IMG/VR virus record: IMGVR_UViG_3300011116_000802
Coordinates: 1 to 31,929 of that record
DNA from: a virus
Length of the DNA: 31,929 nucleotides
Strand: one strand, 5' to 3'
The translations under genes and the position numbers were made by a program. Below are positions 1 through 31,929 of this stretch, piece after piece. The notes under the pieces were generated by a model. That model was not told the origin of the DNA. It worked only from the letters and a program-made list of their open reading frames with translations, and ran no database searches. Numbering within the stretch: position 1 is the first letter of the stretch; each line of letters starts with the position of its first letter.

Positions 1-71
1 GTCATCGCCAAATGTTTTTTGAAGAAAACCCCCGCCCCCCCATAAATTTCCAAAAATATTTTCAAAAATTT
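1..71. other. Left genome end: C-rich tract and phased A/T tracts (candidate cos-proximal region)
   Basis: This non-coding end lies beyond the stop of the HNH gene. It contains CCCCCGCCCCCCC at 29-41, followed by three A/T tracts (AAATTT 44-49, AAAAATATTTT 52-62, AAAAATTTT 64-72) whose centres are about 11 bp apart, as expected for intrinsically curved DNA. In HK97-like cos phages the HNH gene sits beside cos, so this end may be part of the packaging site. That reading is inference. I see no terminal direct repeat with the right end. Confidence 0.4.
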
Positions 72-413
72 TCAAGTGCGAAGCGAAGATGCGGCTTTGG
101 TTGAACGATTTCCTTTGGCGGAGTTGCATTTACGACAAAGACATTCCAAGTTCCACTCGTCATCTGTTCCGCCTTTGGACTTCGGAACAATGTGGTCAGC
201 GGTTAGAGGATTGGTCTCCGATCCAGTGTGTCCACACCGAACGCACGCTCCGTAAATCTTGATGATACGCGCCGACGTTCTGGCCCACGCTGCACCGTAT
301 CCACGTTGCGTTGTAGTTCCTCGACGTCGATTAGCGAGCGGCGCGCAAGTGCTGCAACGAGAGCCGGATTGGATGAGGTCATGGCATCCGAGGCAATGTC
401 TTGGAAACGGCAA
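72..413 (-). CDS. HNH endonuclease (packaging-associated type)
   Basis: 113 residues. An N-terminal zinc-binding part has two Cys pairs (CLGC near residue 8, CSTC near 20). The HNH core follows: a CVRCG knuckle near 57-61, ADHIVPKSKGG near 71-81 with the general-base His, and an N-L-x-C-LCRKCNSAKG ending with the second knuckle near 93-100. The family nicks DNA with one divalent metal. In HK97-like phages such proteins next to terS assist terminase in cutting cos. The start is a TTG two bases after the upstream stop, with a weak AGGA ahead of it. This is the last gene of the leftward early transcript on the linear map, but it becomes the upstream neighbour of terS if the ends are joined, which supports the packaging role. 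Family call is strong; the role is by context. Confidence 0.9.
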   Translation of the reverse strand: MPFPRHCLGCHDLIQSGSRCSTCAPLANRRRGTTTQRGYGAAWARTSARIIKIYGACVRCGHTGSETNPLTADHIVPKSKGGTDDEWNLECLCRKCNSAKGNRSTKAASSLRT

Positions 414-414
414 C

Positions 415-678
415 TTAATCCTGTGTCTCCTGGTCGTTGCTCAAGGATGGAAGTTTCAATTGCTCGTTCAATGTTTCGACCATCAATTGATCGTTCATAG
501 CCAGCATTGGATCGCAAGGACTTCCAGCCTCCCATTGAGCATTGAGTTCTCGAAGTCGTAGAAACTCTTTATCGCATTCAAAGTGGCCAGCCGCTTTGGC
601 GATTCGGTAACGCACTCTTGGCGGAAGCGAGAGATACCGTCGGGCTTCTTCGTCGGTCATGCGCTGGGACTTAGCCAT
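415..678 (-). CDS. Hypothetical protein, 87 aa
   Basis: I do not recognise this protein. It is hydrophilic and mostly helical in character. Residues 8-30 resemble a short helix-turn segment rich in Arg and Glu, and the C-terminus is rich in Leu, Asn and Gln. There is no signal peptide or membrane segment. The start is well supported by an AGGGAGG ribosome binding site four bases before the ATG. It is the first gene downstream of a long hairpin at 699-729 and sits directly ahead of the HNH gene (gap of one base), so the two are probably co-translated. It could be a small DNA-binding or packaging accessory protein, but nothing in the sequence proves this. Confidence 0.7.
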   Translation of the reverse strand: MAKSQRMTDEEARRYLSLPPRVRYRIAKAAGHFECDKEFLRLRELNAQWEAGSPCDPMLAMNDQLMVETLNEQLKLPSLSNDQETQD

Positions 679-698
679 CTGGCCTCCCTGACGCGAAA

Positions 699-729
699 GT
701 GACCGCTTCCCTCAAGGGACAGCGGTCAC
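699..729 (-). terminator. Strong hairpin upstream of the 415-678 gene (terminator or leader structure)
   Basis: A perfect 9-bp stem (GTGACCGCT 699-707 with AGCGGTCAC 721-729) is extended by CCC/GGG pairs around a four-base loop, with one bulged base. On the minus strand it is followed only by TTTCGCG, so the U-tract is poor. It lies between the tiny gene ending at 787 and the ribosome binding site of the next gene. It could be an intrinsic terminator that limits read-through to the HNH gene, or a 5' leader structure if the promoter proposed at 745-773 is real. Confidence 0.5.
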
Positions 730-744
730 AAATTAACTACATCT

Positions 745-773
745 ATGTTACCACTTGCGTATTCCCTAATCAA
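745..773 (-). promoter_or_regulatory. Candidate promoter for the last two early genes
   Basis: On the minus strand TTGATT (768-773) and TAACAT (745-750) are separated by exactly 17 bases, each matching the sigma-70 consensus at four of six positions. A transcript from here would begin just ahead of the 699-729 hairpin and carry the 415-678 gene and the HNH gene. Weak evidence from consensus matching only. Confidence 0.3.
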
Positions 774-786
774 TGGCTGGTGACAC

Positions 787-861
787 CTAATTGCGGTACG
801 CAAAGAAAAGGCAGATGGCAATGCCTGTCAACAACACAATCGGTACAAGATGCTGCACCAT
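787..861 (-). CDS. Tiny single-span membrane peptide, 24 aa
   Basis: Short open frame found by reading the gap between larger genes. It encodes MVQHLVPIVLLTGIA and then a further hydrophobic stretch ending in a basic Arg-Asn tail, so nearly the whole peptide is one membrane helix. Its ATG overlaps the TAA stop of the upstream gene (TAATG at 859-863), the same coupling used across this operon. That is the main reason to believe it, together with the complete hydrophobic helix. An upstream in-frame GTG would add four residues. Function is unknown; it resembles the other small membrane peptides at 1151-1237 and 1559-1648. Confidence 0.55.
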   Translation of the reverse strand: MVQHLVPIVLLTGIAICLFFAYRN

Positions 862-1154
862 TACGGAGTCCACGGTGCATCGCAAGGCTCAAGCATCGGC
901 GCAAGGTGAACCATCAGTCCATCGTCACCAAGGATTGCAGCTTGTCCGCAGTAGTCGCATCGAACTGGTTGCTTCGCTGGCTCAGTCGCTTGCTCGAGTT
1001 CAATTCGCTTGCCAAAGTTGCTAGCAATCTCTTTACCGAGGTTTGGGTCTTCGTCGATCATCTTGATCTCATCATCAGATACGACAATGCTGCGCAAGTC
1101 TTCAAGCAATGTCCAATGACCGCTGTAAACGTTGATTGCAATTTGGTAGCTCAT
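861..1154 (-). CDS. Hypothetical protein with a C-terminal zinc-knuckle-like motif, 97 aa
   Basis: I do not recognise a family. Residues 1-45 are acidic and probably mixed alpha/beta. A CDYCG motif near residues 66-70 followed by His 83 and Cys 90 could bind a metal. There is no signal peptide. The ATG overlaps the stop of the tiny gene ahead of it (ATGA), and its own stop overlaps the next ATG, so it is the middle gene of a translationally coupled trio. Only a weak GGAAA precedes the start, consistent with reliance on coupling. A small nucleic-acid-binding or host-takeover protein is possible but unproved. Confidence 0.7.
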   Translation of the reverse strand: MSYQIAINVYSGHWTLLEDLRSIVVSDDEIKMIDEDPNLGKEIASNFGKRIELEQATEPAKQPVRCDYCGQAAILGDDGLMVHLAPMLEPCDAPWTP

Positions 1155-1237
1155 GAATTTCCGATCAACACCATCGTCGCCAGTGCGCCGACTAACACTC
1201 CGCCAAGGAACTCAACAATCATCAGGGATATCAACAT
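1151..1237 (-). CDS. Tiny single-span membrane peptide, 28 aa
   Basis: Open frame below the usual length cut-off. It starts MLISLMIVEFLGGVLVGAL and continues hydrophobic to an Asn-Ser end, so it is essentially one membrane helix with a Glu near position 9. AGAGG lies three bases before the ATG, and its TGA overlaps the ATG of the downstream gene (ATGA). The Gly-rich face (GGVLVG) could allow helix packing or oligomer formation. Function unknown. It belongs with the 24- and 29-residue peptides nearby. Confidence 0.6.
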   Translation of the reverse strand: MLISLMIVEFLGGVLVGALATMVLIGNS

Positions 1238-1268
1238 GCACCTCTGTTTTCGGTTTTTGGATCGCTGG

Positions 1269-1562
1269 TCATGCCTTGCCACCGAACAATCGGCGTACTT
1301 GGCGCTGAGCGTCTTGCATTAGTTGGGCGTCTAATTGCTCATTGAATGTCAATTTCGTACCGATTCCGTTATGGTTTTGACCATTGGTGGGAGAAATTGT
1401 GTGCATTTTTCCTCCAACTTTTGTGGGTGGCATTTGCTTGCCACACCACAGGCAGCCAAAGCCGCCGCCGCTTTTGGCTGGCACGCCCATCTTGAACTGG
1501 TGCCTGCCAAATAAGCACTGAACCCTCATCATTTGGCGTTTGACTGAGTAGTAAACGCTCAT
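1269..1562 (-). CDS. Hypothetical protein with a zinc-ribbon-like Cys/His cluster, 97 aa
   Basis: Cys and His residues are clustered (CLFGRH near 16-21 and CLWCGK near 37-42), as in small zinc ribbons of the C-x4-H ... C-x2-C type. A basic, Gln-rich C-terminus follows. The ATG at 1562 overlaps the stop of the 29-residue peptide ahead of it (ATGA), which fixes the start in preference to an upstream in-frame start. Early-operon location and the zinc ribbon suggest a nucleic-acid or protein adaptor; I cannot name a family. Confidence 0.7.
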   Translation of the reverse strand: MSVYYSVKRQMMRVQCLFGRHQFKMGVPAKSGGGFGCLWCGKQMPPTKVGGKMHTISPTNGQNHNGIGTKLTFNEQLDAQLMQDAQRQVRRLFGGKA

Positions 1563-1648
1563 GAGTAAGCCCGTTCGATGAGGCCCCACAACGCACCAAT
1601 GATGATGGCGGCGACGAATAGCAGGCTGATGAAGTCAATGTCACTCAT
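1559..1648 (-). CDS. Tiny single-span membrane peptide, 29 aa
   Basis: Starts MSDIDFISLLFVAAIII and has one hydrophobic helix from about residue 6 to 22, then a polar LIERAYS-type tail. The acidic N-terminus followed by a membrane span and an Arg suggests an N-outside or dimeric single-pass topology. AAGGGG lies six bases before the ATG. Both ends overlap the neighbours by ATGA (stop of the 82-residue membrane protein upstream, ATG of the zinc-ribbon gene downstream), which is strong support for translation. Function unknown. Confidence 0.65.
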   Translation of the reverse strand: MSDIDFISLLFVAAIIIGALWGLIERAYS

Positions 1649-1893
1649 CGAATTCCCCTTCGATGCTTGGCAGCACGCTGCCGTTGGATTGCTTGCGTTG
1701 CAGCTGCGCGTTCCACAGCCATGACAATCACCAGGGTCAAACCCATAATGAACATGCCAAAGCAACCAAAACCGAGAACAACAAAAGGAAACCACCAGCC
1801 AACGTTGATGACCAAAATCACGCAACCGACGATTGGAATCCAAATCGCTGCAAATACCAGTGCCAATTTCATTGGGTTCAGATGGGTTTTCAT
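1645..1893 (-). CDS. Small membrane protein, two transmembrane segments, 82 aa
   Basis: Two hydrophobic helices (about residues 11-31 and 33-55) are followed by a basic tail rich in Arg, Gln and Ala, so both termini are probably cytoplasmic. The ATG at 1893 overlaps the stop of the upstream gene (ATGA), preferred over an in-frame ATG five codons earlier. No family is recognised. It could act in superinfection exclusion or membrane remodelling, as do many small early phage membrane proteins, but that is a guess from position. Confidence 0.75.
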   Translation of the reverse strand: MKTHLNPMKLALVFAAIWIPIVGCVILVINVGWWFPFVVLGFGCFGMFIMGLTLVIVMAVERAAATQAIQRQRAAKHRRGIR

Positions 1894-2117
1894 AACAAGT
1901 CCCCACACACCGGCTGAGGGAATGGCTCTTCGTACTTCACCACTCGGTTGCAGCCATCACAACGAAGATCGCCTCGGTGGTTGTCAGGTATGGCAATTGT
2001 CGTTTGCCACCAGGCAAACCGGAAGTTTGGCAAATAGTTGTCCTTGCAGCCAGCGCAAAGGACTTTGTAGGCAAGGTCCATTCCGTACTGGCAAATCCAA
2101 TAGGGCATTGTCGACAT
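1890..2117 (-). CDS. Small CxxC zinc-binding protein, 75 aa
   Basis: Contains CAGC near residues 21-24 and CDGC near 53-56, a four-cysteine arrangement suited to one zinc ion, with several Trp and Tyr residues near the N-terminus and middle. Start is the ATG that shares its A with the upstream TGA (TGATG). It looks like a small zinc-ribbon protein, a common type of early actinophage product, but the specific role is not visible. Confidence 0.75.
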   Translation of the reverse strand: MSTMPYWICQYGMDLAYKVLCAGCKDNYLPNFRFAWWQTTIAIPDNHRGDLRCDGCNRVVKYEEPFPQPVCGDLL

Positions 2118-2302
2118 CACAAGACTTCTTTGGCTAGGTGGATTGCGGCGTTGCGATCAGCTTCACGGGATATTGATTCAATGGTTCGCTTCAACACCGC
2201 AATTTCGGCATCTCTCCACTCGATGCCGGCCCTGGCATCGCCGAGCTCGCATCGAAGGGCCAAAATTGTTTCGTTCAAAAGTTTTTTATCGTCATGCGAC
2301 AT
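2117..2302 (-). CDS. Small coiled-coil protein, 61 aa
   Basis: The whole protein has heptad-like Leu/Ile/Ala spacing with many charged residues and is predicted by eye to form a continuous helix or coiled coil. The start at 2302 is chosen because GAAGGAGA lies eight bases ahead of it. The longer frame back to 2494 would overlap most of the 3' end of the preceding gene. It overlaps that gene by 11 bases. Similar small helical proteins occur singly in many phage early operons. No function can be assigned. Confidence 0.75.
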   Translation of the reverse strand: MSHDDKKLLNETILALRCELGDARAGIEWRDAEIAVLKRTIESISREADRNAAIHLAKEVL

Positions 2303-2867
2303 CTTTTGGTTCTCCTTCGGCACGACGATGAGCCATCCATTGATATCGGTCGGGTCGTCCAGCTCGTAACCATGAGCGGTAATCAGCTGGGCAAAAGCCA
2401 GCCCTAATTCGGTCTTCACCAACTCCCGAAACGTCTTTGCCGCAACAGATGCAGGAATCAATCGAAGACACGCGTCCCCTGATGGATTCGCCAACGTTCA
2501 TGATGAATTTGCGCCGATCCGCAATACTCATGACTGCATCAAGCGAATTGTCAATTGATCGAAGCAAATCGGTTGCTGCCTGACGAATTACGTCGATTGG
2601 ATCATGAAACTTCCAGTCATCACGAACCTCAGGGTCATCAGGTAAACCTCGAAGTGCTGCGGCTTCGGTCGAAGAACTTGCGAATGAACCTGATGAACCG
2701 CCAGTCAAACCCGTTGATCGAAAACCATCCGCCTCGGCCGTAATGGTCGTTGCGGTAATGAATCGAGCAATTTCCGCATCGGTGATCTCTCCGAGAGACT
2801 GGACGATAACGTCAAGTGCTGTTCGATAACGAACGACTTTTCGCTTTTCCGATGACGTCAGTGGCAT
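2292..2867 (-). CDS. Hypothetical protein with a Cys-rich motif near the C-terminus, 191 aa
   Basis: The first 60 residues are helical and basic (SSEKRKVVRYRTALDVI). A Ser/Gly-rich linker follows near 65-85, then a second helical part. A CICCGK ... FC cluster near residues 137-158, followed by SWLRAGRPDR, resembles a treble-clef or HNH-like knuckle but lacks a visible HNH catalytic pattern. The start at 2867 is fixed by a perfect AAGGAGG four bases ahead and overlaps the previous gene by 10 bases. Possibly a nucleic-acid-binding replication accessory. Family unknown. Confidence 0.75.
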   Translation of the reverse strand: MPLTSSEKRKVVRYRTALDVIVQSLGEITDAEIARFITATTITAEADGFRSTGLTGGSSGSFASSSTEAAALRGLPDDPEVRDDWKFHDPIDVIRQAATDLLRSIDNSLDAVMSIADRRKFIMNVGESIRGRVSSIDSCICCGKDVSGVGEDRIRAGFCPADYRSWLRAGRPDRYQWMAHRRAEGEPKDVA

Positions 2868-3262
2868 GCGTCCTCCTTGATTGGAATAAATGCCGGTGCG
2901 TGATTGGTCAACAGGTGGTTTCTGTACGACGTGAAAGCGAAAGCCTGCGAAGTTTGGCGACTGACAATTCCGCATCCGTGGCTACCAACGCATTCAACTG
3001 ACCAAGTGAGGCCCCGTTTGGCTTGCTTTGCAGCTGGAGCGATGAGGCCGGCAAATCGATCATTCATTGACCGAAGCGACACAACATCAAGCGCAAACTG
3101 TCGGCTTTGGAAATTCCGTGGGTCTCGAGACATCCGAACAAACTCTTTGAAACCTTCGGTAGCGTTCAACATCCAATCTTCGGAATGAAGGCTCCAGTTA
3201 GCCGCTTTGCCTGGTACTCGCACAATGCGGTCAACGATGTAAACGGTGCAGTCAATGGTCAT
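2858..3262 (-). CDS. Hypothetical early protein, 134 aa
   Basis: Not recognised. The N-terminal 25 residues look like beta strands (TVYIVDRIVRV). A CVGSHGCG segment near 89-96 and a His/Cys at the extreme C-terminus (DACH) could bind metal. There is no membrane segment. The ATG overlaps the stop of the preceding gene (ATGA). It lies directly after the putative helicase-loader gene, so a replication role is plausible by context alone. Confidence 0.7.
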   Translation of the reverse strand: MTIDCTVYIVDRIVRVPGKAANWSLHSEDWMLNATEGFKEFVRMSRDPRNFQSRQFALDVVSLRSMNDRFAGLIAPAAKQAKRGLTWSVECVGSHGCGIVSRQTSQAFAFTSYRNHLLTNHAPAFIPIKEDACH

Positions 3263-3606
3263 CGTGACCCCTTCACCAGTTGAGGATTCTCGGATCGAAT
3301 GCGTTCAATCCATCGCTTCGCAACCTCGGGATTAAACGTTGACACTTCCTCGCTCGTGGTTACGGTTGTGGCCGGCACCATCGCACGACGAACCCGAAGC
3401 CTCGCCAAAAACTGCGCTTGCGTTGGCTTGCGGTCGGGAACCATCTTCACCAGGTCATCAATCACCTGGTTGGCTTCCTCACGGCTGATGTTCTGTACGG
3501 AATCCGTAAACATCATCACCCATGCTCGAGCCTCGTCACGGTTGATCTTCATCCGCCACAGCGAATCCATGTGGTGCATCACCGCAGCTGTGTCTGGTGA
3601 GTTCAT
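3259..3606 (-). CDS. Possible helicase loader / replisome accessory protein (G39P-like), 115 aa
   Basis: Small helical protein. Its N-terminal half (residues 10-70) shows a pattern of W...M...D/E-x-A-x-x-W followed by SREEANQVIDDLV and PTQAQFLARLR, which resembles the replisome organiser / G39P-like helicase loader family. Those proteins recruit a replicative helicase to the origin complex. The family match is by eye and tentative. It overlaps the stop of the DnaD-like replication gene by ATGA, the order commonly seen for initiator followed by loader. No helicase is encoded in the window, so it would have to load a host DnaB. Alternative: an unrelated small helical protein. Confidence 0.5.
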   Translation of the reverse strand: MNSPDTAAVMHHMDSLWRMKINRDEARAWVMMFTDSVQNISREEANQVIDDLVKMVPDRKPTQAQFLARLRVRRAMVPATTVTTSEEVSTFNPEVAKRWIERIRSENPQLVKGSR

Positions 3607-4457
3607 CGGCCTGCCTCCTGTTCAAGGAGGTCTCGTAAGGCCTCATCGATTGGATCAAGGCGAACGGACGACTCAGTCAGGCTTGGCCAGTGCTTCGTTA
3701 GTGCCGCAGGCGTGAGCATGGCGTCCGGCCATTTGCGATGAAAGATTTCTGACCGGCGTCGAACCTCTGCAACCGAAGTGCCAATCTCGAAGAGCTCAAG
3801 CACGGCTTTGTTCAAGTATGAAGCCGACGACCTGGTGTGAATCCCCTCAAGGTCGTCATCGCACGCATCAAGGATTGCTTCTTTGAGCTGAGCTTTGGTG
3901 CTCGCTCCCTCGCAATCGACGGAGTCGGTTGCAAGAGTATTTAGTTCTACTTCTACTTCTATTTCTACTTCTACTTCTAGCGCGCGAACTTCGCCGTTTG
4001 TTCGGCGCGCGGGCTGCACCCTTGTTACGTTGTTGTTCGGCGTAACACGATTTTGAGAAACCTGAACATTCTGGGCTTTTTCGGCTTCGGCTGCGCGCTT
4101 TTCCCGTGACTTTTCCATCCGAATTCGTGCAGCTTCTCGGCTGTCATCGACTTCTTTTCGTGACGTTTGCCACTCAAGATAATCATGGATGATGACGTTG
4201 GTTTCGTCGCCATCCCACTCCCAAAGACCACTTTCGAGCAATTGACGAGTGGCGGTCCTGTAATCCTTAACGTTGTGTGCCAGGGACGACAACTTCCGTT
4301 TTGGGATAACGCCATCGGTCAAATACTTACCGGCGTACATCAAACCGCAGACGTACATCCAGCACGCATCTGGCGACAGTTCGAGCGCCTTCGGATGGTC
4401 GGGGAAGTCCACCGCCATTCGAATCCATGCGCCACTTGCTTTTCTAGTTGCTGACAT
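3603..4457 (-). CDS. Replication initiation-type protein with winged-helix N-terminus (DnaD/phage replisome organiser-like), 284 aa
   Basis: Residues 10-100 have the pattern of phage winged-helix replication proteins: WIRMAVDFPDHPKALEL, then a Trp/Tyr-rich core, then KLSSLAHNVKDYRTATRQLLESGLW and VIIHDYLEWQ. Next comes a basic helix (105-130), an Asn/Arg linker, and a striking acidic run at 160-172 encoded by a hexanucleotide repeat. The C-terminal domain (about 190-284) is helical and may bind the origin or a loader. GGGAG seven bases before the ATG supports the start. The next gene overlaps by ATGA and may be its loader. Origin-binding and initiation are inferred from family and position; no origin iterons are obvious inside the gene. 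Confidence 0.65.
   Translation of the reverse strand: MSATRKASGAWIRMAVDFPDHPKALELSPDACWMYVCGLMYAGKYLTDGVIPKRKLSSLAHNVKDYRTATRQLLESGLWEWDGDETNVIIHDYLEWQTSRKEVDDSREAARIRMEKSREKRAAEAEKAQNVQVSQNRVTPNNNVTRVQPARRTNGEVRALEVEVEIEVEVELNTLATDSVDCEGASTKAQLKEAILDACDDDLEGIHTRSSASYLNKAVLELFEIGTSVAEVRRRSEIFHRKWPDAMLTPAALTKHWPSLTESSVRLDPIDEALRDLLEQEAGR
3945..3980 (-). repeat. Six-copy hexanucleotide repeat in the replication gene
   Basis: On the plus strand TTCTAC is repeated six times with changes only in the last base of copies three and six. On the coding strand this gives an alternating Glu-Val/Ile/Leu run (EVEVEIEVEVE). It is directly followed by a GC-rich imperfect inverted repeat (GCGCGCGAAC ... GTTCGGCGCGC at 3980-4010). 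Slippage here would add or remove two residues without a frameshift. Confidence 0.85.
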
Positions 4458-4478
4458 TTCCTCTCCCTTTGTTGCGAT

Positions 4479-4661
4479 CTATCGACTGGTCTCGATGAGT
4501 TGCCCCCAAGACCAGCGAGGTGATTCGTTGAGTTGCTTGCGCAACTTCTCGACTGCTTGCTCGAATGACTCGGCCTCGACGAAGTGAGACCAAAACATCG
4601 GTCCACCAAGCGCCTTGTAACTGCCGTAGGCCTTTAGTTCGAACATTCCGGTGCGTGGCAC
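4479..4661 (-). CDS. Small hypothetical protein, 60 aa
   Basis: Contains a compact alpha/beta pattern: MFELKAYGSY, then SFEQAVEKLRKQL, then a Trp-rich end (PRWSWGQL). The chosen GTG shares its G with the TAG stop of whiB (TAGTG), the same arrangement as at 5145. An ATG at 4646 is an alternative start and would leave a 14-base gap. It resembles small actinophage proteins with one strand-helix unit, but has no recognised function. It probably depends on whiB translation. Confidence 0.6.
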   Translation of the reverse strand: MPRTGMFELKAYGSYKALGGPMFWSHFVEAESFEQAVEKLRKQLNESPRWSWGQLIETSR

Positions 4662-4939
4662 TACTTCCGACCACTTCGCTTTTTGAATTGCAGGTAGCGG
4701 ATTTCCCCAATGGTGAGTCCGCCCCAAATTCCATGCGTGACGTCGTTGTCGATGGCGTAGTCCAGGCACTCAACCCGAACTGGACACAGGTCGCAAAACC
4801 GATGATGCGAAAACTGACGACGGTCGGGCGAAGGAAAAAAGATTTTGGCGTCTTGTCCCTTGCATTGCGCATGCTGCATCCACTCGGTCTTGCCGATCTC
4901 TTCCTTCAGGTGCGGCAGACCAAGCCAGTGACCGCTCAT
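4661..4939 (-). CDS. whiB: WhiB-family iron-sulfur transcription factor, 92 aa
   Basis: All four cluster-ligand cysteines of the family are present (C26, C49, C52, C58 in the CxxC-x5-C arrangement), followed by the family turn GIWGG at 70-74 and a basic C-terminus (FKKRSGRK) for DNA contact. WhiB proteins hold a 4Fe-4S cluster and bind the host primary sigma factor. The family is essentially restricted to actinobacteria and their phages, so this gene is the best host clue. The ATG at 4939 overlaps the stop of the upstream gene (ATGA), which rejects a much longer frame. In mycobacteriophage TM4 a phage WhiB represses host whiB2 and causes exclusion of superinfecting phage. A similar takeover or lysogenic-conversion role is possible here but is inferred. 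Confidence 0.93.
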   Translation of the reverse strand: MSGHWLGLPHLKEEIGKTEWMQHAQCKGQDAKIFFPSPDRRQFSHHRFCDLCPVRVECLDYAIDNDVTHGIWGGLTIGEIRYLQFKKRSGRK

Positions 4940-5145
4940 GACTGTTCCGCTTCCGGCAGTTGGCCGTACATCTTGATGACGTCGCCTACCGTTCGAGGTC
5001 GGAAACACCAAGCGCCACAGGTTCCACAAGAGTCGGAATTGTGCTCGAGCCACTGACAACCACAGCCGGTGCAGTTCAAGCGATAAATCGCCGTGATGCT
5101 CCCCTGCGGCAGCTCGAAAACATAAGTGGACTCTCGAAGTTGCAC
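4936..5145 (-). CDS. Zinc-ribbon protein, 69 aa
   Basis: Cysteines C25, C28 and C30 (CTGCGC) together with C40 and C43 (CGTC) form a classical zinc-ribbon arrangement, followed by a conserved-looking WCFRPRTVGD segment. The GTG start shares its G with the TAG of the upstream gene (TAGTG), and its TGA overlaps the whiB ATG. Co-translation with whiB suggests a related regulatory or protein-binding job. Specific function unknown. Confidence 0.75.
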   Translation of the reverse strand: MQLRESTYVFELPQGSITAIYRLNCTGCGCQWLEHNSDSCGTCGAWCFRPRTVGDVIKMYGQLPEAEQS

Positions 5146-5483
5146 TACGCCACAGCCCTAAGTTCACGGGTCTCAAAGAACCCATCAAGGTCAGGGCAGG
5201 TCGCCATGATGTGCCTGGCGTAAAACGACCGGTAGGAATTGTTCAACTTCCACTGGTCATTCGTGTTGGTCTCAATTTCGAAACTCCAACGGAGGCGCTC
5301 AACCAGCATTGCAATGCCGATCTTGCGTTGTCCTTGCGCCTTGGCAAACCGAGCCAAACGCACCAGCTCTTCAAAAACCCAAGGGTTTGAGTAATGAAAC
5401 TGCCAAAACCGATCTTCAAGGGTGAGGCCGGCATCGTAATTGACGTCAACGAAACTAAACAGGTCTGGCTGCACGGAGTTCAT
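5145..5483 (-). CDS. Conserved actinophage-type hypothetical protein, 112 aa
   Basis: The pattern of residues 22-90 (LEDRFWQFHYSNPWVFEELV, then KIGIAMLVERLRW, then KLNNSYRSFYARHIM) matches a small protein that I recall as widespread in actinophages and prophages, with an aromatic N-terminus, a winged-helix-like centre and a final helix. Its function is not established to my knowledge. It overlaps the stop of the upstream membrane protein by ATGA. A DNA-binding role would fit the fold impression and the RecT/WhiB neighbourhood, but that is inference. Confidence 0.75.
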   Translation of the reverse strand: MNSVQPDLFSFVDVNYDAGLTLEDRFWQFHYSNPWVFEELVRLARFAKAQGQRKIGIAMLVERLRWSFEIETNTNDQWKLNNSYRSFYARHIMATCPDLDGFFETRELRAVA

Positions 5484-5803
5484 TGGTCACCGCTTTTCAT
5501 ACGGTTCCACTCGCTCGAGGTCGAGTGATGAATCTCTGACTGGATTGCAGCTCGACGAGCCAGTCGCGCAAACTCCACCTGATTCAAGTATCGCCAGCGG
5601 CCTTCGATGTGAATGGCAACGAGAAGCACAAGCCCCAAACCGGTCAGGGCAAACACCACAGCGTTTGGCACAACCCAATGGATGAGGCAGAACAATGATT
5701 CAAGGAATAAGCCAAGGCCGGCAATGACCAGCAAAGAAATGTTCTCCCTGGCATATGCCTTGCGTGCTTGACGCGCAAAGGCAACGGCTTCTGAGTAACT
5801 CAT
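5480..5803 (-). CDS. Membrane protein with two transmembrane helices, 107 aa
   Basis: A helical cytoplasmic N-terminus (SYSEAVAFARQARKAYAREN) is followed by two hydrophobic helices (about 22-43 and 46-66), then a basic amphipathic C-terminal tail. The ATG shares its A with the TGA of the upstream gene (TGATG). The protein has flanking Ala/Arg-rich helices on both sides of the membrane hairpin, suggesting a cytoplasmic partner. No family recognised. Confidence 0.75.
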   Translation of the reverse strand: MSYSEAVAFARQARKAYARENISLLVIAGLGLFLESLFCLIHWVVPNAVVFALTGLGLVLLVAIHIEGRWRYLNQVEFARLARRAAIQSEIHHSTSSEWNRMKSGDQ

Positions 5804-6003
5804 CACTTTGCCAACCTGCGCTTTCCCTCGGTGAGTTCGAGCAGTTGTTCGACCTTGGCCTTCAGGCGGTCGCGTTCGCCAGCAACACGCTCGTAGGCCT
5901 CTTGCGCTTCGGCCAAATAAGAAGTGACGATGCGAAGCGAATGGTTCAGCCGCTCAATTTCCTCGGCTGGCGTTTCGGTAATGGCTTCATTGGTCTGAGT
6001 CAT
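5803..6003 (-). CDS. Coiled-coil protein, 66 aa
   Basis: Residues 12-60 are a continuous heptad-type helix with many Glu and Arg residues (ETPAEEIERLNHSLR, then EAYERVAGERDRLKAKVEQLLEL) and a basic end. The ATG shares its A with the TGA of the recT-like gene (TGATG), so it is probably made in proportion to that protein and might bind it. No further function is visible. Confidence 0.75.
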   Translation of the reverse strand: MTQTNEAITETPAEEIERLNHSLRIVTSYLAEAQEAYERVAGERDRLKAKVEQLLELTEGKRRLAK

Positions 6004-6893
6004 CAAAACGGCCTCTCGTCGTAGTCGGCCATCGGAACGATTTCGGCCTCAACTGGCTCGGCTGAATCTGATTCCGTCATCGACATCAGTGCGTCAATGA
6101 CCTTCGACGCCTCGAACGACGTCAACTCATCCATTGAGGCAATGTCACGCTCGGCCAGTGCCTTGACGTACTCGCCACGGCTCGCTGGGTCTTGAAAGCC
6201 AAGCTGCATCAGCAACTTCTTGATGAGACCCTTTTGCTTATCGGTGATCGGCTTGGGTCCAGTTGAAGCAACTGCCGGTTCGTTGCTATCGGCTTTTGCC
6301 GGCGCAGTTGCAACTGGCTTCTTCTGACTAACCGGTGCCAATCGAAATGCTGGTGGCTCAGTCATGGCCGGCACAGCAAAGGCTTCGATCTCTTCGGGTG
6401 TGTAACTCATGCCGGCGATAACGTCGGGGAAAAACAGCCGACACGCCTCTGAGGTCACTCGAGCGGACAACATCGCCCTTGGGTACTTCGTCCAGGTGGG
6501 GTTATTGAGAAGGCCGGCACGCTTGGCGTCTTCCAAGTTGAACTCCACGGTTTGCCACTCAGGCCAACCGGCACGGCAAACCTTGGCAATTGCGCTTTGG
6601 TCGTTGGCGTCGATGATGAACTGGTGGCCGGCAGACAGCACCAACGCACGCATCAGTTCGGCCGACAGTGCCGGCTTGCCCTTGATGATGTTGATGGACT
6701 GGAGCGCCTGCATGGGTCCAATGCCGAGTTCGTTGCCGGCCATCATCACGGCCAGCACTTCCTCTGGTCGACCTCGAAGTGCCTCTGGCACCAATGCAGT
6801 ACGGGAGATTTGGCCAGACAACTCCAAATATGCCGTCAGGTGAGGAATCCCACCAATTGCTTTCGGCGGCGCAACCGCCAGTTCTTCACTCAT
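6003..6893 (-). CDS. RecT-like single-strand annealing protein, 296 aa
   Basis: Residues 40-180 show the arrangement of actinobacterial RecT-type recombinases: RPEEVLAVMMAGNELGIGPM, then INIIKGKPALSAELMRALVL, then an A-I-A-x-x strand, then WTKYPRAMLSARVTSEACRL. A Pro/Ala-rich linker (about 195-225) and a C-terminal helical domain with ITDKQKGLIKKLLMQLGF follow; the latter resembles a small DNA- or protein-binding tail. RecT proteins pair complementary single strands and support recombination-dependent replication. The ATG at 6893 has GGAGGG five bases ahead and overlaps the upstream gene by eight bases. No partner exonuclease is seen beside it. The call rests on pattern recognition; a related replication ssDNA-binding role is the alternative. 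Confidence 0.65.
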   Translation of the reverse strand: MSEELAVAPPKAIGGIPHLTAYLELSGQISRTALVPEALRGRPEEVLAVMMAGNELGIGPMQALQSINIIKGKPALSAELMRALVLSAGHQFIIDANDQSAIAKVCRAGWPEWQTVEFNLEDAKRAGLLNNPTWTKYPRAMLSARVTSEACRLFFPDVIAGMSYTPEEIEAFAVPAMTEPPAFRLAPVSQKKPVATAPAKADSNEPAVASTGPKPITDKQKGLIKKLLMQLGFQDPASRGEYVKALAERDIASMDELTSFEASKVIDALMSMTESDSAEPVEAEIVPMADYDERPF

Positions 6894-7164
6894 TGTTTCC
6901 CTCCCCAGGGTCGCTACTTGCGAAAACGACCGACAGGGAGGCTTCAACTTGTCTTGAAGCGTCTGCACTGTTGGAGTGAGGAATCCCCAATGGCGACTCG
7001 GACTCCCTGTCAGTCGAACTTGGCGAACGGCGGCTGGACTTCACTAAGTCCGCTGCCATTTGCTCGATTGATTGCAGTTGCATGCGCAGCTGCTCGGTAC
7101 GAAGACGAAGCGCGTCAATGCGCATATCCATCTTCGATGCCCAAACGATGAACTCGTCGGTCAT
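6886..7164 (-). CDS. Small coiled-coil / low-complexity protein, 92 aa
   Basis: Residues 5-45 form a probable coiled coil (MRIDALRLRTEQLRMQLQ), followed by a Ser/Asp-rich disordered half. The ATG at 7164 overlaps the stop of the 57-residue membrane protein (ATGA); the longer in-frame extension to 7431 would overlap two other genes and is rejected. It overlaps the recT-like gene start by eight bases. Function unknown; association with the recombinase is possible. Confidence 0.65.
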   Translation of the reverse strand: MTDEFIVWASKMDMRIDALRLRTEQLRMQLQSIEQMAADLVKSSRRSPSSTDRESESPLGIPHSNSADASRQVEASLSVVFASSDPGEGNNE

Positions 7165-7334
7165 GCTGAACGGGTCTTGCGCTTCGTTTGGAAAAGGTTC
7201 GGAAGCACTGGAAGAACAGCGAGACCCACTAGGACAGCAAAAGCCGTCATCACCCATGAAGGCGCTGCGCAGATGCCGACCCAAATCGTCAGCGAGACCA
7301 ACCAGATAAGTGTGTTGCGAAGTCGACGGTTCAT
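7161..7334 (-). CDS. Small membrane protein, 57 aa
   Basis: Open frame found between the excisionase-like gene and the coiled-coil gene. It begins MNRRLRNTLIWLVSLTIW and has two hydrophobic helices (about 8-23 and 27-46) with positively charged ends (NRRLRN at the start, KRKTRSA at the end), so both ends are predicted to be cytoplasmic. It overlaps its neighbours by ATGA on both sides. These overlaps and the clear membrane pattern support it. Function unknown. Confidence 0.7.
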   Translation of the reverse strand: MNRRLRNTLIWLVSLTIWVGICAAPSWVMTAFAVLVGLAVLPVLPNLFQTKRKTRSA

Positions 7335-7555
7335 GCTGCACCTGTTTCTGTTGAAGTGACGGGGAACAACGCATTGAGTACGTCAACGCGAACAAACCAA
7401 CGCTTTCCAACTCGAGTTCCAGGGATCTCACCGCGAACGATCATTCGCTTCACGCTCGTCACGGTGCAGCCCAGATATTGCGCAACACCGTGAGCATCGA
7501 TGAGCTGCGGAACTGGCACACCCTCTATCTCGTAGGTCCGGTTGATGATTGTCAT
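7331..7555 (-). CDS. Excisionase-like MerR-type helix-turn-helix protein, 74 aa
   Basis: Residues 18-66 match the DNA-binding domain of small excisionases: IDAHGVAQYLGCTVTSVKRMI, then RGEIPGTRVGKRWFVRVDVL, which is helix-turn-helix plus the wing strands. It is the first gene of the leftward early operon and is divergent from the repressor, so it could be a Cro-like or excisionase regulator. There is no ribosome binding site, and the ATG lies seven bases after a good -10 box, suggesting leaderless translation. An excisionase role is favoured by the fold and by the nearby integrase and attP; a Cro-type role is the alternative. Confidence 0.75.
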   Translation of the reverse strand: MTIINRTYEIEGVPVPQLIDAHGVAQYLGCTVTSVKRMIVRGEIPGTRVGKRWFVRVDVLNALFPVTSTETGAA

Positions 7556-7562
7556 GATTGGT

Positions 7563-7591
7563 AATCTACGCGCTTGCGTAACTTACGTCAA
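7563..7591 (-). promoter_or_regulatory. Leftward early promoter with operator-like palindrome in its spacer
   Basis: On the minus strand TTGACG (7586-7591) and TAGATT (7563-7568) are spaced by exactly 17 bases. The -10 box ends seven bases before the ATG of the excisionase-like gene, so the transcript should start at or within a base or two of the ATG. The spacer holds CGTAACTTACG (7577-7587), a perfect 5-1-5 palindrome that extends imperfectly to TTGCGTAACTTACGTCAA. A repressor bound there would occlude both boxes. Confidence 0.55.
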
Positions 7592-7625
7592 GTCAAAGTT
7601 CAACCGTGTCAAGGAACGTGCAACA

Positions 7626-7645
7626 ACGTCAAACGACGTCAAACG
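7626..7645. repeat. Tandem 10-bp repeat in the divergent control region
   Basis: ACGTCAAACG occurs twice in perfect tandem (7626-7635, 7636-7645). Related ACGTCAA and GTCAA(A/G) elements lie nearby at 7585-7596 and 7608-7612. This cluster sits between the leftward early promoter and the repressor gene. It may be a binding array for the repressor or the excisionase-like protein. Confidence 0.6.
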
Positions 7646-7702
7646 CCACGGATTAAAAGTGCAATTTCGATTTATTGGCTTGAACAGGACAAATGTGCCG
7701 AA

Positions 7703-7731
7703 TGGCAATGAAGTGCGTTAGCGCGTACAAT
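7703..7731 (+). promoter_or_regulatory. Candidate repressor promoter
   Basis: TACAAT at 7726-7731 is a near-perfect -10 box; the -35 region 17 bases upstream (TGGCAA, 7703-7708) is weak. The transcript would start near 7738, immediately before the GGAAGGAGG at 7741-7749. Because the -10 box overlaps the ATG at 7730, it argues against that ATG as the repressor start. AGCGCGTA at 7720-7727 also occurs inverted at 7566-7573 in the leftward promoter. Confidence 0.45.
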
Positions 7732-7753
7732 GGCAATAGCGGAAGGAGGCGAG

Positions 7754-8026
7754 GTGGTCGCCAAATCAAACGCTCAGACACTTTCGGCCGCATTAAGACT
7801 TCGCCGGCAAGAGCTCGAGCACACAATGCAACAAGCTGCCGATGTGATTGGCACTACAAACGCGACCGTGAGTCGCTGGGAAAGCAACAAGCAGATTCCC
7901 ACCAAGCCGGATCAGATCATTCCGATTGCTCGCTACCTTGGAATCAGCGTTCAAGATTTGTCGACAATTTTGTCTGAAACGGTGCGTCGAAACATCCTGG
8001 CGGAAATTGCCCGTTTCGAAGGCTAG
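7754..8026 (+). CDS. XRE-family helix-turn-helix repressor, 90 aa
   Basis: Residues 5-62 form a classic lambda-repressor-like HTH: LSAALRLRRQELEHTMQQAA, then DVIGTTNATVSRWESNKQIP, then IPIARYLGISVQDL. Such proteins dimerise on palindromic operators. The GTG start is chosen because GGAAGGAGG lies four bases ahead and the upstream ATG at 7730 lies inside the likely -10 box. It has no peptidase domain, so induction is not by RecA-type self-cleavage. Divergent from the early operon and next to the integrase, it is the probable lysogeny repressor. Its stop shares a CTAG with the stop of the convergent gene. Confidence 0.85.
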   Translation: MVAKSNAQTLSAALRLRRQELEHTMQQAADVIGTTNATVSRWESNKQIPTKPDQIIPIARYLGISVQDLSTILSETVRRNILAEIARFEG

Positions 8027-8337
8027 GCGCCTAGTTTCCTCTGGCGCTTCCAAATGCGAATCATTTCCGCGACGGGATCGGCCTCGTCGATTACTGCTTT
8101 GGCTGCATCAGTTATTTCAATGCGCGCAATGAACGTATCCAGTTCATTGGAAAATTGACTGATCTTTCGAGGATCGTCAAGCGATTGTTCCAAATCAACC
8201 ATTGCGTAGTGCTGGTTGAGTGTCCATTGAAGATTGATTGCAGTTTCTCGAGCTTGTGTTGCTTTGTCTTCAAGTAACGCCGCAAGAGCAAATAGTCGAT
8301 CAATCGATTCTCGAACAACAAAATCTTCGTTGCTCAT
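8023..8337 (-). CDS. Hypothetical all-helical protein between repressor and integrase, 104 aa
   Basis: Mostly helical and acidic, without membrane segments (SIDRLFALAALLEDKATQ and similar stretches), with a basic end (WKRQRKLGA). No family recognised. It is convergent with the repressor and shares the CTAG at 8023-8026 as both stop codons. The ATG at 8337 has no ribosome binding site. An in-frame ATG at 8391 reads through an 11-G run on the coding strand (SFGGGGDP), so the true N-terminus is uncertain and could vary by slippage. Location in the lysogeny block suggests expression in lysogens or a regulatory role; this is inference. Confidence 0.6.
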   Translation of the reverse strand: MSNEDFVVRESIDRLFALAALLEDKATQARETAINLQWTLNQHYAMVDLEQSLDDPRKISQFSNELDTFIARIEITDAAKAVIDEADPVAEMIRIWKRQRKLGA

Positions 8338-8344
8338 AGGGTCG

Positions 8345-8355
8345 CCCCCCCCCCC
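8345..8355. repeat. Homopolymer of 11 C (G on the coding strand)
   Basis: An uninterrupted run of 11 C bases lies just upstream of the ATG at 8337 and inside the longer possible frame from 8391. Such runs are prone to slippage in replication and in sequencing. It may place translation of the 8023-8337 gene under phase variation if the upstream start is used. Confidence 0.8.
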
Positions 8356-8458
8356 GAAACTTTGGACATACGGAACTCCCCTTTTCCTCATGTAACCATG
8401 TAAGTGGTCAGGAAAAGATTGTGATGCGGAATTGCGATGTACGCAAATGCACAATGCT

Positions 8459-8477
8459 GCAATGTTCTGAACATTGC
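8459..8477. promoter_or_regulatory. 19-bp palindrome (operator or excisionase site)
   Basis: GCAATGTTC and GAACATTGC flank a single central T, a perfect 9-1-9 palindrome. A further half-like GAACAT follows at 8478-8483. It lies in the 370-base gene-free stretch 8338-8709, about 40 bases from the first integrase-type direct repeat. It fits a dimeric regulator such as the XRE repressor. The operator near 7577 has a different sequence, so a different protein may bind here. Confidence 0.55.
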
Positions 8478-8514
8478 GAACATACGAGACTGTGCAATCT
8501 ACGAGGCAAAATTC

Positions 8515-8539
8515 TTGGTCACATCTTGGTCACATCTTT
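8515..8539 (+). repeat. 25-bp direct repeat, left copy (arm-type integrase site)
   Basis: Two overlapping TTGGTCACATC units in tandem followed by TTT. The identical 25 bases recur at 8679-8703. The two copies flank the tRNA-derived attP core, the expected layout of arm-type sites for a tyrosine integrase of this family. Confidence 0.75.
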
Positions 8540-8629
8540 GAGGCGTTTTGTGTCAAATTACGTCGATTGACGGCCAAGAAAGTCAAGGGAAATAAGGGTT
8601 TTGCATTTTAGATTCACGATTTCAAGCCC

Positions 8630-8667
8630 TTATGAGTCCCCTGCTCTAACCATTGAGCTACAGCCCC
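8630..8667 (-). other. attP: attP core: 5' half of a tRNA with CAT anticodon
   Basis: Read on the minus strand, the sequence is a perfect tRNA 5' half of 38 bases: acceptor strand GGGGCTG, D-stem GCTC/GAGC around AATGGTTA, anticodon 5' strand GGGGA and loop CTCATAA (CAT, so elongator Met or Ile). The match stops after the anticodon loop: no pairing TCCCC strand and no T-loop follow. This is typical of a phage attachment core copied from the host tRNA gene with strand exchange in the anticodon loop. It carries the 5' half, not the more usual 3' half. The integrase gene starts 43 bases to the right. Confidence 0.85.
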
Positions 8668-8678
8668 TTTGACACCTT

Positions 8679-8703
8679 TGGTCACATCTTGGTCACATCT
8701 TTT
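8679..8703 (+). repeat. 25-bp direct repeat, right copy (arm-type integrase site)
   Basis: Identical to 8515-8539, 11 bases from the attP core and ending six bases before the integrase ATG. Integrase binding here would cover its own promoter or translation start region, so autorepression is possible. Confidence 0.75.
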
Positions 8704-8709
8704 CAAAAG

Positions 8710-9885
8710 ATGCTAAAACATGACTTGGTGGCAAGAACTAATTACGGTACAGGCAATTTGGAAGAGCGTCCTCCTGGCTCAGGAACGTGGCGTTTGCGTT
8801 TCGCTGGAGGCCTTGATCCAGTCACGCACAAACGCAAACAAGTATCGATCACCTTTGAAGCGAAGAACCTAACGGCTGCGCGCAAGCGCGCCAACCAATT
8901 ACTTGTCGAACTCAAAGACCAGCAAGCAACTACCAGCTCGTCGTGCGAATACTTGTTTGAAGAGTGGATGAGGTTTTCCAAAGATCGAGGTCGAGCAGCC
9001 ACCACGTTGTACGGCTACCGCAAAGTTTTGAACCGATACATCTTGCCGGCCATTGGGCCATTGCCAATGGTTGACGTTGGACCGCATCATCTTGATCGCC
9101 TCTACTCGTCAATGAGCGAGCAAGGTTTGTCTCCGGTAAGCGTCCGGCAAGCGCACAAGATCATTTCGGTGGCGTTCAATCAAGCAATCAAGTGGGGATG
9201 GGTCGAACGCAATCCAGCCTTTCGAGCGACTCCCCCATCGCTGCAACCAACGAAACTTGTGGTGCCATCAGTGGAAGAGACCAAAACCTTCATTGCAGCT
9301 GCAATTGAGGAAAGCGCAATTCTTGGCGCCGTGGTGTACCTGGCTGCTCAAACTAGTGCTCGCCGTGGTGAAATTCTGGCTTTGCAATGGAGCGATGTTC
9401 GAGGCAACACCTTGATCATTTCAAAGGCCGTCTATGACATTGGCACTGAGGCCGGCATCAAACCGACAAAAACCGGTCGGGAAAGAATCATGCAGCTCGA
9501 CGAACGCCAACTGCAATGGCTGGCGGACTGGCGTGAGCATTGCGAAAACGACGCTGCACAGTTTGGCGTTTCACTTGAAGACAATTCCTTCATTATTCCT
9601 GGACGACCTGACGGGTCAACGTTTGTTCGGCCGGATCACATTTCCACGCTGGTTCGAAAGGTTGCCAAAAAGACTGGCCTCGAGCACATCCACCTTCACT
9701 CCATGCGGCACTTTGGCGCCACGATGCTGATGGCTCAAGGTTTTAGTCCAGTTGATACTGCCGAACGACTGGGACACTCGGACCCTGGAGTGACAATGCG
9801 GATTTACACACAAGCAACGGAAGGCCGGCAGCGAGAAGCGGCTTCGTTCATCAGTGGAATTTTGGAAGAGCCCAAGCCTTTGTAG
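8710..9885 (+). CDS. int: Tyrosine site-specific integrase, 391 aa
   Basis: N-terminal AP2-like arm-binding domain (YGTGNLEERPPGSGTWRLRF, about 12-31), a SAM-like core-binding domain (about 80-170) and a C-terminal catalytic domain. Catalytic residues are visible: R218 in TSARRGE, H330 and R333 in HSMRH, H356 in LGHSD and the nucleophile Y366 in RIYTQ. It recombines attP with the host tRNA gene. The frame is open back to a TTG at 8653 inside the tRNA core. The ATG at 8710 was chosen, but no good ribosome binding site is seen. A GTG at 8728 (giving VARTNYG) is a realistic alternative. Transcribed towards the late operon and separated from it by the 9940-9961 hairpin. Confidence 0.93.
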   Translation: MLKHDLVARTNYGTGNLEERPPGSGTWRLRFAGGLDPVTHKRKQVSITFEAKNLTAARKRANQLLVELKDQQATTSSSCEYLFEEWMRFSKDRGRAATTLYGYRKVLNRYILPAIGPLPMVDVGPHHLDRLYSSMSEQGLSPVSVRQAHKIISVAFNQAIKWGWVERNPAFRATPPSLQPTKLVVPSVEETKTFIAAAIEESAILGAVVYLAAQTSARRGEILALQWSDVRGNTLIISKAVYDIGTEAGIKPTKTGRERIMQLDERQLQWLADWREHCENDAAQFGVSLEDNSFIIPGRPDGSTFVRPDHISTLVRKVAKKTGLEHIHLHSMRHFGATMLMAQGFSPVDTAERLGHSDPGVTMRIYTQATEGRQREAASFISGILEEPKPL

Positions 9886-9939
9886 CAGTAATGAAAAACG
9901 CTCGGGCCGAAGTGCTCAAAGGTGCCCCAAAAACGAAAC

Positions 9940-9961
9940 CGCCGGGGCATTAGCCCCGGCG
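9940..9961. terminator. Intrinsic terminator-like hairpin between integrase and late operon
   Basis: A perfect 9-bp GC-rich stem (CGCCGGGGC / GCCCCGGCG) with an ATTA loop lies in the 146-base gap between convergent genes. There is no U-tract on either side (GACTTCTCC on the plus strand), as often seen for actinobacterial terminators. It probably stops both integrase and late transcripts. The rest of 9886-10031 shows nothing else. Confidence 0.7.
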
Positions 9962-10031
9962 ACTTCTCCAAAGTGTCACCCACCTACCAAAGCGAGAGAG
10001 CAATTTCATTGTACCAGTGCCTGTCACATCA

Positions 10032-10262
10032 CTATTCGTTGATGAGCATGGTTTCGATTGTGTAGATGAGACCAATGGTTCGGTAATTCAACTGATTTGC
10101 TGGCTTGATTGAAAATACCAACCCTTCACCATCTTCATCGAAGTTATTACTTGAACCGATAACGACCCAGTCCATTAACGCCGTTAACGCATTTTCAGAC
10201 TCAGACCTGATGTGCTCTTCCAAGATCGATTGAATTGCTTCAGCTGCTTCGGCGGCGTTCAT
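10032..10262 (-). CDS. Hypothetical protein, 76 aa
   Basis: An acidic helical N-terminus (NAAEAAEAIQSILEEHI) is followed by a beta-rich C-terminus (EGLVFSIKPANQLNYRTIGL). The pattern suggests a small alpha/beta protein, but no family is recognised. GGAGAG five bases before the ATG, plus an ATGA overlap with the upstream stop, fix the start. It is the last gene of the leftward late block. Confidence 0.7.
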   Translation of the reverse strand: MNAAEAAEAIQSILEEHIRSESENALTALMDWVVIGSSNNFDEDGEGLVFSIKPANQLNYRTIGLIYTIETMLINE

Positions 10263-10609
10263 AGTTTCTCTCCGCATTTGGGGCAGTAAGTGAACGTCAC
10301 GATAGTTTCAGGAGCAGTTTTGATGCCTATGGGGTGGTCGCACCCTACGTTTTGCCCTTTGGGTGGGTATTTCGCAGTATCCGTCTGTGCAGGGCTAACT
10401 GAGCCATTTGTGCGCTCGGACGAACTTGCCTTTGTAGACATGGATTGCTCCGGCTTGCACAGTTCTTCCAACCACGCTGCCGAAAGTTGCATGAGGCAGC
10501 GCCAGTGGTTCTTCCAACAGTCTGCGTCATGTGTTCTCGGTTCAGGGTCTTCCCAAGACCGAAGTTGTTCCATAACCTCTCTTAGGGCTTGGCTTTTGGC
10601 GGCGTTCAT
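10259..10609 (-). CDS. Hypothetical protein with terminal zinc-ribbon half, 116 aa
   Basis: A helical N-terminal part contains DADCWKNHWRCLMQLSAAW (about residues 29-47), then a Ser/Thr-rich linker, then a C-terminal FTYCPKCGEKL. The final CPKCG with an upstream Cys/His (VGCDHP near 90) could bind zinc. The ATG at 10609 overlaps the stop of the preceding gene (ATGA). Function unknown. Confidence 0.65.
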   Translation of the reverse strand: MNAAKSQALREVMEQLRSWEDPEPRTHDADCWKNHWRCLMQLSAAWLEELCKPEQSMSTKASSSERTNGSVSPAQTDTAKYPPKGQNVGCDHPIGIKTAPETIVTFTYCPKCGEKL

Positions 10610-10770
10610 GGAATCTTGTGTCCGCAGCTGATGTGGATTCGCTGGTTCCAGTCCGCTGTTGTGGTTGGTTGATGGCATTTTGGGCATGGTGGTAGATAAA
10701 ACGGTTCAGTACCATCGCCAAAACTCATTACCTCAGAGGATCGCAAAGTCGCCCCACCCTCTCGTTCCAT
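10606..10770 (-). CDS. Small zinc-ribbon protein, 54 aa
   Basis: The C-terminal 40 residues contain CPKCHQPTTTADW ... HISCGH, a one-zinc ribbon with Cys and His ligands. The start is uncertain. The ATG at 10770 has GGGAG six bases ahead and overlaps the phosphoesterase gene by 38 bases. An ATG at 10728 lies just after the phosphoesterase stop but has a poorly placed GAGG. The longer frame to 10944 is rejected because it lies inside the phosphoesterase. Function unknown. Confidence 0.55.
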   Translation of the reverse strand: MEREGGATLRSSEVMSFGDGTEPFYLPPCPKCHQPTTTADWNQRIHISCGHKIP

Positions 10771-11968
10771 ATTCCGCTCCCACTCCAACAGCCAACGTTC
10801 CGGCCGGCGAATTGCAGCCAGTACGAGCTGTGAACCAATACGATCCGCCATCCATCGAAGGACATTGGAAAACTGTTCGACCGGTCGATTCAGAGATGAC
10901 CAGGTGATGCCGGTGGCCGGCAAAGAGGATTTCGGCATCGGCAACTGCCTGCCTTCCCATGATTTGATCTCGCCACCATTTCTCCATTACCGCTTGGCTT
11001 GTTCCTGAATTACTGAACTGATGGCCGTGGGCAAACGCCACCGGTATTCCGCCGACCTCGAGCGTCAACGTGAGATTGTCGGCAATTGCTCCAAGTGGTG
11101 TTGACACTCGGTCGTATCGCTCAGGATTGGCAGCGAAAATTTCTGAAACACCTTCAAAGATGGCAAGGTCGTCGTTGTCGGTCCATGAGGTATACGCCTT
11201 GCCCGACGAGTTCCGGTTTTCTCCGTGGTTACCTGGCACCGCAGCAAGCACGATTTTTTCAATGTGAGGCAGCAAGGTATCGACGTACTTGACGAGCAGG
11301 CGACGAGCAAGACGCATTTGCTGGCGTCGATCCAACGAGACCGTTGCCGTTTGCATGGGGTAAAAACCCGAGCATTGCTCAACGAGGTCACCAAGACCTA
11401 CCAAATAACAGGTCTTGACTGGCCGTCCGTGTTTGGCCATTGCTTTTAAGTGTGCGACAAGACCATCAAGGGCTTGAAGGATTCGACCAACCGTTGCCGC
11501 CGGCCCAGTTTCATTTGGTTCGGTCTTGCCAAGTTGCCAATCGCTAAGGCAAACAATTAATGCTCGATCAGTGGCAACTGGCTTGAATTTGATTGGTTTC
11601 CACTTTGCAACTTCGGCAATTAGCTCGTCAACATCAATGCGTTCAGCAAGTCCGCCTCGAGGCGTCAACTGCGCACGGTAGTAAAGCATGCGACGTACTT
11701 CGCCATTGCCAATGGCAGCGTCCCACGCCCTGACCTGTACAGAACCAGGAACAATCTTGGTCAGTGCAGGATCAAGGCCAAAGTCCTTGATGAGTTGTTC
11801 CCAAATGGCTGGGTCATCATTCGGCCCATCGGAGGCATAAACCAGCGATCCACCAGTTGACGGGTTGTACGTCAGTCCAGGTTCAAAACCGGTTGGATGC
11901 TGCATGCGATGACGCTGAGTGCGCTCAATCTGTTGGCGCTCGAACTCGTCAAGGTTTAATTCGGTCAT
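10733..11968 (-). CDS. Metallophosphoesterase (Mre11/SbcD-like nuclease or phosphatase), 411 aa
   Basis: The calcineurin-type motifs occur in order: LSDWQLGK (D143), GLGDLVE (D194), GNHGE (N247, H248), AHGHQ (H314, H316) and GHRHH (351-355). These bind two metal ions for phosphoester cleavage. The first motif has Gln where the canonical D-x-H has His, a variant that could change metal preference. The 130-residue N-terminal region is unassigned. It lies after the lysis genes and is coupled by ATGA to the small HTH protein before it. Related proteins are common in actinophages; DNA processing is likely but substrate is unknown. No SbcC/Rad50 partner is encoded. Confidence 0.8.
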   Translation of the reverse strand: MTELNLDEFERQQIERTQRHRMQHPTGFEPGLTYNPSTGGSLVYASDGPNDDPAIWEQLIKDFGLDPALTKIVPGSVQVRAWDAAIGNGEVRRMLYYRAQLTPRGGLAERIDVDELIAEVAKWKPIKFKPVATDRALIVCLSDWQLGKTEPNETGPAATVGRILQALDGLVAHLKAMAKHGRPVKTCYLVGLGDLVEQCSGFYPMQTATVSLDRRQQMRLARRLLVKYVDTLLPHIEKIVLAAVPGNHGENRNSSGKAYTSWTDNDDLAIFEGVSEIFAANPERYDRVSTPLGAIADNLTLTLEVGGIPVAFAHGHQFSNSGTSQAVMEKWWRDQIMGRQAVADAEILFAGHRHHLVISESTGRTVFQCPSMDGGSYWFTARTGCNSPAGTLAVGVGAEYGTRGWGDFAIL

Positions 11969-12249
11969 GAATTTACCGTTCCGTCGTTTTGGCTTTGAAG
12001 GCAACAGCAACCTGCAAGTCGATGAAGAGCAATCGTCTTGCCGCTAACGGGAAATCCCCACGTTTTCAACACTCGGCTGATTGACTCGGCTTCGATCTTG
12101 TAACGATTGTTTCCGTCTTTCAGCGATAACGCTGTCACCAGTTTTTTGTGTCGTTCGCTGTTGTCTTGAAGGTCGTCTAGGACGCGTCCGACTTTGCATT
12201 TCTCAGGCGAACGTCGGGAACTGGTGAATTCCGAAAGGTCGGTCGTCAT
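11965..12249 (-). CDS. Small helical DNA-binding-type protein, 94 aa
   Basis: A basic N-terminus (SSRRSPEKCKVGRVLDDL) is followed by helices with a sequence resembling a recombinase-like helix-turn-helix: AESISRVLKTWGFPVSGKTI then ALHRLAGCC. Small actinophage proteins with this layout often sit just before the metallophosphoesterase. Both ends overlap neighbours by ATGA. It may guide the phosphoesterase to DNA, or regulate late genes. The family call is tentative. Confidence 0.6.
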   Translation of the reverse strand: MTTDLSEFTSSRRSPEKCKVGRVLDDLQDNSERHKKLVTALSLKDGNNRYKIEAESISRVLKTWGFPVSGKTIALHRLAGCCCLQSQNDGTVNS

Positions 12250-12524
12250 TTTTTTGAAGACATAGGTTCAGACGTTGGAAATTGCTTGCGTGGCTTTGGT
12301 GGGTACACCGGACGACCTTTGATGCCAAGCATGTGACCAAATCGAGGATGTACGTTTTCAAGAAAGTGCGCTGCGGTGGCGTACAGGCCGGCAACTACGG
12401 AAGTGATTAGCGCAGTCAGTTCTCCATTGACGTCCGAAATGCCGTGTTTTGCCAACTGGCCAACAATGAGGCCAACAACAATTGGGATGAGATGCCGAAC
12501 CGAACTTCTGGTTGAGTCGGTCAT
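12246..12524 (-). CDS. Holin-like membrane protein, 92 aa
   Basis: An N-terminal charged stretch (TDSTRSSVRHL) is followed by two hydrophobic helices (about 12-28 and 36-55), then a basic, Pro-rich tail (KGRPVYPPKPRK). Size, two spans and charged tail fit an actinophage class II holin, which forms membrane lesions that release endolysin or collapse the membrane potential. GGAG lies eight bases before the ATG. The second membrane gene beside it could be the antiholin or the real holin. Confidence 0.6.
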   Translation of the reverse strand: MTDSTRSSVRHLIPIVVGLIVGQLAKHGISDVNGELTALITSVVAGLYATAAHFLENVHPRFGHMLGIKGRPVYPPKPRKQFPTSEPMSSKK

Positions 12525-12537
12525 TTCGCTACTCCAT

Positions 12538-12879
12538 TCAATGTTTGGGTTTTGTGGGGATGATTCCAAGGTGCTCGGCAATTCGAGCGATCAAGTCACC
12601 AGGGTTCTCGGTATTGCGACCGTTCGGCATCAGCCGCTCGAGCATTTCTTGTTGCAGCTGTGAAGTGGCCGTGAGTGAGGTCACGCTTTGTTCGAGTGTG
12701 CGAACTGTCGGCACAATTTGTTCGATGCGCTCTACTGCTTGAGCGGTGCGAAGTCTGATGGCCTTGGTGCTTTGAATTTTCGTCATAACAAATCGATAGG
12801 TTTTGCGTGATCCCGAACCAATGGCTGACACAATTGCGACAAGCGCAGCCCAGCCAACAACTTGATCCCACGCCGCCAT
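12538..12879 (-). CDS. Membrane-anchored coiled-coil protein, possible second holin or antiholin, 113 aa
   Basis: A single N-terminal membrane helix (about residues 5-22, VVGWAALVAIVSAIGSG) is followed by a basic segment and a long coiled coil (AVERIEQIVPTVRTLEQ ... LQQEMLERL), then a C-terminal helix. It sits between endolysin and the two-span holin-like gene, separated from the endolysin stop by one base. Such one-span proteins in lysis cassettes act as holins, antiholins or spanin-like factors, but actinophage roles vary. An in-frame ATG at 12924 and a TTG at 12927 are possible but would overlap the endolysin gene more deeply. Confidence 0.6.
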   Translation of the reverse strand: MAAWDQVVGWAALVAIVSAIGSGSRKTYRFVMTKIQSTKAIRLRTAQAVERIEQIVPTVRTLEQSVTSLTATSQLQQEMLERLMPNGRNTENPGDLIARIAEHLGIIPTKPKH

Positions 12880-12880
12880 T

Positions 12881-13591
12881 TCATGCGCCCAATGCCGACC
12901 AAGTATTTGGTCCGACGACGCCATCAACGATGAGCTTGTGTTGGTTTTGAAATGCTCGAACAGCCGAATCGGTCATTTGACCAAATTGCCCATCAATGGC
13001 CAACTTGTAGCCCTTCTTGACGAGAAGTGATTGCAGCTGCCTGACTTCTGGTCCAGTATCGCCTTGACTAATGGTTTTGGGCTTTGGTTTTGGAATTGGC
13101 GGTTTCGGAGTTGGCGAAGGTGGTGCAGGTGGGATGTTGGCATCAACCGGCACAAATCGCAGGTAGGTCTGAGGAAGTCGACCGTCTTGGCTGACTCGAA
13201 CGAACGAAGGGTCGCCGTTTTGACCCATTGAAACAGTCAAGGGATCGTTGCCGGCCTCAACAATGATGGCTGTGTGCCATCCGGTGCCTGGTCCGTAGAC
13301 AATGACGTCACCTGGTTGCACTTCCGCCAATGGAATCTTTTTGCCGTGACTGAGCAATGTTCCGGTGTACCCATAACCGTTGTAGTTGAGGCCGTTTGGG
13401 TCGGGTGCGCCTGCCCATGAGTAACACGACGTCACCCAAGAGCTGCAATCGCTGGTAATTGGAAGTTGGTACGGCTTGTGTACCGCTTCCATTCGTAATG
13501 GACCTTCGGAATAAGTGAAGTGCGTGTGATTTTCGACGCCCCATTTGGCCGCTTTGACAATGCGCTGCCGAACTGAATCTTGATTTGGCAT
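12881..13591 (-). CDS. Endolysin: NlpC/P60-CHAP-type peptidase with PG-binding domain, 236 aa
   Basis: Residues 5-150 carry a papain-like cysteine peptidase: nucleophile C49 in SDCSSWV, catalytic H106 in GWHTAII preceded by PGDVIVYG. A Pro/Lys-rich linker (about 148-170) leads to a PG_binding_1 repeat (GPEVRQLQSLLVKKGYKL ... DGVVGPNTWSAL, about 178-236) that grips peptidoglycan. It should cut peptide bonds in host wall murein at lysis. There is no signal peptide, so it needs a holin. AAGGA lies seven bases before the ATG. Next to it are two membrane genes that complete the lysis cassette. Confidence 0.92.
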   Translation of the reverse strand: MPNQDSVRQRIVKAAKWGVENHTHFTYSEGPLRMEAVHKPYQLPITSDCSSWVTSCYSWAGAPDPNGLNYNGYGYTGTLLSHGKKIPLAEVQPGDVIVYGPGTGWHTAIIVEAGNDPLTVSMGQNGDPSFVRVSQDGRLPQTYLRFVPVDANIPPAPPSPTPKPPIPKPKPKTISQGDTGPEVRQLQSLLVKKGYKLAIDGQFGQMTDSAVRAFQNQHKLIVDGVVGPNTWSALGA

Positions 13592-13611
13592 TGAATTTCC
13601 TTTGTTGATGA

Positions 13612-14280
13612 TCAGGCGATGCCAAACCAACCGACGTAAATGTCAGTTGCAGGCGTACCGCTGATGGTTGCTGGAAGAGAAGTTTGGCCAGACATGACAT
13701 GACCGGCTCGATACGACAATTTGTTGGCGACTGGAGCAATCCCAAGGTTGGTTACCGTTGCCGTGCCACCGGAGTTGGCAGACCAAAACGTTGGTTTGGT
13801 TGCAGCTGACAGACAGATGGCAACTTGATAGGTGCCAGCGGTAAGCGCCAGACCAGCACTGGTAGCGGTCAGTGTGAACGTATTTAAACCGGTCGACAAT
13901 GCGCTTGGCAGCGCCACGCTTCCTCGAAGGGTTGAAGGTGAAGCCATGTCATAAATGCCGATGTACGCATTTGTAAGGGTTGATCCAACGGTGTTGACGT
14001 TGCATGAAACGGTGCTTACGGTTGCGTCGACTGGTAAGTAAAACTGCCAAAAATACACAACGCCGTTGGTTGAAGTAATGGTTACAACGTCTTGCGTCGT
14101 CAAGGCAGGATCGAATGTCCAAGTTTTGAATGGCAACGACCCCGAACCGGAAGTTGTCGAATGCGACGAAGCAGGAACTTGGAATGCGTTGGTTCCTTGA
14201 GCGCCTTGAGCACCTTGCGCCCCAACTACAGCGGTTACCCAAGTGCTTGAAGTCGTATCAAAGTATTTCAGTTGAGGCAT
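13612..14280 (-). CDS. Short collagen-like tail fibre/appendage protein, 222 aa
   Basis: The N-terminus (LKYFDTTSSTWVTAVVGAQG) is shared in pattern with the gene ahead of it and leads into a short GAQ collagen-like stretch (residues 20-28). The rest is a Ser/Thr/Gly-rich beta domain with a YIGIYD and GTYQVAICL pattern that also appears in the next fibre protein. TTGGAG nine bases upstream supports the start. It is probably one of three related receptor-binding or appendage proteins on the tail tip. Which one binds the host is unknown. Confidence 0.75.
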   Translation of the reverse strand: MPQLKYFDTTSSTWVTAVVGAQGAQGAQGTNAFQVPASSHSTTSGSGSLPFKTWTFDPALTTQDVVTITSTNGVVYFWQFYLPVDATVSTVSCNVNTVGSTLTNAYIGIYDMASPSTLRGSVALPSALSTGLNTFTLTATSAGLALTAGTYQVAICLSAATKPTFWSANSGGTATVTNLGIAPVANKLSYRAGHVMSGQTSLPATISGTPATDIYVGWFGIA

Positions 14281-14298
14281 TTACAAAACTCCAATTGA

Positions 14299-15102
14299 TT
14301 AAGTGAGCGCAGTCCAAATAATCGTTGTACCAATGGTCAAGGTGTAGGTCGTTCCAATTGCAGGTGGTGACGATGCAGCGGTGGTGAGTCCTGAGGTGTA
14401 CGGAGTAAGCCCCGAAATCGATGGCATAAAAGTGTTAGCAATTGGAAGCGTTGGGCATGTAGTCGCCGTGATGCAAGGTCCGACGTAATAGAAACCGCTT
14501 GTTGGAACGGTGTAGGTGCTCGAGGCTCCTGATGCAATTTGTGCAATTGCCCAAGTGAACAGCGTGCTGGTTCCCATTGTGATCGCACCTTGGTCTGCCG
14601 TTCTTGCAACCAGTGTCAAAGTCGTACCTGACAGCGAATAGATGCCAGCCCAAGCAGCTGTGATTGCACTCGCCGAAGACGTTGAATACGTGGCAAAGTT
14701 GATGTTGCTGACGACTTGCCCAGCAACTAGGTAGACCGCCGCCATGCGTTGTTGCGTTGACGCTGGAGTGATGCTTCCATTGAGTGCAAATCGAGGAATA
14801 CTTTCGGCAACTGCCGATGTGCCGTTGATAACGGCAGGTACTTCCGATGCAAATTGCCGAATGATGGATCGAACGGCTTGCGTTGATTGCAATGTTGCAA
14901 CTCCGCCACCAGTAGTAACGACGTCTCCGCTCAAAATTGGCGTTGCACCTTGGGTTCCTTGTGGACCTTGATTGCCCTGGGAACCTTGGGCGCCAGTGAG
15001 ACCTTGAGCTCCGTTGGCGCCTTGAGGGCCTTGATACCCCTGTGCCCCAATGATGGCAGGAACCCAAGCTCCCGACGTTGCGTCCCAAGTTTTTGCTTCC
15101 AT
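14299..15102 (-). CDS. Collagen-like tail fibre protein, 267 aa
   Basis: Starts with the adaptor-like AKTWDATSGAWVPAIIGAQG, continues with about 30 residues of G-x-Q/G-x-x collagen repeats (QGPQGANGAQGLTGAQG), and ends in a beta-rich head domain of about 210 residues with a pattern like that of the 13612-14280 protein (AAWAGIYSL, TSGFYYVG). The two genes look like duplicated paralogues. TAGGAGAG three bases before the ATG supports the start. Probably a trimeric fibre. Confidence 0.8.
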   Translation of the reverse strand: MEAKTWDATSGAWVPAIIGAQGYQGPQGANGAQGLTGAQGSQGNQGPQGTQGATPILSGDVVTTGGGVATLQSTQAVRSIIRQFASEVPAVINGTSAVAESIPRFALNGSITPASTQQRMAAVYLVAGQVVSNINFATYSTSSASAITAAWAGIYSLSGTTLTLVARTADQGAITMGTSTLFTWAIAQIASGASSTYTVPTSGFYYVGPCITATTCPTLPIANTFMPSISGLTPYTSGLTTAASSPPAIGTTYTLTIGTTIIWTALT

Positions 15103-15110
15103 GATCTCTC

Positions 15111-16550
15111 CTAGATATTTCCGAGGTACTCAACCGCTGCATGCAAACCAAACGTCAAAGCGCCTGTTCCGCTGCTTGCATATCCGCTTGTGTAAATCGA
15201 AATTGTTGATGATGGTTGTGCGCTAACGATGACCACATCGAATGTTGATGAGCTTGTCGCCAATGTTGAATTGACTTGTCCGGTGTAGGTCATGATCGCA
15301 CCGCTTGAATCACCAGACGTCCATTGAAAACAAACCGCTGGAAGCGTCATCGAGGACGATGGAATTGACGTTGTGCCAATGGAAAACGTGATCCGGTAGA
15401 GCTGTGCCGTTGGCGTTGAGGGCGTGGTGTAAAGCGTGACAGCCGCAACATTGGCAGATTGGTTTCCAATGCTCAGAGAGGCAACTACCGGTGATCCTGC
15501 GCCAGCTGCGCCTTGGGGGCCTTGGGGGCCGACCAAACTTGATCCTGAGGTACTCGTATCAATCCAAATTGACGAGTGATAGCCAACGCCAGGATCAGTG
15601 GCCGAATAAATGACTCCTTCTGAGCCTTGGAAACCTTGATTGCCTTGGGGGCCTTGGGGGCCGACGAGGCTGCTTCCAGCCGTGCTTGTGTCAACCCAAA
15701 TTGATGTGTGATACGCCGCACCTGGATCAGTTGATGAATAGACGACGCCTTGCGTGCCTTGGGGACCCTGGGGGCCTTGGGGACCACCGGATGAACCTTG
15801 AACACCTTGAGGACCTTGAACGCCTTGCGTGCCTTGGGGACCACCGGATGAACCTTGAACACCTTGAGGACCTTGAAAACCTTGATTGCCCTGGGGGCCT
15901 TGAGTTCCATTGCCCGTTGCGGTGTCATCAAGCCAAAGCAAGGTTGTGTCGCTTGGTGGGATACCGTCGTTTGACTCGTAAATGCCGCTTTCGCCTTGAG
16001 GGCCTTGAGCGCCTTGCCCGACCATTGACGTTCCAGTTGAGATAAACGTGCAAACGGCATACGTCGTGGTTTGAATTGTGATCGTCGAACTTGCGTTGTT
16101 CGTTACCCAAATTTGCACAACATCGCCAGCATCGAAATATTCCTCATCAATGCCGGCGATGCCTGCGGTAGTAGTTCCGCTTGATCCATTTGCAAATCGA
16201 TTGATCTCGGTGCTTGTGGAGGTCGTCACATTGCGAACAATGAGTCGCACTGGTCCACTAGGGGCAGTCAACCCTGACAAGCCGACGTATGCCTCAATTC
16301 GGTAATTGCCTGAAATTGGAATAACGAAAGCGTTGCCAGAATCGATTGTCATTGGCGCAACGACGTAGCTTGTGCTGTTGAACAGCATGTAGGCCGTGAG
16401 TCCTGCCGCAATTCCTTGGGTACTGCCTTGAGCCAACCGTGCTTGAGGAATCGTCGACACCAATTGCCGCTCGAGGTAGGTCAACCGAGTATCGGTTTTG
16501 ACCATTGTGTTAACGAAACCATCTTCGTATCGTCGATTGACCTTCGGCAT
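15111..16550 (-). CDS. Large collagen-like tail fibre protein with duplicated modules, 479 aa
   Basis: The N-terminal 170 residues are a beta-rich tail-attachment part with a coiled-coil-like start (TYLERQLVSTIPQ). Residues about 178-370 alternate collagen-like GPQG repeats with a module of the form YSxTDPGxxYHxSIW(V/I)DTST, present twice nearly identical and once as a divergent version (IPPSDTTLLWLDDTAT). The final 110 residues are a beta head domain. The ATG overlaps the TAA of the upstream gene (TAATG). The modules may be small folded units inserted in the stalk that set its length and flexibility. Receptor recognition is likely but unproved. Confidence 0.85.
   Translation of the reverse strand: MPKVNRRYEDGFVNTMVKTDTRLTYLERQLVSTIPQARLAQGSTQGIAAGLTAYMLFNSTSYVVAPMTIDSGNAFVIPISGNYRIEAYVGLSGLTAPSGPVRLIVRNVTTSTSTEINRFANGSSGTTTAGIAGIDEEYFDAGDVVQIWVTNNASSTITIQTTTYAVCTFISTGTSMVGQGAQGPQGESGIYESNDGIPPSDTTLLWLDDTATGNGTQGPQGNQGFQGPQGVQGSSGGPQGTQGVQGPQGVQGSSGGPQGPQGPQGTQGVVYSSTDPGAAYHTSIWVDTSTAGSSLVGPQGPQGNQGFQGSEGVIYSATDPGVGYHSSIWIDTSTSGSSLVGPQGPQGAAGAGSPVVASLSIGNQSANVAAVTLYTTPSTPTAQLYRITFSIGTTSIPSSSMTLPAVCFQWTSGDSSGAIMTYTGQVNSTLATSSSTFDVVIVSAQPSSTISIYTSGYASSGTGALTFGLHAAVEYLGNI
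15774..15877 (-). repeat. 47-bp direct repeat within the collagen-like stalk coding region
   Basis: Copies at 15774-15820 and 15831-15877 are identical over 47 bases, with a period of 57 bases (19 codons). They encode a GVQGSSGGPQG-type collagen unit. Recombination between them would remove 19 residues in frame. Confidence 0.85.
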
Positions 16551-18403
16551 TAGAGCATTCCTGGCGGTAAGGCGGCTGGAAGGCCGGTCAGTGGCACATT
16601 GAGTGAATAGGTAACGGTCGACAATCCTTCGTCGTTCATGTTGAAATCGATTCCTACAATTCTCATGACGTAATCAAGTCCGTCTGGGAAGCGGTTATCG
16701 GGGTTGGACAAAACTCGAACATGGTCACCATTGGTGACTTTGGAAATGTCAACGCCTGACCAGTCAAGTGGCACGGTGACGGCAGCTGCAATGATCGGAT
16801 ATTCCCGTGATGCCAAGTCACCTTGTAGCTCACCGGTCAACGTAGGAGTGTTGATGGCGTTGTTGAACGCGCTCATGAAACTTTGAATTGGCCAACCAAA
16901 AGCGGTAATTGCGTCATCAGTGACAATTACTGGATCAAGGGAACCCGACGATGGCGTTCCAATGACTTCAGATGCCGATTGAGTCCCATCTTCGTCCCAG
17001 GTGTACGAAAGAGCAGCTTGCAGATCAAGCACCCAATCATTGACTGGCCTTGGAACGATGTTGTTTGCTGCTTTGTTCGTTGTAAACGAAAACGTTGAGG
17101 TCGGGTCATATTCACTGGTGTAAGTAGCCCCAGCGGTCATCGAAACCGACGAAACAAGCGTTTTCTTAAAGGTGTTAACCGAAACAACCGTTCCAATCGT
17201 GGTGCCAGACGCATTTTTAATGTCTGCACCGACAATTGGTTGAAAGCCAGTCCAAACTGCATTTACGCCAGTTGTAAAGACTCCTAGCGTGGTTTTTTCG
17301 TTGGAAGTTTTGCTGCCTCGATGAGGAAAATCAAAATTCAACACGAACAATGGCACTGAGCCAGTGCCGCTTGCCCAATACGCATCAAACCCAAAGTCGT
17401 AGCCAACTTTGTAGCCGGCATCTGCATATGTTCCAACGATCTGGTCGATGGAAGTCCGTTGAGTAATTGGATAGACCGGATAAAACAAATTCGACGTTGT
17501 CAACGACTGTGTGAGGCGGTCGGAAATTTGGATAGTAGGAAATGCGGAGTTATTGACGTTTTGGGCAGCACCAGCCACAGCTGCATTGGCGATGTAGCAG
17601 TTGTAATTGTCTCGAGCGGTGTTGCCCCAGAAAAAGTATTCAGGCGTGTTGGCTGAGTCTGGGTAACTGGTGTAGTCCCTTGCCTGGTGACGAGTGGTGA
17701 AATAGTCCCAAGATTCTTTGACGTTCAAATCCATCGTGTGAGAACTTGAATCAAAATGCCGACTTCGTACAATTCCAGTCCAAATGATTTCTCCATCAAG
17801 GTCAACGACGATCATTGTTTTGTTCGGTGTCGTCGCGCTGATGATGTTGGCTGGAGGATAAGCGCCATTTTCAAAATTGATTTGGGCGCTCATTGAGCCG
17901 GTGCTGTTCAAACGCTGCGCAAAGGAAACATTGCGAAGTGGCAATTCTCCATATGCCGTTGGACCGCCATTGAGCAACGCGTAGCCGCCCCTGGCATTTG
18001 AGGTTGTCGTCAAAGTTGAAACGTAAACCTGAAATTGCCCATAGTTGGCGCCACGGCCTGCGCTTGGTGAGTAGTAGGTCAGGGTTCCAGTTGTGTTGTA
18101 AGCCGAAACGCTGGTGTTGTAAATCGTTACAGGATCACCAATGTTGTTAATCCAGTTTTGAACGCCGTAGCAAGTGATTCGATGAGTTGAGGAATCGCCG
18201 AATGCACTGACAAACGGTGGAGAATCATTTGGCTTAGTCAAACCAGACAAGTTTGAAGCCTCATAAACGCCGACTTGTTGAGTCTTTTCGGCCGTCGTCG
18301 GGCTTGCTGAAACCGTTGCACTGGTTCCCGTTGCGGGCCCAAGCTGCGTGGCGTTGCCAAGACTGAGCAAGTCAAACGACCAGTAGGTGACGACTCCGCT
18401 CAT
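16550..18403 (-). CDS. Minor tail protein / tail hub (Tal-like), 617 aa
   Basis: Residues about 150-250 carry the pattern of siphoviral tail-hub proteins: LPLRNVSFAQRLNSTGSMS, ENGAYPPA, TMIVVDLDGEIIWTGIV. A large region with YAD-type and GSLDPVIV segments follows, and a C-terminal TYSLNVPLTGLP strand is present. The family forms the baseplate hub that closes the tail tube and may carry a peptidase. No catalytic motif is recognised here. It overlaps the Dit-like gene by ATGA and the large fibre gene by TAATG. Confidence 0.75.
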   Translation of the reverse strand: MSGVVTYWSFDLLSLGNATQLGPATGTSATVSASPTTAEKTQQVGVYEASNLSGLTKPNDSPPFVSAFGDSSTHRITCYGVQNWINNIGDPVTIYNTSVSAYNTTGTLTYYSPSAGRGANYGQFQVYVSTLTTTSNARGGYALLNGGPTAYGELPLRNVSFAQRLNSTGSMSAQINFENGAYPPANIISATTPNKTMIVVDLDGEIIWTGIVRSRHFDSSSHTMDLNVKESWDYFTTRHQARDYTSYPDSANTPEYFFWGNTARDNYNCYIANAAVAGAAQNVNNSAFPTIQISDRLTQSLTTSNLFYPVYPITQRTSIDQIVGTYADAGYKVGYDFGFDAYWASGTGSVPLFVLNFDFPHRGSKTSNEKTTLGVFTTGVNAVWTGFQPIVGADIKNASGTTIGTVVSVNTFKKTLVSSVSMTAGATYTSEYDPTSTFSFTTNKAANNIVPRPVNDWVLDLQAALSYTWDEDGTQSASEVIGTPSSGSLDPVIVTDDAITAFGWPIQSFMSAFNNAINTPTLTGELQGDLASREYPIIAAAVTVPLDWSGVDISKVTNGDHVRVLSNPDNRFPDGLDYVMRIVGIDFNMNDEGLSTVTYSLNVPLTGLPAALPPGML

Positions 18404-19299
18404 ACGAGATATGCCGGTGCGTAGTTGACCTTGAGCGATCCAGTGCCGCTACCAGTCCAAGATGCCGAAATGACCACTGATTTTGACGACGAACTCATCA
18501 TGCCGCCAACACCAGAAATGAGGTTTGGCCACGTTGGCGATGAACCGGTTGCTGGGTAGTAGCCAACGCCAGCTTTCGTGACGGTGTGCAAGTCAGTGTC
18601 AATGACATACGCCGCACTGTTGGTTACGGTGGCAGGCTCAATGTTGATCGACCACTTGGCGACGCCGCCAATAGAGCAGCTGACGGAGACCTTGCTTATG
18701 GCGCCTGAAGTATTGGTGAACGTGATTTGAGGATTCATATCAACGTCACCGGCGTAAGTAATGGTCGGGATTGAAACGCTTGTCGCCGAGGTGTAGGACT
18801 GAGTCGTCTGCACTGGTGCGCCATAGAGATGCGGATCGGTGGCATGCCACCACAGCTGCACGGGGATTCGACCGCTGTTGGCATAGTCAAAGTTGTACGG
18901 TGCTGCCAGTTTCATTACTCGAGCCATTGCACAAACAACAGGGCGATTTGGAATTTGCACCCAAAGTGGCAATTCTTGATTCGGCAATGCAACGCCGGTT
19001 TGGATGGGAAGCATGGCAACTTGAAGTGACTGAAGCAAGCCTTGGGTTGTCGATGCACCGTTTTTGAATCCAAGGTCAAGCATGCAATCAACGTCACGAC
19101 CTGACAAGAAGTTGTAGCCAGGCAATTCACCAAAGGTGCGGCCACGTCGACCGTCGCCGGAAACAAGAGCCGGAAGGTCAGTCCATCCTTCCATGCTGGT
19201 CATCTCATATGGCGTGCCAGGACCGATTGCAAGGCCGTTGTAACTCATTTGCCACGACGACAACGTCGGCACTGTGGTTCCGTATGCAGGAAAAGCCAT
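18400..19299 (-). CDS. Distal tail protein (Dit-like), 299 aa
   Basis: The N-terminus (SSWQMSYNGLAIGPGTPYEMT) and the RTFGELPGYNFLSGRDVDCML stretch match the common pattern of siphovirus distal tail or phage-tail family proteins, with a beta galectin-like C-terminal half (residues 165-299). It follows the tape measure gene directly (TAATG overlap) and precedes the hub protein, which is the usual Dit position. It would form the hexameric ring that joins tube to baseplate. Confidence 0.8.
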   Translation of the reverse strand: MAFPAYGTTVPTLSSWQMSYNGLAIGPGTPYEMTSMEGWTDLPALVSGDGRRGRTFGELPGYNFLSGRDVDCMLDLGFKNGASTTQGLLQSLQVAMLPIQTGVALPNQELPLWVQIPNRPVVCAMARVMKLAAPYNFDYANSGRIPVQLWWHATDPHLYGAPVQTTQSYTSATSVSIPTITYAGDVDMNPQITFTNTSGAISKVSVSCSIGGVAKWSINIEPATVTNSAAYVIDTDLHTVTKAGVGYYPATGSSPTWPNLISGVGGMMSSSSKSVVISASWTGSGTGSLKVNYAPAYLV

Positions 19300-21170
19300 T
19301 ACCTACTCCCGACAAGCGCCAAGGCGCGAGTGATGTGCCGAGCAATTTCTGCCGGCGGTGCGTAAGAATTGATGTTGATGTGCGTATGGCTTTGAGCGGC
19401 TTCTTTTGCAGCTGCCATTGCTCGAGGGTGCATTCGCAACCAATCTTTGTCGGACTTGTTCATGAGTCCCCAAACGGTTACCCAAGGGCTAGTGGCTGCC
19501 TTATTGGTTCCAATGAGTTTCGTTGGATCAATTCCACCCTGAACAGCGTTGTAATACTGTTGTTCAACAGCACGATGGGCATTAAGCCAATTTTGTTGAT
19601 TGGCATTTAATTTTGTCCACCACGTTCCCCATTTCATAACTGAGCCTGGGTGTTGTGGATCAATAGTTGCGCCGATAATTGGTCGAACGTGGCCGCCACG
19701 AACGTCGAATTGATTGTTTGGTACTGAAGCAGCGTAACTAATAGCACCAGCGATAGCCAAAATCGGTCCGGGTTTAGCAAGGGCAGCTGCACCAGCGGCT
19801 ATTTTCCCTACTTTGCCGACTTTTCCTGCTGCGCCACCGACTTTGCCAGCACCTCCGCCGCCACCGCCAACACCACCGACGGATGCAAGACCAAGGGCTT
19901 CGGTATTTAAAACTGTTGCTTCTGTGTTGGCAGCCAATGCTGCTTCTAAGCCCGTATTCGACGCCGCTCCAGCGGCGCTTCCAGCGCCGCCAAAAATCTT
20001 TGCGTTTTTGATGGCGTTAGCAGCGCCTTTCATTGAGTCAAAGATGCCTTTGACTTTGTTGAATGCCCAAATGCTGCCAAGTGCCGTAGCGATTCCACCA
20101 ATGGCAATACCAAAAGCTTTCACTGTTCCGGTGTGATTGCTCATCCAGTCCATGAAATTGCCAAGTTTGTCGGCAGCTTTGGTCAAGGCCGGCAAAAGTT
20201 TTTCGCCAAGTTTTTTGCCCAGATTGATGGCATGAGCTTTAAAGTTTTCGATTTTGCCAGCAAGCGTGTCGGAGAAACTTGCTGCCGCATCATGCGTCTT
20301 TTGCTTCAGTGCGTCAAGGACGGTATTGGTTGACGAAATGGCGCCCTGTAGCTTGGCTTTGGCATCGATGACCTTTTGTTGTGCGGCGACAAGCTGGTCG
20401 GTAGATGCTTTGGCGTCGTTTTGAACAGCATTGAGATGCGCCTGTGCTGCGGCAAGTTGATCCTGAGCCTTTTGCACGTTCTTGGCGCCACCGGCCGTCA
20501 CGTTCAAGTCAATGCCCATCTGCTTCAAGATGCGGCTGTTACCGGCGTTGACTTTGGCAAGAGCGGAAGCAGAATCGCTAAGGGAAATGTTCTTGAAGCG
20601 AGCAAGGTCGGCGGCTGCACCCATTTCGCTTTGAGCAACGGAAACTGAACCAGTCGAGGTAATGAGTTTGGTTAATGCAGCGTTGACGTCATCAGCATTG
20701 AAGCCAAGGTTGGCCATTGAGTTGTACGTCTTGTCAATGCTTGGGCTGACTTGTTCAAACGAAAGGCCGGTGTTGCGAACAGCGGTCTCGAGGTTTGATT
20801 GCGCCTCGGCACCATCCATAGCAATTTTCACTGATTCAGTTGCTAGGCCAATGAATGCAGTCAAGCCACCAGTAACAGCTGCGCCGCCAATGCTGCTAGC
20901 CATGCCAAGGAAACCATTGCCTTTGGTTTCAGCATCTTTAAAACGTTCTCCAATGGTCGAAAGAGAACTGGCAAAGGGAATTCCCATCCGTTCGGCTTTT
21001 GAACCAAGGCTTTCAAGCATTCCGCCAACGCGACTGGTTGACGAGCTGAAACTGCTTTCGACTTCTTTGCCAGCCTTCTTTGAAGCATGACTGACGTCGG
21101 TCATGGCGCTGACGGCTGATTTGCTTTCACCTACCAGGTGAAGTTTGACGACAAGGTCGTTAAGAGCCAT
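19299..21170 (-). CDS. Tape measure protein, 623 aa
   Basis: Longest gene of the tail block. It begins with a helical start (LNDLVVKLHLVGESKSAVSA), has coiled-coil stretches near 250-300 (QDQLAAAQAHLNAVQ), hydrophobic helices near 110-125 and 340-375, and a Gly/Ala-rich stretch near 420-470. Length of this protein sets tail length; by the usual rule of about 0.15 nm per residue the tail would be near 90 nm. A short YxxPPAEIARHITRAL end follows. No lytic domain is visible. The ATG shares its A with the preceding TGA. Confidence 0.93.
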   Translation of the reverse strand: MALNDLVVKLHLVGESKSAVSAMTDVSHASKKAGKEVESSFSSSTSRVGGMLESLGSKAERMGIPFASSLSTIGERFKDAETKGNGFLGMASSIGGAAVTGGLTAFIGLATESVKIAMDGAEAQSNLETAVRNTGLSFEQVSPSIDKTYNSMANLGFNADDVNAALTKLITSTGSVSVAQSEMGAAADLARFKNISLSDSASALAKVNAGNSRILKQMGIDLNVTAGGAKNVQKAQDQLAAAQAHLNAVQNDAKASTDQLVAAQQKVIDAKAKLQGAISSTNTVLDALKQKTHDAAASFSDTLAGKIENFKAHAINLGKKLGEKLLPALTKAADKLGNFMDWMSNHTGTVKAFGIAIGGIATALGSIWAFNKVKGIFDSMKGAANAIKNAKIFGGAGSAAGAASNTGLEAALAANTEATVLNTEALGLASVGGVGGGGGGAGKVGGAAGKVGKVGKIAAGAAALAKPGPILAIAGAISYAASVPNNQFDVRGGHVRPIIGATIDPQHPGSVMKWGTWWTKLNANQQNWLNAHRAVEQQYYNAVQGGIDPTKLIGTNKAATSPWVTVWGLMNKSDKDWLRMHPRAMAAAKEAAQSHTHININSYAPPAEIARHITRALALVGSR

Positions 21171-21730
21171 CAGATTCCTTCAAGAATGGAAATGGAGCCG
21201 GATCGGTCGACTCGGATTTTGCGTGTTACGTCGTTGACCGCTCGTTCGGTATTGGCCACAAGCTCGTCCCGATTTGCTTCCAGTGCTGGAGCAAGAAATG
21301 GATATCGGGCTTGTTCGGCCCACGCGGAAGGTGACCCGTCCGCACGAGGACGGCCAGGGTGACGAAAAATCAATTGACCGGCAACACCAGTCTTCTTTGA
21401 TGATCCTCGACGAACGTTCCGCTTGCGACCTTTTTCAAGGTTGCCAATTTCATACAACCGAGCAAGAACATTGCCTTTGCCACCGGCTTTGATCGTTACG
21501 GCACTTTTCGTCGACGACAACTTGATTGTTCGAGGGATTGACGTCGAATGTTGCGCCGCTCGAAGTACCGCATCGTTTTTGATGACCTGCGCCGCTCGAA
21601 GCAAACCTTTGTGAAGTTCTTTTCGAAGTTCAGGTGCGGCTCGATCAAGCGCAATGCCAAGACCTTTTAGTTCAGTCGCATCAATGCCGGCAACACCGGT
21701 CAACGTTTGAGAGGTAAGACGATTTGCCAT
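21170..21730 (-). CDS. HK97 gp10-like head-tail joining / tail completion protein, 186 aa
   Basis: Residues 25-160 have the family pattern: AAPELRKELHKGLLRAAQVI then VTIKAGGKGN ... LYEIGN ... HPGRP, and finally YPFLAPALEANRDELV. The family normally helps finish or join head and tail. In typical gene order it lies before the tail terminator; here it lies between the chaperones and the tape measure. Two bases separate it from the stop of the GT frame. A diverged tail-specific function is possible. Confidence 0.65.
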   Translation of the reverse strand: MANRLTSQTLTGVAGIDATELKGLGIALDRAAPELRKELHKGLLRAAQVIKNDAVLRAAQHSTSIPRTIKLSSTKSAVTIKAGGKGNVLARLYEIGNLEKGRKRNVRRGSSKKTGVAGQLIFRHPGRPRADGSPSAWAEQARYPFLAPALEANRDELVANTERAVNDVTRKIRVDRSGSISILEGI

Positions 21731-21732
21731 GA

Positions 21733-22373
21733 TTACATCCCCCCATTCATCATTGAACGAGCAGCTGCACGTTCTTCGCTAGCAAATTTGCGGATGTTCG
21801 CTACGGTGATGAGCCGGTCAAGAAGTTCTGCCGGTTGATTGTCGATAACGTCTGGCGTCCAGCCGGTCAGTTCAATGATTTCGACAAGTGAGTGGGTTAC
21901 CTGGAGCCAATCGGGAAGATTGGGTTCGCTCAGCTGCCCCCTAAGCGCAAGGTTCAGTCGCTCGAGGGCTGCGTAGGGCTTTCAGGATCGGGATCAACTG
22001 GAGCCTGGAAGAAAGTCTCATCCTTGGCATCGTTGGCTGCCTTTGACAGCACATCAGCGTCGATTGCCGCAATTGCGTCGTACCCATCCGCATCCACAGA
22101 GAACGGATAGGTCCACGACTCCACCATGCAAAGGATGGTTGCAACTTCAATAGCGACAAAGGCTTCAATTTCCTCATCAGAAGCCACTCCTTGTACCGGA
22201 GCGACGTCAGGCGATGGAGTAAGGCCACTGGCCTCGGTTTCCATGCGCTTCACCATTGCTCGCTGATAGCGGATCGTGGCGACTTCAATAGGAAGTCTGA
22301 GCTTGCGCGTAACCAACTTGGGGTCACGAAGAACTGCACTGTTCCCGCTGGGGAGTTCCACCGTCGTAGTCAT
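21733..22373 (-). CDS. Tail assembly chaperone GT (frameshifted long product)
   Basis: A downstream frame in the -1 phase runs from about 21983 to the TAA at 21733. It encodes LERLNLALRGQL, then DWLQVTHSLVEIIELTGW, RLITVANIRKFASEERA and a short end (NGGM). It has no ATG, GTG or TTG start near its beginning; the first is close to its end. It is therefore expected to be reached by programmed -1 frameshifting from the 21954-22373 gene, as in lambda G/GT and many siphophages. Slippage must occur between about 21957 and 21983: a -1 frame stop (TGA) bounds the upstream side and the zero-frame TGA the downstream side. No canonical X-XXY-YYZ heptamer is visible there. Confidence 0.65.
21954..22373 (-). 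CDS. Tail assembly chaperone G, 139 aa
   Basis: An N-terminal beta part (TTTVELPSGNSAVLRDPKLV) and helical centre are followed by an acidic, Pro-rich tail (VDPDPESPTQPSSD). Position between major tail protein and tape measure, an acidic C-terminus and the overlapping downstream frame are the hallmarks of the G chaperone that binds the tape measure during tail assembly. The ATG shares its A with the TGA of the major tail gene (TGATG). Confidence 0.8.
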   Translation of the reverse strand: MTTTVELPSGNSAVLRDPKLVTRKLRLPIEVATIRYQRAMVKRMETEASGLTPSPDVAPVQGVASDEEIEAFVAIEVATILCMVESWTYPFSVDADGYDAIAAIDADVLSKAANDAKDETFFQAPVDPDPESPTQPSSD

Positions 22374-23548
22374 CAGACGTACGTCGTTCCTGAAGCGATG
22401 GAGTTCTTGAGCAGCACCTTGACGGGACTCACGCCGCCTCCAGCCGTTGTGGCGTCAGTGGAGTTGGCAACGCCTTCAAAGTCGAATTCCTCAACGACGT
22501 AAGGCTTTGAGTCCACAACGATTCGAGGATTCATCAAGTTGCACTTCGTCATGGTCACGTTGAGGCCGGTTGATGGGCTTGCTTGCGTTGAGGTAATGAC
22601 GACCGCTGGTTGCGTGTTTTGCGTCACATAGTTGTATTGCGTGTCATCGTTTTTCCAGTAGGTCACTTTTCCAGTGACCTTCAATGGTCCGACCCAAATG
22701 GTTGCTGGGTCTTGCTGACCAATCAAAGCGGCTACTGGTTCGCTGTTTTGACGGCTAAACGAGACTTCGAAGCTTTGCGCCTGGGTAACTCCAGCTGCGG
22801 CAACTGACAACGATCCAGTCCACGCCGGCAGCGGAACAAGAGACGTAAATGAAGCCGACGTCGAAGCACTGGCATACACACCTGATGCACGAGCAATGAA
22901 CTTGGCTGAGTACGACATCAACGCCGATGGGTCAAGGGTCAGCGTCAAGTCGGTGACTTTGCCACCGGCAAAGACTCGAACGTTGAGTCCGTCATAGAAC
23001 CACAAGATCAATGGGGTTGGCTGTTGGTCACCGGCATTGTCAACGCTAAATGCGTGTTGTGAAGGTGTACCAGCGGTGTAATCCTCGGCACCAAAGATGC
23101 TGCCAAGCAGGTAACCGAAGGTGTCGGCGTAGACCGAACCACCAAAGTCCCATGTCGAAGTACGCATGCCTTGAACGATTGCCATTGTCGTAACTGACGA
23201 ACCTTGGAACGACTGGTCCATGAGCTGCGCGTAGTCATCCGCAGGGCTCAACTTCTCGAGTGGCAAGTAGAACGAAGGCGTGTTGGTTGCTGCAATGGCA
23301 ACGTAAGTGTTGACTTCGTGAGCCTTTGCTGGGGTCAACGTAACCGTGGTTGAAGTTCCGCCGGTGTAGGCAAGCACTTCAGTCTGGTCGCCATCAATGA
23401 TGAAGGCATAGCCAGTCGAGGGGATGGTGCCGGCAACATTGGCCAACGTGACTGTCTGAGATGACGTTGTAGTGATTGCAGCGGTGGTTTGGCCGTTGAT
23501 CTTGTCAAGCGAACCGCCAACCCATGTTCTAAATGATGACAGTGGCAT
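22373..23548 (-). CDS. Major tail tube protein, 391 aa
   Basis: Beta-rich protein with Thr/Ser-rich strands. The start contains an insertion (residues 20-95: TTTSSQTVTLANVAGT ... YTGGTSTTVTLTPAKA) that looks like an immunoglobulin-like or hypervariable loop before the FYLPLEKLSPADDYAQLMDQ tube core. The C-terminal half (SFEVSFSRQNSEPVAAL, VTYWKNDDTQYNYV) has the typical tube-protein pattern. AAGGAG six bases before the ATG is strong, as expected for an abundant protein. It is followed by the chaperones in the standard order. Confidence 0.85.
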   Translation of the reverse strand: MPLSSFRTWVGGSLDKINGQTTAAITTTSSQTVTLANVAGTIPSTGYAFIIDGDQTEVLAYTGGTSTTVTLTPAKAHEVNTYVAIAATNTPSFYLPLEKLSPADDYAQLMDQSFQGSSVTTMAIVQGMRTSTWDFGGSVYADTFGYLLGSIFGAEDYTAGTPSQHAFSVDNAGDQQPTPLILWFYDGLNVRVFAGGKVTDLTLTLDPSALMSYSAKFIARASGVYASASTSASFTSLVPLPAWTGSLSVAAAGVTQAQSFEVSFSRQNSEPVAALIGQQDPATIWVGPLKVTGKVTYWKNDDTQYNYVTQNTQPAVVITSTQASPSTGLNVTMTKCNLMNPRIVVDSKPYVVEEFDFEGVANSTDATTAGGGVSPVKVLLKNSIASGTTYV

Positions 23549-23557
23549 CGCTACTCC

Positions 23558-23719
23558 TTAGTTGTCTGAGGTTTCGGTCTTTGAAGATTTGCCAGCTGCG
23601 ACTTCTTCAAAGAAATTGATGTTTGGGTTTTCTGAGGCGTCAATGACGTCGCCAGGAGCAAGTTCGCCAAGATCGGTGAACCTTCGGCTGTAGGGATAGG
23701 TCATCTTGTATTGCGGCAT
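23558..23719 (-). CDS. Small tail-associated protein, 53 aa
   Basis: Starts MPQYKMTYPYSRRFTDLGEL and has the layout of small proteins that commonly precede the actinophage major tail gene (PY-rich start, PGDVIDA middle). AGGAG, overlapping the upstream TAG stop, lies four bases before the ATG. An earlier ATG at 23743 is less likely since it would overlap the tail terminator gene. Function unknown. Confidence 0.65.
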   Translation of the reverse strand: MPQYKMTYPYSRRFTDLGELAPGDVIDASENPNINFFEEVAAGKSSKTETSDN

Positions 23720-23726
23720 TTCGCTC

Positions 23727-24191
23727 CTAAATGGTTGCTTCAACGTGAATGGTCAAGACAATGTCGACTTGAACGCCGGCAGGGCTTTGAATCGGTACTG
23801 GTTCGCCACCGCTTGAACCGCTTGGATAGATGACTTCAACCTGATTTGCGCAGGTTGGATCATTTCTCACGGCAGTTTCGACGTAACCGGCCAACGTCCA
23901 TGCTCGATTGAGCACTGTTGATCCTTCGTCGTTGGAGAACACTGAAACCGTGACCTCGAGGTCGTAAGACTCTCGAAGTGCATTGGCTTGAAGTGAGCCA
24001 ACAAGGGACATTGACGTCACGTTGCGATTTGCTGAACCGCTTAAGTAAATGACTTCATCGCTGATATCGGGACCAGGGGTTCCGAGGCAAATGGTCATTT
24101 GCTTGTAATACGCATCACCAACGCACGCACTTTGAATGTCGGTAAGCAGCTGCGCAACGACGCCAGGAACAGTTGAGACCGGAACGGTCAT
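23727..24191 (-). CDS. Tail terminator / tail completion protein, 154 aa
   Basis: Alpha/beta protein with VPGVVAQLLTDIQSA (helix), VEVIY ... and a C-terminal strand QVDIVLTIHVEATI, matching the pattern of actinophage tail-terminator proteins, which cap the tube at the head end. Position between the connector and major tail protein agrees. The ATG shares its A with the upstream TAA (TAATG). Confidence 0.7.
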   Translation of the reverse strand: MTVPVSTVPGVVAQLLTDIQSACVGDAYYKQMTICLGTPGPDISDEVIYLSGSANRNVTSMSLVGSLQANALRESYDLEVTVSVFSNDEGSTVLNRAWTLAGYVETAVRNDPTCANQVEVIYPSGSSGGEPVPIQSPAGVQVDIVLTIHVEATI

Positions 24192-25147
24192 TAGAAGACC
24201 GCCGGTGGCTTCTTCGATGGCATGAGTAGCTCACGCACTCGATTTGGCACAAAGAATCCAAGAATCTCGCGCCCTGGTTCGACTTCGTCTGCTTCGTAGC
24301 CAGGAATGCCAATGTTTGGTCGTCGACGCTGAGTTTGAGAAAAGTTAATCCGAACAAGCTCGAGCGCACCAAGGGTGATGTTGGTGTCAATTGTTTGCCG
24401 GCCACAGACGTAAATCACTTGGACGGTTTGCCGGCCACCTTGGAACGATTGGGTTCCACCACCAGGCGTCCTTCGAATGAGTCGGCCGGTGGCGGTCTCA
24501 ATTTGAACGCTGTAAACCTGACCTTCGCTTGGGTCTTGAATGATTGCCAATGGCCATTGAACTGAACCGACATATTCGGTAACGGACATGACGTTGACAA
24601 TTGGACGCTGGCGCAAGATGACCGTGTCGGTTCCACCGTCATGCCATTCCTCAACTGTTTTTTGAATGACTGGTCCGACCAAAAACTCAACGACTGGTCC
24701 AAGACCTTGGATCATGCGAACAAGCTTGGCGTCTTCGTTCTTGTTTGTGGCAGGAATTTGAAGGTAGTCCTTCGCTTCGGCCAAAGAAATGATTTGGTTT
24801 CCACCGGTCGTCGTCAGATTTTGCTCAATGTTGATCGACAAATACCCATCAGCCGGTGCGGTCTGAACGCTGCTATCGGCATAAGTGACGATGAAGTTGG
24901 CCATGAACTGACCAGCGGTTGCTGTTTGGGTTGCCGTAAACGTGAAACTGACAGCACCAGTTGCGGCGTTGGTAACCGTTGCCGTTGCGTTGATGGCTGG
25001 TGAAACGGCCGTCAAAGTGCGCATGACAAATTTGACCGTTGCACCGGTCAAGTTCAGTGCGTTGCCATCGATATCGGTCAACGTTTGAGTGAGCACAGGC
25101 TTTGTGTCGCCCTGGCGAATAACGAAATCGTAGGCAGTTTGAGCCAT
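24191..25147 (-). CDS. Fusion: BppU-like N-domain plus head-tail connector (gp6/gp15-like), 318 aa
   Basis: Residues 1-110 resemble the BppU N-terminal beta domain: FVIRQGDTKPVLTQTLTD, GATVKFVMR, then GQFMANFIVTYADSS and LSINIEQNL. Residues 118-318 match head-tail connector proteins of the HK97 gp6 type: ISLAEAKDYLQIPATNKNED, QKTVEEWHDGGTDTVILRQR, then ALELVRINFSQTQRR. Known connectors are usually about 100-200 residues without this N-part. The fused domain may decorate the neck. The ATG shares its A with the upstream TAA. I recognise both halves by pattern only. Confidence 0.7.
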   Translation of the reverse strand: MAQTAYDFVIRQGDTKPVLTQTLTDIDGNALNLTGATVKFVMRTLTAVSPAINATATVTNAATGAVSFTFTATQTATAGQFMANFIVTYADSSVQTAPADGYLSINIEQNLTTTGGNQIISLAEAKDYLQIPATNKNEDAKLVRMIQGLGPVVEFLVGPVIQKTVEEWHDGGTDTVILRQRPIVNVMSVTEYVGSVQWPLAIIQDPSEGQVYSVQIETATGRLIRRTPGGGTQSFQGGRQTVQVIYVCGRQTIDTNITLGALELVRINFSQTQRRRPNIGIPGYEADEVEPGREILGFFVPNRVRELLMPSKKPPAVF

Positions 25148-25503
25148 TACAGGAACGTGACCTCAGTTGGAGCCGATGTTGCTGCACTTGCGTTGAGCAC
25201 CAGCGACGTAGCGCCTGATGGAACTGGAATGACCGTGAATGGTGCGTAATTCGGGTTGCCAATTGTGCAACCACCAGAATCAAGGTTGGTACGAACCTTG
25301 ATGGTTTGCGTAATCGACGATGACAACACGATCATGGCAACCACAGCTTGTGAGGGAATGGCAATGCTGTTGTCACCGCTGGTGAGCGTCACACTGACAA
25401 TTGAACTGACGGTGTTGGCGTTGGTTGAAGAAATGGGACCGACGAACTTTTCGCCTGACAACATTCCAACCACGGCACCGCTGACGGTAAGTGAACTGGT
25501 CAC
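25147..25503 (-). CDS. Beta-rich structural-type hypothetical protein, 118 aa
   Basis: Almost entirely Ser/Thr/Val-rich beta strands (SIVSVTLTSGDNSIAIPSQ, ATSLVLNASAATSA) with one CTIGNP motif. Short all-beta proteins here are candidates for capsid decoration or head-tail stopper roles. The start is GTG six bases after the upstream stop, with a GAGG about nine bases ahead. No family recognised. Confidence 0.65.
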   Translation of the reverse strand: MTSSLTVSGAVVGMLSGEKFVGPISSTNANTVSSIVSVTLTSGDNSIAIPSQAVVAMIVLSSSITQTIKVRTNLDSGGCTIGNPNYAPFTVIPVPSGATSLVLNASAATSAPTEVTFL

Positions 25504-25506
25504 TGA

Positions 25507-25761
25507 TTACGCCTCGGAAACGTCGGCAGCAGCGGCCTTCGAAGCCTTAGTGGCTTTCGTTGCTGGCTTGATACCAAGAAAGCCTTCGACCGAAGCAATT
25601 TCAGCCTTGATGGCGGCGATTCGAGATTCAGCCTTTACAGCTGCGGCGTCAACCAATTTGACGATGCGCACAACAAGCGACTCGAGCTCAGCCTTCAAAG
25701 CAGTCAAGTATTGCTCGGCTTTGTCTTTGTCAGTTGCCGGTTGAAAGCTTGTGTCAGTCAT
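25507..25761 (-). CDS. Helical protein with Ala/Lys-rich tail, 84 aa
   Basis: Residues 15-60 form a long charged helix (KDKAEQYLTALKAELESLV, then KAESRIAAIKAEIASVEGF), followed by a Lys/Ala repeat (KATKATKASKAAAADV). GGAGG five bases before the ATG is strong. It is the first gene after the double hairpin downstream of the capsid gene. Lys/Ala repeats suggest nucleic-acid or capsid surface contact, but no function is known. Confidence 0.7.
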   Translation of the reverse strand: MTDTSFQPATDKDKAEQYLTALKAELESLVVRIVKLVDAAAVKAESRIAAIKAEIASVEGFLGIKPATKATKASKAAAADVSEA

Positions 25762-25795
25762 TTTGTCCTCCAAGGGACTAGGGATCGAGGAATGA

Positions 25796-25863
25796 ATGTG
25801 TAGGGGAATCGGCGGTGGTTTCCGATTCCCCTACACATCCATTCCTGCAAGCAGGAATGGATG
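25796..25863 (-). terminator. Double hairpin after the major capsid gene
   Basis: Two adjacent perfect inverted repeats: 25796-25812 pairs with 25822-25838 (17 bp, 9-base loop), and 25836-25847 pairs with 25852-25863 (12 bp, 4-base loop). They overlap by three bases. No U-tract follows on the minus strand (ACACATTCATTCC), so this is not a classical intrinsic terminator. In position it separates the highly expressed capsid gene from the downstream structural genes, suggesting partial termination, RNA processing or 3' end protection. Confidence 0.7.
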
Positions 25864-25894
25864 CGCCTGGGAGAGGACCAGGTGGGGTGTCGGA

Positions 25895-27292
25895 CTAGAA
25901 GCCCGAAGGCGCCGTGAGGCCGGTGCCTGAGATGACCGAAACGGCCGAGGCGTAACGAGGCAGGAATGCCACGTAGTTGTACGCCTGGAACCGCACGCCA
26001 AGGGTGCCGGAAAGGATCTCTGGCAGAACGCGCATGCGCATTGCACCTTCGAACCACAGCAAGTCGTCACCACGGACGACGTAGATTTCGTCCTGGTTGG
26101 TGCCGGCGCCGTAGGTCGTGCCGATGTTTCCGTCGATTGCAACCGGAACGCCAGCCGAGAAGTTGGCGACGTAGCCCTCAGCGGCAGCGGCGTTAGACGT
26201 CGCAATGCTGTTGTAGGACGTTGCGTTTGGAACAACCAGAGGACGGTTGGACGTGTCGAGACCAGCGGCAAGCCAGTAGTAACGACGCGGGTGCATCCAG
26301 ATGGTCGTGCCATCGACGCGCTTGCGGTTTTGAGCGAGTTGGCTGATGCCCTGAAGGACAGGAGCGAACAGCTCAGGTTGCGTAGGCGAAGCGTCGGTGT
26401 AGGTGATGGCGTTGGTGCCGGAAAGCGCACGAATACCAGTCACTTGGCCGCTTGAGCCGGTTCCAGCCAAAGCCTGCAAGTCGCACTGTTGGTTGTACGA
26501 AGTTGCGAGGTCTTGGAAGATGACCTGGTCCATGAGACCGTTCGGAGCCTGCTCGAGCAGCTGCAAGGAAATGTCTTCCTGACCAGCAATCGTGCGGACT
26601 GGAGCGGTGACGTAGCTGGAAACCATGTCAGTCGACGAGACTGACGCGTTGTCAGCGGTCTGAATGGCGGTCGTTGCAGCGGTGGTGACCGACGGAACGT
26701 TGATCGAGTTCGTGCCTTCAGGCAGGTCAACCTGACGAAGGGAGTTCACGAATGGACGACCAAAGCGCAGGTAGTCAATCCACTGGTCTTCGAGCCACAG
26801 TGGCGGAACGAAGTAGCCGGCGGAGCTGGTTGACGTTGACGCCGCACGGGTTTCGAACGTTGCACCCTTGACAGCGGCGCGTTGCTCGGAAAGACGACGA
26901 CCGGAACGACGCTGCAATTCAACGTCCATTTCGGTGGCGTGGCGGTCAAGACGAGCGCGTGCTTCCGAAGCGTTTCCACGACCAACACCAAGCCCAGCAA
27001 GAGCACGGTCGGCGTAGTAGGACGTCGGGGCGTAGCGTGCGTAGGTCAAAGGCTCTGCTTTGACTTCGACGCGTGGGGCAGCCTCAGCGGCAGCCTTACG
27101 GGCCTCGGTCACGGCTTCGATGTCGGCGATACGGTCGCCAAGTTCACGAAGCTCGGTGGTGAGTTCGTCGAATTCGACGCGCTCTTGGTCTGAGAAGGAA
27201 CCGTCGGAACGGCCTTCAGCGGCGGTCAAGATTGCCTCGGCACGCTCGCTCTTGGTTGCGCGCTCTGCGCGCAAAGTCTCGATGAGAGACAT
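25895..27292 (-). CDS. Major capsid protein, HK97 fold, 465 aa
   Basis: Residues 1-150 are the helical, charged delta/scaffold domain (LRAERATKSERAEAIL ... ADIEAVTEARKAA), removed by the protease. The core starts at about GYFVPPLWLEDQWIDYL, with the P-domain (SINVPSVTTAATTAIQTAD ... SYVTAPVRTIAGQEDIS), the IWMHPRRYYWL segment and the C-terminal LSGTLGVRFQAYNYVAFLPRY strand, all typical of HK97-like capsids. AAGGAAG eight bases before the ATG at 27292 is preferred over upstream starts. The double hairpin follows. Confidence 0.95.
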   Translation of the reverse strand: MSLIETLRAERATKSERAEAILTAAEGRSDGSFSDQERVEFDELTTELRELGDRIADIEAVTEARKAAAEAAPRVEVKAEPLTYARYAPTSYYADRALAGLGVGRGNASEARARLDRHATEMDVELQRRSGRRLSEQRAAVKGATFETRAASTSTSSAGYFVPPLWLEDQWIDYLRFGRPFVNSLRQVDLPEGTNSINVPSVTTAATTAIQTADNASVSSTDMVSSYVTAPVRTIAGQEDISLQLLEQAPNGLMDQVIFQDLATSYNQQCDLQALAGTGSSGQVTGIRALSGTNAITYTDASPTQPELFAPVLQGISQLAQNRKRVDGTTIWMHPRRYYWLAAGLDTSNRPLVVPNATSYNSIATSNAAAAEGYVANFSAGVPVAIDGNIGTTYGAGTNQDEIYVVRGDDLLWFEGAMRMRVLPEILSGTLGVRFQAYNYVAFLPRYASAVSVISGTGLTAPSGF

Positions 27293-27432
27293 GGCGTCAC
27301 TTCCTTTCGAAGTGTTGTAGTTGTTTGGGTTCATCGGGTTGCTAACGAACAACGGTCAAGGCAGGTTGACAGTTGGCTCTTACGTTGATGATGTTGAGCG
27401 CGTGCGCGACTTGTTACTGCGGTTACTGCGAC

Positions 27433-28212
27433 TTAGCCGGCAATGACAAGCTGGAGGCGCCGACGAGCGATCTCCAAGTCATTGCGGACTGGTTCGGTGG
27501 CTACTGGAGCCAGCGATCTAATAAGGGCGAAACGCTCGTCAAGAGCAAGCAACGTTGCTTCGTCGAGTTCGCCACGGCTGATGAGTCCATCTAACGCCTC
27601 GAGCAGCTGTTCGGGACTTGCTTGACGGCCGCCTTCATTGCGAAGCGACACAAGCCCAGCGGTGTGAGGGTTGGCACCGTAATTCACAGCGGAAACGTCG
27701 CCGTGGTGCAAATTCACTTCCGTAATGGCTCGGTCGGTGTAGTCCGAATTCCATTCTTGAGCGGTAACTCGAAAGGCAAATGACATTTCGTCAATGTCGC
27801 CACGCTCAATGGCTGAACGAAGAGCGATGACTTGAGGATTCATTGGGTCAAGGCGTGCTTCGGCGTACAGGCCGGTGCCATCTTCAACCAGGACAAGTGT
27901 TCCTGGCTTGGTGCGCGCAAGCGCCATTCCTTCGTGGTTGATAAGAAAGTTGACGTCAGGGTTTTCTGCCAACGTCCGTTTGAATGCTCCAGCTACAATT
28001 CGTTCTGTCCAAGGACCGAGCATGTCTTCCATGCGGTAGTCCAAGTTCGTCACGGTTGCGTAACCGGTGTAGTGCAGTTCTGAACCACCAGTGCCGTTGG
28101 CAACGTCACGAAGCTCGAAGTCTGACGAGTTGACTCGTCGTGACTCGCGAACATTGCGAAGGTCTTCGCGAGTCGTGGTGAGCAATGAATCAGGTGCGGT
28201 GAGCGTGTCCAT
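27433..28212 (-). CDS. Prohead protease, HK97/U35 family, 259 aa
   Basis: Catalytic His 93 in FLINHEG and Ser 144 in DEMSFAFRV are in the family positions, with SAVNYGANP after them. The N-terminus (SELHYTGYATVTNLDYRMED) and GAFKRTL pattern agree. The protease removes capsid delta domains during maturation. A long helical C-terminal tail (about 200-259) may act as internal scaffold. TAGGAGG five bases before the ATG is near perfect. The gap 27293-27432 holds no gene, only a tandem 9-bp GTTACTGCG repeat at 27413-27430 and a TTGACC box that is a weak promoter candidate. Confidence 0.92.
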   Translation of the reverse strand: MDTLTAPDSLLTTTREDLRNVRESRRVNSSDFELRDVANGTGGSELHYTGYATVTNLDYRMEDMLGPWTERIVAGAFKRTLAENPDVNFLINHEGMALARTKPGTLVLVEDGTGLYAEARLDPMNPQVIALRSAIERGDIDEMSFAFRVTAQEWNSDYTDRAITEVNLHHGDVSAVNYGANPHTAGLVSLRNEGGRQASPEQLLEALDGLISRGELDEATLLALDERFALIRSLAPVATEPVRNDLEIARRRLQLVIAG

Positions 28213-28220
28213 GAAGCCTC

Positions 28221-29498
28221 CTAGTTGGCTGACGAGCTCGAAGGAATGATTTCGTCTGGGTCTTTCGGATCGGGTTCGGCGTCATCGGGTTCGGCCAATC
28301 CCATTAGTGATCCGTTCTGTGCTGAGTTGAGCGGTGCCATCAAGTTCTCAGCCCACTCGTCATCGATAAGCGGCAAATCTTCCGCCATGCGAATTTCATT
28401 GGTGGTAATTGCGCCAATGGTTCGTCCAATTTGGTATCGCTGCCAACGTTGCAACGAATCGCCACGAAGTCGGCCACTCAAATCAAACTTGACGTAGTTG
28501 CCTCGGGGAATCATCGCCGTGAAAGCGTCTTCGATTCGACTGAGATAACCCATCAGCGTGTTTCGTACGAAACCGATTTCTTGTTGTTCGATTCCTGTTC
28601 CCCAAGACGTTGTTTTGTCTTGTTCGCCTGCCATGTGTGCAGGGATGCGGAAAATTGAAAAGATTTCGGCTCGGCTGTATTGCCGAGTTTCAAGGAACTG
28701 AGCATCTTTTGGTGCAATCGAAATTTGCTGCCACTCAACATCGCCGGTCAGTACGGCCGGCATGAACTGGTTGCCAATGCCTTGATGGCTTTGCATCCAC
28801 TTTTGCGCCAGCAAACGGGCTTCGTCTTCATCCAAGTCTCCATTGACCTTGAGAACGCCGTCAGGTCGACTTGAGTTTGAGTAAAAAGAGCCGGCCGAAA
28901 GATCAGCTGCTCGAGCAAGACCAAATGAGTTGCGGAAAATCTCAATCGGGTTGAGTCCATAGACCGCACCTGGGGCCATTTGATAGGGAATGTGAAAGAC
29001 GTCTTCCCATTTCATTGGCGTCTGGCCAAATTGAATTGCTACGTCGCCGGTGCTTGGATCGCGACGAATTTGCACGCCGTCAGGATTGACCAGGACAACT
29101 TGGAGTGGATAACCCCGACGGTCGCGCTGCACGATTTTGCCCCAGGCATTGCCACGAAGCGCCATTGAACGTACAACTTGATCCAAGAAGTTCAACCTGG
29201 TCACTTCCGACCAAGGTTGATTGACCACTGGGCTTAGTTCAACTTCCTTTTTCGCTGCACCTTGCCCAATGAATTGTCGCATTGGAAGCGTCGAAACTGC
29301 ATCAGCAAGAATGTTGACTGACGTTGAAACTGCACTGATTGCTTGAGCAGAACGTTCGGAAATTGACGTTCCGGCAACGTTCATTGCCAACATGCCGTTG
29401 GTGGGTGGCGTGCTGTCACCCCAAGGCATCATCGGATTGGCACCTCGAGCCTCTGAAAGCCCTTCGGAACGCCGCAAGGCGGACGAAAACAAGCCCAC
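28221..29498 (-). CDS. Portal protein, HK97 family, 425 aa
   Basis: The sequence has the family pattern: SISERSAQAISAVSTSVNILADAVSTLPM, LNFLDQVVRSMALRGNAW, KWEDVFHIPYQ, FRIPAHMAGEQD, and TFGTGIEQQEIGF-type ...SWGTGIEQQEIGFVRNTL. It forms the dodecameric vertex for DNA entry. The GTG start has AGGGAAA about eight bases ahead. A short acidic C-terminus (PDDAEPDPKDPDEI) follows. Confidence 0.95.
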   Translation of the reverse strand: MGLFSSALRRSEGLSEARGANPMMPWGDSTPPTNGMLAMNVAGTSISERSAQAISAVSTSVNILADAVSTLPMRQFIGQGAAKKEVELSPVVNQPWSEVTRLNFLDQVVRSMALRGNAWGKIVQRDRRGYPLQVVLVNPDGVQIRRDPSTGDVAIQFGQTPMKWEDVFHIPYQMAPGAVYGLNPIEIFRNSFGLARAADLSAGSFYSNSSRPDGVLKVNGDLDEDEARLLAQKWMQSHQGIGNQFMPAVLTGDVEWQQISIAPKDAQFLETRQYSRAEIFSIFRIPAHMAGEQDKTTSWGTGIEQQEIGFVRNTLMGYLSRIEDAFTAMIPRGNYVKFDLSGRLRGDSLQRWQRYQIGRTIGAITTNEIRMAEDLPLIDDEWAENLMAPLNSAQNGSLMGLAEPDDAEPDPKDPDEIIPSSSSAN

Positions 29499-29499
29499 G

Positions 29500-29664
29500 C
29501 TAGTTTCCCTTGTTCAAATCTTTAGCAAGGCGCAAATCGAGAAATAGGCCTAGGGCGAACATAAGAAATCCTCCGGTAATGAAGGCGATTGGAATGCTCA
29601 ACAGGCCGACGCCGACAATGAGAGCAGCTGCGCCAAGCAGTTCGAGCACATACGAAAGAATCAT
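29500..29664 (-). CDS. Small membrane protein between terL and portal, 54 aa
   Basis: Starts MILSYVLELLGAAALIVGVG and has two hydrophobic helices (about 2-21 and 24-42) with a polar, basic end. AGGAG five bases before the ATG, and the tight fit between terL (gap 12) and portal (overlap none, one base), support it. It was found by reading the gap. Similar small membrane genes at this place occur in some actinophages, but their role is unknown. Confidence 0.75.
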   Translation of the reverse strand: MILSYVLELLGAAALIVGVGLLSIPIAFITGGFLMFALGLFLDLRLAKDLNKGN

Positions 29665-29676
29665 TTGTGCTCCTGG

Positions 29677-31350
29677 TCAGTTCATGAAGTCCGACAGACC
29701 AAAGATTCTTGGTTTTGGCGGTGTCTTCGTATTCGAAGCCGTTCCAAACGCCATTACAGCGGTGACGGCAAGGTCAATTTTCAGCGGTGACCGTTTGGTC
29801 GTCTTCATCAATCGAATTCCTCGGTTGGTTTGCCGAGTTCGAGCATTGCCAATGTGCCGAGACACAAGCTCGTTGTCATCATGGGTCACAAGGCCGTTGA
29901 GAACAGCGTCATAAAGCCGTTCAGTGGCTTTGACCATTCGCTCGTCCGACTGTGGAAATTCCACCATTGGCAAACCTTCATCAGCCAGCACTTGCAGCGA
30001 CCGTTCCCATCGATGGGTATCAGCCACAATTTCGATGACGTTGTGCGTGGCGCAAAACTCACGAATGGTTTGCTCAACGTCGGTCACTGGCACATGCCAT
30101 GCAGGATCGGCATCAAAAGGACGTTGCCAACACCACACATAAAACAAATGCGGCACATCTTCCACGGTGCAACCCATCAGTGCGGTTGTGTCGTGATTGA
30201 GAGAACCGTCAAACGCCAAAACCACCTTGGTTTTTGAATCGACGACTCGTTCAGCATCAGCGCAGGCTTCCCAAGAACCTCTTGGCAAGTACGACTCGGT
30301 GGAAGTTACCCACTGGTTGAGTCGTTTGGTTCGAAATTCGTTTGGCCGTGTTCGCTTGTACGCGTCGTCCAAGTCTTCAGCGTTCAAAATGTCGCCATAG
30401 CCAGGGTTGGCCGCTCGCCAAACTGCCGGATCAGAAAAGTCGCTGGTATCAGGCGCACCCCACCAGCAAAAGAAAAAGTTCGGATCGTCGATATGGCCTT
30501 CAACAACTTCAACGCCGTACTGGAACATCCGGTAGCAAATTGATTCCTCACCAGAAGAATCGGTTGTCAGGCCGGCAGTCGTAATGGCAATGACCATTGG
30601 TTCGGAACGTCCACCAGTTCCAAGCGTCAGCACGTTCCACAAGTCTTCGGTTTGATGAGCATGCAGCTCGTCAATGATTGCTCGAGAAACGTTCAAGCCT
30701 TCTTTGGAATATGCCTCCGCTGAAAGAGCCCGATAAATTGAACCCGTTGCCGGAACGTCGATGACGTCACGCATGGAAACGCATGCTTCGGATAACTCTT
30801 CCGACCGGCGAATCATTGCTTTCGTTTCGTTGAAAACAATTTTGGCTTGTTCTTTTTCCGCAGCTGCGGAATAAACCTCGGCACCTTTGCCATCGAACAG
30901 CAAACCATCAAGGGCAAATGCCGAACCAAGACCAGACTTGCCGTTTTTGCGTGGCATTCCAATAAGCGCCACTCGATGCCGGCGTTTCCCATCTGGCCTA
31001 CGAGCAAAGAGCCGATAGATCAATTGCTTCTGCCAGGGGCGCAGCAACATTGGGTCACCAGCTTGTCCACCAACTACATCTTTCGAGATAGTGCAAAGCG
31101 CCTCAATGCGCCTGACTACTTCGGGACCGTCACCTCGCAGAATGTCTTCGTGTGGGACTGCCGTGACATACAGCGGAGGCCAACCATCAATTGTCGGCGG
31201 CGATATGGAGGATTTCGGCGTCGACGGTTTGCGAGTCTTCGCTTTGGCGGTTGTTGCTCGAGCCTGAGTTCGAGAGGAGTTGCTGGAGGACGCTTTCGCG
31301 CTTGACTTCGGCAAGTCCGAGTCTGCTTCTGGCGGTCGGGTTGAAGCCAA
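29677..31350 (-). CDS. terL: Terminase large subunit, 557 aa
   Basis: ATPase motifs are clear: Walker A GMPRKNGKS (131-139) and Walker B AIIDE (224-228), with coupling-type TTAG later. The C-terminal nuclease has acidic residues in LAFDGSLNHD, VADTHRW and KIDLAVTAV. The enzyme packages DNA and cuts genome ends. The N-terminal 52 residues are Ser/Lys/Thr-rich and probably disordered. The TTG start is supported by GAAGGAG ten bases upstream and leaves a 164-base overlap with terS. Family relatives often begin near the P-P-L-Y-V-T-A-V-P segment (58-66), so the extra N-part is unusual. Confidence 0.93.
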   Translation of the reverse strand: MASTRPPEADSDLPKSSAKASSSNSSRTQARATTAKAKTRKPSTPKSSISPPTIDGWPPLYVTAVPHEDILRGDGPEVVRRIEALCTISKDVVGGQAGDPMLLRPWQKQLIYRLFARRPDGKRRHRVALIGMPRKNGKSGLGSAFALDGLLFDGKGAEVYSAAAEKEQAKIVFNETKAMIRRSEELSEACVSMRDVIDVPATGSIYRALSAEAYSKEGLNVSRAIIDELHAHQTEDLWNVLTLGTGGRSEPMVIAITTAGLTTDSSGEESICYRMFQYGVEVVEGHIDDPNFFFCWWGAPDTSDFSDPAVWRAANPGYGDILNAEDLDDAYKRTRPNEFRTKRLNQWVTSTESYLPRGSWEACADAERVVDSKTKVVLAFDGSLNHDTTALMGCTVEDVPHLFYVWCWQRPFDADPAWHVPVTDVEQTIREFCATHNVIEIVADTHRWERSLQVLADEGLPMVEFPQSDERMVKATERLYDAVLNGLVTHDDNELVSRHIGNARTRQTNRGIRLMKTTKRSPLKIDLAVTAVMAFGTASNTKTPPKPRIFGLSDFMN

Positions 31351-31768
31351 GGTCTGAGAGCTCCTTCGTCAACTGAGCTTGTGCCTTGCGAAGCATGTTC
31401 ACCGCCGGATTGGCGACAATTTTGCTTCCAACGGTCAAGCCAGTCGGCGTAACGATGGGCTCTTCGAGTAGTGGTTGCGCCATTGCCATCTTGCGAAGTG
31501 CTGAAACTTCCGCTGCAAGGTAGCAAACTGACTCAACGGTGATGCGATCAACCCGAGGCGAGAGCCACCTTTGCGCCTCGGAAGTCCAAATCAAATTCCA
31601 AGTGCTCAATGCAATTGGATTTTCTGCAATTTCAATTGGTGTTGGCGGTATTCCAACGACCGGTTCAAGAGCTGCCGTCGATGATTTTGATGGAAGTGGG
31701 CGTCGACCTGGATTGCCAGTGCGACGCTTTTCTTCAATCGGTTTTGGCGGTCGTCCAGCTGGTGCCAG
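31187..31768 (-). CDS. terS: Terminase small subunit, P27 family, 193 aa, CTG start
   Basis: Residues 4-22 (AGRPPKPIEEKRRTGNPGR) and then PLPSKS are the family N-terminal signature. A central helical part (LSTWNLIWTSEAQRWLSPRV) and a C-terminal LGFNPTARSRLGL follow, as in P27-type small terminases that recognise cos/pac DNA. The frame has no ATG, GTG or TTG before residue 54, and the signature lies upstream of that. A CTG at 31768 has GAAGGAG eight bases ahead and an in-frame TAA just 11 codons upstream. CTG is therefore the best start. It is the first gene of the late operon. Confidence 0.88.
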   Translation of the reverse strand: MAPAGRPPKPIEEKRRTGNPGRRPLPSKSSTAALEPVVGIPPTPIEIAENPIALSTWNLIWTSEAQRWLSPRVDRITVESVCYLAAEVSALRKMAMAQPLLEEPIVTPTGLTVGSKIVANPAVNMLRKAQAQLTKELSDLGFNPTARSRLGLAEVKRESVLQQLLSNSGSSNNRQSEDSQTVDAEILHIAADN

Positions 31769-31787
31769 GGTTAAAACTCCTTCATCG

Positions 31788-31820
31788 GCCGGAAACAGCC
31801 CTTAGGGGACCGGCTTTTTT
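31788..31820 (+). terminator. Hairpin plus T6 upstream of terS
   Basis: GCCGG (31788-31792) pairs with CCGGC (31810-31814) around a loop that itself has CCC/GGG; TTTTTT follows at 31815-31820 on the plus strand. This would be an intrinsic terminator for rightward transcription, for which there is no obvious gene. On the minus strand the same hairpin lies just before the terS ribosome binding site and could act in the leader. Confidence 0.4.
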
Positions 31821-31929
31821 GTCAAAACCCTGCAAACTCGGGCATTTCAGCGCATTGACCGGTCGACCTTGCGCAGGGTTGTGCAAACCCTCCCCCAAAC
31901 GCCGAATTTCGCGACTATGCGCAAATGAC
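31821..31929. other. Right genome end: AACCCT iterons (candidate cos/terminase-binding region)
   Basis: Non-coding end before terS. AACCCTGC occurs at 31826-31833 on the plus strand and inverted at 31873-31880; AACCCTCC follows at 31886-31893. AGGGTT/AACCCT at 31875-31891 can form a hairpin. CCCTCCCCC lies at 31888-31896. Direct and inverted iterons upstream of terS suggest terminase binding sites (cosB-like), by analogy with other cos phages. Confidence 0.4.

Follow-up and report, generated by a model that had tools for sequence, protein, structure and literature searches.

The window analysed here, by which we mean the whole 31,929-bp virus record, carries genes for a terminase, a portal, a head protease, a major head protein, a tape measure and the tail, and is the genome of a temperate tailed phage. 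The region under study, positions 8515–8709, directly precedes a tyrosine integrase gene on the plus strand (P0001, 8710..9885), which is recognised by its Pfam Phage_integrase domain (3.7e-18) together with N-terminal and central domains. The R, K, HxxR, H and Y positions are conserved in the integrase alignment, and a tyrosine recombinase gene with its catalytic residues thus adjoins the attachment region. Integrases of relatives have the N-termini MATRRSYGTG and MAKRRPHGTG, which point to a later start and suggest that translation may begin at GTG 8728 or TTG 8725 rather than at ATG 8710. Further upstream lie a putative excisionase gene on the minus strand (7334..7555, 74 aa, MerR/HTH_17-like), assigned by its by-eye likeness to the 72-aa HTH_17 protein of an integrated element described below, and a repressor-like helix-turn-helix gene on the plus strand (7730..8026; HTH_3, 2.6e-10; PHROG transcriptional repressor).

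Upstream of the integrase gene, the minus strand at 8630..8667 reads GGGGCTGTAGCTCAATGGTTAGAGCAGGGGACTCATAA (38 nt). This sequence matches exactly nucleotides 1–38 of complete CAT-anticodon tRNA genes in six genome contigs, five of which belong to Acidimicrobiales or uncultured actinobacterial MAGs and one to a Thermoguttaceae MAG. As expected for the attP core of a tyrosine integrase, the stretch is thus common to the phage and a host tRNA gene. Identity to the host tRNAs runs from nt 1 to nt 38, where the anticodon loop ends, and goes no further in either direction; this is exactly the extent of the direct repeats that bound the integrated relative in genome G359. No complete tRNA gene was found anywhere in the window, and the piece is therefore a half gene, namely the 5′ half (nt 1–38). 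In five genomes, the host CAT tRNA carrying the core is the sole copy within 3 mismatches. ARAGORN names it tRNA-Met; we presume that tRNA-Ile2 is the likelier identity. The tRNA identity and the relatives of the integrase together indicate that the host is probably a member of Acidimicrobiia. The first-pass annotation of this DNA had described the core as the 5′ half of a CAT tRNA up to the end of the anticodon loop, and had suggested a comparison with actinobacterial tRNA genes; the exact host matches in six contigs bear out this description over all 38 bases.

The core is flanked by two copies of the 25-bp sequence TTGGTCACATCTTGGTCACATCTTT, exact at 8515–8539 and 8678–8702, where shuffled sequences would be expected to give 0. 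Each copy consists of two tandem units of the 11-mer TTGGTCACATC followed by TTT, and this 11-mer occurs exactly in the window at just four places, all inside the two repeats. We assign the first copy (8515..8539, plus strand) as a putative left (P) arm-type site pair and the identical second copy (8678..8702, plus strand), which lies between the tRNA half and the integrase gene, as a putative right (P′) pair. The two identical, tandem-built repeats had been pointed out before, and they are as described except for one distance: seven bases, not six, separate the second repeat from ATG 8710, and a later start would leave 22–25 bases. Repeat pairs on both sides of the core are present in the window and in the related viral contigs L055, L056, L057 and L060. 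A tandem repeat with a spacing of 10–13 bp, counted where at least 8 of 9 positions match, stands just upstream of the integrase gene in 43 of 52 family loci as against 37 of 1,040 shuffles. Such repeats, spaced about 11 bp, precede the integrase gene both in loci with a tRNA 3′ half and in loci with a 5′ half. The flanking repeats are therefore not peculiar to the 5′-half arrangement; by comparison among these loci they are ordinary arm-site pairs of the integrase family, to which the integrase would bind. Thus the presence of the repeats stands, whereas a special tie to the 5′-half layout does not, since 3′-half relatives have arm-site pairs too.

As the repeats adjoin the integrase gene, a position where a regulator could act, one might take them for an operator, say of the repressor encoded at 7730–8026, and not for integrase arm sites. 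We consider this unlikely, given the excess of tandem repeats over shuffles just upstream of the integrase gene across the family and the occurrence of pairs on both sides of the core in five genomes or contigs. Mycobacteriophages, too, are proposed to have 11-bp arm-site pairs in this layout (PMC3203893).

The window phage itself was not found integrated when 395 genomes of the class, plus a phylum-wide sample, were searched with its integrase. Strong hits were obtained in 34 of the 395 genomes, and the phylum-wide sample yielded no closer integrase than the search within the class, where the closest, in G359, has 44% identity. This integrase belongs to an element of 5,342 bp from repeat to repeat, which also encodes a RepSA-type replication protein and an HTH_17 protein. 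Its direct repeats are exactly nt 1–38 of tRNA-Arg(CCT), and the copy at the integrase side continues 10 nt into the host 3′ half before the contig ends. A second element, in G308, is 11,213 bp long and encodes a TrwC relaxase. It lies between 43-bp repeats of tRNA-Thr(CGT), and the complete tRNA stands at its integrase side. In both elements, the integrase-side copy runs on into the 3′ half of the host tRNA, and it is the 5′ end of the host gene that has been displaced; the same outcome is predicted for the window phage. In G353 (L016), a complete tRNA is present at the integrase side, and a second 5′ half, different at one position and followed by arm repeats of a similar kind, is found on another contig. 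The evidence from L017/G396 is one-sided. When the window attP was joined in silico to three host tRNA genes, the junction next to the integrase gene was the only one to yield a complete tRNA.

Comparison of tRNA-Arg(CCT) loci shows what is displaced. In L111, L114, L115 and L119, an intact tRNA-Arg(CCT) is preceded by upstream sequences related to one another. The alignment of L111 with L116 (82%) covers this upstream region, enters the tRNA-Arg 5′ half and breaks off inside that half, where L116 has an assembly gap and then inserted DNA. The far-end fragment of the G359 element has an upstream of the same class as L111 and L116. Therefore, at tRNA-Arg, integration displaces the native upstream DNA. 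The first-pass annotation had proposed that integration would replace the host 5′ half and its promoter with phage DNA and that integrated relatives should be inspected; their junctions do lie in the tRNA, with the integrase-side copy joined to the 3′ half, and together with the in-silico joining they support a replacement of the host 5′ half and the DNA upstream of it, which for the window phage is a prediction.

Some other features of the tRNA-Arg(CCT) loci may be mentioned here. A class of upstream sequence with GCGCGGAACTTC repeats was considered as the native one and set aside, as the comparison of L111 with L116 makes the TTGTGCTGAGG class the better candidate. The presumed native upstream in L111, L114, L115 and L119 contains a tandem 11-bp repeat, TTGTGCTGAGGTTGTGCTG, which resembles an arm pair and may be a relic of an older integration. 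In L105 (G1058:C81:1-8000), the tRNA-Arg is at 797–871, and tandem tRNA-Arg(CCT) 5′ halves near 3036 and 4796 part an AbiE-like cassette from a Fic cassette. The flanks (CTAA|TCCGAAGATT and TGGAGCA arm repeats) are like those of the integrase-bearing G359 element, and no integrase was found near this cassette array. The Fic cassette occurs again in L108 and L110 at 78–88% identity; the cassettes of these three loci look like cis-mobilizable (CIME-like) elements that might move by an integrase acting in trans. In L107 (G1029:C47, about 3042–5190), a 2.1-kb segment with a HipA-like gene lies between two tRNA-Arg(CCT) 5′ halves, and no integrase was found at this segment. In L106 (G1032:C45, near 3839–3980), what remains of a G359-like integrase N-terminus (32 residues) adjoins a 5′ half, which suggests a decayed element.

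Among viral contigs, a search with the integrase alone found no relative, and the exact 38-mer gave no match beyond the window; an alignment search did recover relatives. By eye and by BLAST, tRNA 5′ halves opposite in strand to the integrase gene were identified in nine further viral contigs. L055, whose integrase is 54% identical, has a CAT tRNA half of the window's kind, and CAT halves are also present in L059 and L158. The half is from tRNA-Ser(GCT) in L056, L060 and the near-identical L148 and L149, from tRNA-Thr(CGT) in L057 and from tRNA-Arg(CCT) in L138. Ordinary tRNA 3′ halves are present in L061, L144 and L150. In L056 and L057, short G/C-rich inverted repeats (GGGG...CCCC) were noticed by eye just upstream of the tRNA half, toward the integrase gene.

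A careful tree of 50 integrases places eight 5′-half integrases in one clade (100/99). The pair L029 and L059 joins this clade with moderate support (89/88), and L075 stands apart. A quick tree with more loci has a 5′-half clade of ten rows (100), with L138, L075 and L158 placed elsewhere; the 3′-half label of a few rows in these trees denotes the absence of a recognised 5′ half. On the quick tree the half label needs four changes, three of them forced by the starred branches, and these counts partly depend on L158, a long branch of unsure placement, and on L075, whose tRNA and integrase gene are divergent and whose 5′-half state is unproven. The far end of L075 (G913) was looked for and not found, and this locus is therefore left out of the proven 5′-half cases. 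L138 is nested in a 3′-half clade at 100; its own integrated form was not seen, and by its position in the tree it appears to be the firmest separate 5′-half case. As the main 5′-half clade and the scattered cases lie inside a mainly 3′-half family, more than one switch in the polarity of the tRNA half is probable. The simplest reading has the core flipping within a fixed arrangement of arm sites and integrase gene.

Integration of this kind raises the question of how the rebuilt tRNA is transcribed. A promoter scan found no sigma-70-like site in 8450–8900. Scored with a weight matrix, 9 native tRNA upstream sequences came out no better than 11 from the phage or element side, and L056 alone scored above shuffles; an E. 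coli-like matrix of this sort may be a poor fit for these bacteria. Since the native upstreams score no better, the missing visible promoter is uninformative on expression. The earlier remark that no good promoter lies upstream thus holds in so far as none is recognisable, whereas its bearing on expression falls away. The phage side without a recognisable promoter could also be taken to mean that the tRNA is silent after integration and that the lysogen survives otherwise, for example by a second copy or a different isoacceptor. We judge this very unlikely, as five candidate host genomes have just one copy of this tRNA, the native upstreams are equally promoter-poor by the same scoring, and silence would leave a conserved, perfect 38-nt half unexplained. 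Phages can bear tRNA genes and remnants of them, and the fragment might be a phage-borne tRNA gene in decay, or have been picked up from a host by chance, with no role in integration; this is hardly credible for a fragment with limits at exactly nt 1 and nt 38, between paired repeats beside the integrase gene, when relatives keep the same half, place and orientation for four different tRNAs and integrated elements have the tRNA half as a direct repeat.

Very probably, therefore, the region 8515–8709 is an attP with a tRNA 5′ half, by which a temperate tailed phage rebuilds the host tRNA at the integrase end. The tyrosine integrase would recombine at the anticodon stem-loop of the single-copy CAT tRNA gene, where the crossover is predicted to lie. 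Because attP has the 5′ half and not the 3′ half, integration would leave the 5′ half that belonged to the host, with the region upstream of it, at the prophage end remote from the integrase gene. At the other end, the phage 5′ half and the host 3′ half would form a complete tRNA. We infer that the lysogen would transcribe this tRNA from phage DNA, in the stretch between the tRNA and the divergent integrase gene, which also contains one arm-site pair.

A bolder proposal, which we make tentatively and think possible rather than probable, is that transcription of a single-copy host tRNA passes to the phage. In the lysogen, the tRNA promoter, the integrase promoter and one arm pair would share ~60 bp, so that binding of the integrase could repress both its own gene and the tRNA, tying host translation to the prophage. 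The same proposal holds that the integrase family has several times switched between 3′ and 5′ halves by flipping the core against constant arm sites.

tRNA genes are classic landing sites of phages, which usually bring the 3′ half, so that the host promoter stays. A 5′-half lineage on at least four tRNAs, set among 3′-half relatives, allows one to ask directly how a host tolerates replacement of a tRNA promoter. Further questions within reach are if the phage gains control of the tRNA gene and by what route an integrase comes to reverse its target polarity.

Integration into a tRNA 5′ half has been described for the pTN3-like archaeal integrases (PMC8371274, PMC5495485). As in the window, their attB is the 5′ half (the shared stretch in pTN3 is 41 bp), and the tRNA is rebuilt yet parted from its original promoter. 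According to a review, the integrase promoter drives expression of the recombinant tRNA, and comparable cases are seldom met in bacteria (PMC8371274). However, these systems are archaeal, their attP lies inside the integrase gene and that of pTN3 is split on integration, whereas the window core (8630–8667) lies upstream of the integrase start at 8710 or 8728 and the gene beside it stays whole. Of the 3,919 islands counted in the Islander survey, 3,760 have a 3′ fragment and 159 (~4%) a 5′ fragment, the latter like the case predicted here in that the displaced fragment is the tRNA 5′ end; unlike our lineage, they are given there as a count, without mechanism or lineage (PMC4383910). In mycobacteriophages, paired 11-bp putative arm sites surround the core (PMC3203893). 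L5, Giles and cluster K have such ~11-bp pairs flanking a tRNA or tmRNA core at either end, beside the integrase gene, in direct orientation in Giles and L5 as in the window, but their cores typically include the tRNA 3′ half (PMC3203893, PMC10865867), and their integration therefore keeps the host promoter. Opposite-divergent pairs of integrase and tRNA genes are rare, and resemble the window in gene orientation and in an integrase promoter expected to overlap the attachment region; that survey, unlike our analysis, defines classes by gene orientation only, and this class and one other together make up <8% of 1,273 integrase-tRNA pairs (PMC2951348). In tRNA-dependent lysogeny, the core is short (~10 bp) and leaves the tRNA unrestored, and the phage encodes a tRNA gene (PMC10865867), whereas the window core of 38 nt rebuilds the tRNA in silico and the window has no tRNA gene.

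An earlier description of the present bacterial lineage was not found in the open-licence literature, and one may exist elsewhere. The window phage fits a known kind of 5′-half integration, to which our analysis adds phages and integrative elements of a bacterial lineage that targets at least four tRNAs and has apparently changed polarity; the junctions are resolved in two of the relatives.
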